The notes under the pieces are model-generated. The model was not told where the DNA came from. It made no database searches and saw only the letters and a list, made by a program, of their open reading frames with translations. Source: Candidatus Zhuqueibacterota bacterium (GTDB lineage: Bacteria > Zhuqueibacterota > Zhuqueibacteria > Oceanimicrobiales > Oceanimicrobiaceae). Taken from it: 52,626 nucleotides of DNA. The DNA lies in NCBI GenBank assembly GCA_029262005.1, contig JAJDAG010000063.1, forward strand, positions 1 through 52,626, given 5' to 3'. Shown here piece after piece: positions 1 to 52,626 of this stretch. Each line of letters starts with the position of its first letter. Positions within the stretch are counted from its first letter, which is position 1. The position numbers and the translations under genes were made by a program.

Positions 1-1
1 T

Positions 2-835
2 GCCAAACAACCTGTTGTCACCGCAGACTCCGGTCAGTTGCAGCAAGTACTTATGAATCTTTGTGCGAATGCACGCGATGCCCTGCCGAATGGCGGAAAA
101 TTGACTCTGAAAACAGATTCGGTTGATGGCCGGGAACTAAATTTTTTACCCAAGGAGCAGCGAAAGAAAAAATATGTTAAAATTGCTGTAACAGACTCTG
201 GAGAGGGAATATCTCCCGAAGCCCTGTCTCACATTTTTGACCCGTTCTTTACGACTAAGGAAGTTGGCAAAGGTACAGGTCTTGGCCTGGCCGTAACCTA
301 TGGCATCATTCAGCAACACGATGGCTACATTCATGTGCACAGTAAATTGGCTGTTGGAACAACTTTTGAAATCCACTTGCCTGCTGCGACAGAACAACAT
401 ATTACCACAAAAAGCGAAACACAGTCCAAACAGGTTATGTCCGGCTATGAAAAAATATTGGTGGTTGAAGATGATGAGACCGTACGCAATGTCACGGTGA
501 GGATATTGAAAAGCCTTAATTATGAGATCCGAACCGCTGCAAACAGTGATGAAGCCATGGCTTGTTTTACCGAGAATTATGAGGATATTGACCTTGTTTT
601 AATGGATGTTGTGATTCCAACAGAAAGTGGCCCGGAAGTTTATAAAAAGATGCTGGCGCTCAGATTTGATTTGCCGGTTATTTTTGTGACCGGATACGAA
701 ATACATGCCAGGATTGAAGATCTGAAAGAAGGTCCACAGAAACATCTAGTCCACATATTGCAGAAGCCGTATAGTAGAAGAGCGCTAGGGAAAAAACTGC
801 GTGAAGTTTTTGATTATCCGAGGGTTTCTTCATAG
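2..835 (+). CDS. Hybrid sensor histidine kinase, C-terminal part (HATPase + receiver), cut by window start
   Basis: The reading frame is open to the left edge, so the sensor and HisKA parts lie outside the window. What remains is a HATPase_c domain (about residues 1-125) with N box NLCANARDA, G1 DSGEGI, F box FDPFFTTK and G2 GTGLGLAV, then a linker and a receiver domain (about 150-275) with acidic pocket VEDDE, likely phospho-acceptor Asp in LVLMDVVIP, Thr in FVTGYE and Lys in LQKPYS. The kinase would phosphorylate its own receiver or pass phosphate on to a phosphotransfer protein. The same order (HisKA-HATPase-REC) is found in the large kinase at 34437-38195, so the two may be paralogues. 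The 3' end overlaps the convergent helicase gene by 22 bases. The family is certain; the signal sensed cannot be seen. Confidence 0.93.
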   Translation, partial: AKQPVVTADSGQLQQVLMNLCANARDALPNGGKLTLKTDSVDGRELNFLPKEQRKKKYVKIAVTDSGEGISPEALSHIFDPFFTTKEVGKGTGLGLAVTYGIIQQHDGYIHVHSKLAVGTTFEIHLPAATEQHITTKSETQSKQVMSGYEKILVVEDDETVRNVTVRILKSLNYEIRTAANSDEAMACFTENYEDIDLVLMDVVIPTESGPEVYKKMLALRFDLPVIFVTGYEIHARIEDLKEGPQKHLVHILQKPYSRRALGKKLREVFDYPRVSS

Positions 836-3351
836 AAGGTTTCCAGGGCAGCCGAGACTTTTTTTGTATCGCCCACGACCATCCGACAAGCAGGCAAGGA
901 GTTTAGGAAAACCTTGCCGTAGCGTTTCTGCACCACGCGTTTATCCAAAATCAAAACCGTGCCGCAATCTGTTTTTCGCCGAATCAATCGGCCAAAACCT
1001 TGCTTAAATCGAATGGCGGCTTGTGGCACGGAATACTGCATAAAGGCATTGCCGCCATTATTTTCAATGGCTTCCACCCGTGCCTGCACAATCGGTTCTG
1101 TGGGTACCTTGAACGGCAGCTTGACAATAATCACGGAACCTAACGATTCGCCTTGAACATCGACGCCTTCCCAAAAACTATCGGTGGCAAGTAAAACGGA
1201 AGAAATATCCGACTTAAATCGCTCCAACAATTGATGCCGATTTTCCATGCCCTGCTTGTAGCAATTAATGCCAACGCGTTCCAGCCGTTCATGCAACGAG
1301 ACATAACTATTGTGCAACAAGCCGTACGAAGTGAACAGGACAAAAGCGCGCCCCTTGGAAAGCTGAATAAAATCAAACAAAATATCCGGCAGGGATTGAC
1401 TAAATACGGAACTACCGGGGTCGGGAATATCCAGGGGGATGGCCACCATCGCCTGTTGTTTGTAGTCGAACGGGGTAGGTAAACTCAACTCCAGGATATC
1501 TTCAGGCGGCAAGTGATTGAGCCCAAATCGCTGCCGCAAATAATTGAAACTTTTGTCCACAGTCAGTGTTGCCGACGTCATAATTATGTTTTTAAAACGA
1601 TCATAAACAGCGCTTTTCAACAGGGGTGCAACTTCCAGTGGTGACGCGAGGAAACGAACAATAACCGCATTTTTATAGCCCTTCTTGACTTCCAACCAGC
1701 GAACATTGGTGGAATCCTGTTCTAGCAGAACATGCTCAATGCTTGTGGCCGCAGCATCCAGCCGGTCAAGTTGTGCGCGCAAATCGACGGTCATCGATTG
1801 GATTTGCGCATCATCAACCGCCGGTAATTGCTCAATGCGTTTAACGATGTTGGCAAGAGCGGCTGTGAATTTCCTAATTGCCTGAACAGCCAACTTTATC
1901 GGCAGACTCACTTGTTCCTGCCATTCGGTGCTTTCCAGAGTCGTTTCTGTGAGCCGCAGCTTAACTTCACGATACCCTGCATCTGCGTTGCCGCCGGCGG
2001 TGACGGCTGCATAAATGTCCTCAAATACAGCGCGCGTTTGCTTTTTTAGATTTTCAACAGTCAAGATGCCATTTTGTTGCAAAGAGTGTTGAATGGCAAT
2101 GAAATCTTTATGGGGCAAACTGGCACCGAGACGGGTTAAACGATGTGAGAAATAGACCAAAAGTCCTTTTTCCTGGGAACCGCTTTTGCGGTGAAGCTTG
2201 TCGAGCAAACTCGCAACGCCCATTGAAGTCACGCGGGTGCCAAAATAGCGCGTAGCCACATCTTCAATATTATGCGCCTCATCAAAAATAATGCGGTCGT
2301 AGCTGGGCAAGATCGCATTTTCAGAAGTTCCTGTGGCTGCACGAACTGCCAGATCGGCAAACAAGAGATGATGATTTACCACCAGAATATCTGCAACGGC
2401 TGCCCTGCGCCGGGCCGCATAAAAAAAGCAGGAACTGTAAAACGGGCATTTTGTCCGCAAAGAGGTATCGCTTTCAGACTGCACCTTTTCCCAAATATCA
2501 TAGCGAGGAACATGGCCTAAGTCTGATTTGCTGCCATCGCGGGTTGTGGCAGCCCACTCACCAAGGGCTTTCAGTTCTTTTAAATGTTGCTCGTCAGTAA
2601 AAAGATCGAGTTCCATGTCCGCATCGGCGAGCTTGCGCTTGCAGGCGTAATTGCTGCGCCCCTTTACAAGCACTGCCTTGAACTCTTCGTTTAGAACCTT
2701 TTGTAGAAATGGTAAGTCCTTGTTGATCAATTGTTCCTGCAAGTTGATGGTATTGGTCGAAATGACCACGCGTTCTTTGTTGTTAAGGGCATAAGTGATG
2801 GCCGGCAACAGATAGGCCAGGGTCTTCCCGGTACCGGTTCCAGCCTCAATAACAGCAACTTTGTCTTCATTCATGGCTGCGCTCACGGCACGCACCATTT
2901 CGAGCTGTTCGGTTCGCTTCTCATAATCTTGCAGTTGTTTGGCGACCGGGCCTCCTTCGGAAAGAATCGAAACCAGGAGGTCTGCATTCAGCGGAATGAG
3001 TACTTTCTCTTCGAACGGCTCAACAACAACGTAAACATCAGAGGCTTCATTATTGACAATGTAGAATCCGACGCCATCATTCCCAAGAATGGAGGCCACG
3101 TGCAGGTCGGGGGAGGAGGGACGGAGTACACCACTCGGATGGTTGTGAATCACCACATCGCCATGCCGCGCAACTTGCAACAGAGCCGGAGCGGAAAACT
3201 CATTCCCTCTGGCGTGCACTTGAACTTCCGCAACCAACCTGTCTTTGTTTACATGGCCGACGAGAAAAACCTCATTGGTGCCGGCGTCGACAATGTAACT
3301 CCGAATCGCCGATCTCGCTTCGTCGGAAATGTAGTCGCTTATGTTACTCAT
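814..3351 (-). CDS. dinG: DinG/XPD-type helicase fused to an N-terminal JAB (RadC-like) domain
   Basis: An 845-residue superfamily 2 DNA helicase of the DinG/Rad3 type, expected to unwind DNA 5'-3' in repair. Walker A is AGTGTGKT near residue 170, the DEAH box is in IIFDEAHNIED, and motif VI lies in FGRLIRRKTDCG. Only three of the cysteines expected for an iron-sulphur cluster are evident (NYACKRK and KCPFYSSC), so cluster binding is uncertain. Residues 1-115 form a separate RadC-like JAB/JAMM module: Glu27 in NEVFLVG, then H69-N-H71-P, S79 and D82, giving the full HxHx(10)D metal site. DinG proteins more often carry a DnaQ-type exonuclease or no extra domain at this end. It lies just downstream of an exonuclease gene on the same strand (66-base gap), which suggests a repair pair. 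The ATG start gives the complete JAB domain. Confidence 0.93.
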   Translation of the reverse strand: MSNISDYISDEARSAIRSYIVDAGTNEVFLVGHVNKDRLVAEVQVHARGNEFSAPALLQVARHGDVVIHNHPSGVLRPSSPDLHVASILGNDGVGFYIVNNEASDVYVVVEPFEEKVLIPLNADLLVSILSEGGPVAKQLQDYEKRTEQLEMVRAVSAAMNEDKVAVIEAGTGTGKTLAYLLPAITYALNNKERVVISTNTINLQEQLINKDLPFLQKVLNEEFKAVLVKGRSNYACKRKLADADMELDLFTDEQHLKELKALGEWAATTRDGSKSDLGHVPRYDIWEKVQSESDTSLRTKCPFYSSCFFYAARRRAAVADILVVNHHLLFADLAVRAATGTSENAILPSYDRIIFDEAHNIEDVATRYFGTRVTSMGVASLLDKLHRKSGSQEKGLLVYFSHRLTRLGASLPHKDFIAIQHSLQQNGILTVENLKKQTRAVFEDIYAAVTAGGNADAGYREVKLRLTETTLESTEWQEQVSLPIKLAVQAIRKFTAALANIVKRIEQLPAVDDAQIQSMTVDLRAQLDRLDAAATSIEHVLLEQDSTNVRWLEVKKGYKNAVIVRFLASPLEVAPLLKSAVYDRFKNIIMTSATLTVDKSFNYLRQRFGLNHLPPEDILELSLPTPFDYKQQAMVAIPLDIPDPGSSVFSQSLPDILFDFIQLSKGRAFVLFTSYGLLHNSYVSLHERLERVGINCYKQGMENRHQLLERFKSDISSVLLATDSFWEGVDVQGESLGSVIIVKLPFKVPTEPIVQARVEAIENNGGNAFMQYSVPQAAIRFKQGFGRLIRRKTDCGTVLILDKRVVQKRYGKVFLNSLPACRMVVGDTKKVSAALETFYEETLG

Positions 3352-3417
3352 CTACCGAAAAAATCAATTTATCTGCATCGCAAAATATATCCACTCAGGA
3401 TACGTCAGTCGTGCTAC

Positions 3418-4365
3418 TCACGTATTCAACGCCGCAAGTGGACTGGCATTAAAACCCAGTCCACGCAAGGTTTCATGGAACGGGCCAGGTCCGTGAGTCG
3501 TGTAAATTTTTTTTGCTTTGGTCTGACGCGCGTATGCTATCAGGCCATCAAAATCTGCATGGTCACTTAAAGGCAACGCGTCATCAAGGCCCTCGCGCTG
3601 TTTTACTTTTGGATTTACTGCCCAGCCGGTCAAAAAAACAACCTGTTTGCGCTCGAGTTTCTGTACTAACCTCGATCTGAGCGCAATACGCGGAATGATG
3701 AGTACTTTGCCCTCAAGCTCGGTCTTTTTATGTTTCTGCCATTGCCCGAAATTGACACCAAAGTTTTCATAAACTTGCGCAAGCACAGCGACCGAACCGT
3801 GCACACTCAATTCAAACCCTGCATCGCCGAGTATTTTCATCGCTTCCTGGGTTTTTCCCAAAGTATAACCGGCAACAACCGGAACGCAGCCACGGCGAAA
3901 AGCCGCAGCAACAAACTCAAGCAACTGCTCAATCACCAACATACGTTCTGGAAATCGAAACTGTGGTTGCCCAAAGGTGCTTTCCATAATAAGGATGTCG
4001 CACTCGGGTACTTCGATGGGCTCGGCCGTGGCGCTGGTTTCCATGTTGAAATCGCCGGAATAAAGCAGGCGCCTGCCATCAACATTGATCAGGGTTTGCG
4101 CAGAGCCTAAAATATGGCCCGCTGGATAGAGCGTCGCATCTCCGCCATCGAACGCATATTTTTCGCCAAACTGCAAACCGACAGACCGGGCAAGCCCAAT
4201 CCGCTTTTTCAGAAATTGAAGGGTTGGTTCGGTGGCGATAATTAGTTTGTGTTTACGAGCGTGATCCAAGTGCGCATGCGAAACAACGCAGGTATCGACA
4301 CGGCGGGTAGCGTCGAGCCAGAGAGCGCTATTGGTGATGCCAATGCCGTTATCATAAAAAAACAT
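3418..4365 (-). CDS. MBL-fold DNA exonuclease, ligase-associated damage-response / CPSF-SNM1 type
   Basis: A 315-residue metallo-beta-lactamase-fold nuclease. Visible metal motifs are SHAHLDHA (HxHxDH, near residue 29), PAGHILGSAQ (motif 3 His), YSGDFN (motif 4 Asp), ESTFG, LSDHADFDG and a final THG. The order and spacing resemble the exonuclease that travels with an ATP-dependent DNA ligase and an Lhr-type helicase in the ligase-associated damage-response operon; it is also often annotated as an mRNA 3'-end processing factor. No ligase gene is nearby; the neighbour is the JAB-DinG helicase, with the same orientation. The start has a GGAAAG ribosome-binding site 6 bases upstream. DNA rather than RNA as substrate is inferred from the family resemblance and the neighbour. 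Confidence 0.85.
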   Translation of the reverse strand: MFFYDNGIGITNSALWLDATRRVDTCVVSHAHLDHARKHKLIIATEPTLQFLKKRIGLARSVGLQFGEKYAFDGGDATLYPAGHILGSAQTLINVDGRRLLYSGDFNMETSATAEPIEVPECDILIMESTFGQPQFRFPERMLVIEQLLEFVAAAFRRGCVPVVAGYTLGKTQEAMKILGDAGFELSVHGSVAVLAQVYENFGVNFGQWQKHKKTELEGKVLIIPRIALRSRLVQKLERKQVVFLTGWAVNPKVKQREGLDDALPLSDHADFDGLIAYARQTKAKKIYTTHGPGPFHETLRGLGFNASPLAALNT

Positions 4366-4634
4366 ACTACTCTTTCCAAAGATCTTTGTAATCTTTGCTC
4401 ACCGGAGTGAAGCAAGCCAAAGGCTGACTGTCAATCCCGAGTAAGTCAGGTGTCGAAACGAAACAGTTTATTTTATCCTGCACAACTCGCCAGGGTGATC
4501 TATAAAACAGGACGTGAAACAATTCAGAACAAAACGCCACCGCTTGGTCATGAAGAAATGAGGTGACGCCGGGTGACATTGTGTTCTGAATCTGATTAAA
4601 ATTTGTCGTTGTCAGTTCTAACTGGCGAGTTTGC

Positions 4635-5063
4635 TTAAACCCGGTATGTATCCGGCTTCCAGTTTTTGATCGCCTGCTTGATTCCATCTTCTGAAAGATT
4701 TTCCTTTACTGCTTTTGCTTCCAACTCAAGCAATTCTTCGTCAGAAGCGAAACGCAAACCAATAATTTGCCGGGTTGAAAGGCCGGGGTCAAGCAATTTA
4801 CCATTCATAACAAAATGGCGTAAATTTTCCTCGGCTCGAATGGCCCGGTCCTGCGCCTTTAAAGCAAACACCCGTGTGTAAAACCACACTAAAATCAATG
4901 CGATTGCCAAAGCGGTAATCAACGATGCGCTGTAAATACCAGCCGTGCCAAGGGACTTAAATAAATTGACAAATGCGCCAATTGCAGAAGCAAGGAGAAT
5001 GAGCGCCGCTACAAAGTGGTACATAGGTACAAAACGATGATGTGTCTTGTAGGTTTGAGACAT
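4635..5063 (-). CDS. DUF6526 family small membrane protein
   Basis: A 142-residue protein with two predicted membrane helices (about residues 13-35 and 42-64) followed by a soluble, charged C-terminal part. The stretches RVFALKAQDRAIRAEE and LSTRQIIGLRFASDEEL are typical of the DUF6526 family, which is common in Bacteroidetes and relatives and has no known function. A GGAGGGAAA ribosome-binding site precedes the ATG. It is transcribed leftward, with sppA about 110 bases upstream. The 270 bases between it and the nuclease gene contain no convincing gene. Confidence 0.85.
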   Translation of the reverse strand: MSQTYKTHHRFVPMYHFVAALILLASAIGAFVNLFKSLGTAGIYSASLITALAIALILVWFYTRVFALKAQDRAIRAEENLRHFVMNGKLLDPGLSTRQIIGLRFASDEELLELEAKAVKENLSEDGIKQAIKNWKPDTYRV

Positions 5064-5175
5064 GGTGTTTTCCCTCCGTATTTTGTTATTGTATTTTAAT
5101 GAGTTTACGCAAAATAGCTTGATAATTCAAGCAACAACTTAACAATTTTATAAACTTTGAAACAAAGTAAAGCCA

Positions 5176-7584
5176 TTACTTCTCATACTCCGGATAAGCG
5201 CCGGGCAAAAGAAATGGCGCAGGCCTACCGTTGAGTTGCAGCAATTGCTTAAGGAACTGTGTCTCTTGTTTGACTTCTGCTTTTACGGGTAGCAGTTGTT
5301 CACTGAGATTGAACCAGCCTTTAGTCATCGGTAATTCGACCAAATCGATTTTCTCATCAGGCAGAATACCAGCCTCTTTTCGGGCGATGGCAATGGCAGA
5401 AAGAAGCCCGCCGATTTCATCAACAAGGCCAGTTTCTTTGCCGTCAATGCCTGAATAAATACGACCCTGGGCAATCTCCCGCACTCGCGCTTCATCCAGA
5501 CCGCGGCCATCGGCTACCAGTTTGACAAATTGGTCGTAATATTTTAGAATATACGTTTTTATTTTTTCCCGTTCCTCCGGTGTAACATTCCGTGCCGGTA
5601 TTTCCAATGGCGTAAAAGGCAAGCGGACGCCTTTGCCCATGTCCGCATGCTGGCCACGCTGCACAAGGTCGGCGGTCATGCCAAGCTTGTCGCCAAAACC
5701 AGCATCATAAAGCCAACCCCCAATCACGCCGATGGAGCCGGTCACAGTATTGGGCCCGGCGACAATCTTGCTGCCGTAAATAGAAACCCAGTAGCCGCCT
5801 GAAGCGGCAACCTGGCCTTGAGAAATAATAACAGGCTTTATTTCAGCACAGGATTTAACTGCCTGCGCTACAAAATCGCTGGCCATAGCGTCGCCGCCGG
5901 GAGAGTCCACACGAAAAACCACTGCTTTTATCGAGGAGTTCTCGGTCAGGGTGTCAAACACTTTTTCAAGCCAGCGCGCGCGAATGCCGGAATCCATTTC
6001 GCACACGCCAAGGGCATAGACAATTGCAATTTTATCACGACTGCCCCAATCTTTAATTGCGCCGGCATTTTCGAAAAGATTACTTACCGACAATCCAACC
6101 GCCGGTTTGCCGGTCGCCTTTGCAATAATACCATCAATATCAGACCAACGCGCCAGGGTGTCGACCAGGCCTGCTGCGAGCGCATGGTCGGCCATGAAAA
6201 AAACTTCTTCATCAACAAATTTGTCGAATTGTTCAGGCGAAATTTTTCTGGCAGTGCAAACGTCGGAACGCGTCAGTTCATACCAGTCATCCACATAAGC
6301 CTGCAACTGCTCGCGATCAGCTTCGGACATGCTGTCTCGGGATAAACTTTCTACGGCCGATTTATATTTAAAAAAACGCCACGCGTCAAAGCCAAGGCCA
6401 AGTTTTTTTAACGTGCCTTTTACGTAAGTACGGCCCAATGCGTACCCGTCCAACATCACACTACCCTGCCGGTCACAAATCACCTGATCGGCTACGCTAG
6501 CCAGATGATAGCCGGTCATCCCCACATTGTCTATAAAAATGATCACTTTTTTGCCTGCTGCTTTTGCCTGCTTTAAGGCTTCGCGAATTTCCCAGGCATG
6601 TTCCGGCCGCACCTGCATCGCGGATAAATTGAGTGCCAGCGCTTGCACTCTCGGATCGGCGATGGCGGCCTGGATATTGCGTAAAATCTCCAGAAGGCGA
6701 GGGCTATCTGTGTCCAGATATTTGTACTTCAAATAGCTGACGCGACCTTTGAGCGTCAGCGGCACGTAATATTTTGATTTGTCAAAACGTTCGGTCACAC
6801 TGCCTCTTTCGTGCGCGCCAAACCGGCTGAAATAGGTGGTGCCGGTGTAGTTTGTATCGCGATCATAATGCGCCTGGGCGCCGACACTTTTTTTGCCGAA
6901 ATTAAAACTTAGGCCGACTGTAAAACGCTTTGTGTCAAAATAACGTGTCAGCACAGTCACACCGGGAAAAAGTTCTGCAGCGCCACCGACACTCCATTGT
7001 GCATCTTTAAAACGCACCCCTTTCTGCAGAGCAGCATCAGCGAAAAGTGTCAATCGAGAATTTCCCAAAGGCCGAATGCCAAGCTCACTGACGCCTTCCC
7101 TCTGAGCGCTTTGCACCGATTGGTTCGCAATAAATCCGGTTGAAAAATATTTGGACGGACGGAAGATCGCGCCAAGAGTGAGGTGTTTTTCGCGGCGAGA
7201 CGCGTTGGCTGAACCCGTGGACCAGCCGTAACCAATTCCCATAGCAAGTGCCCTCGAGCCGCCTGCCATGGAGAGTTTATAATCTTTCACAGAAATGCCG
7301 CCGACTTTTTGGCGCTGAACGGCCAGGCCCAAAGAGTGAGACCCGGCAAAGGCACCCCAATTCTCAATACGAAACGGGCTCTTTCTGTCATTGCTCCAGA
7401 ATAACTTTAACTCAGGAGCAGTGAGAAATGCCAGGTTTGCCGGATTGCTGAATCCAGCCAGGCCCCCGGCATAACCAGCTGGTGGCGCAAGTAGAAAATT
7501 GGAACGACTGTAGTAGTCAGGTAAGGGTTGCGCCAGCGCGACTGCCGACGACAACAGTAAGAGAAAAGCTGCTGAGCGTAACAT
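5176..7584 (-). CDS. sppA: SppA-type signal peptide peptidase with N-terminal PorV/OMPP1-like beta-barrel region
   Basis: An 802-residue serine protease of the long (67K-type, tandem-domain) SppA family, which degrades cleaved signal peptides in the membrane. The catalytic dyad is visible: Lys408 in FFKYKSAVES in the first repeat and Ser595 in VAASGGYW in the second, a spacing (187) close to that of E. coli SppA (200). Unusual is the N-terminus: a cleavable signal peptide (residues 1-18, ending ALA-Q) and then about 240 residues of alternating polar/hydrophobic, Gly/Tyr/Phe-rich strands containing GFSNPANLAF, the motif seen at the start of OMPP1/PorV-type outer-membrane barrels. Ordinary SppA has one N-terminal membrane helix instead. 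The protein may therefore sit at the outer membrane. The start has an AGGGAG ribosome-binding site. The protease assignment is firm; the barrel is inferred from sequence character. Confidence 0.92.
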   Translation of the reverse strand: MLRSAAFLLLLSSAVALAQPLPDYYSRSNFLLAPPAGYAGGLAGFSNPANLAFLTAPELKLFWSNDRKSPFRIENWGAFAGSHSLGLAVQRQKVGGISVKDYKLSMAGGSRALAMGIGYGWSTGSANASRREKHLTLGAIFRPSKYFSTGFIANQSVQSAQREGVSELGIRPLGNSRLTLFADAALQKGVRFKDAQWSVGGAAELFPGVTVLTRYFDTKRFTVGLSFNFGKKSVGAQAHYDRDTNYTGTTYFSRFGAHERGSVTERFDKSKYYVPLTLKGRVSYLKYKYLDTDSPRLLEILRNIQAAIADPRVQALALNLSAMQVRPEHAWEIREALKQAKAAGKKVIIFIDNVGMTGYHLASVADQVICDRQGSVMLDGYALGRTYVKGTLKKLGLGFDAWRFFKYKSAVESLSRDSMSEADREQLQAYVDDWYELTRSDVCTARKISPEQFDKFVDEEVFFMADHALAAGLVDTLARWSDIDGIIAKATGKPAVGLSVSNLFENAGAIKDWGSRDKIAIVYALGVCEMDSGIRARWLEKVFDTLTENSSIKAVVFRVDSPGGDAMASDFVAQAVKSCAEIKPVIISQGQVAASGGYWVSIYGSKIVAGPNTVTGSIGVIGGWLYDAGFGDKLGMTADLVQRGQHADMGKGVRLPFTPLEIPARNVTPEEREKIKTYILKYYDQFVKLVADGRGLDEARVREIAQGRIYSGIDGKETGLVDEIGGLLSAIAIARKEAGILPDEKIDLVELPMTKGWFNLSEQLLPVKAEVKQETQFLKQLLQLNGRPAPFLLPGAYPEYEK

Positions 7585-7646
7585 TTTATCTCCCTGTGAC
7601 TGTTATGAAAATTATGAAAATATAAACAGTAACTCAAGTTTGGCAG

Positions 7647-8007
7647 CTACCTAAAGTACTGATTTTTATACTTTGTTGCACCCGTTACCGCTTCTCTGAA
7701 CTCGGTCCAAAAAATAGTGTGATTGTCAAAGCCAGCCTCTAAAAGCAGTTGCAAATCTTCCTGAAGTGGCAGCGCCGTCCAGAGTAACAACCTGGACAGC
7801 AGCATATTTTTGCAGGAAGCGTGCAGTAAAATAGCCAGTACCGGTGCCGAGGTCAAGCGCGCGAACAGGGGTGTTTTCAGGGAAATGCAGAACTTGCAAG
7901 GCAATATCCACCATTTTGGCACGATTGGGGTGCATGAGCGCCATGTCTGCATCGTAGGATGCCACGCGTTCCGGCCAGTCGTAAGCTTCAATGCTGTAAC
8001 TGAACAC
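7647..8007 (-). pseudogene. Decayed class I SAM-dependent methyltransferase (internal deletion plus frameshift)
   Basis: From a GTG at 8007 the frame reads as the beginning of a SAM methyltransferase: an FSYSIEAYDWPERVASYD-like N-terminus, then motif I ALDLGTGTGYFTARFL and the acidic end of strand 2, VVTLD. About here the frame fails, and a different frame (stop at 7647) continues with LPLQEDLQLLLEAGFDNHT and IFWTEFREAVTGATK, which is the C-terminal end of the same family. The roughly 100 residues normally lying between (motifs II-III and the strand 4-5 region) are missing. The simplest reading is an internal deletion that also shifted the frame; an assembly error is possible. It starts 5 bases after the carboxypeptidase gene, so it was probably the last gene of the rho unit. 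Confidence 0.8.
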
Positions 8008-8012
8008 AAATT

Positions 8013-9302
8013 CTACCTTAGAATGGTGAGCTGGTTGGCAACAGTTCCGTTTGGTGTTTCCAAGCGATAAAAGTATTTGCCGTTGCGTAAATTCGCGGCA
8101 TCAAAAAATATTCGATGGTCACCTGCTGGACGAAAGCCGGAGTCCATAACTTTGACTTGCCGCCCGAGAATATCGTAAAGTGTCAATCTCACCGGTTGGG
8201 CTGTTTCCAGCCTATATTGAACAATTGTAGCCAGCGCAGAATTCTGACTTAACCGAACCGGGTTCGGGTAATTTTGCCGGAGCGAAAAATCCCGAATTGG
8301 TGATGTGTCCCGGCCTGCAATGGCCGTTACAATTAAACCAAGATAATCTGCCAGACCGTGTAACAGCGCAAAAGCGGTTTTGTCATAATCACCGGCAGCA
8401 GTGCAATTCATGTCTTCGTAAGTCAAAGCCAGCACCGCTTCGCCGTGGTTTAGCCAGAACCAACTCTCCGGATAAACCAAAGGCGTTCCGTTCTTCCAGC
8501 TTACAAAATAATACCACGGTTGAACGCCTCCCTCAAAATAAGAGCGAACACCGCCAATATAACTTTTTTCCAGCAGAGTAAAATCCTGCGAAGTACCTGC
8601 TGAATCATGATAGACAAAATATCGCTTGCAGGCGAAAGCGGAGTGCATGTTCAAAGCAACTTCAATGGGTGCATCTGAGGCCATTAGTTCGCTTAAACGA
8701 CTGCGAAGTGTGGCGACTTCAGGCTGAGCAGGGTTGCTATTCCAGTCGCTCTCAAGGTCGATTCTGTTGGCATTCTCACGATCGAACTCAAGTTCCACGC
8801 CATCCGGATTGTACATAGGAATTATGTAGATGGTACAGTTTTCCCGAATGAATTGGGCAAATGCATCTTCAGAAAGCAAAAGTGTGATCAACTCGGCAGT
8901 TACCCACCACGCCTGCACTTCGCCCGGATGCGTACGCGCATGGATAAATATTGTTTGTCTTGGCTGGCTTGGCGGCGTATCTGCTGTAATTTTCAGTTGC
9001 CAGATAGCTCGATTTTGCACACTCGCTCCAAGGGAATCAACGGTCACATAAGGGCTTTGTTGCCAACGGTCGAGGTCAACCAAAAGTGTGTCATAACCAT
9101 ATCCCCAGTGATCGCCTAAAGCCTGTAACTGCTGATAAGCAAGCGCTTCATTGTAATTACACTTATCGAAAAAATCATCTAAAAGGTTGGTGGCAAAAGG
9201 CTGGGCACTCAAGGGCTGAGAGCACAGGCAAATGTTGAGTGCCAGCACAAAAACGGCAGGGTAAGAGGTTTTCGTAAAAATTCGGCTGGTCTTTTTTTCC
9301 AT
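8013..9302 (-). CDS. Secreted M14 zinc carboxypeptidase with C-terminal sorting/FlgD-like domain
   Basis: A 429-residue exported metallopeptidase. Residues 1-34 are a signal peptide (hydrophobic core VFVLALNICLC, cleavage near LSAQ). The M14 zinc ligands are His125 and Glu128 in HPGE and His220 in ALNMHSAF; NPDG and the likely catalytic Glu in LTYEDMN are also present. The last 90 residues begin with FSLRQNYPNP and contain LYDILGRQV and GKYFYRLET, the pattern of the type IX-secretion type A sorting domain / FlgD-Ig-like tail found throughout the FCB group. The protein is thus likely sent to the cell surface or the medium, where it trims peptides. It follows rho by 10 bases and is probably cotranscribed with it. 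No clear Shine-Dalgarno sequence precedes the ATG. Confidence 0.93.
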   Translation of the reverse strand: MEKKTSRIFTKTSYPAVFVLALNICLCSQPLSAQPFATNLLDDFFDKCNYNEALAYQQLQALGDHWGYGYDTLLVDLDRWQQSPYVTVDSLGASVQNRAIWQLKITADTPPSQPRQTIFIHARTHPGEVQAWWVTAELITLLLSEDAFAQFIRENCTIYIIPMYNPDGVELEFDRENANRIDLESDWNSNPAQPEVATLRSRLSELMASDAPIEVALNMHSAFACKRYFVYHDSAGTSQDFTLLEKSYIGGVRSYFEGGVQPWYYFVSWKNGTPLVYPESWFWLNHGEAVLALTYEDMNCTAAGDYDKTAFALLHGLADYLGLIVTAIAGRDTSPIRDFSLRQNYPNPVRLSQNSALATIVQYRLETAQPVRLTLYDILGRQVKVMDSGFRPAGDHRIFFDAANLRNGKYFYRLETPNGTVANQLTILR

Positions 9303-9312
9303 TGAAGGTATT

Positions 9313-10419
9313 TTATCTTCTTACTTGCTTGAGCTGTTTTAACAGATCCCTGTTGGTGGGGGCTCTCTCCAGAAGTTTGAGCAGAGTCTTCATGGCTGCT
9401 TTGGGATCATTGCCTGACAGGCCACGCCGCAGAGTCGACAGGCCAAGCATTTCATCTTCATTGTAAAGCAGTTCTTCTCTGCGCGTACTGCTGGCCAATA
9501 AGTTGATTGCAGGAAAAATTCTGGCATCAGCCAGTTCGCGAGTCAGGACAATTTCGCTGTTGCCCGTGCTTTTGAATTCTTCAAAAATATAGTCATCCAT
9601 GCGCGAGCCGGTTTCCACCAGCGCAGTTGCGAGCACCGTGACAGAGCCACCATTTTCAACATTTCGCGCCAACCCGAAAAAGCGTCTTGGAATTTGTAGC
9701 GCTTTTGCGTCGATGCCGCCTGACATGGTGCGCCTGGCGCCGGCACCGTGCAGGTTAAAAGCACGCCCCATCCGGGTGATGCTATCGACCAGGATCACAA
9801 CGTTGCGCCCACATTCCAACTCACAACGAATGTGGGCCAGGGTTAACTCAGCCAGATTAACATGCGACTCCAAACTCTGATCATTGGAACTGGCGAGCAC
9901 TTCCGCTTTCACGTTGCGGCGGAAGTGGGTTACTTCCTCCGGACGCTCGTCGATAAGCAAAACGATAATACGTGTATCCGGGTCAGATGCATGAATGGCA
10001 TTGGCAATCTCTTCTAGCATGCGGGTTTTACCGGATTTTGGGGGTGAAACGATCAGACCGCGCGTTCCGCGACCAATAGGGGCAATCAATTCAATTGCCC
10101 GCATGGAAATGTTGCCACCATCGCCCAAACAAATTCGCTCTTCCGGGCTAATCGCAACCAGGCGATCAAATCGAGTACGGGCCTTGAACTGCTCAGGTGT
10201 CAAATCGCAAACAGACTCGACAGTGTTGAGTTGATAGCCCTTTTTGCCGCGAGTCGCAGTGCCGGTGACAACCGCACCGTCCACCAGACCGTATTCGCGC
10301 ATGGTTTTCTGTGAAACCCAGACATCTGTGGAGTCTGGTTGAAAAGACTGTTTGGAATTCCGTAAAAAACCACCACCCCGCTGCAGGCGTTGCAGAACGC
10401 CTCGTGCTGTTTCAGACAT
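9313..10419 (-). CDS. rho: Transcription termination factor Rho, short form lacking the N-terminal helical domain
   Basis: A 368-residue hexameric RNA-dependent ATPase that ends transcription. It has the cold-shock RNA-binding fold (GGGFLR and WVSQKTMREYGLVDG), the P-loop SPPKSGKT, LLIDERPEEVTHFRR, the Walker B-like LVDSITRMGRAFN, the Q-loop region GGIDAKALQIPRRFFG, and the arginine-finger region LTRELADARIFPAI. E. coli Rho has 419 residues; this one lacks the Rho_N helical bundle and begins almost directly with the RNA-binding fold. It heads a leftward unit with the carboxypeptidase and the decayed methyltransferase. The ATG start is the only one that keeps the whole RNA-binding fold. The same genome could encode another, longer Rho. 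Confidence 0.96.
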   Translation of the reverse strand: MSETARGVLQRLQRGGGFLRNSKQSFQPDSTDVWVSQKTMREYGLVDGAVVTGTATRGKKGYQLNTVESVCDLTPEQFKARTRFDRLVAISPEERICLGDGGNISMRAIELIAPIGRGTRGLIVSPPKSGKTRMLEEIANAIHASDPDTRIIVLLIDERPEEVTHFRRNVKAEVLASSNDQSLESHVNLAELTLAHIRCELECGRNVVILVDSITRMGRAFNLHGAGARRTMSGGIDAKALQIPRRFFGLARNVENGGSVTVLATALVETGSRMDDYIFEEFKSTGNSEIVLTRELADARIFPAINLLASSTRREELLYNEDEMLGLSTLRRGLSGNDPKAAMKTLLKLLERAPTNRDLLKQLKQVRR

Positions 10420-10951
10420 TTCAGTTTTTCTCTTATTAAATTCGTTTTATTCCATTGAAAAACAAACGATTGCACAAAGCTGTTCAAAAGAACAGTCAAC
10501 CTATTTAAGATGCTGACTATTCCACAGTTCTCTTTGAGGCGCTACCTGAGTATCTTATGAGGTTTTATAGCGCACGTTGTTTATTGATTTGCATCATCGA
10601 TCCCGACAATCATCGACACTCGAGCATGGTAGGAACGCTCAGGTGGAACATGCATAGTCAAACTAACGGAGAATAATCGTCAAAGTCAACCTAAAGCTAA
10701 GGCAGACAAAGCATTCAAAATAAAGAAATATTCACAAATCGATAAACGCCGGCTATGTCAATTCAGTTCCTGGCAATAATCATCCAGCATCTGGGTGGAC
10801 CAATTCAGCTATTTGATAAGAATGTAAACAGAAACTTGATTAATACAATTCCACTCACTACCTTTACGCACATTTATACTTGCACACTGGGGCCGAATAA
10901 CCGGAATAGGTATCTGCATCTTAGGGTTCCTGAAGAAATTTATAAAAACGT
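10420..10951. other. 532-base divergent intergenic region between rho and murB
   Basis: AT-rich, with no convincing gene on either strand; a 66-codon open frame at 10755-10955 resembles no protein I know. It must hold the promoters of the leftward rho unit and of rightward murB. The only clear structure seen is the short inverted repeat at 10480-10495. Confidence 0.6.
10480..10495. promoter_or_regulatory. Short palindrome upstream of rho (possible operator)
   Basis: CTGTTC-AAAA-GAACAG is a perfect inverted repeat with 6-base arms, 60 bases upstream of the rho start. It is the mirror arrangement of the Gram-positive LexA core (GAAC-N4-GTTC), so it is not that site. An operator for an unknown regulator or a chance repeat are both possible. 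Confidence 0.3.
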
Positions 10952-11851
10952 ATGAACGATATTAAACAGAAACTCCAATCTATTTTCGGTGCGGACCGAA
11001 TTCATGAAAATGAAATACTCGCACAGCACTGCAACTGGCGCGCCGGTGGACCCGCTGATTTATTTGTGGTTGTTCGCAACACTGATGAGCTGAAGGAGGC
11101 TATCATCTGCGCCAGGGAACATGCTCAACCCGTCACGATTCTTGGCTATGGCGCCAACGTTCTGGTCGCCGATAAGGGCATCCGGGGCCTGGTGATTTTA
11201 AACAGAGCGCAACGTATATCCTTTCTCAAAGATTCAATTATTGAAGCGGATGCCGGCACAAATCTGGCTGTTCTGGCCAGGGAAGCCGGCAAAGAGAACA
11301 TCGGCAACCTTGAATTTCTCGTGGGCATTCCAGGTACTGTTGGCGCGGCTGTGGCTGTAAACGCCGGCACCCGCACCGAGTGGCTCAGCAGCATTCTCCA
11401 CAGTGTGCTCGTCCTGCACAACGACAATTCAACCACTTGGATCCTGTCTGATAAACTTGACTTTTCCTATCGCAATAGTGTGTTCAAACGCAGTGGTGAA
11501 ATCGTTCTTGCCGCCCGGCTGCAAGGCCAGAACCGTAGTAGAAAATTAATTGAACAAAACATGGCTGAACATCTAAGCGTGCGTAAAACCCAACCAACAG
11601 GCCCAAGCGCCGGTTCGGTTTTTACCAATCCGGCAGGCGACTATGCCGGCCGGCTCATTGAAGCGTGCGGCTTAAAAGGCTACACCGTCGGCGGTGCGCA
11701 GGTTTCGGAAAAACACGCCAATTTCATCCTCAACGTCAACAACGCTACGGCTGCTGACATCAAGGCAGTCATCGACCACGTTAAGTCGGAAGTGAAGGCT
11801 AAATTCAACCTCAGTCTGGCAGAAGAAATTCGCTATTTGGGGGAGTGGTAA
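10952..11851 (+). CDS. murB: UDP-N-acetylenolpyruvoylglucosamine reductase (MurB, type II)
   Basis: A 299-residue cytoplasmic FAD enzyme that reduces UDP-GlcNAc-enolpyruvate to UDP-MurNAc with NADPH, the second committed step of peptidoglycan synthesis. FAD-binding motifs include ILGYGANVLV and EFLVGIPGTVGAAV; the proton-donor serine sits in SAGSVFTNP, and the C-terminus carries GAQVSEKHANFILN and the active-site Glu in LAEEIRYLG. The short C-terminal domain marks the type II form. It stands alone rather than in an mur/fts cluster. The ATG start matches the usual family N-terminus. Confidence 0.96.
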   Translation: MNDIKQKLQSIFGADRIHENEILAQHCNWRAGGPADLFVVVRNTDELKEAIICAREHAQPVTILGYGANVLVADKGIRGLVILNRAQRISFLKDSIIEADAGTNLAVLAREAGKENIGNLEFLVGIPGTVGAAVAVNAGTRTEWLSSILHSVLVLHNDNSTTWILSDKLDFSYRNSVFKRSGEIVLAARLQGQNRSRKLIEQNMAEHLSVRKTQPTGPSAGSVFTNPAGDYAGRLIEACGLKGYTVGGAQVSEKHANFILNVNNATAADIKAVIDHVKSEVKAKFNLSLAEEIRYLGEW

Positions 11852-12421
11852 AGTTTGCTGTATCTTCTTTGTTTCCGGACTACTCCGTTCCCAACCAAAG
11901 ATCAGGGCGCTTTTTTCCTTACAACTGTTTGTGTAAATTATTTCATGAAAGCAGCCTGGAAGAAGCGGCAAAATTGCATTAACCCAATTTCAGTATTGCC
12001 CGGACGAACAGCTATTAAAAAATGCGCCGGTACCTCCCTTTCCGCCGTGCAAGCTTTTGTTTTGGAAAATACCGACGCATGGTTAAGCTACATGTGTATT
12101 CTGAAATTATTCCCGAATGATCATGGCGATTTTCAATATTCGAAATTTAAAGTAAAGCGACGTTTACTCCCGGCTTTTTTGCGCTCAAAACCGGTTGAAT
12201 AGTTTGCTTGTTCTCATGCTTCTTTGAATGCCTCCGTTACAGGTGTTTAGCTTTTTTTAAAACTAACTTTTGCATAAAAATCAGCATATTTTTGTGGAAC
12301 CGATTTCATGCAAAAGGCGTTATATTAACTTTGTGAGTTCACCGATGGCTCATTTCGAGCCTAGACTAAAAACTACAGACTTTTAACTATTTACTCTAAT
12401 CAACACAAACGAGGGTAGGTT
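11852..12421. other. 570-base intergenic region between murB and the ABC cluster
   Basis: A 115-codon open frame at 11855-12202 begins right after murB but shows no family motif, and its composition is not convincing, so it is not called. The segment 12240-12420 is strongly AT-rich and contains TATTTTTG and TAACTTTG, both fitting the Bacteroidetes-type -7 pattern TAnnTTTG, without a correctly spaced upstream element that I can identify. The ABC-cluster promoter probably lies there. Confidence 0.5.
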
Positions 12422-13189
12422 ATGTCCAAAGATGATAAGGTGATGATTGCGGCAAAGGGGCTGAGCAAGTACTACGGCCCATTCGTCGCAATCCAAGATA
12501 TCACATTTTCAATCCCGGAGGGACAAATTGTTGCTTTTCTCGGCCCCAATGGCGCCGGAAAATCTACAACAATGAAAATTTTGACCGGATACCTGGCGGC
12601 AAGCGAGGGCTCAGCCTCAATTGGTGGACTCGATATCCGAACGAATCGCCTGGAGGCATCAAGGCGGCTTGGCTATTTGCCGGAGAACGGTCCTTTGTAT
12701 CAGAACATGACACCGCTGGAACTGTTGTTGTTTTTCGGCGAAGCCCGCGGCATGGACGCCGGGACGGCGCGTACAAGAGTGGACGCTGTTATTGACCAGT
12801 GCTCACTTGAACTGGTGTTGGAGAAACCCATCGACAAACTGTCGCGCGGTTACAAACAACGTGTCGGTTTGGCACAAGCACTGTTGCATGATCCTGATGT
12901 TCTCATAATGGATGAACCTACAGCAGGGCTGGATCCAAATCAAATCCGTGAATTCCGCAAAAACATCAAACAACTCGGCAAATCAAAAACCATCCTGATT
13001 TCAACCCATCTTCTGCAAGAAGTTGAAGCCATCGCAGATTATGTTTTGTTTGTCAACAATGGCAAACTGGTTTTTGAAGGCACGCCAGAAGACTTAAAAG
13101 AAAAGGGTTCGTTAGAAGAGCCTTTTTACCGTCTGACCAATCATGGAAAACCTGAAACATTACCGGCAAGGGAGGAGGGAGTTGTATGA
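12422..13189 (+). CDS. ABC transporter ATP-binding protein, GldA/NatA type
   Basis: A 255-residue ATPase subunit that powers the membrane protein encoded next. Walker A is GPNGAGKST (residues about 42-50), the signature is LSRGYKQRVGLAQALL, Walker B is VLIMDEPTAGLDP, and the switch His is in ISTHLLQEVE. The family resembles GldA, the ATPase of the gliding-linked GldAFG exporter, and NatA-type exporters. The stop overlaps the start of the permease gene in an ATGA, implying translational coupling. Its real substrate is unknown; a gliding role is only suggested by homology. Confidence 0.93.
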   Translation: MSKDDKVMIAAKGLSKYYGPFVAIQDITFSIPEGQIVAFLGPNGAGKSTTMKILTGYLAASEGSASIGGLDIRTNRLEASRRLGYLPENGPLYQNMTPLELLLFFGEARGMDAGTARTRVDAVIDQCSLELVLEKPIDKLSRGYKQRVGLAQALLHDPDVLIMDEPTAGLDPNQIREFRKNIKQLGKSKTILISTHLLQEVEAIADYVLFVNNGKLVFEGTPEDLKEKGSLEEPFYRLTNHGKPETLPAREEGVV

Positions 13190-15882
13190 ATTTCAAAATA
13201 GGAAATTATGATTTCAACCTGAACTGGGCTGTGGTTCAGGCCATTGTCAAGCGTGATTTGCGCATTTATTTTTCTAACCCGACCGGGTATGTGTTTATCA
13301 CACTCTTCATTTTTCTCAGCGCAGCCGCCGCTTTCTGGCAGGAGCGCTTTTTCCTGAATAACCTGGCAAACCTCGACCAGCTCAATGAACTGTTTCCGTT
13401 GTTGCTGTTGTTTTTTATTCCCGCACTATCCATGGGTGTGTGGGCCGATGAAAACAAACAGGGCACGGATGAACTGCTTCTCACTTTGCCTGCTTCAGAT
13501 CTGGAAATCGTGCTTGGCAAGTACGTGGCCACGCTCGGCATTTATTCAGCATCATTGATCTTGTCGCTGAGCCACATCATTGTTCTTGTATGGCTTGGCA
13601 GTCCGGATCTTGGGCTTATGCTCGGTAATTATTTGGGCTACTGGTTTATCGGTGCAGCGCTCATCTCAGTTGGTATGCTCGCTTCATTGCTAACCTCCAA
13701 CATCACTATTGCCTTTATTCTTGGCGCGGTTTTCTGTGCGCTGTTTGTTTTTATCGATGGGGCGGTTTCTAGTATCAGTGCCGGGTTGGCTGACTTGACA
13801 AAGCCGCTCGGGGTTTATTCTCATTTTAGTGATTTTGCCCGCGGCATAGTGAGTTTCTCCGGTGTGCTGTATTTCCTTTCAATCACAGGTTTGATGATTT
13901 ACCTGAATGTCCTTTTTATTGGTCGCCGACACTGGCCTTTAGAAGCGGATGGGTATAAAATGTGGCTGCACCATACAGTCCGTGCCATTGCCCTGGTGAT
14001 TGTGCTTATCAGCCTGAATGTGATTTTTGGCCGGGCCAGTCTGCGTTTGGATGTAACTGCAGAACAGTTGCATTCCCTGGCAGATGAAACTGAAAACTTG
14101 CTGGACGAAATCTCAGGTGACCGTCCGGTATTTATAGAAGCATTTGTCAGCAAAGATGTGCCGCAACACTACGTGCAAACACGCTCAAATCTCCTTGGCT
14201 TTTTGCAAGAAATGGATGCAGTTGGTGGTAACAAAGTGCAAGTGATTCTGCACGATACCGAACCATATAGCCTGGAAGCACGCGATGCTCGTGAAAAGTT
14301 CGGTATCATGCCGGTTGAGATTCCAAATGTAGGAAGTGCCCGCGCCAGCACAATGCAAACATTTCTTGGTGTGGCCTTCAAGTGTGGCGCTGAAGAACAG
14401 GTTATTCCATTTTTCGATCGTGGCCTGCCGGTGGAATATGAGCTGGCTCGCAGCATCCGGGTTGTCGCCAAAACCGACCGCAAGAAAATTGGTATTCTTA
14501 AAACCGAAGCAAAGCTGTTCGGCGGGTTTGACTTTCAGAGCATGCGCAGCAGCCCTGCCTGGCCGGTTGTTGATGAACTGAAAAAACAATATGAAGTTGT
14601 GCAAGTTGCAGCCACAGGCCCAATCACCGATGAACTTGATGGCCTGCTCGTGGCTTTGCCATCTGCGCTGCCTCAGGAAGAAATGGACAATCTGATAGCA
14701 TATATGCTTCAGGGCAACCCAACCATGCTGCTGCTGGATCCGCTACCGATTGTTAACATCGGCTTGGCGCCATCAGAAAAATCCGGAGGCAACAAAAATC
14801 CTTTTATGCAAAATCAAGGGCCACAACCTAAGCCAAAAGGCAATATTCACCAATTGCTCACTGAGCTTGGCCTGAGTTGGAACAAGGCTCAGATCGCCTG
14901 GGATACGTACAACCCTCACCCTGATTTTGCGCAACTGCAACCGGAAGTCATTTTTGTTGGTGAGGGAAATCAAAACCCGGAAGTCTTCAACCAGAATCAC
15001 AGGGGAAGCGCAAACTTGCAGGAGTTGGTCTTTCTGTTTCCAGGTTATGTCCAAAGCGCAGCCGGCTCAAGTTTCGAGTTCACACCGCTGATCAAAACAG
15101 GAGAACAATCCGGCTCCCTCAATTATTCGCAACTCGTAAACAAGAGTTTTTTTGGAACTTCTTTGGCGGATAGTCGGTTTTTGCGGCGGCGCGCCAATAG
15201 TTTGGACTATACGCTGGCTGCACACGTAAAAGGTGAAAGGTCAAGTGAAGATTCCACCGCAGCACCGTTAAGCGTAAATGTAGTGGCGATTGCTGATATA
15301 GATTTTATTTCTACAGAATTTTTTGAAATTCGAAAACGCGCTGTTGGCAACCTCAATTTTGACAATGTTTCTTTCTTTTTGAATTGCATGGATGTGCTGG
15401 TTGGCGACGAGTCTTTCATCGCCCTGCGGAACAAGCGGGTGCGGCATAGAACCCTCGAAACCGTTGAAGACCAAATGCGCAGTTTTATTGAGCGGAAAAC
15501 GCAGGAGGAGCAGACTGCTGAAAGTGAGGCTTCGAGCGAACTGGTCGAGGCCCAGCGCCGTCTCAATGAAAATGTTGACAAAGTGCGGCAGCGAACAGAT
15601 CTTGACGAGCGCACAAAAAACATCATGGCCAACAATTTGCGCGAAGCAGAGCAGCGGCGTTTTGAAGCACAAAAGGCAAATATCGAAGCTGAGAAGGAGG
15701 CCAAGGTAAGCGCCAGTAAGGAAAATATGGAAGTCTCCATCCGCAGCATTCAAAGCAACATCAAAACATTTGCCGTTTTGTTTCCACCGATTCCGGTATT
15801 TGTAATTGGCGTCTGGATTTTCGTTCAGAGGCAAAAGCGTGAGCGTGAAGGGGCCTTGGCTGCCAGAAGACTGAGAAGCTAA
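13186..15882 (+). CDS. GldF-type ABC permease fused to GldG-type auxiliary domain
   Basis: An 898-residue membrane protein. The first 250 residues are an ABC-2-type permease with about six helices, including the conserved FIPALSMGVWADENKQGTDE loop region. A seventh helix (about 260-285) leads into a long extracytoplasmic GldG-like domain that starts with RLDVTAEQLHSLADETENLL. Residues about 760-855 are highly charged and predicted to form coiled coils (many E/R/Q, for example LREAEQRRFEAQKANIEAEK), and a final membrane helix (about 865-885) ends with basic residues. GldF and GldG are separate in Flavobacterium; here they are one chain. It sits between the ATPase (4-base overlap) and the DUF4340 gene (16-base gap), so the three form an operon. 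Confidence 0.9.
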   Translation: MNFKIGNYDFNLNWAVVQAIVKRDLRIYFSNPTGYVFITLFIFLSAAAAFWQERFFLNNLANLDQLNELFPLLLLFFIPALSMGVWADENKQGTDELLLTLPASDLEIVLGKYVATLGIYSASLILSLSHIIVLVWLGSPDLGLMLGNYLGYWFIGAALISVGMLASLLTSNITIAFILGAVFCALFVFIDGAVSSISAGLADLTKPLGVYSHFSDFARGIVSFSGVLYFLSITGLMIYLNVLFIGRRHWPLEADGYKMWLHHTVRAIALVIVLISLNVIFGRASLRLDVTAEQLHSLADETENLLDEISGDRPVFIEAFVSKDVPQHYVQTRSNLLGFLQEMDAVGGNKVQVILHDTEPYSLEARDAREKFGIMPVEIPNVGSARASTMQTFLGVAFKCGAEEQVIPFFDRGLPVEYELARSIRVVAKTDRKKIGILKTEAKLFGGFDFQSMRSSPAWPVVDELKKQYEVVQVAATGPITDELDGLLVALPSALPQEEMDNLIAYMLQGNPTMLLLDPLPIVNIGLAPSEKSGGNKNPFMQNQGPQPKPKGNIHQLLTELGLSWNKAQIAWDTYNPHPDFAQLQPEVIFVGEGNQNPEVFNQNHRGSANLQELVFLFPGYVQSAAGSSFEFTPLIKTGEQSGSLNYSQLVNKSFFGTSLADSRFLRRRANSLDYTLAAHVKGERSSEDSTAAPLSVNVVAIADIDFISTEFFEIRKRAVGNLNFDNVSFFLNCMDVLVGDESFIALRNKRVRHRTLETVEDQMRSFIERKTQEEQTAESEASSELVEAQRRLNENVDKVRQRTDLDERTKNIMANNLREAEQRRFEAQKANIEAEKEAKVSASKENMEVSIRSIQSNIKTFAVLFPPIPVFVIGVWIFVQRQKREREGALAARRLRS

Positions 15883-15898
15883 TTGAAGGAGTAACTGA

Positions 15899-17266
15899 AT
15901 GACTGAACTTAAGAAAACAATCGTGTTCGGCGGGGCCGCCGTAATGCTTGCCCTGCTGGCTTTTTTAACCTCACCGAGCCAGGTTACGCCGGAGGCGTAC
16001 TCAGACACAGGTGAGCTATTTTTTGCGGACTTTACCGACCCTAATACTGCCGTAACACTGGAAGTTATCGACTACAATAAAGAGGCCGGTGCGGCTATTC
16101 CTTTTAAAGTAACTTTCAAAGACGGCCTGTGGTCAATTCCTTCGCATCATGAGTATCCCGCCGATGGAAAAGATCGCCTGGCAAAAACTGCAGCCGGTGT
16201 TATCGGTATAAAGAAAGATGAATTTCGCTCCGACAACCCGGCAGACCACAACGCGCTTCAAGTCATGGACCCACTGGATGAGACTGCCACCGGTCTCGAC
16301 GGCCGTGGCCAGCGCATTACTTTGCGAGGCGCCAACAACCAGGTTCTGGCAGATTTCATTGTCAGCAGAGAAGTTGAAGGCAAGGAAAAATTTCGGTTCG
16401 TTCGAATTCCAGGACAGAAACGCGTGTATGCTTCCAGAATGGATATTGATATTTCAACCAATTTCAGCGATTGGATTGAAGCAGACCTGCTGCAAACAAA
16501 TACAGACGAGATCAACAAAGTCACAATCCGCGACTATTCCATCAACGAGCGTAGCGGCAGCTTGCAAGACAGGGACACCGTTGTTTTGACAAAAGACGGC
16601 GATACCTGGGAAGCCGGAAAAATGGCTGCCGAACAAGAAGTTAACAAAACAAAAATAACCGACTTTTTGAAAACACTTGATGAATTGTCGATTGTTGGTG
16701 TGCGCCCGAAACCGGATGGCTTGTCACAGTCGTTACGGAAATCAGATTCAGAAGGGATGTCTATCAGTCAGGACGCTGCTTTGTCATTACAATCAAAGGG
16801 TTACTATTTTACACGCGAAGGTCAACTCGTTTCCAATGAAGGCGAAATTCAGGCAAACACACTGGATGGCTTGCAATACACCCTGCGTTTCGGTGAAGTT
16901 CTTTATGGCACCGGCCTGGCCGTGTCCGCAGGCACTGAATCAGAAAAGCCAGAATCGAGCACCGGCGAGAACCGCTACCTTTTTGTTACAACTTCATTTG
17001 ACGGCAGCCAATTTAAGGAACCGGCCCAACCAAAGAACACTGATTTCGCCGGCAAGGCCGACAGTTTATGGACGGACGCAGATCGGGCAAGCAAAGTGCT
17101 GCAAGATAAGCACAACGGCTGGGCTGCTAAAATTGATGCCGGCCAGAAGCGATCCGCCGAGCTTAACGCACGTTTTGCCAAGTGGTACTACGTCATTTCA
17201 TCCAAAAGTTTTGATAAACTAAATCTGACCAGAAAAGACTTATTGCAAGAGAAGAAAGAAAGTTAA
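15899..17266 (+). CDS. DUF4340 domain-containing protein, partner of the GldA/GldFG exporter
   Basis: A 455-residue protein with one N-terminal membrane helix or signal anchor (about residues 8-24, TIVFGGAAVMLALLAFLTSP) and a beta-rich extracytoplasmic body typical of DUF4340, including a repeated segment about the wording of WEAGKMAAEQEVNKTKITDF. DUF4340 genes routinely follow GldG-like genes and are thought to be part of the same envelope complex; no activity is known. A GAAGGAG ribosome-binding site precedes the ATG. It is the last gene of the operon, followed by a strong terminator. Confidence 0.85.
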   Translation: MTELKKTIVFGGAAVMLALLAFLTSPSQVTPEAYSDTGELFFADFTDPNTAVTLEVIDYNKEAGAAIPFKVTFKDGLWSIPSHHEYPADGKDRLAKTAAGVIGIKKDEFRSDNPADHNALQVMDPLDETATGLDGRGQRITLRGANNQVLADFIVSREVEGKEKFRFVRIPGQKRVYASRMDIDISTNFSDWIEADLLQTNTDEINKVTIRDYSINERSGSLQDRDTVVLTKDGDTWEAGKMAAEQEVNKTKITDFLKTLDELSIVGVRPKPDGLSQSLRKSDSEGMSISQDAALSLQSKGYYFTREGQLVSNEGEIQANTLDGLQYTLRFGEVLYGTGLAVSAGTESEKPESSTGENRYLFVTTSFDGSQFKEPAQPKNTDFAGKADSLWTDADRASKVLQDKHNGWAAKIDAGQKRSAELNARFAKWYYVISSKSFDKLNLTRKDLLQEKKES

Positions 17267-17314
17267 ACTTCGTAGTTGAACACGCCTGTTTTTGGCAAAA
17301 AAATCGAATTAGGT

Positions 17315-17353
17315 CAAAAAAAAGCACGGTGAAAAATTCACCGTGCTTTTTTT
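17315..17353. terminator. Bidirectional intrinsic terminator
   Basis: The perfect 10-base stem GCACGGTGAA / TTCACCGTGC (17324-17333 and 17337-17346) with an AAA loop is followed by seven T and preceded by a run of A, so it can stop transcription from both sides. It lies between two convergent genes, the DUF4340 gene and the GWxTD gene. Confidence 0.93.
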
Positions 17354-17398
17354 ATCCCGTATGTTTGCAGTCTTAAGATGCGGCCGGCAAACGCTACC

Positions 17399-18691
17399 TC
17401 ACTCTTTATGCACTAATTTATAAATCCCAAAGCCGTTCTTGTCCACAAAAATAAAGCGTTTGTCAAAATCTTTGTAATACCAAATTTCATAGGTTCGTGT
17501 GGTGTAAGGCAGCGTGTTTCTGCTTATCTCGGTTGGAGGACCGTAGACAATATAGGTCTTGCCGCGATCTGTATCAGGTCCGCGCTGATCGAGCACGACA
17601 TTTGAGTAATTCTCTACCGTGTGCCGCACTCTTTCAAGATATTCATCGTGCAACTCATTTTTCGGTGTTTCGGGGGTCGGATCCCGTTCAGACCAGAATG
17701 CTTCAATAAGTTGCTGCCGTTCAGTGCCTTTGGCACGCACAATTTTTGAAAACTCTTGCGATTTGGAAATGTGCTTTAGCGCCAATACAGCACCTGTATC
17801 GCTAGCGTCGTCATAGATTGATTTTGGTGGTTCCCAATGCTGAATATGAAAAGAGCGCCGTTGCATAACTTTCCGATTCGCCACTCGTGCTTCAACAATA
17901 AGCAAATAGCGGCCCGGCAAAGATATAAGTTCTTTCAGAGGCACCAGTTTTCGCACAAAACCATTGTTGGCGACCACATCTTCTTTAATATTTATAAAAC
18001 CATCCCCGGCCTGATCGTAGATTCGGTAGTTCATGCGAATGGAATCCTTCAGACTTGAGTAAAGCTCAAAGTAGGCGACAAATTTTGACTCCGGGTTATC
18101 GTAGACCCGAATAATATTTGGCATTCGCGGCAGCAAATCTTTATCAAATTTGATGGCGTTCATGAGCATGACATCGCTGATAGCCAGCGTGTCGCGAAAG
18201 TCAGGCACAGCCACATTCTGCCGCCGAACCAGGCGGCGTTTGGTCACTTGATCGGTTATTTCAAGATACATTTCATAGCTGCCCGGTGGTAAATCAAAAT
18301 CAAAACAATAACGATTGAGCTGTTTCAAAGAGTTTGTTTTTGCAAACGCCGTGGCAGCAATGCTGCCTTTTTCTATAAAGCCATCAAGACGAATGCCCTT
18401 GCTGTCAAGCATGTCAACCAGTATTTCATACTGAGCAATGAATTCAGCGCCGGCATTTTTAAATTGTATCAGGTCGTTGGCAAAATCAGCCACAACCCGA
18501 ACGCGGGCTATGCGCTGATCTTCTGCAGAAAAAACATACGTTTCGTAGGAAAAGCGTGGTCGCGTGGTTTTAGCGAAATAGGAACTCAATTGCACACGAC
18601 TGCTGTCTGTTCCTGCGAAAACCAGTGTACACTGAAGAAACACAGTCAGTGGTGATAGCCCTTTTGAGAAAAAGTGTTTTATCTTGAACAT
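17399..18691 (-). CDS. GWxTD domain-containing secreted protein
   Basis: About 430 residues. The chosen ATG at 18691 gives a normal signal peptide (FKIKHFFSKG basic end, then LTVFLQCTLVFAG); an upstream ATG at 18730 would add 13 residues in front of it. The middle is beta-rich and sandwich-like. The C-terminal 150 residues match the GWxTD domain: IEAFWSERDPTPETPKNE, then LERVRHTVENYS, and the core DRGKTYIVYGPPTEI. The name-giving GWxTD is here GPDTD, so the tryptophan is lost. The family is widespread in FCB and Acidobacteria genomes and has no proven function; export to the periplasm is the best-supported property. It is transcribed alone, convergent with the DUF4340 gene. Confidence 0.88.
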   Translation of the reverse strand: MFKIKHFFSKGLSPLTVFLQCTLVFAGTDSSRVQLSSYFAKTTRPRFSYETYVFSAEDQRIARVRVVADFANDLIQFKNAGAEFIAQYEILVDMLDSKGIRLDGFIEKGSIAATAFAKTNSLKQLNRYCFDFDLPPGSYEMYLEITDQVTKRRLVRRQNVAVPDFRDTLAISDVMLMNAIKFDKDLLPRMPNIIRVYDNPESKFVAYFELYSSLKDSIRMNYRIYDQAGDGFINIKEDVVANNGFVRKLVPLKELISLPGRYLLIVEARVANRKVMQRRSFHIQHWEPPKSIYDDASDTGAVLALKHISKSQEFSKIVRAKGTERQQLIEAFWSERDPTPETPKNELHDEYLERVRHTVENYSNVVLDQRGPDTDRGKTYIVYGPPTEISRNTLPYTTRTYEIWYYKDFDKRFIFVDKNGFGIYKLVHKE

Positions 18692-19057
18692 ATCGAATAT
18701 TTCGCCCGCAGGCATATAAAGTTGAGGCATTTGCTCTGCTTAACTGTGAAAGTTTTGACACACGTAAGCCGGCAAGTTCAGGATAAGGAGATACGGTCAA
18801 CAGGCTTCAGCAAGCTGTCGGAGAGTGTAAGAATGTTTAAATGGACGCCTGGGATGAAAAATGTATGGTTCTTTTTTCCAGCCCCGCACCGGAAGCAGCA
18901 CGTTCAGACACTCTTGTCCAAATATCACTTGTGTTTAGGCAAAATCTTTCTAGTTTTCAGCTTATGAAACATGCTTTGCAACTGCTTCGCGACAATGCCT
19001 GAATTCAGGCCATAAACTTCAAACCGATAATCTCAAAAAAAGAGCCTGACACTGCAT
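18692..19057. other. 366-base divergent intergenic region, GWxTD gene / antiporter gene
   Basis: No gene is supported here; open frames on the + strand are short and have no recognisable content. It should carry the promoters of both flanking genes. A perfect palindrome lies at 18997-19010. Confidence 0.5.
18997..19010. promoter_or_regulatory. Perfect 14-base palindrome upstream of antiporter gene
   Basis: GCCTGAATTCAGGC reads identically on both strands and ends 47 bases before the antiporter ATG, a fitting place for an operator. No regulator can be named; chance is not excluded. Confidence 0.35.
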
Positions 19058-20041
19058 ATGGACTTAAGTCAATGGGCTTTGCCCTGGATTGTCACCCTGT
19101 TTGTAACCGGACTCGCTTTACTTTTTGGCGGTGGCCATTTTCTTGTTGCAGGCAGTTCAAAATTGGCAAGAATTCTCGGGATTCATCCGCTCATTGTTGG
19201 GCTGACCATTGTGGCGCTCGGCACTTCAATGCCGGAATTCCTGGTGAGCATGTTCGCGGCCATTCAGGGGAAAACAGACGTGGCTTTGGGAAACATTATC
19301 GGTTCAAACGTCTCCAACATCAGTTTGATTCTAGGCGTTTCTGCATTGGCAAGACCGATAGACGTCCACCTGAAGTTGCTCAAGTTTGAGTTGCCTCTTG
19401 TTGCAGCAGTCTCTGTGCTTTTCTGGGTTGTTTGTGCGAATGATGTCTTGAGCCGTCTCGATGGGCTTTTGCTGTTTGTGGGATTTATCATTTATCTTAT
19501 CATTGTTATTTCAGGCGCTCGAAAAGGCTCAGAGGTGCACGAGGAGAAATACAAATCCCTCTCCGGTGAAAGGCAAAGAAAAACGCCACAGGTTATTGCC
19601 ATTGTCATTGGCATTACCTGCCTGAGCTTTGGCGCTGATTGGATTGTTGATGCAGCTTCGGAAATGAGCCGCAGATTTGGTATTTCCGAGCTTATTCTCG
19701 GCCTCACGATTATTGCACTCGGGACTTCGCTGCCGGAACTGGCTACCTCGCTGGTCGCAGCTCTTAAAAACGAAGGCGACATAAGTATCGGCAATATTAT
19801 TGGGTCGAACATCTTCAACATGATGGCCATTGCCGGCCCAAGCGCTGTTGTACATCCACTGCCTGTGTCGGCTGTATTACGTTCGAACCATTTGCCAATA
19901 ATGGTCGGATTGACGCTTCTCATGTTTCCGCTTCTACGCACCGGCAGAAAACTCGGGCGCCTGGAAGGTGTCTTTCTCCTTCTTTGCTATCTGGGCGTCA
20001 TGTATTGGTGGATCACTCAGGGCGACAAGACCATGTGGTAA
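19058..20041 (+). CDS. Calcium/sodium antiporter (CaCA family, YrbG-like)
   Basis: A 327-residue inner-membrane cation exchanger with about ten helices arranged as an inverted duplication. The two ion-binding alpha repeats are plain: GTSMPEFLVSMFAAIQGKTD with GNIIGSNVSN in the first half, and GTSLPELATSLVAALKNEGD with GNIIGSNIFN in the second. The conserved Glu of each repeat (PEF and PEL) is present. The loop between the halves (KGSEVHEEKYKSLSGERQ) is cytoplasmic and charged. It extrudes Ca2+ (or another cation) against Na+ or H+. It is transcribed rightward, possibly together with the lipid kinase 62 bases downstream. Confidence 0.94.
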   Translation: MDLSQWALPWIVTLFVTGLALLFGGGHFLVAGSSKLARILGIHPLIVGLTIVALGTSMPEFLVSMFAAIQGKTDVALGNIIGSNVSNISLILGVSALARPIDVHLKLLKFELPLVAAVSVLFWVVCANDVLSRLDGLLLFVGFIIYLIIVISGARKGSEVHEEKYKSLSGERQRKTPQVIAIVIGITCLSFGADWIVDAASEMSRRFGISELILGLTIIALGTSLPELATSLVAALKNEGDISIGNIIGSNIFNMMAIAGPSAVVHPLPVSAVLRSNHLPIMVGLTLLMFPLLRTGRKLGRLEGVFLLLCYLGVMYWWITQGDKTMW

Positions 20042-20103
20042 ATATGTTAGAAAAAAACTGAAAACAATTCACGGCATCTTTCGAGACAAGCAGCAAAACA
20101 CGA

Positions 20104-21039
20104 TTGAGAAACAAAATAAAAATGATTGTAAATCCGGCTGCGGGCAGTGGTCAGGCCGGTCGGTCATGGGACTCATTTCTTAAACAAGCACAAATAATTT
20201 TGGGGGAAGTTGCATACGATATAACGCAAAAACAAGGAGATGCCACCCTGCTTGCGCGCCGCGCCCTTGTAGATGGTTATGATACGATTATAGCGGTCGG
20301 TGGTGACGGCACTATCAACGAAGTGGTAAATGGTTTTTTTCAGGATGGCCGGGTCATCCTTGCAGATGCAAGGATGGGCATCATTCCAATGGGCACCGGC
20401 GGGGACTTGGTCAAAACCTTGGGCGGCCCGAAACATCTTGAGGAAATCTTGCTGAACATAAAAATGGGCGCAACGCGCAAGTGTGATCTGGGTTGTGTCA
20501 CATTCAACACTAAAAGCGACCAGCCCAGCAGACATTATTTTGTCAACATTGCAGATGCTGGTTTTGGTGGTACATTGGTTCAAAGTGTGAACGGAACTAG
20601 CAAGGTATTTGGACCGTTTGTTTCTTATCTTACCGGCCTGCTACGAACTCTGGCCACTTACAAAAACAGCCGAATTCGAATTCAAGTAGACAACGGCAAT
20701 GAAAGGGAAATGACCGCACTGGCGGTGGTTGTTGCCAACGGCCAGTTTTTCGGCGGCGGCATGTGGGTTGCACCGCAAGCACGGTTGGACGACGGTTTGT
20801 TTGACATCGTTATTATAGGAGATATTTCAAAGCTCGAAGTACTTAAAAATATTCATAAGCTGTACAACGGCTCATTGCTTGACCATCCTGAAGTGACCAG
20901 CATGCGGGCAAAGAAAGTGAGCCTGGCGGCATCTTCAGAAACATTTGTGGAAGCGGATGGAGAATGGCTCGGTCTCTTGCCCGCACAGTTCGAAATTCAA
21001 CCGGCCGCAATAGATATTATCAGCCACGAGCGTAATTGA
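20104..21039 (+). CDS. Diacylglycerol kinase-family lipid kinase (YegS/DagK type)
   Basis: A 311-residue cytosolic or membrane-associated kinase that phosphorylates a lipid hydroxyl such as diacylglycerol. The N-terminus KMIVNPAAGSGQAG, the nucleotide motif VGGDGTINEVVNG, the segment MGTGGDLVKTLG and the C-terminal Glu/Asp in FVEADGEWLG are characteristic. The GTGND common in the family is GTGGD here. The TTG start at 20104 adds six residues before the first internal ATG (20122) and gives the usual N-terminus; there is no clear ribosome-binding site for either. The exact lipid is not predictable. Confidence 0.9.
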   Translation: MRNKIKMIVNPAAGSGQAGRSWDSFLKQAQIILGEVAYDITQKQGDATLLARRALVDGYDTIIAVGGDGTINEVVNGFFQDGRVILADARMGIIPMGTGGDLVKTLGGPKHLEEILLNIKMGATRKCDLGCVTFNTKSDQPSRHYFVNIADAGFGGTLVQSVNGTSKVFGPFVSYLTGLLRTLATYKNSRIRIQVDNGNEREMTALAVVVANGQFFGGGMWVAPQARLDDGLFDIVIIGDISKLEVLKNIHKLYNGSLLDHPEVTSMRAKKVSLAASSETFVEADGEWLGLLPAQFEIQPAAIDIISHERN

Positions 21040-21171
21040 AAGCGTGCGGACTCGAAATTACCAACAACTTTCTAAGCCACATTGTACGATCATTTCGGTT
21101 CGCTTCAGAACAGCGTCATTTATGCACGCATTTTAACGTTTAGAGCCTATAAAAATAAGAAAGTGAGAAAG

Positions 21172-21726
21172 ATGACAAGAGCGGAAGCCTGGAAACTGGT
21201 AACAGAATACACCCAATCCGATAGTCTGCGCAAGCACATGTTAGCAGTTGAAGCTGCAATGCGTTTCTATGCACAAAAATTTGGCGAAGATGAAGAAAAG
21301 TGGGCCATCGTCGGCTTGTTGCATGATTTTGACTACGAGCAACATCCAACACAGGAAGAACACCCTTTTGTTGGTGTGAAAATATTGCAGGAGAAAGGGT
21401 ACCCGGAAGAAATTCAGCGTGCGATATTGGCGCATGCGAGTTATAGCGGTGTTGAACCCAAAAGTCTCATGGAAAAATCACTATGCGCTGTTGACGAATT
21501 AAGTGGTTTTATCACCGCTGTTGCCTTGGTGCGTCCTTCAAAGAGTGTCATGGACGTTGCCGTGAAGTCTGTAAAAAAGAAAATAAAATCAAAAGCTTTT
21601 GCAGCCAATGTGAGCCGGGATGAAATTCATCATGGCGCTGAACTGCTTGAGCTGCCATTAGACGAACATATCGAAAATGTCATCAAAGCGCTGCAGAAAA
21701 TTGCACCTGAATTGGGTTTAGAATAA
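21172..21726 (+). CDS. HD-domain metal-dependent hydrolase
   Basis: About 184 residues from the ATG at 21172, which has an AGAAAG ribosome-binding site; the longer frame from 21082 adds 30 residues unlike the family. It is a compact all-helical HD domain: first His in LRKHMLAVEAAM, the HD pair in LLHDFDYEQHP, a further His in ILAHASYSG and the Asp in CAVDELSGF. Members are phosphohydrolases acting on nucleotides or related phosphoesters. The same short type is found in many anaerobes and FCB bacteria. The substrate is unknown. It stands 19 bases before the DUF3810 gene and is probably cotranscribed with it. Confidence 0.9.
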   Translation: MTRAEAWKLVTEYTQSDSLRKHMLAVEAAMRFYAQKFGEDEEKWAIVGLLHDFDYEQHPTQEEHPFVGVKILQEKGYPEEIQRAILAHASYSGVEPKSLMEKSLCAVDELSGFITAVALVRPSKSVMDVAVKSVKKKIKSKAFAANVSRDEIHHGAELLELPLDEHIENVIKALQKIAPELGLE

Positions 21727-21745
21727 CAGGTTTCACAAATAAATT

Positions 21746-22804
21746 ATGAAAGCACCAACAAAATTCAGGGCGGGAGTCATCGGCACTGCACTGGCTTTTT
21801 TCTTAATCGTCCAGTGGCTTTCTGCCTATCCTGAAATAGTAGAGACCTACTATTCCAATGGTTTGTACCCTATCCTTACGATTTTTATATCCGGCATTAC
21901 AGGCCAGTTCAATTTCTCCATCTCTGAATTCGCTACATGGTTCACATTGCTGATTTTACTGCCGGCAGTTGTCGGTAGAATCGTTAGCAAAAAAATGAGC
22001 CTGTCCAGAGCCCTTCTGAACATTACGATGGCGGCATCACTCTTAATCTTGTGGTTTTATCTGTTCTGGGGATTAAATTACCTCCGCCTGCCTTTATCAA
22101 CCAAACTAGGCCTTGATGAAGTACAACTGGAAATCGATGCATTCGACTCGACTTTCGTAAATATTATTAATAATACAAACGAACTGAACTTGTCTTATGC
22201 AATTCAAGATATCGATTTCATAAACAAGGCCATCGAAGCATCTTACCCAGAAGTGCTTAACTGCCTTGACTTAAAACAAGTCGCTGGCTCAAAACGCTTG
22301 AAATCACTCGTCAACAATTGGCTCCTAAACAAAACCACCACAAGTGGCTGGTATAGCCCCTTTTTTCATGAAGTGCACTATAACGAAGACATACTGGCTA
22401 TCGAACAACCATTCGTTCTGGCACACGAAAAGGCGCACCAAATGGGTTACACAAGCGAGGCTGAAGCCAACTTCCTGGCTTTTCTGGTTTGTATTAACTC
22501 CGATGAGGCCCTGATTCAATATAGTGGTTACTTCAGTCTTTTAGGCTATTTTTTACAGTCTTCCAAAAGGATTCCGGAAAAAAGGCAGCAGTATACCGCC
22601 ATGATTGCCGAAGGAGTCAGACTTGACTTGGTCGCAGTCAGCGAAAGGTGGAAGTCTCACTCAGGCTTCGTCTCAAATATTTCCAGTGTAACCTATGATA
22701 TTTACCTGAAAGTCAATCGGATTCCGGAAGGAAGGCTCAGCTATTCACACGTTGTAGATATGATTATCAAATATAGCGGCAAGAACAATCCGCTGATAAA
22801 TTGA
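21746..22804 (+). CDS. DUF3810 family membrane protein with HExxH motif
   Basis: A 352-residue membrane protein with three N-terminal helices (about residues 10-28, 40-75 and 92-112, the last containing ILWFYLFWGLNYLR) and a large soluble domain. The domain includes VLAHEKAHQMGYTSEAEANF, an HExxH zinc-protease signature with a likely third ligand Glu further on, and SGYFSLLGYFLQS. This is the DUF3810 family of Bacteroidetes, Firmicutes and relatives; proteolytic activity is likely from the motif but undemonstrated. The ATG has no strong ribosome-binding site. The gene ends 15 bases from the end of convergent priA. Confidence 0.88.
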   Translation: MKAPTKFRAGVIGTALAFFLIVQWLSAYPEIVETYYSNGLYPILTIFISGITGQFNFSISEFATWFTLLILLPAVVGRIVSKKMSLSRALLNITMAASLLILWFYLFWGLNYLRLPLSTKLGLDEVQLEIDAFDSTFVNIINNTNELNLSYAIQDIDFINKAIEASYPEVLNCLDLKQVAGSKRLKSLVNNWLLNKTTTSGWYSPFFHEVHYNEDILAIEQPFVLAHEKAHQMGYTSEAEANFLAFLVCINSDEALIQYSGYFSLLGYFLQSSKRIPEKRQQYTAMIAEGVRLDLVAVSERWKSHSGFVSNISSVTYDIYLKVNRIPEGRLSYSHVVDMIIKYSGKNNPLIN

Positions 22805-22819
22805 GTCGCCTGTAGTCGA

Positions 22820-25303
22820 TTACATGATGGACGTTGGGTCAACATCAATATTCACTGTGACCTTTATATGTGAAAATCGTTTCATATACTCAGCATGTGC
22901 TCGCTTCACTACATCCCTGATTTTTCTGGCACCTGCGTCATACCGCTTCTGTCCCTTGATAAGAATTTGATAGCGATAATTATTCTGAATTTTGTCAATT
23001 GGAGACGGAGATGGCCCTAATATCTGCAAAGAGCCTCGCATACCCTGCAGAATGTCAGCAAAAGCACCTGCAGCCTGTCGTACCTTGTTCTCATCTTCAC
23101 CACGAAAGTGCAGGCAAATGAGTCTGCCAAAAGGGGGGTAATGCAACCCGCGGCGCTCATCAATTTCACCCGAATAAAAGCGCATAAAATCGTGAGTTTG
23201 CGCACAAAGCAAGCAAAAATTATCTGGTGAGTAAGTTTGAATAACGACTTCCCCGGTCAGGTCTTTCCGGCCAGCCCGGCCGGCTACCTGGGTCAGTAAT
23301 TGAAATGTGCGCTCAGATGCGCGAAAGTCAGGAACCAGCATGCCGACATCGCCATTGATGACACCCACAAGTGTTACCCGACTAAAGTCCAACCCCTTTG
23401 CAACCATCTGAGTGCCGAGCAATATGTTGTACTTACCGGCGCCAAAGTCACTGAGAATTTTGTCATGTGCCCGTTTCCTGCTGGTGGTGTCCCGATCCAT
23501 ACGAACCAAACGTGCATCTGGAAAGCCCGTTTTCAACTGTTCCTCGACTTGCTGTGTGCCCAGACCTTTGAATATAATGTCCAAACCAGAACATTTTGGG
23601 CAAACAGGCGGTGCCTTCTTCGAAAACCCGCAATAGTGGCACCGTAGCCGACGGCCGCTCAAATGATAAGTCAAACTAATATTACAATTATTGCATACCT
23701 CGACAAAGCCGCAATCGTGACACTTTATGTAGCTGGAAAAACCGCGTCGATTAAGCAATAGAATAATCTGCTCATTCAAAGCAATTTTTTCTTTAATTTT
23801 TTGTACAAGTATTCGTGAAAAGATCAGCTCAGCTCCCTTGTTTCCAGATAACCGCCGTTCTTTCATCATATCAATAATCTTGACTGCCGGCATGGCCACA
23901 TCATTGACCCGCTTCAGCAACTGTAGTAGTTTATATTTCGAGGTCTGTGCATTGTAAAAAGACTCGGAAGACGGCGTTGCCGAACCAAGTACGACAACAG
24001 CATTGGACTGCTGAGCACGCACAATAGCGAGATCACGCGCATGATACCGAGGCGATACGTCACTTTGCTTATATGAAGATTCATGTTCCTCATCAACCAC
24101 GATCAAGCCGACATTTTCCAAAGGTGCAAAAATTGCAGATCTTGGTCCGATGACCACACGTGCACCGCCTTTTTTAATTTTATGCCAGGAATCGTAGCGT
24201 TCACCAGCGGACATGGCACTATGCAGGACAGCGACATCTTTTTGAAAGTGAGCACGAAAACGTTGCACTGTTTGTGGTGTCAGGGAGATTTCAGGCACAA
24301 GCACGATGGCATCTCGTCCCTGGCGTAACGTTCGTGCGATCGCTTCTATGTAGACTTGTGTTTTTCCGCTTCCGGTTACACCAAAAAGTAGAAACGTCTT
24401 ATAGATTTGAGAATCAATCGCCGAATAAATACGGCCAAGAGCTTGTTTTTGCTCTTGATTCAAATCAAATACTTGCGGCGGAAGCGTCTTTATATAGTCA
24501 TAGTAGTCACGAAATACAGTTTCTCTTGATACTTTGATGAGCGCCTGATTTTCCAAAGACAGTATTGTTCCAGGTTGAGCGCCTGTGCTGCGCAACAATT
24601 CTCTTTGTGAAATCTTTCCACCTCTTTTTTGTAAAAAAGCCATGCAAGCGGCCTGACGAGGCGCTTTTCTTTTGAGTTGACTGAGCAACTCATCCGTACT
24701 CAGCCCAGCCAGTGGTGGGGCTAATTCAACATATTTTTCAGTCCGCGGTTTTACCGTCCGGCTTGAAAAAACCTGGGTCAGTTCAATGAGCTGCTTTGCG
24801 CGTAGCTGGTTTAAGCTGGAATAAAGACTTTTTGCCCCAAGCTTCTTTTTTAACTGGTCTACAGTTGTTTTACCGTTCAAGCTGATATGCTGTAAAATTT
24901 GACTCTGGCGTGGGGCGGATCGACTTAGAAGCATGACATAGTGTTCTGGCCGATCGGTTCGCAAAGTGATTTGGTGCTTGCTCGATTGTAAAAACACCGA
25001 AGGAATTGTTGCCCTGAGTGCCTCACCCAAAGAACAGAGATAGTATCTTGATATCCATTCAGCAAGCATCATGATTTGAGTAGAAATAATGGGTTGAATA
25101 TCAAGAACATCATCAAGTTCTCTGAGCGCAACACCATCTGCCTTATCCTGAAAACTGACAATAAAGCCAGTCCGGTGCCGCGGGCCTAACGGCGCGATGA
25201 TGCGGCTTCCAATTTGTGCGCTGGCCTCAAGTCCCCGCGGCACAATATAAGTAAAAGCCTGCTCAACGGGCAGTGGAAAAACAATATTGACAAGTTTTGG
25301 CAT
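22820..25303 (-). CDS. priA: Primosomal protein N' (PriA helicase)
   Basis: An 827-residue 3'-5' superfamily 2 helicase that restarts stalled replication forks by loading the replicative helicase. The N-terminal 3'-DNA-binding domain begins FPLPVEQAFTYIVP. Walker A is FGVTGSGKTQVYIEA, the DEAH-like box is LIVVDEEHESSYKQ, and motif IV-VI segments include QMVAKGLDFSRVTLVG and QVAGRAGR. The two zinc sites are formed by CHDCGFVEVCNNC and CHYCGF...CPKC. All are intact. It is transcribed alone, leftward. The ATG opens the normal N-terminus. Confidence 0.97.
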   Translation of the reverse strand: MPKLVNIVFPLPVEQAFTYIVPRGLEASAQIGSRIIAPLGPRHRTGFIVSFQDKADGVALRELDDVLDIQPIISTQIMMLAEWISRYYLCSLGEALRATIPSVFLQSSKHQITLRTDRPEHYVMLLSRSAPRQSQILQHISLNGKTTVDQLKKKLGAKSLYSSLNQLRAKQLIELTQVFSSRTVKPRTEKYVELAPPLAGLSTDELLSQLKRKAPRQAACMAFLQKRGGKISQRELLRSTGAQPGTILSLENQALIKVSRETVFRDYYDYIKTLPPQVFDLNQEQKQALGRIYSAIDSQIYKTFLLFGVTGSGKTQVYIEAIARTLRQGRDAIVLVPEISLTPQTVQRFRAHFQKDVAVLHSAMSAGERYDSWHKIKKGGARVVIGPRSAIFAPLENVGLIVVDEEHESSYKQSDVSPRYHARDLAIVRAQQSNAVVVLGSATPSSESFYNAQTSKYKLLQLLKRVNDVAMPAVKIIDMMKERRLSGNKGAELIFSRILVQKIKEKIALNEQIILLLNRRGFSSYIKCHDCGFVEVCNNCNISLTYHLSGRRLRCHYCGFSKKAPPVCPKCSGLDIIFKGLGTQQVEEQLKTGFPDARLVRMDRDTTSRKRAHDKILSDFGAGKYNILLGTQMVAKGLDFSRVTLVGVINGDVGMLVPDFRASERTFQLLTQVAGRAGRKDLTGEVVIQTYSPDNFCLLCAQTHDFMRFYSGEIDERRGLHYPPFGRLICLHFRGEDENKVRQAAGAFADILQGMRGSLQILGPSPSPIDKIQNNYRYQILIKGQKRYDAGARKIRDVVKRAHAEYMKRFSHIKVTVNIDVDPTSIM

Positions 25304-25437
25304 TTTCTCCCATTGAGTGTGTCAATAATTATGATGCCATTCAATTTGTGCGGAACAACCTCCTGAGGATTTGTAATGAGGGAGGTTCAAGTAAGCAAGC
25401 TTAACAAAAAAAATGACCTATTGCAACACAATTGCAC

Positions 25438-25472
25438 AAAAAAACGCCCTTGCTGCATTGAACAAGGGCGTT
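25438..25472 (-). terminator. Intrinsic terminator of the sigma factor gene
   Basis: The 10-base stem AACGCCCTTG / CAAGGGCGTT (25443-25452 and 25463-25472) is followed, in the leftward direction, by a run of T formed by the A-tract at 25438-25444. It lies 26 bases after the sigma gene stop codon. Confidence 0.9.
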
Positions 25473-25497
25473 ATAAAGTCAAAAGAAAAATCGTAGT

Positions 25498-26355
25498 CTA
25501 TCCAAGATACTTTCGCAGCGGTTCCAGACGTGAGCGGTGGCGCATTCGACGCAGTGCTTTCTCTTTAATCTGGCGGACACGCTCCCGGGTCAGTTTGAAA
25601 TGTTCACCGATCTCCTCCAGCGTCAGTGGCCGATCGCCTTCAAGGCCAAAATAGAGCCGAATGATTTCCGCCTCACGTGGTTTTAAGGTTACAAGGACTT
25701 TATCAATTTCTTCCTTGAGTGATTCAACCATTAAGGAATCATCAGGCGGCGCATAACGGTCACTTTCCAACACGTCGAGCAGATTATTGCCTTCTTCCTC
25801 TTTGAAAGGTTCATCCAGAGAAAGATGGCGAGCAGACGTTTTAAGAACATCCGCCACTTCATAATCGGTCATTTCCATGGTGTCGGCAACTTCATGCATG
25901 CTCGGTTCACGGCCATAGCGTTTTTCCAGCTTTTCCAGCACGCGCCCCACTTTATTAATGGCGCCAACGCGGTTGAGCGGTAAGCGCACAACCCTGGACT
26001 GCTCAGCGAGCGCCTGAAGAATCGACTGGCGAATCCACCAAACAGCATAGGAGATAAATTTAAACCCGCGCGTTTCATCAAACCGCTGAGCCGCTTTAAT
26101 TAAGCCCAAATTACCTTCACTGATAAGATCCTGAAGCGGCAACCCCTGCCCCTGATACTCTTTTGCCACGCTAATTACAAAACGAAGATTTGCTTTAACC
26201 AGTTTGTCCAGCGCTGTGGATTCACCTTTTCTGATTCTGCGGGTTAATTCAATCTCTTCTGAAGGAGGGAGGGGGGAAAACCCTCCTATTTCTTCTAAAT
26301 ATTTCTCAATGGACTGTTTCGGTCTGTTTTCTGCTTTTTTTTGCTTTTTTGCCAT
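25498..26355 (-). CDS. rpoD: Primary-type RNA polymerase sigma-70 factor, short form
   Basis: A 285-residue sigma-70 factor with regions 1.2, 2, 3 and 4 and no region 1.1, the form used as housekeeping sigma in Bacteroidetes. Region 2 carries LPLQDLISEGNLGLIKAAQR and FKFISYAVWWIRQSI, region 3 LPLNRVGAINKVGRVLEKL, and region 4 IRLYFGLEGDRPLTLEEIG and the helix-turn-helix LTRERVRQIKEKALRRMR. All promoter-contact helices are intact, so it should recognise -10 and -35 type elements. A stationary-phase paralogue is the alternative, as the genome may hold others. A lysine-rich tail (MAKKQKKAENR) opens the protein. Confidence 0.92.
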   Translation of the reverse strand: MAKKQKKAENRPKQSIEKYLEEIGGFSPLPPSEEIELTRRIRKGESTALDKLVKANLRFVISVAKEYQGQGLPLQDLISEGNLGLIKAAQRFDETRGFKFISYAVWWIRQSILQALAEQSRVVRLPLNRVGAINKVGRVLEKLEKRYGREPSMHEVADTMEMTDYEVADVLKTSARHLSLDEPFKEEEGNNLLDVLESDRYAPPDDSLMVESLKEEIDKVLVTLKPREAEIIRLYFGLEGDRPLTLEEIGEHFKLTRERVRQIKEKALRRMRHRSRLEPLRKYLG

Positions 26356-26821
26356 GTCTATTTCTATAATAATCTTTTTTGTAAGAGTAAATTAAGGCAA
26401 CAACATAAATTATAAAATGATACGACTTGTTATACTGTTAAGTGTTTTATTGGTTTCATCTGATACGAGTGGATGAAAATAAAACACTAAACCACAAAAA
26501 CAACGTCCCTGTAGCCTCAATTATCAGTCTTCGTCCTGTAGACATGTAAAGTGAAATAAATTCACCACAAACAAGCCCATTCTTCAAGAGATTCTACCAT
26601 CAGAATTGACCTACTGCGGTTATTTTATTTTTAAACTGTTTGACTTGCCCCTCCAATAACGCCAAAACGGAGAGAGACATACCCGATTTCAGGCGTACAA
26701 ATTCCATCGCGTGTAATATAAGGCACGAAAACAGGTTTGTCAACCTATTTTGTAAAACTATAGAAAAAACTCATTTAGTCGATAACTTAATCGATAGGAT
26801 GTCATTTTACCCCCCATCGCA
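26356..26821. other. 466-base divergent intergenic region, sigma factor / histidine kinase
   Basis: AT-rich, without a supported gene; a 61-codon frame at 26640-26825 is not convincing. It holds the promoters of the leftward sigma gene and the rightward kinase-receiver pair. Confidence 0.5.
26409..26414 (-). promoter_or_regulatory. Candidate -10 element of the sigma factor gene
   Basis: TATAAT on the minus strand lies 54 bases upstream of the sigma ATG. A TTAACA lies upstream, but with a 21-base spacer, so only the -10 is suggestive. AT-rich context makes chance occurrence plausible. Confidence 0.3.
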
Positions 26822-27730
26822 ATGATAATGGACGATTTGCATTTCAAAGAGAAAAAAGGCGCACATCCAATACCCGTTCACACCGTTGAGGATCACGAAG
26901 AACCGCTGGGTGAGTTACGCCGTTTTGAAGATGAAAACAATGAACTAAGAAAAGAACTGGAGCTTGGTGAAGAAAGGATCAAGCTACTAAAAAAGGAACT
27001 AAAGCAGGCCAATAAGCTGGCAACGCTCGGGACCATGGGTGCCGGGGTTGCACATGAGCTCAACAACCCACTTACCGTCATCAGCGCCGAAGCGGACGAG
27101 ATTTTGGATTCAATTGTGGCAGGACGCCTTTCGGCGGAGCAAACCGTTGTCTCTGTAAAAAATATCAAACAATGTGCAGAAAGAATGCGCTGCCTCATTG
27201 ACTATATCCGCCAATACATCAGACGCGACGAAGACACGTCTTGGTCAAAAATTGATATTAATGTAATTGTCGAAAATGCGTTGTTGATATTGAAGCCACA
27301 AATGCTGAGTCAGGGGATTGAACTCAAGCTTAATTTGTCAAAACCGCTGCCACAAATTTGGGGGCATAAAACAAAACTTGGTTCAATTTTTCAAAATCTT
27401 CTATCAAACGCCAAAGATTCCTTTGACGACCTGACCGATACCAGAAACAGACAAATTAAGATTGAAACAACTTTTGTGGCAACAAAGGAGATTATCATCA
27501 CTTTGTCAGATAATGGCTGTGGAATTTCTGAAAACATTAAGGAGAAAATATTTGATCCTTTTTTTTCCACCAAGCAGGCGGATAAAGGTACCGGCCTGGG
27601 GTTAGCCATGACAATTGAAAACATTAAAGAGCACAGAGGTACACTATACTGTGACTCAAAGGAAAATGTTGGCTCAAAATTTACAATCAGTCTGCCGCTT
27701 GAGAGAAGGGGACCAAATCGGAAACACTGA
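26822..27730 (+). CDS. Soluble sensor histidine kinase (coiled coil + HisKA + HATPase)
   Basis: A 302-residue kinase with no membrane helix and no recognisable sensor domain. Residues 25-65 form a coiled coil (ELRKELELGEERIKLLKKEL), followed by HisKA with the phospho-accepting His in GAGVAHELNNPLTVIS and HATPase with N box NLLSNAKDSF, G1 LSDNGCGIS, F box IFDPFFSTK and G2 GTGLGLAMT. It probably receives its input from a partner through the coiled coil. Its stop codon overlaps the ATG of the receiver gene (ATGA), so the receiver is the obvious target. Start sites at 26822 and 26828 cannot be told apart; neither has a good ribosome-binding site. Confidence 0.94.
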   Translation: MIMDDLHFKEKKGAHPIPVHTVEDHEEPLGELRRFEDENNELRKELELGEERIKLLKKELKQANKLATLGTMGAGVAHELNNPLTVISAEADEILDSIVAGRLSAEQTVVSVKNIKQCAERMRCLIDYIRQYIRRDEDTSWSKIDINVIVENALLILKPQMLSQGIELKLNLSKPLPQIWGHKTKLGSIFQNLLSNAKDSFDDLTDTRNRQIKIETTFVATKEIIITLSDNGCGISENIKEKIFDPFFSTKQADKGTGLGLAMTIENIKEHRGTLYCDSKENVGSKFTISLPLERRGPNRKH

Positions 27731-28122
27731 TGAGTGACGAGACAGCTTCGAAAAATATCCTCATCGTTGATGACGAGGAAATCATTGTGGATATTCTGAT
27801 GCGGCGTTTCGAACGGATGGGTTTTTCTGTTCATGCTGCTCTGGATCGTATAACTGCAATCGACATTTTGGAAAATCAGCAAATCGATGTGATTATGTGT
27901 GACGTGCTGCTGCCAAATGGTACGGATGGTGAGGCTGTGCTACATGCTGCACTGGCTCAACACCCGGAGTCTCATTTTGTCGCAATGTCCGGTAACATCA
28001 TGTCAGATGAGTCTGTGCAAAAATTACTACAGCAGGGCGTAGATCTATTTATTAAAAAGCCATTTCTTTCACTTGGAGAAGTTGCCGACCAGGTTGCCGA
28101 ACTCGTTTCTCATTCTGAATAA
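27730..28122 (+). CDS. Stand-alone response regulator receiver protein
   Basis: A 130-residue CheY-like domain and nothing else. The acidic pocket is VDDEE, the phospho-acceptor Asp is in VIMCDVLLP, the switch Ser is in FVAMSGN and the conserved Lys in LFIKKPF. With no DNA-binding or output domain it must act by binding another protein or as a phosphorelay step. It is translationally coupled to the soluble kinase by a one-base stop/start overlap. Confidence 0.95.
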   Translation: MSDETASKNILIVDDEEIIVDILMRRFERMGFSVHAALDRITAIDILENQQIDVIMCDVLLPNGTDGEAVLHAALAQHPESHFVAMSGNIMSDESVQKLLQQGVDLFIKKPFLSLGEVADQVAELVSHSE

Positions 28123-28331
28123 TGCAGGTCCTTTCCCACTTTCTATCATCCTTGTTTTAAAGGACGTTTCTTTTTTTAGTAACGACTTTTCTTTTAATTT
28201 GCGAGTTAATGGTTGGATTTTTCCAGGGTATTTGCTAAGTTTGTTTACGTGAGCAACGGGTTTGCCAGCACAAAAAAAGGTTCTATGCCTCACCCGTAAA
28301 ATAAGATTCACATTGCAAAAGTGGCAAGCAG

Positions 28332-28631
28332 ATGAAAGATATCCTGGTTATTTGTTATGATTGCGGAACGTCATCAAAGTTTGAGGGACGCCTGCCCAAA
28401 AGTGCAACCTGCCCAAAGTGCACATCTTACTTGCGCTGTTGCCTGACCTGTCGTTTCCACGATCCGGTGGCGTATAATGAATGCAGAGAACCTCAGGCAG
28501 AAAGAGTAAAAGAAAAGGCAAAGGCAAACTATTGCGGATTCTTTGAAGTCATGTCTACTTCGAGCTTTAAGGGCTCACAACGCAAGGAAGAGTCTTTACA
28601 AAAATTAAACGACCTGTTCAAAAAGAAATAA
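28332..28631 (+). CDS. Small zinc-ribbon protein of unknown function
   Basis: A 99-residue cysteine-rich protein. An N-terminal ribbon has CYDCG and CPKC; it is followed by CCLTCRFHDPVAYNEC and a further Cys in NYCGFFEV, which gives at least two possible metal sites, and then by a basic tail (GSQRKEESLQKLNDLFKKK). Small proteins of this layout occur widely in Deltaproteobacteria and FCB genomes without assigned function. It follows the receiver gene by 209 bases in the same direction. Metal binding is inferred from the cysteine spacing only. Confidence 0.8.
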   Translation: MKDILVICYDCGTSSKFEGRLPKSATCPKCTSYLRCCLTCRFHDPVAYNECREPQAERVKEKAKANYCGFFEVMSTSSFKGSQRKEESLQKLNDLFKKK

Positions 28632-28655
28632 GACCTACCCGCAGGAATGCAGCAT

Positions 28656-29588
28656 TCAGGAAGTTGGCCAATGCCGCATGATGAGATTTCCAGTTTTGAG
28701 ACAACCGCGCAAAATATCTCCTCGCCCTTCATACTCAATGGCAATGGTTCCACGATAACCCGACTCTTTCAGAATAGCCAAACATCTGGAATAATCGATG
28801 GTTTGTTCTTCCCCTTTCGGTGTAAATTTTCGGCTCTTTGCATGCACATGCTGTGCGTGTCCGGCAAGCGTCGCCAAACCATCATACATGTCAACATTTT
28901 TCGGAAAGTTGTCAAAATCGGGGCAAGTGCCAAGGAAATCCGACTTGATTCTTTCTACGATTTCCACAACGTTTTCAGGCTGGCTGGAAATTCCCCAGTG
29001 ATTTTCTATCACAATAGCAATTTCCAGTCGTTCAGCCTCGGGCAGGATTTCATGCAAAGCGAGAACAGCCCGCTCCTTCTTGTTTGCTGTTTGGCCGACA
29101 GAGGCGTTGGTATTGCGTCGAACTTTGTGGCTCAACCTAGCGGCAATATGACTCGCTAAAAAGCGTTTCAATAGCGTCGGTGGATTTTTACGCAGCAGGT
29201 CTGAGTTGGCGCGCTCTTTGTTTCTGAGCTTGCTATACAATTTCTGGAAACTCAAGGTCTGGCCACCTAAAAGGATACGTACTTTTTTTGCCCCCATACT
29301 TTCAGCCAGAACAATCATGCTGCGGACATAATCAATTTGCCTCAGCCAATCATCCTCGTTTTGGTGCGTCAGGTCGCTGCTTATATCAAGAATGAAGCCG
29401 CACTTAAACCGCTTTAGGCGTTTGGCAAATCGGGATAAATAGTCAGAATCAGACAGGGGAAGTTGACGATCCATCACTTCAATACCCTGGAAACCATGTT
29501 GAGTAAGCAGCTCAGGCAAGTCTTCAAGCAGCAGTTTTTTACTCTGAATTAGTTGTTTGAAATTCCAGGCAGCGACGTAGATTTCCAT
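28656..29588 (-). CDS. Sugar phosphate isomerase/epimerase-like TIM-barrel protein
   Basis: A 310-residue member of the xylose isomerase-like / AP endonuclease 2 superfamily. Likely metal ligands are the Glu in IAIVIENHWGIS, the Asp in TCPDFDNFP, the His in HAQHVHAKS and the Glu in GTIAIEYEGRG, in the order usual for the family. Members isomerise or epimerise sugars, inositols and keto acids; the actual substrate cannot be read off. It is convergent with the zinc-ribbon gene and follows the EamA transporter gene by 87 bases on the same strand, so uptake or export of a related compound is possible but unproven. Confidence 0.88.
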   Translation of the reverse strand: MEIYVAAWNFKQLIQSKKLLLEDLPELLTQHGFQGIEVMDRQLPLSDSDYLSRFAKRLKRFKCGFILDISSDLTHQNEDDWLRQIDYVRSMIVLAESMGAKKVRILLGGQTLSFQKLYSKLRNKERANSDLLRKNPPTLLKRFLASHIAARLSHKVRRNTNASVGQTANKKERAVLALHEILPEAERLEIAIVIENHWGISSQPENVVEIVERIKSDFLGTCPDFDNFPKNVDMYDGLATLAGHAQHVHAKSRKFTPKGEEQTIDYSRCLAILKESGYRGTIAIEYEGRGDILRGCLKTGNLIMRHWPTS

Positions 29589-29675
29589 CCGTGAAATGCT
29601 CTTTAGTTAAGTCTTTACCAATAAGTATCGACAAACAACTCCCTATGCGCGTCAAGCGGAACAAGTTGGAAAAAA

Positions 29676-30563
29676 TCAACCAGCTCGTCGCTTTCGGGAA
29701 TCCCGGACTGCAAGAACCAAACCGAGTAGAATTCCAACTCCGCCAACGAGAACGCGCCAACCGAAATTTTCATGCATCAGGAGCTTGCCCAATATAACTG
29801 CAACCAAGGTGCTGGCTAAAGGGATTAACTGAGTTTTGGTCACCGCCATTCGTTGCATCAACCAATACACCAAAACAAAAGTCAGGGCAGAACCGACAAA
29901 GGCAAGGTAGGCCAGAACTCCGACGATACTCAGGTTCCAATCGTATTGCAGAGGATTTCCCTCAAGCCAAAGACCCAGGCCCAGCAGCGGAATAAAGCCG
30001 ACGACCATCTGCCCCACAGTCAAAAGCAGAGGGTCGATGTGCGAACCACTCGCCTTGATTTGTACACTGGCATAAGCACTGCCAAGCGCTGCTAAGATGA
30101 TCGCGGTGGAGCCCGCAATGGCGGCAGGATTGAAAGTTATGACTTGGTCAAAAAATACCAACGCCACGCCGGCAATTCCCAGTACAACACCCGATGCTTT
30201 ACCCCAGGTTATCGGTTCATTCGATAATTTGTAATGCGCGATAAACAAACCAAAGAGTGGAAAAGTAGAATAGAAAATTGCCGTCAAACCCGATGAAATG
30301 TGGCGCTCTCCCCAAAAAACCAAACCGTAGTTCATCGTGAAAGTAAAAAATCCGGTCCAGGCAATAAGAAGCCAGTCCCGGCGTGATTGTGGGGTTCGTT
30401 TCTTGCGGGCGACCAGCATGATGGCAAGAAGCAGAGAGGCCAGAAGAAAGCGGAGTCCGGCGAAAGTAAAAGGTGGGAGAACGTCAAGACCGAGCTTAAT
30501 AAACAACCAGGTCGTTCCCCAAATGAGGCTGAGAAGTAGCCAGACAAATGCAGTGAGATTCAT
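29676..30563 (-). CDS. EamA / DMT superfamily transporter (10 helices)
   Basis: A 295-residue inner-membrane protein made of two EamA repeats of about five helices each. Typical features are SLIWGTTWLFIKLGLDVLPP near the start, FYSTFPLFGLFIAHYKLSNE at the end of the first repeat's core, and the second-repeat end LIPLASTLVAVILGKLLMHE. The family exports or imports amino acids, nucleotide sugars or other small metabolites; substrate is not predictable. The C-terminus is basic (RDSRKRRAG), as expected for a cytoplasmic tail. Confidence 0.92.
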   Translation of the reverse strand: MNLTAFVWLLLSLIWGTTWLFIKLGLDVLPPFTFAGLRFLLASLLLAIMLVARKKRTPQSRRDWLLIAWTGFFTFTMNYGLVFWGERHISSGLTAIFYSTFPLFGLFIAHYKLSNEPITWGKASGVVLGIAGVALVFFDQVITFNPAAIAGSTAIILAALGSAYASVQIKASGSHIDPLLLTVGQMVVGFIPLLGLGLWLEGNPLQYDWNLSIVGVLAYLAFVGSALTFVLVYWLMQRMAVTKTQLIPLASTLVAVILGKLLMHENFGWRVLVGGVGILLGLVLAVRDSRKRRAG

Positions 30564-30714
30564 TTTTTACAAGCCGGTCGAGAGATTTTTGAACAATAAA
30601 AAATCCCAAATCCAGATCGACCGCCCCCCCGAGGGGTCATCGTCCAGAATTGAGATTTGTAAAGAAGTGCATTCAGTTGCTTGAAACTATTGCCCAAAGG
30701 TGTCCTGACTCGAT

Positions 30715-31191
30715 TTATTTGGCCACGAAGGCGCCAAGCCCACGGATGCGATAAATGGTATCCGGGCCGGCAACAGTAGACGGATCGAAATCTTCACCTT
30801 TTTCTTCGGCTTCATGTTGGCGCCACCCAACGGCCTGCTCTTCGGTTAACTCAATGCGCTCAACGTTTCCTTCAACGATTGCACTTTTCCCTTTAATATC
30901 CATGGGAAAAACAATGACACCGTCATCAACTTTTACCTTGATCTTTTCCGACTCATCTGCTCCGGCAATTTCGAGCCAGCAGCCCTTCATTGCGCAGACA
31001 TCCAGAACAGAACCTTTCACCAAAACTCTCTGACCAACAAAATTTTCCGGATTAGCGAGAATGTCAGAAATAATCGTGGTTTCAGAAAGTGTCAGTTCAT
31101 CCCCAAATTGCGTGCCCGGTTTGGAACAGGCCAATAAATACATCATCCCCAACAAACCGACGACAATAAACTTGATACCTGGTGTGGTCAT
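30715..31191 (-). CDS. DUF4920 domain lipoprotein
   Basis: About 158 residues from the ATG at 31191, chosen for its strong GGAGGAAG ribosome-binding site and because it opens a lipoprotein signal: TTPGIKFIVVGLLGMMYLLA followed by the lipobox Cys. The longer frame from 31302 overlaps comEC by 23 bases and hides the signal. The mature part is a DUF4920 beta-barrel-like (OB-fold-like) domain: PENFVGQRVLVKGSVLDVCA, KGCWLEI, KIKVKVDD and GKSAIVEGNVE. A Cys pair (VCAMKGCW) could bind metal or form a disulphide. The function is unknown. It follows comEC on the same strand. Confidence 0.87.
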   Translation of the reverse strand: MTTPGIKFIVVGLLGMMYLLACSKPGTQFGDELTLSETTIISDILANPENFVGQRVLVKGSVLDVCAMKGCWLEIAGADESEKIKVKVDDGVIVFPMDIKGKSAIVEGNVERIELTEEQAVGWRQHEAEEKGEDFDPSTVAGPDTIYRIRGLGAFVAK

Positions 31192-31279
31192 TTCTTCCTC
31201 CGGTTTGGTAAAGCGCAACAGATTCACAGCGCCCAATATAGAACTTTTCGCGCCAAAAGAAAGAAATATAAGAAGAAGA

Positions 31280-33688
31280 TCAATGCCAGTTAATCCGCTC
31301 AACAGACTGCCCGTCCGTCCTTAATATGATAGCTCCTTCCTGATCTGTCCTGATAATATTCGTCCCCATGCCTGACAGGCGCTGCAAAACTTCCGGTGTC
31401 GGATGTCCGAAGTTATTCCGCTCCCCCACAGAGATCACGGCCAACTCGGGGGAAGCATATTTTAGAAAGCGTGAAGTACTTGAAGTTCGACTGCCATGAT
31501 GACTTACTTTGAGCACTTCACTTTTCAGGAGCGGGCCAAATCTGCTTACGAGCGCCTCACCATTTTTTTCAATATCGCCGAGAAAAAGGAAATCCGTTTG
31601 ACCGTAACTCAGTTTTAAGGACAATGATGCATCGTTTGCTGAATGACCGGCATCAGCAATGAAATTATCTGTTGGATGCAGGATATAAAGCACCGCCGGC
31701 TCAAAATCACGAATAACGTCACCGGTTTTTAGAAAGCGATGGCGAATATTCAGGCTGTCAATCAGATGGTGATATTCCTTAAAGAGTTTGGTTTCCTTTT
31801 TTTGACCATTGTCCCAGACTTCGCCTATTTCGAAATGACGCAGCAAATATGGAAAACCACCAAGGTGGTCTGAATCTGCATGTGATAAAATGAGAACATC
31901 TATCTTTTGAACTCCGTGTCGCCGTAAATACGGCGCAACGATACTGCTGCCTGCATCGAAATAAAGACTTCGTTTACCACCGTCTATCAGCGCTTTACGG
32001 CCGTCTGGAAAATGTAAAAGTACGCTGTCTCCCTGACCAATATCAACAAAAGTCACCTGCATTTTCTGATGATAATTTAAATTTCCCCTCCAAAGCCAGA
32101 CATTGCCGAGCAAAAGGATGGAAAAAATACAGCCTCGCCGTACGCCAATATTTCTCCATTCAAACAATAGCAGAAGCAACGCGCAGTACAGGCATGATAC
32201 GATTGGGTCGAACCAATAGACTGCAAAATAAGCATACGGAATGCTGCTGCCAAACTCGACCAGCTTGATAATTGCGTGTAAAGTTAACCAGCTTGTGGCC
32301 ATGTAGATTTCAGCGAGTCCGCTTGAAACCAGATTGACGAAAGCACCTGCCATGGAGCAGCCCAGGCCGACGAACGACAGTGGCACAACGAAAATATTCG
32401 CTAATAAAGACAGGTTTGGTAGCCGGTAAAAATAGAGTGCGGTCAATGGCAACGTACCAATAAACGCAGCCAGCGAGACAACGAAAAGGTCTAGCGGGTA
32501 TTGCAGGAGCGGCCAGGCAGGCATGGCCGCATAAATATTTTTAATTGGAAAAAGCAAACGCAGTCTTGGGTAAAGATAGACAATGGCTAAGACCGCTGCA
32601 AAGGACAATTGAAAGCCCGCCTGAAACAGGTCAAGCGGTCGAAACAAAAGTATCAAAAATGCGGCAAGCGTAACTGAATTATAGAAAACCGTTTTTCTTT
32701 CCACCACCGTTCCGAGCAATAAAAAACTAACCATTGTTGCTGCGCGTAAAACCGAGGGCTTCAAATTTGTGAGATATGCATAGAAAATAAGAAGCAAAAT
32801 GGTTAGCACAACTCGGGTGCGATAGGGGCAACGCAGAACACCTGCCAAAGTCATGAAGGCTACTACGATAAACCCGACGTGCAGTCCCGAAACAGCAAGA
32901 ATATGAATGACCCCCAATTTCGAAAAATTATCTCTGATTTCTTTTGATATTTCACCTCTTTCTCCAATTAACAAACCGCGTAACAGTGCAGCTTCGTCTT
33001 GAGGAAGGTTGTTTGTAATGAACTCATCGAGGTAAACTTTTGTGGGCACGACAGCAGAACGAAAAAACCAGTTTCCATTTCCTGTAGAGATTTTGACAAT
33101 CTGTTGAAATTTTGTAACGGACATCGTCGCAAAAATATCCTGCGCTGCCAGGTATTCGCGATAATCAAACTCACCGGGATTTCGGCTCCGGGCCGGCTTT
33201 TTTAAGCGACCAGCGAACCGGAGCCGGTCACCATAATTGAAAAATGGTGGCCCTTTCGGAATGATGAGGAGCACTTTGCCCTCGACGTGCAGTGCCCGTT
33301 CTGAGATCAGAAGACTGTCCATTTCTACCAGCAAGTGCGTTTTCCTGGAACGGACTTCCGGGTAGGCCGTGACCGTACCGACCAGCGTTACAGCTTCTTT
33401 TTGGTCGGTGAAATTGGTGATGTGGTGAGTAGAAAAGAAACCGCCGGCAAGCTCATGCTGCAGCAAGCCAAGATTAAGGAGGCAGCAAGCACTCAAGAAA
33501 TAAAAGTAATGAGACTGGCGCACTTGCGGCAAGAATAACAACGCCACCAGCGGCAGAGAGGCAAAAAAGATAATTTGTAAGGAAACCGGGGAGCAGTCAA
33601 AATATTTACCGGCAGACAGGCCCAAAGCATACGGCAGCAGCACTTTTAATGCAGGTAGCGCGCGTGCGTGCTGATGCGGGGTTCCCAC
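31280..33688 (-). CDS. comEC: ComEC/Rec2 DNA-uptake channel protein
   Basis: An 802-residue inner-membrane protein that takes single-stranded DNA into the cytoplasm during transformation. It has N-terminal helices and an OB-like DUF4131 segment, the Competence domain (about residues 215-490) with GLLIGERGEISKEIRDNFSK and HILAVSGLHVGFI, and a C-terminal MBL-fold nuclease-like domain with VDIGQGDSVLLHFPDGRKAL, SHADSDHLGGF and VSHHGSRTSS. The MBL metal residues HxDxDH are present. It starts at a GTG five bases after coaE. No other competence gene is in the window, so active transformation is not shown. Confidence 0.94.
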   Translation of the reverse strand: MGTPHQHARALPALKVLLPYALGLSAGKYFDCSPVSLQIIFFASLPLVALLFLPQVRQSHYFYFLSACCLLNLGLLQHELAGGFFSTHHITNFTDQKEAVTLVGTVTAYPEVRSRKTHLLVEMDSLLISERALHVEGKVLLIIPKGPPFFNYGDRLRFAGRLKKPARSRNPGEFDYREYLAAQDIFATMSVTKFQQIVKISTGNGNWFFRSAVVPTKVYLDEFITNNLPQDEAALLRGLLIGERGEISKEIRDNFSKLGVIHILAVSGLHVGFIVVAFMTLAGVLRCPYRTRVVLTILLLIFYAYLTNLKPSVLRAATMVSFLLLGTVVERKTVFYNSVTLAAFLILLFRPLDLFQAGFQLSFAAVLAIVYLYPRLRLLFPIKNIYAAMPAWPLLQYPLDLFVVSLAAFIGTLPLTALYFYRLPNLSLLANIFVVPLSFVGLGCSMAGAFVNLVSSGLAEIYMATSWLTLHAIIKLVEFGSSIPYAYFAVYWFDPIVSCLYCALLLLLFEWRNIGVRRGCIFSILLLGNVWLWRGNLNYHQKMQVTFVDIGQGDSVLLHFPDGRKALIDGGKRSLYFDAGSSIVAPYLRRHGVQKIDVLILSHADSDHLGGFPYLLRHFEIGEVWDNGQKKETKLFKEYHHLIDSLNIRHRFLKTGDVIRDFEPAVLYILHPTDNFIADAGHSANDASLSLKLSYGQTDFLFLGDIEKNGEALVSRFGPLLKSEVLKVSHHGSRTSSTSRFLKYASPELAVISVGERNNFGHPTPEVLQRLSGMGTNIIRTDQEGAIILRTDGQSVERINWH

Positions 33689-33693
33689 GCGTT

Positions 33694-34296
33694 CTAAACC
33701 CTTTCTCGCAGCCAGTCAAATAACTCATTTGTCAAGTGGCGCAATTCTTCCAGGCTACCCGAGTTATTGAGGACATAATCAGCGCGTCGAATTTGTTCAT
33801 CCACAGACATTTGCGCGTTCATACGGTTTTCCACTTCCTCGCGGGACAACCCGTTTCGTGTTTGCACCCAGTGGATTCGCTGTTTTAACGGCGCATGTAC
33901 TACAACAACAGCATCGAGAATTTTCTCCATCTTAGATTCAAAAATCAGCGCAGCCTCAACGCCGATCAAGCTGCGGCCCATATCCCGATTCAGACGCTTC
34001 GCCTCTTTGTCAATCCATTGCAAAACATGTGGGTGGATGATTTGATTAATTTGCTCACGCGACTGCGGTTTTGAAAAAACAAGCTCACGCATACGTTCTT
34101 TGTTAATCTCACCGTCGCGGGTGTAAACGTCTTTGCCAAAACACTTGATAAGCTCTTGACGAATTTCCGAATTTGATACTGTTAACTGTTTTGCGAGGGG
34201 ATCGGCCTCAAGAACATCGACACCCTTCTCTTTTAAATAGGTACAAACAGCACTCTTACCACTGCCAATACCACCTGTAACACCGAAGAGGAACAT
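33694..34296 (-). CDS. coaE: Dephospho-CoA kinase (CoaE)
   Basis: A 200-residue cytosolic P-loop kinase that phosphorylates the 3'-hydroxyl of dephospho-CoA, the last step of CoA synthesis. Walker A is GVTGGIGSGKSAV (residues 5-17); the CoA-domain segments VLEADPLAKQL, HPHVLQWID and DAVVVVHAPLKQRI, and the lid-like RNGLSREEVENRMNAQM, are all present. The length equals that of typical family members. It forms an operon with comEC, five bases downstream. Confidence 0.96.
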   Translation of the reverse strand: MFLFGVTGGIGSGKSAVCTYLKEKGVDVLEADPLAKQLTVSNSEIRQELIKCFGKDVYTRDGEINKERMRELVFSKPQSREQINQIIHPHVLQWIDKEAKRLNRDMGRSLIGVEAALIFESKMEKILDAVVVVHAPLKQRIHWVQTRNGLSREEVENRMNAQMSVDEQIRRADYVLNNSGSLEELRHLTNELFDWLRERV

Positions 34297-34356
34297 GAAT
34301 CTACCTGTTTGAGTAACAAAACCGCATTAACAAAATGTATGGTAAATGTAAAATGG

Positions 34357-34401
34357 AAAAGCAATAAAGTCAAAAGATTTGTTTCCGACTTTATTGCTTT
34401 T
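34357..34401. terminator. Intrinsic terminator between the large kinase gene and coaE
   Basis: The 15-base perfect stem AAAAGCAATAAAGTC / GACTTTATTGCTTTT (34357-34371, 34387-34401) with a 15-base loop ends in T-runs in both directions. It lies 36 bases after the stop codon of the leftward hybrid kinase, for which it is the likely terminator. Confidence 0.82.
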
Positions 34402-34436
34402 AATAGAGTGACGGACGAAATGACTTTTACAAAATA

Positions 34437-37400
34437 TTATTGCGCCCTGCTACGGAGTTTTGTGTTCCGCTTTTTGTCAAGCTCCCTGCGAGTGGCCTCT
34501 GCCAAAGCCGTTTGAGAAATAGGTTTGGGGACAAACGAACCTGCGCCAAGCCGCAAAGCCTGTTGAACACGGTCAGTCATGGCATAACCGGACAGCACAA
34601 TTGCTTTCTGCTCAGGTTGAAACTCAAGAATTTGCCGATATGCCTCAGTGCCATCGATTCCTGCGCCCATATCCATATCCAAAACCAGTAAATCGTACTC
34701 AACTTTGCCCACTTGCCGCACCGCCATCTCACCGCTTGCAAGCACATCAACCGTGTAGCCCAGACGTTTCAGCAGGTTTCTGGCAACTTTGCATTGCATC
34801 GGATCATCATCGACAACAAGAATACGTTCCCGACCGCCCACAATTTTGCGCGCAGGCGCCTTGTCTGCCGGCAGAAGATTTTTGGCAACCGGAAAGAGTA
34901 TGGTGAATGTTGTTCCGGAACCCACTTTAGACTCGACGGAAATATGGCCGCCATGATCCTCAACGATGCCATTCACAACACTAAGGCCCAGGCCGGAACC
35001 ACGTTCCTTATCCATCCGTTTGGTCGTGAAAAATGGTTCAAATATTCTCGCCATGCTTTTGGGCTCAATGCCACAGCCCTGGTCGCATATTTGCAACTTG
35101 ACAAATTTCCCACCTTTCATTTTGCCAAAACCGGTTTGGGGTTCATCGAACTGTACGTTCTCCGTTTTAATGGTTAATTGCCCTTGATGATTCATCGCTT
35201 CTACCGCATTGCTTAGAAGATTAACCAGTGCTCTTGAAAGCTGGGCCTGACCGCCTTTAATTGGGTGCAGCTCTTTTGAGATTGCCTCAACAATAGTAAT
35301 TTTGGCAGAAAAGTTCCTGGATGTCACCACCTGGTAAATAAGTTCATTCAGATCAATTGGCTCCATTGTGTAGTGACCGCGCCTGCCCAGTGTGAGCAAT
35401 TGCTGGTTGATCTGCGCCAGCTTATCGGCGCATTCTTCCATGGCTGTCACCATGGCGACCACAGGATGATCTTCGTCGAGTTCCTCCCGGATAAGAGCTG
35501 GATAAGCTGTCAGTGGCGATAATAAATTGTTGAAATCATGTGCAATTTGCCCCGCGACCCGGCCAGCCGATTCAAGCCGTTGCGCACGAGCAAGTTCCTC
35601 CTGTAAGTTTTTTCTATCTGAAACATCATACATGAAACAGAGTTTAGCAGGAGCACCATCCCAATTCAAACTCACAAAACTGGCATCAATCGATTTCACC
35701 TGTCCGGACTTTCTAACCAGGCGAAACGACTCTATCCGGCCAGCCACACCTGTATTACGGAGATTCTTTAGATGCTTTCTAACTGCAGCCTTCTCCTCGT
35801 CATGAACGAGCTCAATCAGTGTTTTCTTTAGGAGCTCCTCCTGCGAATAACCTGTTAACTCTGTGGCCTGTTGATTGAAAAATTTAACTTTGCCTCTTTG
35901 AATAATGAGAATGGCTTCACTGGCAGTCTGCACAACGAGCCGGTACTTTTCTTCTGACTCCCTCTGCGCCGCCTCAGCGCGTTTGCGCTCAAGTTCTGCA
36001 GCTGCCCGAACAGCAAAAACCCGCACGATGGATTTGGCTAATTCCACATTTTGGATTGGCTTGGTATCCATTATTTCCAATATTCCCATGGTTCGACCAC
36101 GAGAATCACACAGCCTCGTTCCAACGTAACTTTGAACGCCTATTTCCTTTAAAAAACGATTGGTGGGATACTTCTTTTGTAATTCGCTGGTAAATATGCA
36201 AAATGAATCTTTGATGCATTTTGCAGAAGGCGTTTGCTTGACTCTGTACTCAACGTTATCGATTGCCCCGCCATTGGAATGAATGGCGATGGTGCGAATA
36301 GTGCCTTTTTTTTGTAAGAGCAACTCGCCGACTAACGCATATTCCATGTCAAGCGAGTTACACAGGCTTTTTACCAGGGAATTAAAAAATGCTTCTCCAG
36401 TAAAAGCGGCAACGTTTTCAGAAACATGCCGCAGAGCATCTTCTGACTGTTTCTTTAGAGTAATGTCGTGGATCGTCCCCTGATGCCCGAGGCAGTCTCC
36501 GGCTTCAGAGATTCGGTTGGTACAGCTTAAAAGGCCAAATGTTTCCGTGCCATCATTGGAACGCAACCGTACTTCTTGATTCTTGATACTACCGTGTAAT
36601 GCCAACTGCTGCCGGAGTTCATCCCAGTCACTGCTTTCAGCGTAAAGTTGTTTTACTTTGAGTTTTCCAAGTACGTTATCATCATATCTGAAGTAGGTCA
36701 GAAACGCTTCGTTGGCATTCACAACCAGACCATCTGCATTCGAAATATAAATCGAGTCTCTGGATTCCTGAAAAAGTGTGCGGTACTTCTCATTGCTTTC
36801 CTTTACTCTACTTTCAGCTTGTTTTCGTTCGGTAACATCGACACCAACAGACCATGCCGACCAGCCGGAAATTGGAAAGCGCTTCGATATACTCGACCAG
36901 GCAATTGTCTTGACATTGCCGTTGATGTCGGTCAGCTCCCATTCGTGATGTCGATAATCATGGTCATGTACAGATAATTCCTCAAGCACAGCACATCGCA
37001 GATCAACATCAGGGTACAACAATTTGAATGCACCGGGGTTAGAGATTATTTCTTCAGCCCGATAGCCAGTGACGCGTTCACACTCTCGATTCCAAAGTGC
37101 AATTGTGCCGTCAGGGCCTAATGCACTAACCATCACCGGCATATTTTGTACGACTTTGCGCAGCCTTTCTTCACTTTTCTTGAGTCGTTCAACTGCCACT
37201 TTTCTAGCATGTTGGGTCTGTGCATCTTTAATGGCAATTGCCAGGTAATCCCCGATTTCAATCATCACCTGCACTTCATGTGCTTCCCAGCACCGCTCCT
37301 TATCAGAAATCAGGCACAGCAGGCCCTTTTGTTTCCTCGAATGTTGTAGAGGAATTTGCAAAGCGGATTTGACCTGAAAAGCATTTGCGATGTTTGCAAA

Positions 37401-38195
37401 AGGTTGAAGTCGCAGCTTGTTTGCCACTGCTTTAATGATGATCGGATGTCCTGGTTGCACCCGTCCGAGGAATTTGGCAGGCAGTACTACATCGTGGTTT
37501 TGTTTTAGTCTCGCATCGCTGTTTCCAGGAAAAATAGAATGCACAATTTTAAGTTTTCCGGATGGCTCGACGATGGCATAGAACAACCAAAACTCCCGAA
37601 AACTACCCTTGATCGCATTGAGTGTTCTTTTAATCCTCTCATCCAAAGAAACCCGCATTCTCATGCTGGAGGAAATGCGCTGCATCAGTTTCAATCGAGT
37701 TTGGTTAAGGTGAAGAGACTGCTCCATATTCTTACGTTTTGTAATGTCGAGCGTGGTACCGATTACGGCAATGCTACCATTAAATGAAATACGGGAACCG
37801 AGCACTTCGCACTCCACGTGTTGCGCGTCTTTGCGCAAACCATGAAAGGTATAGTGGAGAAAGCGTTCTGTTTTTTCTTCCCCTCTTAGCGATTTCTTGA
37901 CCTTTGCCCGCGATCCGGGCGCAGCCAGCTCTGCAACTGATTTTAGTTGCAGCAACTCATCTTGTGTGTATCCAAAAATTTTGGCAAATCTGGAATTCAC
38001 ATAAATAAAGCCGGCATCTTTGATAATGAACATGCCGACAAGCGATTTCCCCACCAGGCGTTTTAACAATTCTTCACTGTCTTGCAATGCGGCTTCAGCC
38101 TCGATACACGAGTTCTTTGCCAGGCTTATTCGTCCAAGTTGCAGTCTCAGCCTGTCAATGGTTTTGTTTGCTTTGTGTTCCGTCTTAGCCTTCAT
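34437..38195 (-). CDS. Large hybrid sensor histidine kinase, PAS/GAF repeats + HisKA + HATPase + receiver
   Basis: About 1252 residues from the ATG at 38195, preceded by AGAGG; an upstream GTG-type frame to 38237 adds 14 residues. No membrane helix is evident, so it is cytoplasmic. Order: N-terminal coiled coil, PAS (about 40-160), GAF (170-335), PAS (345-465), PAS (470-590), GAF (600-740), PAS (750-870), HisKA with phospho-acceptor His in GQIAHDFNNLLS, HATPase with N box NLLSNAVEAM, G1 CDQGCGIE, F box IFEPFFTTK and G2 GSGLGLSV, and a receiver (about 1122-1245) with LVVDDDP and phospho-acceptor in LLVLDMDMG. Six sensory modules suggest several intracellular inputs such as redox or small ligands. 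It stands alone, with 250 bases before the partner-switch operon's last gene. Confidence 0.94.
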   Translation of the reverse strand: MKAKTEHKANKTIDRLRLQLGRISLAKNSCIEAEAALQDSEELLKRLVGKSLVGMFIIKDAGFIYVNSRFAKIFGYTQDELLQLKSVAELAAPGSRAKVKKSLRGEEKTERFLHYTFHGLRKDAQHVECEVLGSRISFNGSIAVIGTTLDITKRKNMEQSLHLNQTRLKLMQRISSSMRMRVSLDERIKRTLNAIKGSFREFWLFYAIVEPSGKLKIVHSIFPGNSDARLKQNHDVVLPAKFLGRVQPGHPIIIKAVANKLRLQPFANIANAFQVKSALQIPLQHSRKQKGLLCLISDKERCWEAHEVQVMIEIGDYLAIAIKDAQTQHARKVAVERLKKSEERLRKVVQNMPVMVSALGPDGTIALWNRECERVTGYRAEEIISNPGAFKLLYPDVDLRCAVLEELSVHDHDYRHHEWELTDINGNVKTIAWSSISKRFPISGWSAWSVGVDVTERKQAESRVKESNEKYRTLFQESRDSIYISNADGLVVNANEAFLTYFRYDDNVLGKLKVKQLYAESSDWDELRQQLALHGSIKNQEVRLRSNDGTETFGLLSCTNRISEAGDCLGHQGTIHDITLKKQSEDALRHVSENVAAFTGEAFFNSLVKSLCNSLDMEYALVGELLLQKKGTIRTIAIHSNGGAIDNVEYRVKQTPSAKCIKDSFCIFTSELQKKYPTNRFLKEIGVQSYVGTRLCDSRGRTMGILEIMDTKPIQNVELAKSIVRVFAVRAAAELERKRAEAAQRESEEKYRLVVQTASEAILIIQRGKVKFFNQQATELTGYSQEELLKKTLIELVHDEEKAAVRKHLKNLRNTGVAGRIESFRLVRKSGQVKSIDASFVSLNWDGAPAKLCFMYDVSDRKNLQEELARAQRLESAGRVAGQIAHDFNNLLSPLTAYPALIREELDEDHPVVAMVTAMEECADKLAQINQQLLTLGRRGHYTMEPIDLNELIYQVVTSRNFSAKITIVEAISKELHPIKGGQAQLSRALVNLLSNAVEAMNHQGQLTIKTENVQFDEPQTGFGKMKGGKFVKLQICDQGCGIEPKSMARIFEPFFTTKRMDKERGSGLGLSVVNGIVEDHGGHISVESKVGSGTTFTILFPVAKNLLPADKAPARKIVGGRERILVVDDDPMQCKVARNLLKRLGYTVDVLASGEMAVRQVGKVEYDLLVLDMDMGAGIDGTEAYRQILEFQPEQKAIVLSGYAMTDRVQQALRLGAGSFVPKPISQTALAEATRRELDKKRNTKLRSRAQ

Positions 38196-38445
38196 AAACA
38201 CCTCTACACGCGACAAAGTATTTCTCTGGAGTGGCACAACGAAAAAAGATTTTCAGACCTTAATATTAGTCAGGGGGTAGGAAAGGGCTATCACACAATC
38301 ATCGCAGCAGGTCTGATAGGAAATAGTGGATCATGCCTCTGAGTTTGAGAAAGGAGAACTGCCAACTATGTGGCCAGTGAAACCAGCATCGGCCTTAGCT
38401 AAGAAACTAAAAATTAAATATTAATGCAAGTAAAGTTACAGACTC

Positions 38446-38892
38446 TTAAACTTCCTTTTCGCGGTTCAAATGAATCACCATTTTGGTTATATTGCCGCCT
38501 TGTGGTATTTTTTTAAACTCATATTCATCCACAAGGCTCTTAATCAAAAATACACCCCAACCGCGAGGGTCGTCGTCACAGGACGCTATTTGCGTATCTA
38601 TGCTTGGCTGCGGGATGTTGTCTGCCATGCCCTTGCCATCATCCTTCACATTCACTTCCAGGCTGCTTTTACCCATTTTCAATGTCACCAACACAGCCAT
38701 GCTGGTGTTGAGTCGATTGCCGTGCTCCATGGCATTTAAGCAGGCCTCTGAAACAGCCGTCCGCAAATCCTCAACTCTGTTTTTGTGAAAATGCATGATC
38801 TCTGCAATTGCCGCAGCAGAGTCCATCGCTACTTTTTCATAACCTAAAACAGACGGGATATGGATTTCGATGACGTTTTCCTTGTTTTTCAT
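38446..38892 (-). CDS. rsbW: RsbW-like serine kinase / anti-sigma regulatory factor
   Basis: About 148 residues from the ATG at 38892, which follows GAGG by 7 bases; a longer frame reaches 38913. It is a GHKL ATPase of the anti-sigma type: N box EACLNAMEHGN, G1 VKDDGKGM and G2 DPRGWGVFLIKSL. Such kinases phosphorylate a STAS-domain antagonist and, when free, bind a sigma factor or other target. It is the last gene of a leftward set with the PP2C phosphatase and the Fis-type regulator. No STAS gene is visible in the window, so the antagonist must be encoded elsewhere or the kinase has a different partner. Confidence 0.92.
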   Translation of the reverse strand: MKNKENVIEIHIPSVLGYEKVAMDSAAAIAEIMHFHKNRVEDLRTAVSEACLNAMEHGNRLNTSMAVLVTLKMGKSSLEVNVKDDGKGMADNIPQPSIDTQIASCDDDPRGWGVFLIKSLVDEYEFKKIPQGGNITKMVIHLNREKEV

Positions 38893-38947
38893 AATCGACC
38901 TCGGAACAAACAAATTTCTTTTTAGCTAGCACATTGTATTTTTCGAA

Positions 38948-40450
38948 CTATTCAATTTCGACAATAACCAGGGTCACATCGTCATGAAAGTTCGCGTCTC
39001 CGCTGTAAAGCTTCATGCCAGCCACCAAACGCTCAATGGCATCCGCAGGGGTACAGTCTGAGTTTCGCCTGATAGACTCAGAGAAGCGATCAAAGCCGTA
39101 AGATTCAAAGTTGCCATTCATGGCATCAACAATCCCGTCCGTATAAAACACAAGCCGGTCACCGGAGTGGAGATCGATGGTCAGTTGTTCGTAAATAGTC
39201 GTTGGTACGATTCCGAGGGGAAAGCGATCGCTGTTTTCTGCCTGCGGCAGGAATTCAGTTTTGCCGTTTCGGTGCAAGTAGGGCATTGTCTGGCCGGCAT
39301 TTGTATAGTGCAGTTGTTTGGTTTTTGGATCAAAAATTCCGTAAAAAAGCGCCACAAACATATTGCTTTGAGTATCCTTATTGAGTCTCGCACTGACCAT
39401 ATTAAGCACTTCATTTGTTTGAGTTTTTCCCTCTGCAGCAAACCGAACAGTACCCATGGCCGCAGTCATAACCATGGCTGCTGAGAGGCCGTGCCCTGAA
39501 ACATCGCCAATCACAACTCCGAATCTGCCATCTTCGAGTGCAAGAAAGTCATAAAAATCGCCTCCGACTTCTTTGGCCGGAATGGATCTGGCTTTGATAG
39601 ACAGACCATCTACTTTGGGTGAACTTGCGGGCAGCATTTGCGCCTGCATGTCACGCGCAACATTGAACTCATGCCAGAGACTTGCATTCTCGCGTAAAGA
39701 TTTAACCATTCGATCAAATGCTTGTGACAAAGCGCCAATTTCGTCATTGGACTGATAGTTGATTGAAACATTCCAATTGCCTCGCGCAACCTCTTTTGTG
39801 ATCTCTGTAAGTCGTTGAACGGGTTTAAACATGACCCGAATAACGCCAAAAACAATAATCACACCCACAAGCATTACCAGAATTACAATTTGAAATAGGG
39901 TTGCACGGAGTTGGTCTCTGCTTGAGAATACATCATCCTCATAGCCGGTCGCGAGAATGACCCACTTCCAGGGAGCAAAATACTTGTAGTAGCCTATCTT
40001 TTTGTCGCCTAACCTCCCCAGAGTTTTCGTGCCCTGGCGGTAAAAAGTATAGCCTGAAAAACCGTTCTGCTGCCCGGCTTTATCAATATCATCAATAACT
40101 TTTTTGATGTGTTTGAAATTATTGTTGTAAAGATTCGTGCCAATTTCTTCGGGGTGAATGATCAGTATGCCTTTGTCCGGGCCATCTGCGTTCTTGATCA
40201 CCGCCATATACCCGGTTTCGGCGATCTGAAGCGCAGCTATTTCTTGCATCAGTTCTTCGGATGGAACTGACGAAGTCTTGTTATGATGCGCACACAATGC
40301 AAATGCTTGCTCAGTCTGTGCTATCAGCAGTTCCCGGGCAAGTTGCTTAATCTTCGATTTAGATTCACGGTAACCCAAAAAACCTGCCATGGCCACTGTC
40401 AATACAATCAACAAGACCGACACCAAAATTAGTTTCGCTCGAAAGCTCAC
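38948..40450 (-). CDS. rsbU: RsbU-like PP2C phosphatase with Cache sensor and HAMP domain
   Basis: A 500-residue inner-membrane phosphatase. Helix 1 (about 6-26) and helix 2 (about 188-208) flank an extracytoplasmic single Cache domain (GYMAVIKNADGPDKGILIIHP and KYFAPWKWVILATGYEDD). A HAMP domain and a short helix follow, then the SpoIIE/PP2C domain (about 275-500) with metal-binding Asp residues in GGDFYDF, GDVSGHG, FYTDGIVD and DDVTLVIV. It should dephosphorylate a STAS antagonist in response to an outside ligand. The GTG start overlaps the stop of the upstream regulator gene (GTGA), so the two are translationally coupled; the rsbW-like gene follows after 55 bases. Confidence 0.94.
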   Translation of the reverse strand: MSFRAKLILVSVLLIVLTVAMAGFLGYRESKSKIKQLARELLIAQTEQAFALCAHHNKTSSVPSEELMQEIAALQIAETGYMAVIKNADGPDKGILIIHPEEIGTNLYNNNFKHIKKVIDDIDKAGQQNGFSGYTFYRQGTKTLGRLGDKKIGYYKYFAPWKWVILATGYEDDVFSSRDQLRATLFQIVILVMLVGVIIVFGVIRVMFKPVQRLTEITKEVARGNWNVSINYQSNDEIGALSQAFDRMVKSLRENASLWHEFNVARDMQAQMLPASSPKVDGLSIKARSIPAKEVGGDFYDFLALEDGRFGVVIGDVSGHGLSAAMVMTAAMGTVRFAAEGKTQTNEVLNMVSARLNKDTQSNMFVALFYGIFDPKTKQLHYTNAGQTMPYLHRNGKTEFLPQAENSDRFPLGIVPTTIYEQLTIDLHSGDRLVFYTDGIVDAMNGNFESYGFDRFSESIRRNSDCTPADAIERLVAGMKLYSGDANFHDDVTLVIVEIE

Positions 40451-41991
40451 GCGGCCCCCTGTTCATCTGGTTGAATGCCGAGTCGTTCCATTTTTTTCTG
40501 TAAACCCAACCGGCTTAATCCTAGCCGGCGGGAGACTTCGCTTTTATTCGAATTATATTTGTTCATTGCCTCCTTGATCAAAAAAGTCTCCAACGCGTCA
40601 ACAGCCTCACGGAGATTTTCTCCACGCAACGCGCCTGGCAATTCTAACTTTGAACTACCATGATTGCTCTTCAGAGAGAGGTCTTCCGGTTGGATGATTG
40701 CACCCTCGCCGGCAAGCGTGATTGCTCTTTCAACCTGATTCTCCAACTCGCGAACATTGCCCGGCCAATCATGGGCGTTCATCGTTTTTATTGCTTTTTG
40801 AGAAAAGCCTTTGATTTGAATATCGATTTTATCGGAGACTTTTTTCACAAAGTGATTCACCAGCAAAGCAATGTCATCGCGCCGGTTGCGAAGTGGCGGC
40901 ATGTGCAACTCCAATACACTCAAACGATAATACAGATCATCGCGAAAATTCCCCTGTCGCATTTCCTCTTCTAAATCCTTGTTTGTTGCCACCACCACAC
41001 GTACGTCCACAGCAATTTCCCGCGTGCCACCCAGTCTGCGAAAACGCCGCTCTTGCAATGCTCGCAAAATTTTGGCCTGTGAGGTCAACGGCATATCTCC
41101 AATCTCATCGATAAAAATCGTGCCGCCATCGGCCTGCTCAAAAAAACCGATGTGTTTTTTTACGCCTGTGGCAACACCGGCCTCAATGCCAAACAGCTCG
41201 GACTCCACCAGATTATCGGGAATGGCAGTGCAATTGACAGCCACAAACGGACGGTCTTTGCGTGGGCTCAGATAGTGAATCGTTTTGGCCAGCAGCTCCT
41301 TGCCGGTACCGGTTTCACCAAAAATCAAAACATTGGTCGGACTTTTTGCAACAACCCTGGCCTGCTGCAGGACTTTTAAAATCGATTCACTTTGCCCAAT
41401 GATACGGCCCCCTTCATACCCTTTCAACACCTCTTCCCGCAGTGCGATATTCTCGAGATGCAATCTTTCCTCAGCTTCCCGCAGCTCTTCATTCAGCCTG
41501 AGGTTGTCAAGAGCAATGGCGATTTGGCTCGCAGCCGCTGCAATAAGCTCATGATCGCCGCTTGAATAGGGTTCACGTGACAATCTCGTTCCCAAAAAAA
41601 TACCGCCCAGCAATTGTTCCCTTCCAGGAAATTCAACCCAAACACCTGGATTGTCTGATGCCTCACAGAATCCACCTGAACTTAACCAATCCTGTAGTGT
41701 CGATGCACGCTCTGAACTCGCAATTCGCTGAAATTTGGTGTTCAAATTTTGTTCCAATGAGGCTGAAATTGATCCTTCAAAGCCGCGCTCTGCAATCACG
41801 CTCCATTTTTTCTGGTTACTTCTCAGAAGGGCCAGGCCATGTTCGACACCAAATGTTCCCATCAAAATAGACAGCACCTCGCGATATATTTCAGAGCTGT
41901 ATTTGCAATGGTGGAGGGCACTTGCAATCTCGTACAATGTTTGCAAGTGAAAGACCTGTCTTTGTAATTCCAGGTTAGATTGTTGGCTCAT
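40447..41991 (-). CDS. Sigma-54-type AAA+ regulator with GAF domain and altered GAFTGA loop
   Basis: About 514 residues from the ATG at 41991 (AAGGA 7 bases upstream); a frame to 42054 adds 21. An N-terminal GAF domain (about 20-175) is linked by a coiled coil to an AAA+ domain with Walker A GETGTGKE and Walker B GGTIFIDEIGD, the arginine-finger region RDDLYYRLSVLELHMPPLR, and a C-terminal Fis-type helix-turn-helix (NKSEVSRRLGLSRLGLQKKM). The loop that touches sigma-54, GAFTGA in most members, reads GVATGV here (in ELFGIEAGVATGVKKHI), so the key Phe is missing. A similar GVATGV form occurs in a subset of the family, so the protein may still work, possibly in a modified way. It is coupled to the phosphatase gene. 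Confidence 0.93.
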   Translation of the reverse strand: MSQQSNLELQRQVFHLQTLYEIASALHHCKYSSEIYREVLSILMGTFGVEHGLALLRSNQKKWSVIAERGFEGSISASLEQNLNTKFQRIASSERASTLQDWLSSGGFCEASDNPGVWVEFPGREQLLGGIFLGTRLSREPYSSGDHELIAAAASQIAIALDNLRLNEELREAEERLHLENIALREEVLKGYEGGRIIGQSESILKVLQQARVVAKSPTNVLIFGETGTGKELLAKTIHYLSPRKDRPFVAVNCTAIPDNLVESELFGIEAGVATGVKKHIGFFEQADGGTIFIDEIGDMPLTSQAKILRALQERRFRRLGGTREIAVDVRVVVATNKDLEEEMRQGNFRDDLYYRLSVLELHMPPLRNRRDDIALLVNHFVKKVSDKIDIQIKGFSQKAIKTMNAHDWPGNVRELENQVERAITLAGEGAIIQPEDLSLKSNHGSSKLELPGALRGENLREAVDALETFLIKEAMNKYNSNKSEVSRRLGLSRLGLQKKMERLGIQPDEQGAA

Positions 41992-42377
41992 TGAGAATCC
42001 TTGCGCATCAAAAAAATCCGGATAAGTTGAGTTTAAGTTCGGGATTAAAACCAAATCATTGGGGACATGGAAACACTCAGAACCTCACCCGCTGTATAGG
42101 ACTTAATTCCTGGCGTATTTGTTTCGGGAAACGCCGTAATGCTAATGCCTGAATGACTATAATTGATGATAACATGACACCGGCAAAATAGCAAGGAATT
42201 TAATTTGGTACTTTAACAAGCGCCTCTCCTCCACGTATGAGAACGGCCGGTGGGGCAAAATATTTCATTTGCAAATAGTTAAGATTCAATTGCAATTAAA
42301 TAAAGCCTTGAAACTCACAGCGTATTAAGATATATTTATTTACAAACTAAAGGACTCACGGTTCCGTTGAAGCGACT
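41992..42377. other. 386-base divergent intergenic region, regulator / nnr
   Basis: No gene is supported. The right half is AT-rich. No GGCAC-N5-TTGC sigma-54 site was recognised by eye in either direction. It should hold promoters for the leftward signalling operon and rightward nnr. Confidence 0.45.
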
Positions 42378-43964
42378 ATGAAAAACAATCACTATTTAAA
42401 GCGGGTGATGACCGGCAAGGAAATGTCGGAAGTTGACCGTTTTACAATCGAGCAAATTGGCATTCCCGGAAGGGTGTTGATGGAAAGCGCCGGCCGCAAA
42501 GTGGTTGCGGTTATTTTACAAGCGCTGGGAAATCCAGTGGGGAGAAATGTTGTCATTGTTTGCGGCAAGGGCAACAATGGTGGCGATGGTTATGTTATCG
42601 CACGTTATCTGCACAATGCAGAAGCGCAAGTTCAGGTTTTTACTACTGCAGAGCCAGGCGATATAAAAGGAGACGCGGCTGCAAATTTGATAGTTCTGGA
42701 TAAAGTGGGTGTTAGTACCCAACTTTGTAAAAGTGATGATTTTTCACCTGCCCTTGCCGGTGCCGACTTGATTGTGGATGCCCTGCTCGGCACGGGTGTG
42801 ACCGGCGCTTTACAAGAGAAAATCGCAAAAATTGTTAGGAAGATAAACGACAGTCCGGCATTGGTTGTAGCTGTAGATCTGCCGACCGGTCTGGAAACGG
42901 ATACCGGTGCGGTAACAGGAGAATGTGTGCGCGCCGCTCATACCGTTACCATCGGCAACCTGAAACGCGGTCTTCTGTTTTCGCCGGGACGTGAATACGC
43001 CGGTCAGGTCCATGTGGCTGATATCGGTTTTCCCGAGCTTGCCTTGGAGAAGTCGGGTTCAACCTGCTACCGAGTCACGCACCGATATGTTGAATCAATG
43101 TTGCCCGGCCGCAGTCCGGATACATTTAAGAATCGCTGCGGCAAAGTGCTGGTGGTGGCTGGTTCGCCAGGCATGACCGGCGCGGCTGCGCTCACTGCTG
43201 AAGCTACGCTTAAAATTGGCGCCGGTCTCACGATTCTGGGTATTCCTGCAAGCCTTAACCCGATTCTTGAACAAAAACTGACTGAGGTAATGACCTTGCC
43301 TCTGCCCGAGACCTCAGCGCAGACTTTCAGTTTTGCGGCAAAGAATCAACTGATTGCGCAACTTGCCTGGGCAGATGTGCTTGCGTTGGGGCCGGGAATG
43401 ACCACTGACAAAGAATGCGGTCAATTGTTGCAATGGCTGCTGCAAACTTTTGACGGCACCATTGTCCTCGATGCTGACGGGCTGAACTGTCTGGCAAATA
43501 ATTCTGCTGCCATTGTGAAAGCAAAAGGGAAACTGGTTTTGACGCCGCACCCCGGCGAGCTCGCCGGAATGAGCAAATGCACTATTAAGGAAATCCTGGC
43601 CAACCCTGTTGAAGCAGCAAAAGTCGCCGCCAAACGACTCAATGCAACCGTAGTTTTAAAGGGGGCCCCAACTGTCACAGCAAAACCAATAGAGAATGTT
43701 TTCATAAATCCCACCGGGAATGCAGGCATGGCAACGGCTGGAATGGGTGATGTCTTGACCGGTGTCATTGCAGGACTGGCAGCGCAAGGTTTGGCGCCGG
43801 CAGAAGCAGCCATTGCCGGGGTCTATTTGCATGGCCTGGCCGGTGATTTCGCAAGGGCAGTGGTTGGCGAATCAGGCCTTGTGGCAAGCGATGTCTTGCA
43901 GCGATTACCATTGGCGAGAAAAGAATTTGAAATGAAAGGAAGAAATGAAGTTGAATTCGATTAA
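42378..43964 (+). CDS. nnr: Bifunctional NAD(P)HX epimerase / ADP-dependent dehydratase
   Basis: A 528-residue cytosolic repair enzyme for damaged (hydrated) NADH and NADPH. Residues 1-215 are the NnrE epimerase with VVIVCGKGNNGGDGYVIAR, IVDALLGTGVTG and VAVDLPTGLETDTG. Residues 230-528 are the NnrD dehydratase with GKVLVVAGSPGMTGAAALTA, LTPHPGELAGM and the catalytic region NAGMATAGMGDVLTGVIAGL. The domain order is the usual bacterial fusion. No clear ribosome-binding site precedes the ATG at 42378; an internal ATG at 42408 is the alternative. The end overlaps the VanZ gene by 20 bases. Confidence 0.96.
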   Translation: MKNNHYLKRVMTGKEMSEVDRFTIEQIGIPGRVLMESAGRKVVAVILQALGNPVGRNVVIVCGKGNNGGDGYVIARYLHNAEAQVQVFTTAEPGDIKGDAAANLIVLDKVGVSTQLCKSDDFSPALAGADLIVDALLGTGVTGALQEKIAKIVRKINDSPALVVAVDLPTGLETDTGAVTGECVRAAHTVTIGNLKRGLLFSPGREYAGQVHVADIGFPELALEKSGSTCYRVTHRYVESMLPGRSPDTFKNRCGKVLVVAGSPGMTGAAALTAEATLKIGAGLTILGIPASLNPILEQKLTEVMTLPLPETSAQTFSFAAKNQLIAQLAWADVLALGPGMTTDKECGQLLQWLLQTFDGTIVLDADGLNCLANNSAAIVKAKGKLVLTPHPGELAGMSKCTIKEILANPVEAAKVAAKRLNATVVLKGAPTVTAKPIENVFINPTGNAGMATAGMGDVLTGVIAGLAAQGLAPAEAAIAGVYLHGLAGDFARAVVGESGLVASDVLQRLPLARKEFEMKGRNEVEFD

Positions 43965-44340
43965 GTATTATTTTCCGGCAATTTTGGTTGCATCAATTTT
44001 GTTCTATTTGTCTTCACTGCCCGGCTCTTCGGTACCTTCGTTAGGCTTAAAATTCGAGGATTTGTTTATGCACTGCATCGCCTATTCCGCCCTCGGATTT
44101 ACCCTTGGCATTGCGTTGATCCACGAGGGCATCGAAGCCACCTGGACGCGGATTGGCTGGGCAATTCTCATCGGAACTCTCTACGGCGTTTCTGATGAAT
44201 TCCACCAGAGTTTCGTGCCTGGCCGAGAATCAACAATCCCCGACATTGTTGCAGATGCTGTTGGCAGCTGTCTCGGTTTGTTTGTCTATTTGAAACGCTC
44301 AAACTGGTTCCGGCGGCTGGCCAAAAGCAGTGAGGCTTAG
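43945..44340 (+). CDS. VanZ family membrane protein
   Basis: A 131-residue protein with about four membrane helices. The core LFMHCIAYSALGFTLGI and the conserved YGVSDEFHQSFVPGRESTIPD, followed by a helix with DAVGSCLGLFVYL, are the VanZ-family signature (the DEFHQ..VPGR motif). VanZ proteins are linked to glycopeptide and lipoprotein-related envelope traits, but most have no known role. It overlaps nnr by 20 bases and has an AGGAAGAA ribosome-binding site inside it, so the two are coupled. Confidence 0.92.
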   Translation: MKLNSIKYYFPAILVASILFYLSSLPGSSVPSLGLKFEDLFMHCIAYSALGFTLGIALIHEGIEATWTRIGWAILIGTLYGVSDEFHQSFVPGRESTIPDIVADAVGSCLGLFVYLKRSNWFRRLAKSSEA

Positions 44341-44415
44341 TCCGTTCCATCATTCCGGTTTACAAAAAAATGATGGGATGGTGGTCTCTGATTTAACACT
44401 TGCAATCAGTCCTCG

Positions 44416-45945
44416 TTATAATTTAGCCTTCATATTATCAAATTTGTTTACAATGTATCCGCCTCCCTCCACAATGCGGAAAAGCTCAGTGAAAGCTCGC
44501 TGCAATGCCAATCTTAAGCGTATTGTGGCCTCATTCTCCCGTGGGAAATCTTGTGCAGGAGCAGCAGTCAGCAGGTGTTTGGAAGTAAACGGAATCGGCA
44601 TTTCAGACACATTAACCGGGATATACATGCCGCCTGTGGTGTCTGCCAATGCTTTAAGAATCGTGCGATCAGCCTCACTGCCAATCCCTATTGTATACAC
44701 GATAACACCTCTCGACAGCATTTCATGAATTAGGCTGTCGGGATGAACACCATGGTTGTGTTGTCCATCCGACAGTAATATAAATATCTCAGGGCAGGCG
44801 AAATCGGCAGGCATCTGGCTAAGTGCTTCTGCAATTCCAAGGCCCATGCCGGTTGCACCGCCACCCGGTATGTTCACAATAACGGTTGTGGTTGTGGTCT
44901 GCTTTGTTGCGGTAACATTTTCAAGTGCAACCTCGCCATTTGCAGTGTTGGCAAATGACACGGCTCCGATTTGATAAATATTGCCCCAACCATCTGTGTC
45001 CGGTAGCGCGTTTATGAACTCAGTGGCTGCATCCTTGGCAGCAGTCAGCCGGTCTTCCGCTCCGATGTTGTTCTCAGGTAGCATACTACCAGAGCGATCG
45101 AGAAGAATAACAATACGACGTTCATTAGTAGCATCCAGAAAAGTCGGGCCAACCAGTGGTTTGACACCGGTAAGCGGGAAACGTGTTTGCGTAGAAACGA
45201 CCTCCCAGCAGGACTTACCTGAATGCGTTTCGTTTTGATAGTTGTTCTTTAGAGGGTCATGATTCGTAGTGTCACAAAATTGAATTAAGGTCGGGATTTC
45301 ACGAACATATCTACCACAATCATCCGTTATAAATGTACCTGAGGAAGGTCTGGTATAATAACTATCCATGAGGCAGGCTGTTGCATTACCGGGACACTCA
45401 CTGGGAACATCTCCGGGACCTTCATATTCGTCGCGAATGTCATACACCAAATGTGAAAACTCATGCGCAATAGTAAAATGCCCACGTTCTGAGTCTTCGA
45501 TACGATCCCAATAAAGCTTGACACGGTTCATGACATCCTCCGGACTGCTGTCATAAACCGGCACTTTCGGTTCATCCTCGTTAACAAAACGAATGCCATA
45601 TCCTCCGGGTGTAGCGCGTGATTTGGCACAGCGTGTATCAAAAATAAGAAAATCTGCATAGCCGGTTGCCATGCTGTTATTGCAGATTGTTATTCTTCCA
45701 AACTGGTGATTTCCGCGTGTGGCAGTGTGGAAAACCTTGGAAGCGGCGATAAACCTGGCCTTGACCGCATCAATTTGCGCATCGCTTGCCGCGAATTGAA
45801 TTGATACTATAAAATCGAATTTCCCAGTAGTCGGGTTAAATTTACCGATGCCGGCCCAGGATGCCGCGGTTACGAAAAGCAGGAAACAGGCAAGCAGACT
45901 GAAACCAATGGCAGCGTTTCTTAATGATCGTCTTGATCTTTCCAT
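44416..45945 (-). CDS. Secreted CLCA-like metalloprotease with von Willebrand A domain
   Basis: A 509-residue exported protein. The signal peptide is SLRNAAIGFSLLACFLLFVT, cleaved near residue 31. Residues 40-255 carry the zinc-protease pattern HEFSHLVYDIRDEYEG (His161, Glu162, His165, then Asp172-Glu173), matching the HExxHxxxxxxDEY of animal CLCA proteins, and downstream cysteines with IQFCDTTNHD and CWEVV in the same order as CLCA. Residues 275-440 are a vWA domain with full MIDAS: DRSGS (283-287), Thr in GGATGMG and Asp in LLSDGQHN. CLCA1 is a self-cleaving metalloprotease, so similar activity is likely. The ATG lies inside the end of the CHAT gene (25-base overlap) with AAGGAG upstream. 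It is the last gene of the sigma-CHAT cluster. The C-terminal 65 residues are unassigned. Confidence 0.88.
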   Translation of the reverse strand: MERSRRSLRNAAIGFSLLACFLLFVTAASWAGIGKFNPTTGKFDFIVSIQFAASDAQIDAVKARFIAASKVFHTATRGNHQFGRITICNNSMATGYADFLIFDTRCAKSRATPGGYGIRFVNEDEPKVPVYDSSPEDVMNRVKLYWDRIEDSERGHFTIAHEFSHLVYDIRDEYEGPGDVPSECPGNATACLMDSYYTRPSSGTFITDDCGRYVREIPTLIQFCDTTNHDPLKNNYQNETHSGKSCWEVVSTQTRFPLTGVKPLVGPTFLDATNERRIVILLDRSGSMLPENNIGAEDRLTAAKDAATEFINALPDTDGWGNIYQIGAVSFANTANGEVALENVTATKQTTTTTVIVNIPGGGATGMGLGIAEALSQMPADFACPEIFILLSDGQHNHGVHPDSLIHEMLSRGVIVYTIGIGSEADRTILKALADTTGGMYIPVNVSEMPIPFTSKHLLTAAPAQDFPRENEATIRLRLALQRAFTELFRIVEGGGYIVNKFDNMKAKL

Positions 45946-48900
45946 GCTTTTCTCCTTTTTAGGTTATACCAAACACTGAATAAACATAGAAGGGAAAAAA
46001 CTGCACTCGGTAAAAAGTAGTTCTCTAAATAAATTCGGTTCCCTTGCCCGGGATCGCCATAAAGCGTGAAAGCAGCCCAAAAAACCGGATGCTTAAACCG
46101 CGAATTTTCTCCGTTCAAAATGTCGCGCTTGGCTTTGGCCAATGCCTCAGATTTGGACAGATTACCGTTTAGAAACTGCTCATAAAAGTTCGGCATAAGC
46201 GTGGCTGAAAAAGCGTCTTCAACCTTCCAGTGGGTCATGATGACAGATTTGGCCCCGGCGCTCAGGAAAAGCCGGGGTAACCCCAAAATACCTTCCCCTT
46301 TCACCGGGCGGCCTCTGCCGGTTTCACAAGCGCTCAGGGAAATCAAATCATAGTCAAAGTTACGTTCTGAAATCTCATAGCCGAGCAACAAGCCATCGTC
46401 AAGCGTGTCTTTTGGTGCCAAAGCCAAAACCAGGCCTGAAAAAGAATCGTAGAGGCTGTCGACAATTCCGTGTGTTGAAATGTGCAACAAGTCATATTCA
46501 TCAACGCCGGCCAGCATGGCTTTTGCGGTTGCGGCCAATTTGGTCAATACCTTTGTGCGCGCATAAGCGCGTTTGATATCGTCTGCCTCAATTTCCGAGT
46601 CAGGCAGTGGCTCCATTTTAAATCCACTGCGCATGTGCACATCCTGTAGTTGTTTTGTCGCTGTTTGATTTGCGGCTTCAATGGGCTGACTATCGGTTAA
46701 AAGCGCCAAATCCTCAAAAGGGTTGGCCATGACCAGCAAATTCGGTTTTTGCCAAAACCAGCGTTCCGGTCTGGTCAGCAAAGTCGATGTCGGCAGGTAG
46801 ACAAAGGCGTAATCTTGCTGCAAAAAATCACGCGCATAAACCGGGTCCTGAGTTGGTAGAAACACAGCCGACGCTGAGGCTTCTCTCAACAGCAATTCAA
46901 ATGGGAGATTTAGCAGGGCCACATCCGGAATGATGATCAGTTTGTCGGGAAGGTTTACTTTAGCCTCCAACGGCAGCACCAATTCCCGGTAAAGTTCGTG
47001 CGCCAGGTTTGCGTGAAACGGTGTTTTGAATAGTGTGCCCGCGGTCATTTTGTGAAAAGGTGCGACCAGGGTCGTTATCTTGTTTTCAGCCTCGGTTGCG
47101 GTGATTTTTAGGGGAACGAATTTTTTCTGTTGACCGGTAAATACCAAGGCAAAAGAGACATCATCCGTCAAGTGGAATTGCACCAATCCCATTTTAGATT
47201 CTTTTAGTTTCTTTTGCAGCGTCGGAATATTTGGGCCGCGCGTTTCACTTTGACTGCTTAACCCACTGCGGGTCAGGCGCAGCCGCTGCGACAGCAAAGA
47301 CATGCGTGCTACTTCAATCTCGTCAAGCGTTTTAGCCAGTTGTTCTTTTTGCAGATTGGCAGCGTTGGTGCGCAGAAAACGTAACTTGCGCTGCAGGTTA
47401 TTACACGCTTTGCTGTAATTTGCTGCTTCCGCGGTTCCCAAGTTTTCATTGGACGTTATCTTGACCATTTCCCGCAAAGAGCGGCCACGTTTCATTTCGA
47501 TGAAGTGGTGAAGTGCATCCATGTAACTGACTTCATTATTTTGCATATAAAGTTGATAGTAGCAATCTATCAGGCCGTCATAGACGTCAGTGCCTTTAGC
47601 AAAATAGCCGATTCTGAAATCAGAATTTCTTAAATGACCGCGTGTGTTTTCTATAAGATAAGATGATTTTTTATAATTTGCGATGGCGCTCTGGAAATCT
47701 CCGGTCGTTTGCCTGAGGCGACCCAAGCCGAAGTAAACAGCTGCAAGCGCACTGCTGTCGGCAAGTGCGCTTACTTCATTTAACGCTGACAGCAACCGGT
47801 CTTCTGCTGTTTTGATGTCCCCTTTTCGCAGGGCAATTTCTGCTAAATAATATATTGCCCACACTCTGCCTTGTTCATCTTGTATTCTTTTCGCCACCTT
47901 TTCAGCAGCAAGAAGGTCCTTCGTAGCTTTATCAAGGTTGCCTTCTTCTATGTATGTGCGGGCCCGCCTGTAATACCAGTATGGATCCCGGGCGAGACCT
48001 TCAATTTTATTGGCAGCCCTGATTTCGGCTGAGTATATTTCCCGCGCTTGCTTGAATCGGCCTGTTTCCAAATGTATATCGGCAATGCCGATTCTGGCCT
48101 TTGAACGCAACAATCGCAACGGTTGGTGGTTAGCGGCCAGTCTGATTGCTTCAGTGTAAAAAGCAATGGCAAGCCGATTTAGTGAGACGTTTCGATAGAG
48201 GTCGCCTTTGAGCCTTTTAATGTGGATTAGCTTTTCTTTGTATCCGACTGAATCTGCTGAGCCGGCGCTGAGATCGTAGTACTTATTCGCTTCGTCAAAA
48301 CGTCGCATCTCCATTAACAAGCGCCCATAATGGAGATACCAGGTTGCCAGAGCACGCTCTGATTTTTGAAGTTTGGCAATAGCAATGGCCTGTTGAATAG
48401 ACTGCTCAGCTTTAATAAAATCCCCCCGCTTTGTGTACATGATACCGCGATTTCCCGCTACTGTGGCTAGCCTGGTGCGATCGCCGAGCCGCGTGGCAAT
48501 GGCATAAGAAGAATCGTGATATGCCGTTTCCAGGGGGCTGCCAAGGTGCTGTGGCAAAATAGCCAGATTGACATACAGTTTCGCGAGAACGGCCAATTGG
48601 TTTTCTTTTCTTGTCACGGCCAGGCCGAGTTGCCAAAGTGAATCAGCCTGGTCGTACTTTTCAAGATATTTGTAGCAATTGCCCCAGGCGTATATGTTTT
48701 CTGACGCATTTCTGACTGCTTCAGGAAGTTTCTGAAATTCTGTTGCAGCGGTTTCGAACTGTTTTCTGGCGTAAGCCCGCAGGCAGACAATGCGCGCCCG
48801 GGTCACAAGGTCGAAGGTCAGGCGATCAAGAAAAAATTCATCAATTATTTTCGAATACTTGTTTTCAAACATAAGATAATCTATAAGCATGTTTGAAGAC

Positions 48901-49313
48901 GGATTCGTTGTCGTAAGCAACGCTCGCTGAAAAGCTTGGTTCGCAGCATCAATCTGGTGATTCTGCTGGTGGATTTTTGCCAGCATCCAGTTGCTGTGGT
49001 GCATAAGCGCCTTTTCCGCAGCGCGGTCGGTGAAAAAATCATCAGCCAGTTGGGTTTTGCCTGCCAGATTACATTCTTCAAGCAGTCTGAGATAAGCGGT
49101 TTTAAAGTGTGGATTTTTTTTGATATGGTCCTGCAGCTCAGCAATGAGGTCAATGGTCGTATCCGAAACAGCAGACTGAACCATTTGATAATACCGGGCT
49201 GTTGAGCCAGGGTTCAGGGGCTGTTGCGCTAAGCAAACAGATGCCAGGAGTATAAGAAGCGCCTGCCAAACGTGTGGCAGTAATATTTTTAAAAGAGTTT
49301 TTTTTGCATGCAT
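45921..49313 (-). CDS. Secreted, membrane-anchored TPR-CHAT (caspase-like) protease
   Basis: About 1130 residues from the ATG at 49313, chosen because it opens a signal peptide (AKKTLLKILLPHVWQALLIL, cleaved near CLA-QQ); a TTG frame from 49406 adds 31 residues in front. Residues 40-620 hold about ten TPR-type helical repeats (for example YTKRGDFIKAEQSIQQAIAI and YFGLGRLRQTTGDFQSAIAN), then a linker helix and the CHAT domain (about 750-1085). The caspase-like dyad is visible: His948 in HISTHGIV and Cys996 in SLSACETGRG. A last helix (about 1099-1116) followed by KRRK should anchor it with the catalytic part outside the cytoplasm. Best-known CHAT proteins, including Craspase TPR-CHAT, are cytoplasmic. 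Neighbours: a Gly-tailed unknown upstream, the CLCA-like gene overlapping downstream. Confidence 0.92.
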   Translation of the reverse strand: MHAKKTLLKILLPHVWQALLILLASVCLAQQPLNPGSTARYYQMVQSAVSDTTIDLIAELQDHIKKNPHFKTAYLRLLEECNLAGKTQLADDFFTDRAAEKALMHHSNWMLAKIHQQNHQIDAANQAFQRALLTTTNPSSNMLIDYLMFENKYSKIIDEFFLDRLTFDLVTRARIVCLRAYARKQFETAATEFQKLPEAVRNASENIYAWGNCYKYLEKYDQADSLWQLGLAVTRKENQLAVLAKLYVNLAILPQHLGSPLETAYHDSSYAIATRLGDRTRLATVAGNRGIMYTKRGDFIKAEQSIQQAIAIAKLQKSERALATWYLHYGRLLMEMRRFDEANKYYDLSAGSADSVGYKEKLIHIKRLKGDLYRNVSLNRLAIAFYTEAIRLAANHQPLRLLRSKARIGIADIHLETGRFKQAREIYSAEIRAANKIEGLARDPYWYYRRARTYIEEGNLDKATKDLLAAEKVAKRIQDEQGRVWAIYYLAEIALRKGDIKTAEDRLLSALNEVSALADSSALAAVYFGLGRLRQTTGDFQSAIANYKKSSYLIENTRGHLRNSDFRIGYFAKGTDVYDGLIDCYYQLYMQNNEVSYMDALHHFIEMKRGRSLREMVKITSNENLGTAEAANYSKACNNLQRKLRFLRTNAANLQKEQLAKTLDEIEVARMSLLSQRLRLTRSGLSSQSETRGPNIPTLQKKLKESKMGLVQFHLTDDVSFALVFTGQQKKFVPLKITATEAENKITTLVAPFHKMTAGTLFKTPFHANLAHELYRELVLPLEAKVNLPDKLIIIPDVALLNLPFELLLREASASAVFLPTQDPVYARDFLQQDYAFVYLPTSTLLTRPERWFWQKPNLLVMANPFEDLALLTDSQPIEAANQTATKQLQDVHMRSGFKMEPLPDSEIEADDIKRAYARTKVLTKLAATAKAMLAGVDEYDLLHISTHGIVDSLYDSFSGLVLALAPKDTLDDGLLLGYEISERNFDYDLISLSACETGRGRPVKGEGILGLPRLFLSAGAKSVIMTHWKVEDAFSATLMPNFYEQFLNGNLSKSEALAKAKRDILNGENSRFKHPVFWAAFTLYGDPGQGNRIYLENYFLPSAVFSLLCLFSVWYNLKRRKAWKDQDDH

Positions 49314-49411
49314 TCTGGTTTTGTTTGGACGGCACTGTTCACTGGTTAAATTCCTGGCGGAGAATGTAAGCGCCAATCTCCACCAGGGCTGCTGGAAACG
49401 CCACAATATTT

Positions 49412-50029
49412 TTACGGAAAATCTCCTTCTCCTTCTTCGCCGCTGCCGGTGCCATCTCCGCCACCGCCACCGCCGGTTTTGCCAAAAAGGATGGCTGACT
49501 CAATTTTCGGTACTTTGGCTTCCTGCACCCTGACAAATAGCTTCAACGATTTTGAAAAATGCAACGGTACGCCAAAGCCAAAGGTGAGGGTGAGCACCCG
49601 GGGCGTGTCGCTGCTTCTGTGCAGCATTATGCCGTATGGGTTGTTACCATCCTTTAAGTTGAGTAGGCGCGCCTTGCCAAAATTCATATTAACCACGAGT
49701 TTGTCATCCAGGTAGAGGAAGACGGTGGTATTGTCCCCGGATGTGCCGCCTAATTTGCTCACTCTGCCGGAAATAAAGCTGCCACTAAAATCATCGGCGT
49801 CTTCATTGTCAACAGTGTCTACAAGCAGCACGCCTTTCCGGCGTGGATCATTGAGCGGAGTGCTTCCCGTGCCAGTAATATTATAAGGCCTAATATTCTG
49901 GTTGAACACAACATTTTGCAGAGATCCTCTTTTGGTTGGCGGGTCTGTGGTGATGATATCATCTTTGGTCACAAGCCTTTGCCTTTGCCGGGGCGATTCT
50001 ACACCGAGAAGAAAAACTGTGTCTGCCAT
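49412..50029 (-). CDS. Protein of unknown family with Gly-rich C-terminal tail, in the sigma-CHAT cluster
   Basis: A 205-residue protein I do not recognise. It has no signal peptide or membrane helix. The body is predicted beta-rich (VFLYLDDKLVVNMNFG, LTLTFGFGVPLHF, LKLFVRVQEAKV), and the last 25 residues are a low-complexity, acidic Gly tail (GKTGGGGGGDGTGSGEEGEG). A strong AAGGAGG site precedes the ATG. The gene lies between the transmembrane zinc-finger gene (24-base gap) and the CHAT protease gene, so it is cotranscribed. It could be a protease substrate, an adaptor or a structural partner; nothing in the sequence decides this. Confidence 0.8.
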   Translation of the reverse strand: MADTVFLLGVESPRQRQRLVTKDDIITTDPPTKRGSLQNVVFNQNIRPYNITGTGSTPLNDPRRKGVLLVDTVDNEDADDFSGSFISGRVSKLGGTSGDNTTVFLYLDDKLVVNMNFGKARLLNLKDGNNPYGIMLHRSSDTPRVLTLTFGFGVPLHFSKSLKLFVRVQEAKVPKIESAILFGKTGGGGGGDGTGSGEEGEGDFP

Positions 50030-50053
50030 GCTTTCCCTCCTTAAGTTTTAGTT

Positions 50054-51322
50054 CTACTCGCTACGCCACTTCTCACTTAACTCTAAACTACGTTGGTAAA
50101 ATCGACTGCTTGAATCAATGGCTGCCAATTGGTTGAGCGCTTTACGGGCATCTCCGGCAAAGCCGTGAGCTACGGCAAGAAAATATGCTCCTGCATCGGC
50201 ATTGGTCAGGTCGTTTTCTTTGGCCAGAGATTGCGCCTGCGTGAGATGAGCGATTGCCTGCTCATTGTGCCAACGCCTCTGGTTTTCGTCTAAGTCGGCC
50301 GTTTCGCTGCTGCGTGAGCGCGCAAAGAATGACATTCCTAAAAGGAAGTGATAGTCGTGTATAGTTTTTAAGTTTTTGTTGACTCGTTGTTGTTGCAAGC
50401 TGTTTACCAGAGGGATAAAACTTCGCAAACGGGTAATGGCTTTTTCATATTTGAGCAACCTGTAATCACGCACTGCGGTAGCGAAATGTGCCAGGAAAAC
50501 TTCCAAGTCGTTTTCGCGTGGTGCTATGCCAGGCTTTAACGCCAATTGCTTCAAATCCTTATAAGATTCAGGGCCTGCTGAAACATCACCCGGTTCAGCT
50601 TCAGGCGGAAGCGTTGTCTGTCCTGATGGAATTTTTGCTTGCCCCGCTGGTTGCGAACGATCAAAAATAAGGCCGGACCTGAGTCTCATTGGCAAGTTGC
50701 TTGTATCAAATTTAACCGGGGTATTCTCATCATAAACAAATGTGCCCCAAAACGTCCGGCTTTGCCAATATTGCCAGCCGGCGGTGCCGCCTAACGCAAA
50801 GGCAAAACAGACCAGAGCCGCCCATGCAATCGCAGGTTTGGGCATCTTGATTTCAAAGTTTCCTACATTTTTTTTTAAATGTGAAAACCACGAATCTGGT
50901 CGGATTGGCGGCGCCATTTCCAGCACAGCGTCTGCCAGGGGTGTATCCGAATAAGTTTGGAGCGCCTGCGCCAAGTCTTTGGAAACGGGTGTTAGCGACT
51001 CTTCGATGATGGCAAAGATTTCGGCAAAGCAACTATCTGAAGTGACCGCCAGATTAAGAAAATTTGCCGCTGCCTTCTGGTCAAGGGAACCATCGTAAAC
51101 ACCAGTAATTCTTAACGACAAGTCTTCAACCGAGCAAGACTGAGGGCGCTTATCAACCGTTTCATCTCCAGCAAGTTTTTTTGTTCGATTGAACAAAGTC
51201 ATGGCTTGTTCGCAGATATCACATTTTGAAATGTGCTCAATTTCGCTGCTGTCCAGCAGGCCGTTTTCTTGTATTGTTCCGGCAAATGCCTGCTGCGAAA
51301 GATGTTCTTTAGTTTTTCTCAT
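50054..51322 (-). CDS. Transmembrane zinc-finger (anti-sigma-like) protein with extracytoplasmic TPR-like domain
   Basis: About 422 residues from the ATG at 51322, preceded by GAGG at 6 bases; a longer frame to 51358 lacks this. The N-terminus carries a zf-HC2-type finger (HISKCDIC, residues about 30-37) and a helical cytoplasmic segment to about 160. One membrane helix (about 164-183, AIAWAALVCFAFALGGTAGW) follows. The outside part has a Pro/Gly linker and then helices resembling TPRs (YHFLLGMSFFARSRS, EQAIAHLTQAQSLAKEN, GAYFLAVAHGFAGDARKAL). The layout is that of a transmembrane anti-sigma factor whose outer part senses or binds something. It overlaps the preceding zinc-finger gene by 14 bases. 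Confidence 0.85.
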   Translation of the reverse strand: MRKTKEHLSQQAFAGTIQENGLLDSSEIEHISKCDICEQAMTLFNRTKKLAGDETVDKRPQSCSVEDLSLRITGVYDGSLDQKAAANFLNLAVTSDSCFAEIFAIIEESLTPVSKDLAQALQTYSDTPLADAVLEMAPPIRPDSWFSHLKKNVGNFEIKMPKPAIAWAALVCFAFALGGTAGWQYWQSRTFWGTFVYDENTPVKFDTSNLPMRLRSGLIFDRSQPAGQAKIPSGQTTLPPEAEPGDVSAGPESYKDLKQLALKPGIAPRENDLEVFLAHFATAVRDYRLLKYEKAITRLRSFIPLVNSLQQQRVNKNLKTIHDYHFLLGMSFFARSRSSETADLDENQRRWHNEQAIAHLTQAQSLAKENDLTNADAGAYFLAVAHGFAGDARKALNQLAAIDSSSRFYQRSLELSEKWRSE

Positions 51323-51761
51323 TGTCATCCTCGTTTTTTGCTGATGACTTCGCGTCACAGTAGGCGGCCCAGTTCACCCAAAATATCTCCCGGCAATCCT
51401 GGCAATTATTTAAATGTTTATAAAATGGGAGTGCAAGGTCTTCGGGCAAACCGTTTCGTAAAAATTTCAGGAGGAATAGCGCGGTCTCTTCATCTGTTCG
51501 CGGGCAGACATGTTCGGAGTAAGCGCTGTCCAGTGGCTCTGTGCGTAAACTCCCTCGATCTGTCAGAGATTGAAACAGCTTAAAGGCATTCATACAGGCA
51601 TCACAGGCCTGCAAGTGGGCCTGAAATTCAGCGCCCGGATTTTTGGTTTCAACAACGGCAAGCAGGGTGCCTGGCCGGAAATGTAAATGTCGTTCACTCA
51701 TAACCTTCGTCCATGTTAGTCTGTCACGCGATTTAAAGTTTTGAATTCGTCTGGCACTCAT
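51309..51761 (-). CDS. Soluble double zinc-finger, anti-sigma-like protein
   Basis: A 150-residue protein with two finger-like units: H49-x3-C53-x2-C56 (HLQACDAC) and C86 ... H116-x3-C120-x2-C123 (HLNNCQDC). The second has the complete spacing of the zf-HC2 anti-sigma finger. There is no membrane helix. The start used overlaps the sigma stop in TAATG; an internal ATG at 51701 with AAGG upstream is the alternative and would leave both fingers intact. Zinc anti-sigma factors bind region 2/4 of their sigma, and this gene follows a sigma gene directly. Whether it or the membrane protein downstream is the main inhibitor is unclear. Confidence 0.82.
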   Translation of the reverse strand: MSARRIQNFKSRDRLTWTKVMSERHLHFRPGTLLAVVETKNPGAEFQAHLQACDACMNAFKLFQSLTDRGSLRTEPLDSAYSEHVCPRTDEETALFLLKFLRNGLPEDLALPFYKHLNNCQDCREIFWVNWAAYCDAKSSAKNEDDNEKN

Positions 51762-52387
51762 TAAGAGTTTTTTATTGTGCGGAACCTCTCAACATTACTT
51801 GATTTATTTACTATTTTTTTAAATCGTGACTTGATAACGTCAACCGCGTGCTCATCCTTAAGGCCGAGAAGGGGGATGGTGGAAATATCTTTAGAGTGAA
51901 AATTGCCGACGACGCGCATGACAAAAATAAAAATGCCGCGTTCAAGGGTGAATGACTCTTTCCTGGTACAGGAAAGAGTGTTGCGTAAAAGAAGCACCAG
52001 CCATTTTTGCACTTTTCTCTCGACATCACCGTAAGAGGTCTGCTTTGCCTCTAACTGGAGGTCATCAATAGCCAAATTTACACGACCCTTGATTTGGCTC
52101 AATGCAATGGTCCAGGCGATCCGCAGAAGGTAAACGACAAATGCACTTTCGCTTTTTCGCTCGCGAAAATCTGTGATCGCTTTAAAATTATGAAGTACCA
52201 GACGCTCCAGCACTTTGGAAAAACAATCTTGAACAGCCTCTTCATCTTTGAGCGCCAGGTGTAATTTTGCGAGAATTCTGTCTTTGTATTTTTTTTCAAA
52301 TTCACGCCACGATGCCTCATAGTGCTTGTGGCGTTGGTTTGCCAGCACTTCAAGGAACAGAGGAAAATCATTGTCAGAAAAACCCAT
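51761..52387 (-). CDS. Sigma-70-family (ECF-like) sigma factor with diverged region 4
   Basis: About 208 residues. Region 2 is recognisable: WREFEKKYKDRILAKLHLAL, EEAVQDCFSKVLERLV and FVVYLLRIAWTIALSQIKGR. The C-terminal half should be region 4 but deviates from the usual ECF helix-turn-helix; LERGIFIFVMRVVGNFHSKD and DEHAVDVIKSRFKKIV occupy its place. The ATG at 52387 is preferred over 52393 because GGAG lies six bases before it and directly abuts the other. It is the first gene of the leftward cluster and is followed by two zinc-finger genes in overlapping frames, the order of a sigma/anti-sigma operon. It likely directs transcription of the cluster itself or of distant genes. Confidence 0.82.
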   Translation of the reverse strand: MGFSDNDFPLFLEVLANQRHKHYEASWREFEKKYKDRILAKLHLALKDEEAVQDCFSKVLERLVLHNFKAITDFRERKSESAFVVYLLRIAWTIALSQIKGRVNLAIDDLQLEAKQTSYGDVERKVQKWLVLLLRNTLSCTRKESFTLERGIFIFVMRVVGNFHSKDISTIPLLGLKDEHAVDVIKSRFKKIVNKSSNVERFRTIKNS

Positions 52388-52522
52388 CTCCATCTCCAGA
52401 ATCGGTTCCGCAGTCGTTGAGTCGTACTCAAGCAGATGTCACATCAAAAAAAGCAGAAATTGGTAGCAGAACAGGATGTTATTTTATCTTAGTTTCAAGT
52501 TCCAAGTGCGACAGTTTTAAAA

Positions 52523-52606
52523 ATGGGTTAATTGCATTATATTAAGTTCGCAATTGACCAAAACCACAAACTGGAGCACGTAATGCCCTATAAGCAATTA
52601 ACCCAT
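52523..52606. repeat. Inverted repeats at the left end of an IS30-family element
   Basis: ATGGGTTAATTGC (52523-52535) is repeated exactly, inverted, as GCAATTAACCCAT (52594-52606), and a shorter related copy GCAATTGACC lies at 52550-52559. The 58-base interval holds the transposase ribosome-binding site and start codon, so the RNA could fold around them. The repeats may also be transposase binding sites; the exact element end is not determined. Confidence 0.6.
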
Positions 52607-52626
52607 GAGCAAAGATACACAATTTA
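52583..52626 (+). mobile_element. IS30-family transposase, N-terminal fragment cut by window end
   Basis: From the ATG at 52583 (GGAG seven bases upstream) the frame reads PYKQLTHEQRYTI and runs off the window. This is the typical beginning of IS30-family transposases (YKQLTxEQRYxI), the start of the DNA-binding helix-turn-helix. Only 14 codons are visible, so intactness cannot be judged. It is divergent from the sigma-CHAT cluster, about 195 bases away. Confidence 0.75.

Follow-up and report, generated by a model that had tools for sequence, protein, structure and literature searches.

A six-gene sigma-factor operon in which an exported TPR-CHAT protease is proposed to cleave a membrane anti-sigma protein

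We propose that the TPR-CHAT protease encoded by the fifth gene of a six-gene sigma-factor operon probably acts like a site-1 protease, cleaving a membrane anti-sigma protein (the product of gene 3) at Arg227 of its linker and thereby freeing the sigma factor. We favour the CHAT protein as the protease of the anti-sigma because this linker residue and three residues of the CHAT domain change together among related loci. The operon lies in a window of 52,626 nucleotides from a Candidatus Zhuqueibacterota bacterium, which is the whole stretch of DNA analysed; all coordinates given without a locus name refer to this window and to its (−) strand.

The six-gene operon is real. The first-pass annotation had described six leftward genes that overlap or are separated by fewer than 100 bases, and all six open reading frames are found at that place, with spacings of −50 (overlap) to +24 bases (gap). 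Its reading of five of them, as a sigma-70-like factor, a soluble zinc-finger protein, a Gly-tailed unknown, a signal-peptide TPR-CHAT protease with intact His and Cys and a C-terminal anchor, and a secreted HExxH-vWA protein, agrees with our results for genes 1, 2, 4, 5 and 6, respectively. No Cas effector occurs among the six genes, and the Cas7-11 and CRISPR locus of Craspase/CASP were not found with them; PADLOC returned weak partial matches only and no defence system.

Gene 1 (51761–52393; 210 residues) has no usable Pfam match by itself and a weak NCBIfam sigma match (1.6e-4). A profile built from 24 relatives of gene 1 matches the solved ECF sigma chains 6in7 (2.4e-7) and 1or7 (8.8e-7), and eight of the 24 relatives match Pfam Sigma70_r2. 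As judged from this homology to sigma regions, seen through the profile and the relatives, gene 1 encodes a divergent member of the ECF sigma factors. The first-pass annotation had offered the finding that gene 1 is not a sigma factor as a refutation of its proposal, and the match to the ECF structures speaks against that outcome. Upstream of 23 of the sigma genes, an ECF promoter motif was not found above the level in shuffled sequences. By eye, sigma-70 promoters resembling TTGAC...TATATT can be seen before several such operons (upstream of the sigma gene; L012, L075 and L076). Promoters of this kind would be in line with a switch that waits in place under housekeeping expression.

Gene 2 (51309–51761; 150 residues) encodes a soluble zf-HC2 protein (Pfam, 6.3e-7, over the cut-off). 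Its zinc site (C86, H116, C120 and C123) is conserved in relatives, including the stretch HLNNCQDC (51393–51416), so that the protein carries both the HxxxCxxC and the upstream ligand of the class I zinc anti-sigma (zf-HC2/ZAS) motif. Gene 2 is a probable zinc anti-sigma subunit, its binding and inhibition of the sigma factor being suggested by gene order. Gene 3 (50054–51358; 434 residues) does not carry the same motif: one HxxxCxxC can be picked out by eye in the window's copy of this protein, which has no Pfam zinc-finger match. Over all gene 3 relatives, 14 of 21 have a TPR match and 10 of 21 a zf-HC2 match; in the type-1 group (see below), which includes the window, gene 3 has lost its zinc ligands and is accompanied by a separate soluble zinc protein, the product of gene 2. 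The protein had been described in the first pass as a one-helix zinc-finger protein with outer TPRs; the single transmembrane (TM) helix and the TPRs stand, while the zinc finger is not conserved. The predicted parts of gene 3 are a cytoplasmic helical domain, a TM helix (residues 175–200), a linker (201–263) and extracytoplasmic TPRs (264–433), and we propose that this one-helix protein is the membrane anti-sigma. A fold search with gene 3 returned mainly TPR domains, none below an E value of 0.001, and nothing for an anti-sigma domain.

Gene 5 (45921–49406; 1161 residues counted from a TTG start) matches Pfam CHAT (PF12770) at 1.7e-59 and has TPRs in addition. The signal peptide begins at an ATG at residue 32, and the protein ends in a C-terminal TM segment with a basic tail; Cys1027, numbered from the TTG, is the Cys996 of the first-pass annotation, counted from the ATG. 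The catalytic His979 (46470–46472) and Cys1027 (46326–46328) are invariant across the alignments. In the aligned type-1 CHATs the C-terminal TM segment and basic tail are present in 10/10, and a clear N-terminal hydrophobic segment in nearly all. Because of these N- and C-terminal segments and the single TM helix of gene 3, the gene 3 TPRs and the protease should, according to hydropathy prediction, both lie on the outer side of the inner membrane. The presence of extracytoplasmic TPRs on both proteins would also suit a TPR–TPR sensing scaffold that signals by binding or a change of conformation and leaves the anti-sigma uncut. This arrangement is very improbable, given that all 38 paired CHATs keep the catalytic His and Cys and that the co-change described below concerns residues of the protease domain together with one residue of the linker rather than the TPR faces. 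The genome encodes seven CHAT genes in all. One of its CHAT proteins (L011:6834-10139) has lost both the catalytic His and the catalytic Cys (LAVPGT, ILSKSK) and is probably a pseudoenzyme.

The conservation of the cluster was examined in a phylum sample of 82 genomes (candidate division KSB1; 383 Mb). A profile search gave 54 clear members of the sigma subfamily (bits ≥78; the next match has 42). Downstream DNA was read for 53 sigma loci, ten of which reach a contig end, leaving 43 that are resolvable. A CHAT gene lies within 9 kb downstream on the same strand in 28 of the 43, compared with 0.18 expected from the density of CHAT genes (349 matches in the 383 Mb). Given this excess, chance is excluded as the source of the sigma–CHAT linkage (binomial p of about 2e-56, uncorrected for the kinship of the genomes). 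The loci follow two main layouts. Type 1, as in the window, has the sigma factor, the soluble zinc protein, the TM-TPR protein, a variable small gene and a CHAT with a C-terminal anchor; type 2 has the sigma factor, a zinc-TM-TPR protein, an HExxH membrane metalloprotease, a small gene, a CHAT and a small membrane protein. There are also operons with a canonical ECF sigma factor, a TM anti-sigma and a CHAT. Failure of the neighbour order to recur in any related genome had been named beforehand as grounds for abandoning the proposal; the core recurs, with a CHAT in the 28 loci above, and the exact six-gene order is found once more, in genome G003. The five-gene core is also present in Brocadia, and outside the phylum the order sigma / zinc / TM-TPR / CHAT was found in Brocadia WS118 and in one Calditrichia genome.

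Several neighbouring arrangements were also seen. The genome of the window has a second cluster on contig C45 (L012:271-8304), which comprises a sigma factor, a zinc protein, a TM-TPR protein, an HEFAH membrane metalloprotease, a small protein, a CHAT and a small membrane protein; the phylum has cassettes of this kind (type 2) in roughly ten of its genomes. Two loci (L093 and L094) have a 1509-residue protein in place of the CHAT downstream of the sigma/anti-sigma pair. In Ignavibacteria (L181:3880-11120) an ECF sigma factor, a TM protein and a CHAT are followed by a Peptidase_M48 protein, the third unrelated metalloprotease found adjoining a CHAT. The Candidatus Brocadia WS118 locus (L118:409-9872) holds a complete type-1 cluster and, in addition, three adjacent genes of 627–755 residues on one strand with partial matches to the CHAT profile.

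Genes 4 and 6 are optional. Gene 4 (49412–50029; 205 residues) encodes a beta-rich protein with a Gly-rich tail closing in FP and has no Pfam or NCBIfam match. Its family is rare, with three copies in two genomes, each immediately upstream of a CHAT gene. All three (that of the window, L077:12825-13397 and L110:938-1534) have the Gly-rich tail with terminal FP, and one has a lipoprotein-like signal. The same slot in other type-1 loci is occupied by small, unrelated genes, some of which encode tails rich in Pro or Gly. The fold matches of gene 4 (scattered viral and carbohydrate-active beta folds) were set aside, the model being poor (pLDDT 57). Gene 6 (44416–45945; 509 residues) encodes a secreted CLCA-like HExxH metalloprotease with a vWA domain; the zinc-protease motif reads HEFSH in the open reading frame (45451–45465) and is followed by DEY. 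It matches Pfam VWA at 1.1e-14, Pfam CLCA at 1.8e-5 (just below the cut-off) and NCBIfam hCaCC at 1.6e-19. The only full-length relative is in G003, at the same operon position. The first-pass annotation had placed the CLCA-like protease in the core of the system, and this part of it is not borne out, as such a gene is present at only two loci in the phylum. Gene 6 was rejected as a probe for the system, since its matches cover mostly the vWA domain only and include a single full-length relative.

The candidate cleavage site is in the linker of gene 3. In 19/19 type-1 relatives one linker position is basic (R or K), and in 19/19 it follows L, F or W; the basic position is the best conserved of the linker itself. 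In the window it is Arg227 (codon at 50678–50680), which would be cut as MRLR|SGL. In the predicted structure Arg227 falls in a low-confidence stretch (residues 224–232, pLDDT<50) between the TM helix and the TPR helices. Type-2 linkers have a conserved R-x-x-G followed, at a fixed spacing, by R or by M/L, mostly before G, A or S; they have in addition another conserved Arg (24/26), which takes no part in the switch. The linkers of the canonical ECF/CHAT pairs likewise contain R|G or R|S. When linkers of all types are aligned, the type-1 site falls on the first Arg of type 2, and the numbering of the site across types is uncertain.

The linker sites were recorded as R/K or M/L before the CHAT residues compared here were inspected, the Met/Leu site being picked by eye. 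In the first set, Glu940 (46587–46589), Asp1004 (46395–46397) and Asp1064 (46215–46217) of the CHAT domain were acidic in 21/21, 20/21 and 21/21 of the R/K loci, respectively, versus 0/8, 0/8 and 1/8 of the M/L loci. Nine further R loci were then added, giving 30 R/K and 8 M/L loci. Position 940 is acidic in 30/30 basic-site loci and has lost this character in 8/8 Met/Leu-site loci; position 1004 is acidic in 29/30 versus 0/8; and position 1064 is Asp in 30/30, with the Asp lost in 8/8 (one has Glu). Of the 44 columns that the R/K loci conserve, these three are the only ones to differ in both of the Met/Leu groups, which retain His979 and Cys1027. On a CHAT tree built without the three columns, the linker site and the acidic residues each switch twice, on identical branches, and 0/200 bootstrap CHAT trees require a single change only. 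A second sample of CHAT loci yielded no further Met/Leu case. A phylogenetic sign test of the co-change has only 1–2 independent pairs and hence no power.

Because the co-change rests on two switches only, one of them on a long branch, it could also reflect shared descent of the cassette, with the linker Arg serving another site-1 protease or a membrane-proximal topology. The linker Arg is indeed mostly retained at sigma loci that have no neighbouring CHAT. We hold this to be the least likely of the explanations considered, as both Met/Leu groups share exactly the same three changed columns of the 44, all of them losses of an acidic residue. Glu940, Asp1004 and Asp1064 may form the S1 (specificity) pocket of the protease, by analogy with other members of its clan. 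Clan CD proteases that prefer a basic P1 residue (separase, MALT1 and the metacaspases) use acidic S1 residues. In Csx29, which cuts after a Leu in Scalindua (PMC9729208), the WKV[DE]D of the R-type CHATs is replaced by WKVRS, with a Ser at the position of Asp1064. The Craspase paper aligns the P1-reading residue of separase with Lys670 of Csx29 and not with this Ser (PMC9729208); Lys670 sits four residues beyond it. Asp1064 is therefore a tentative member of the pocket.

The co-change also bears on whether the CHAT protein is an output of the sigma factor and not its trigger. In that case the CHAT, gene 4 and gene 6 would be secreted products, with the proteases switched on by the sigma factor to act on the envelope, neighbours or debris; a different protease would release the sigma factor, and the anti-sigma would not be a CHAT substrate. 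The position of the CHAT gene downstream in the operon is compatible with this, as are the differences in genes 4 and 6 among loci and the 15 of 43 resolvable sigma loci that have no CHAT nearby, most of which have a sigma/anti-sigma pair. It would leave unexplained, however, the basic linker residue in every type-1 relative and its switching with three CHAT residues, and no autoregulatory promoter motif was seen upstream of the 23 sigma genes. We thus consider an output role unlikely and prefer cleavage of gene 3 by the CHAT protease.

Under the preferred mechanism, the sigma factor would be kept inactive by an anti-sigma made up of the gene 3 membrane protein and the gene 2 soluble zinc protein, with the TPR-CHAT protease anchored in the same membrane as gene 3 and facing outwards. 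A signal would be sensed by the TPRs of the CHAT protein or of gene 3, on which the protease would make the site-1 cut of a regulated proteolysis cascade, behind Arg227 in the outer linker of gene 3. Release of the sigma factor would then fall to a site-2 (M50) protease and a cytoplasmic protease; the genome has three M50 genes that could serve in the site-2 step. Genes 4 and 6 would be accessory parts or outputs. Cleavage, the site-2 step, the signal and the regulon are parts of the model that we infer. The first-pass idea that an outer CHAT protease acts via the membrane protein on the sigma factor is strengthened by the conserved layout, the basic linker residue and the co-change; the zinc finger of gene 3 as a conserved trait and the CLCA-like protease as a member of the core are not borne out.

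Craspase is the closest known system and the mechanistic precedent, and the CHAT profile finds the Csx29 structures at 2.8e-9. As in Craspase/CASP (Cas7-11, Csx29, Csx30 and CASP-sigma/RpoE), a sigma factor is encoded together with a TPR-CHAT protease and an inhibitor of the factor, putative in our case. The Craspase substrate is the sigma inhibitor Csx30, which the TPR-CHAT protein Csx29 cuts (PMC10028731); the Scalindua site follows Leu407 (PMC9729208), and in Desulfonema the cut falls between residues 427 and 429 (PMC10028731). Here, cleavage of the inhibitor is proposed from the co-change. Craspase is entirely cytoplasmic and triggered by RNA, whereas the operon described here has no Cas gene, its protease is predicted to be exported and membrane-anchored, and its putative inhibitor is membrane-bound, with the TPRs on the outside. 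The operon also resembles the RseA/DegS/RseP system, with which it shares an ECF sigma factor and a one-helix protein as the proposed anti-sigma; an outer site-1 cut in the juxtamembrane region is proposed here, and M50 candidates are encoded in the genome. PrsW is a further known site-1 protease of anti-sigma factors. In systems of the RseA/DegS/RseP type the known site-1 proteases include DegS and signal peptidase (PMC8103513, PMC8844934), where we propose a CHAT protease; the literature searched, coverage of which was partial, yielded no description of a CHAT protease that makes the site-1 cut in a membrane anti-sigma. ECF–CHAT neighbourhoods as such are not new: ECF54 genes have CHAT, subtilase and carboxypeptidase neighbours, and proteolytic control has been proposed for them (PMC8999054). 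Compared by description only, ECF54 differs in being described as without an anti-sigma (PMC8999054), whereas here a putative two-gene anti-sigma lies between the sigma factor and the CHAT. Gene 6 shares HExxH...DEY and a vWA domain with the CLCA / M64-like metalloproteases and differs from them as a small secreted bacterial form, under the curated cut-offs and optional in the cluster.

TPR-CHAT proteins are abundant, as the 349 CHAT matches in the 82 genomes of the phylum indicate, but a substrate is known for few of them outside Craspase; with one residue proposed as the cut site and three as the specificity pocket, the substrate question becomes easy to test. If the proposal is correct, caspase-like enzymes trigger transmembrane control of transcription in bacteria, a role that has hitherto belonged to DegS, PrsW and signal peptidase. 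More tentatively, and with somewhat more doubt than belief, we suggest that extracytoplasmic TPR-CHATs could form, across several phyla, a general class of proteases that make the site-1 cut in ECF anti-sigmas, with a pocket that switches with its target (Arg/Lys or Met/Leu), and that the sigma arm of Craspase could be the cytoplasmic branch of an older protease/inhibitor/sigma design. The sigma arm of Craspase would, if our proposal is true, gain a plausible non-CRISPR relative.
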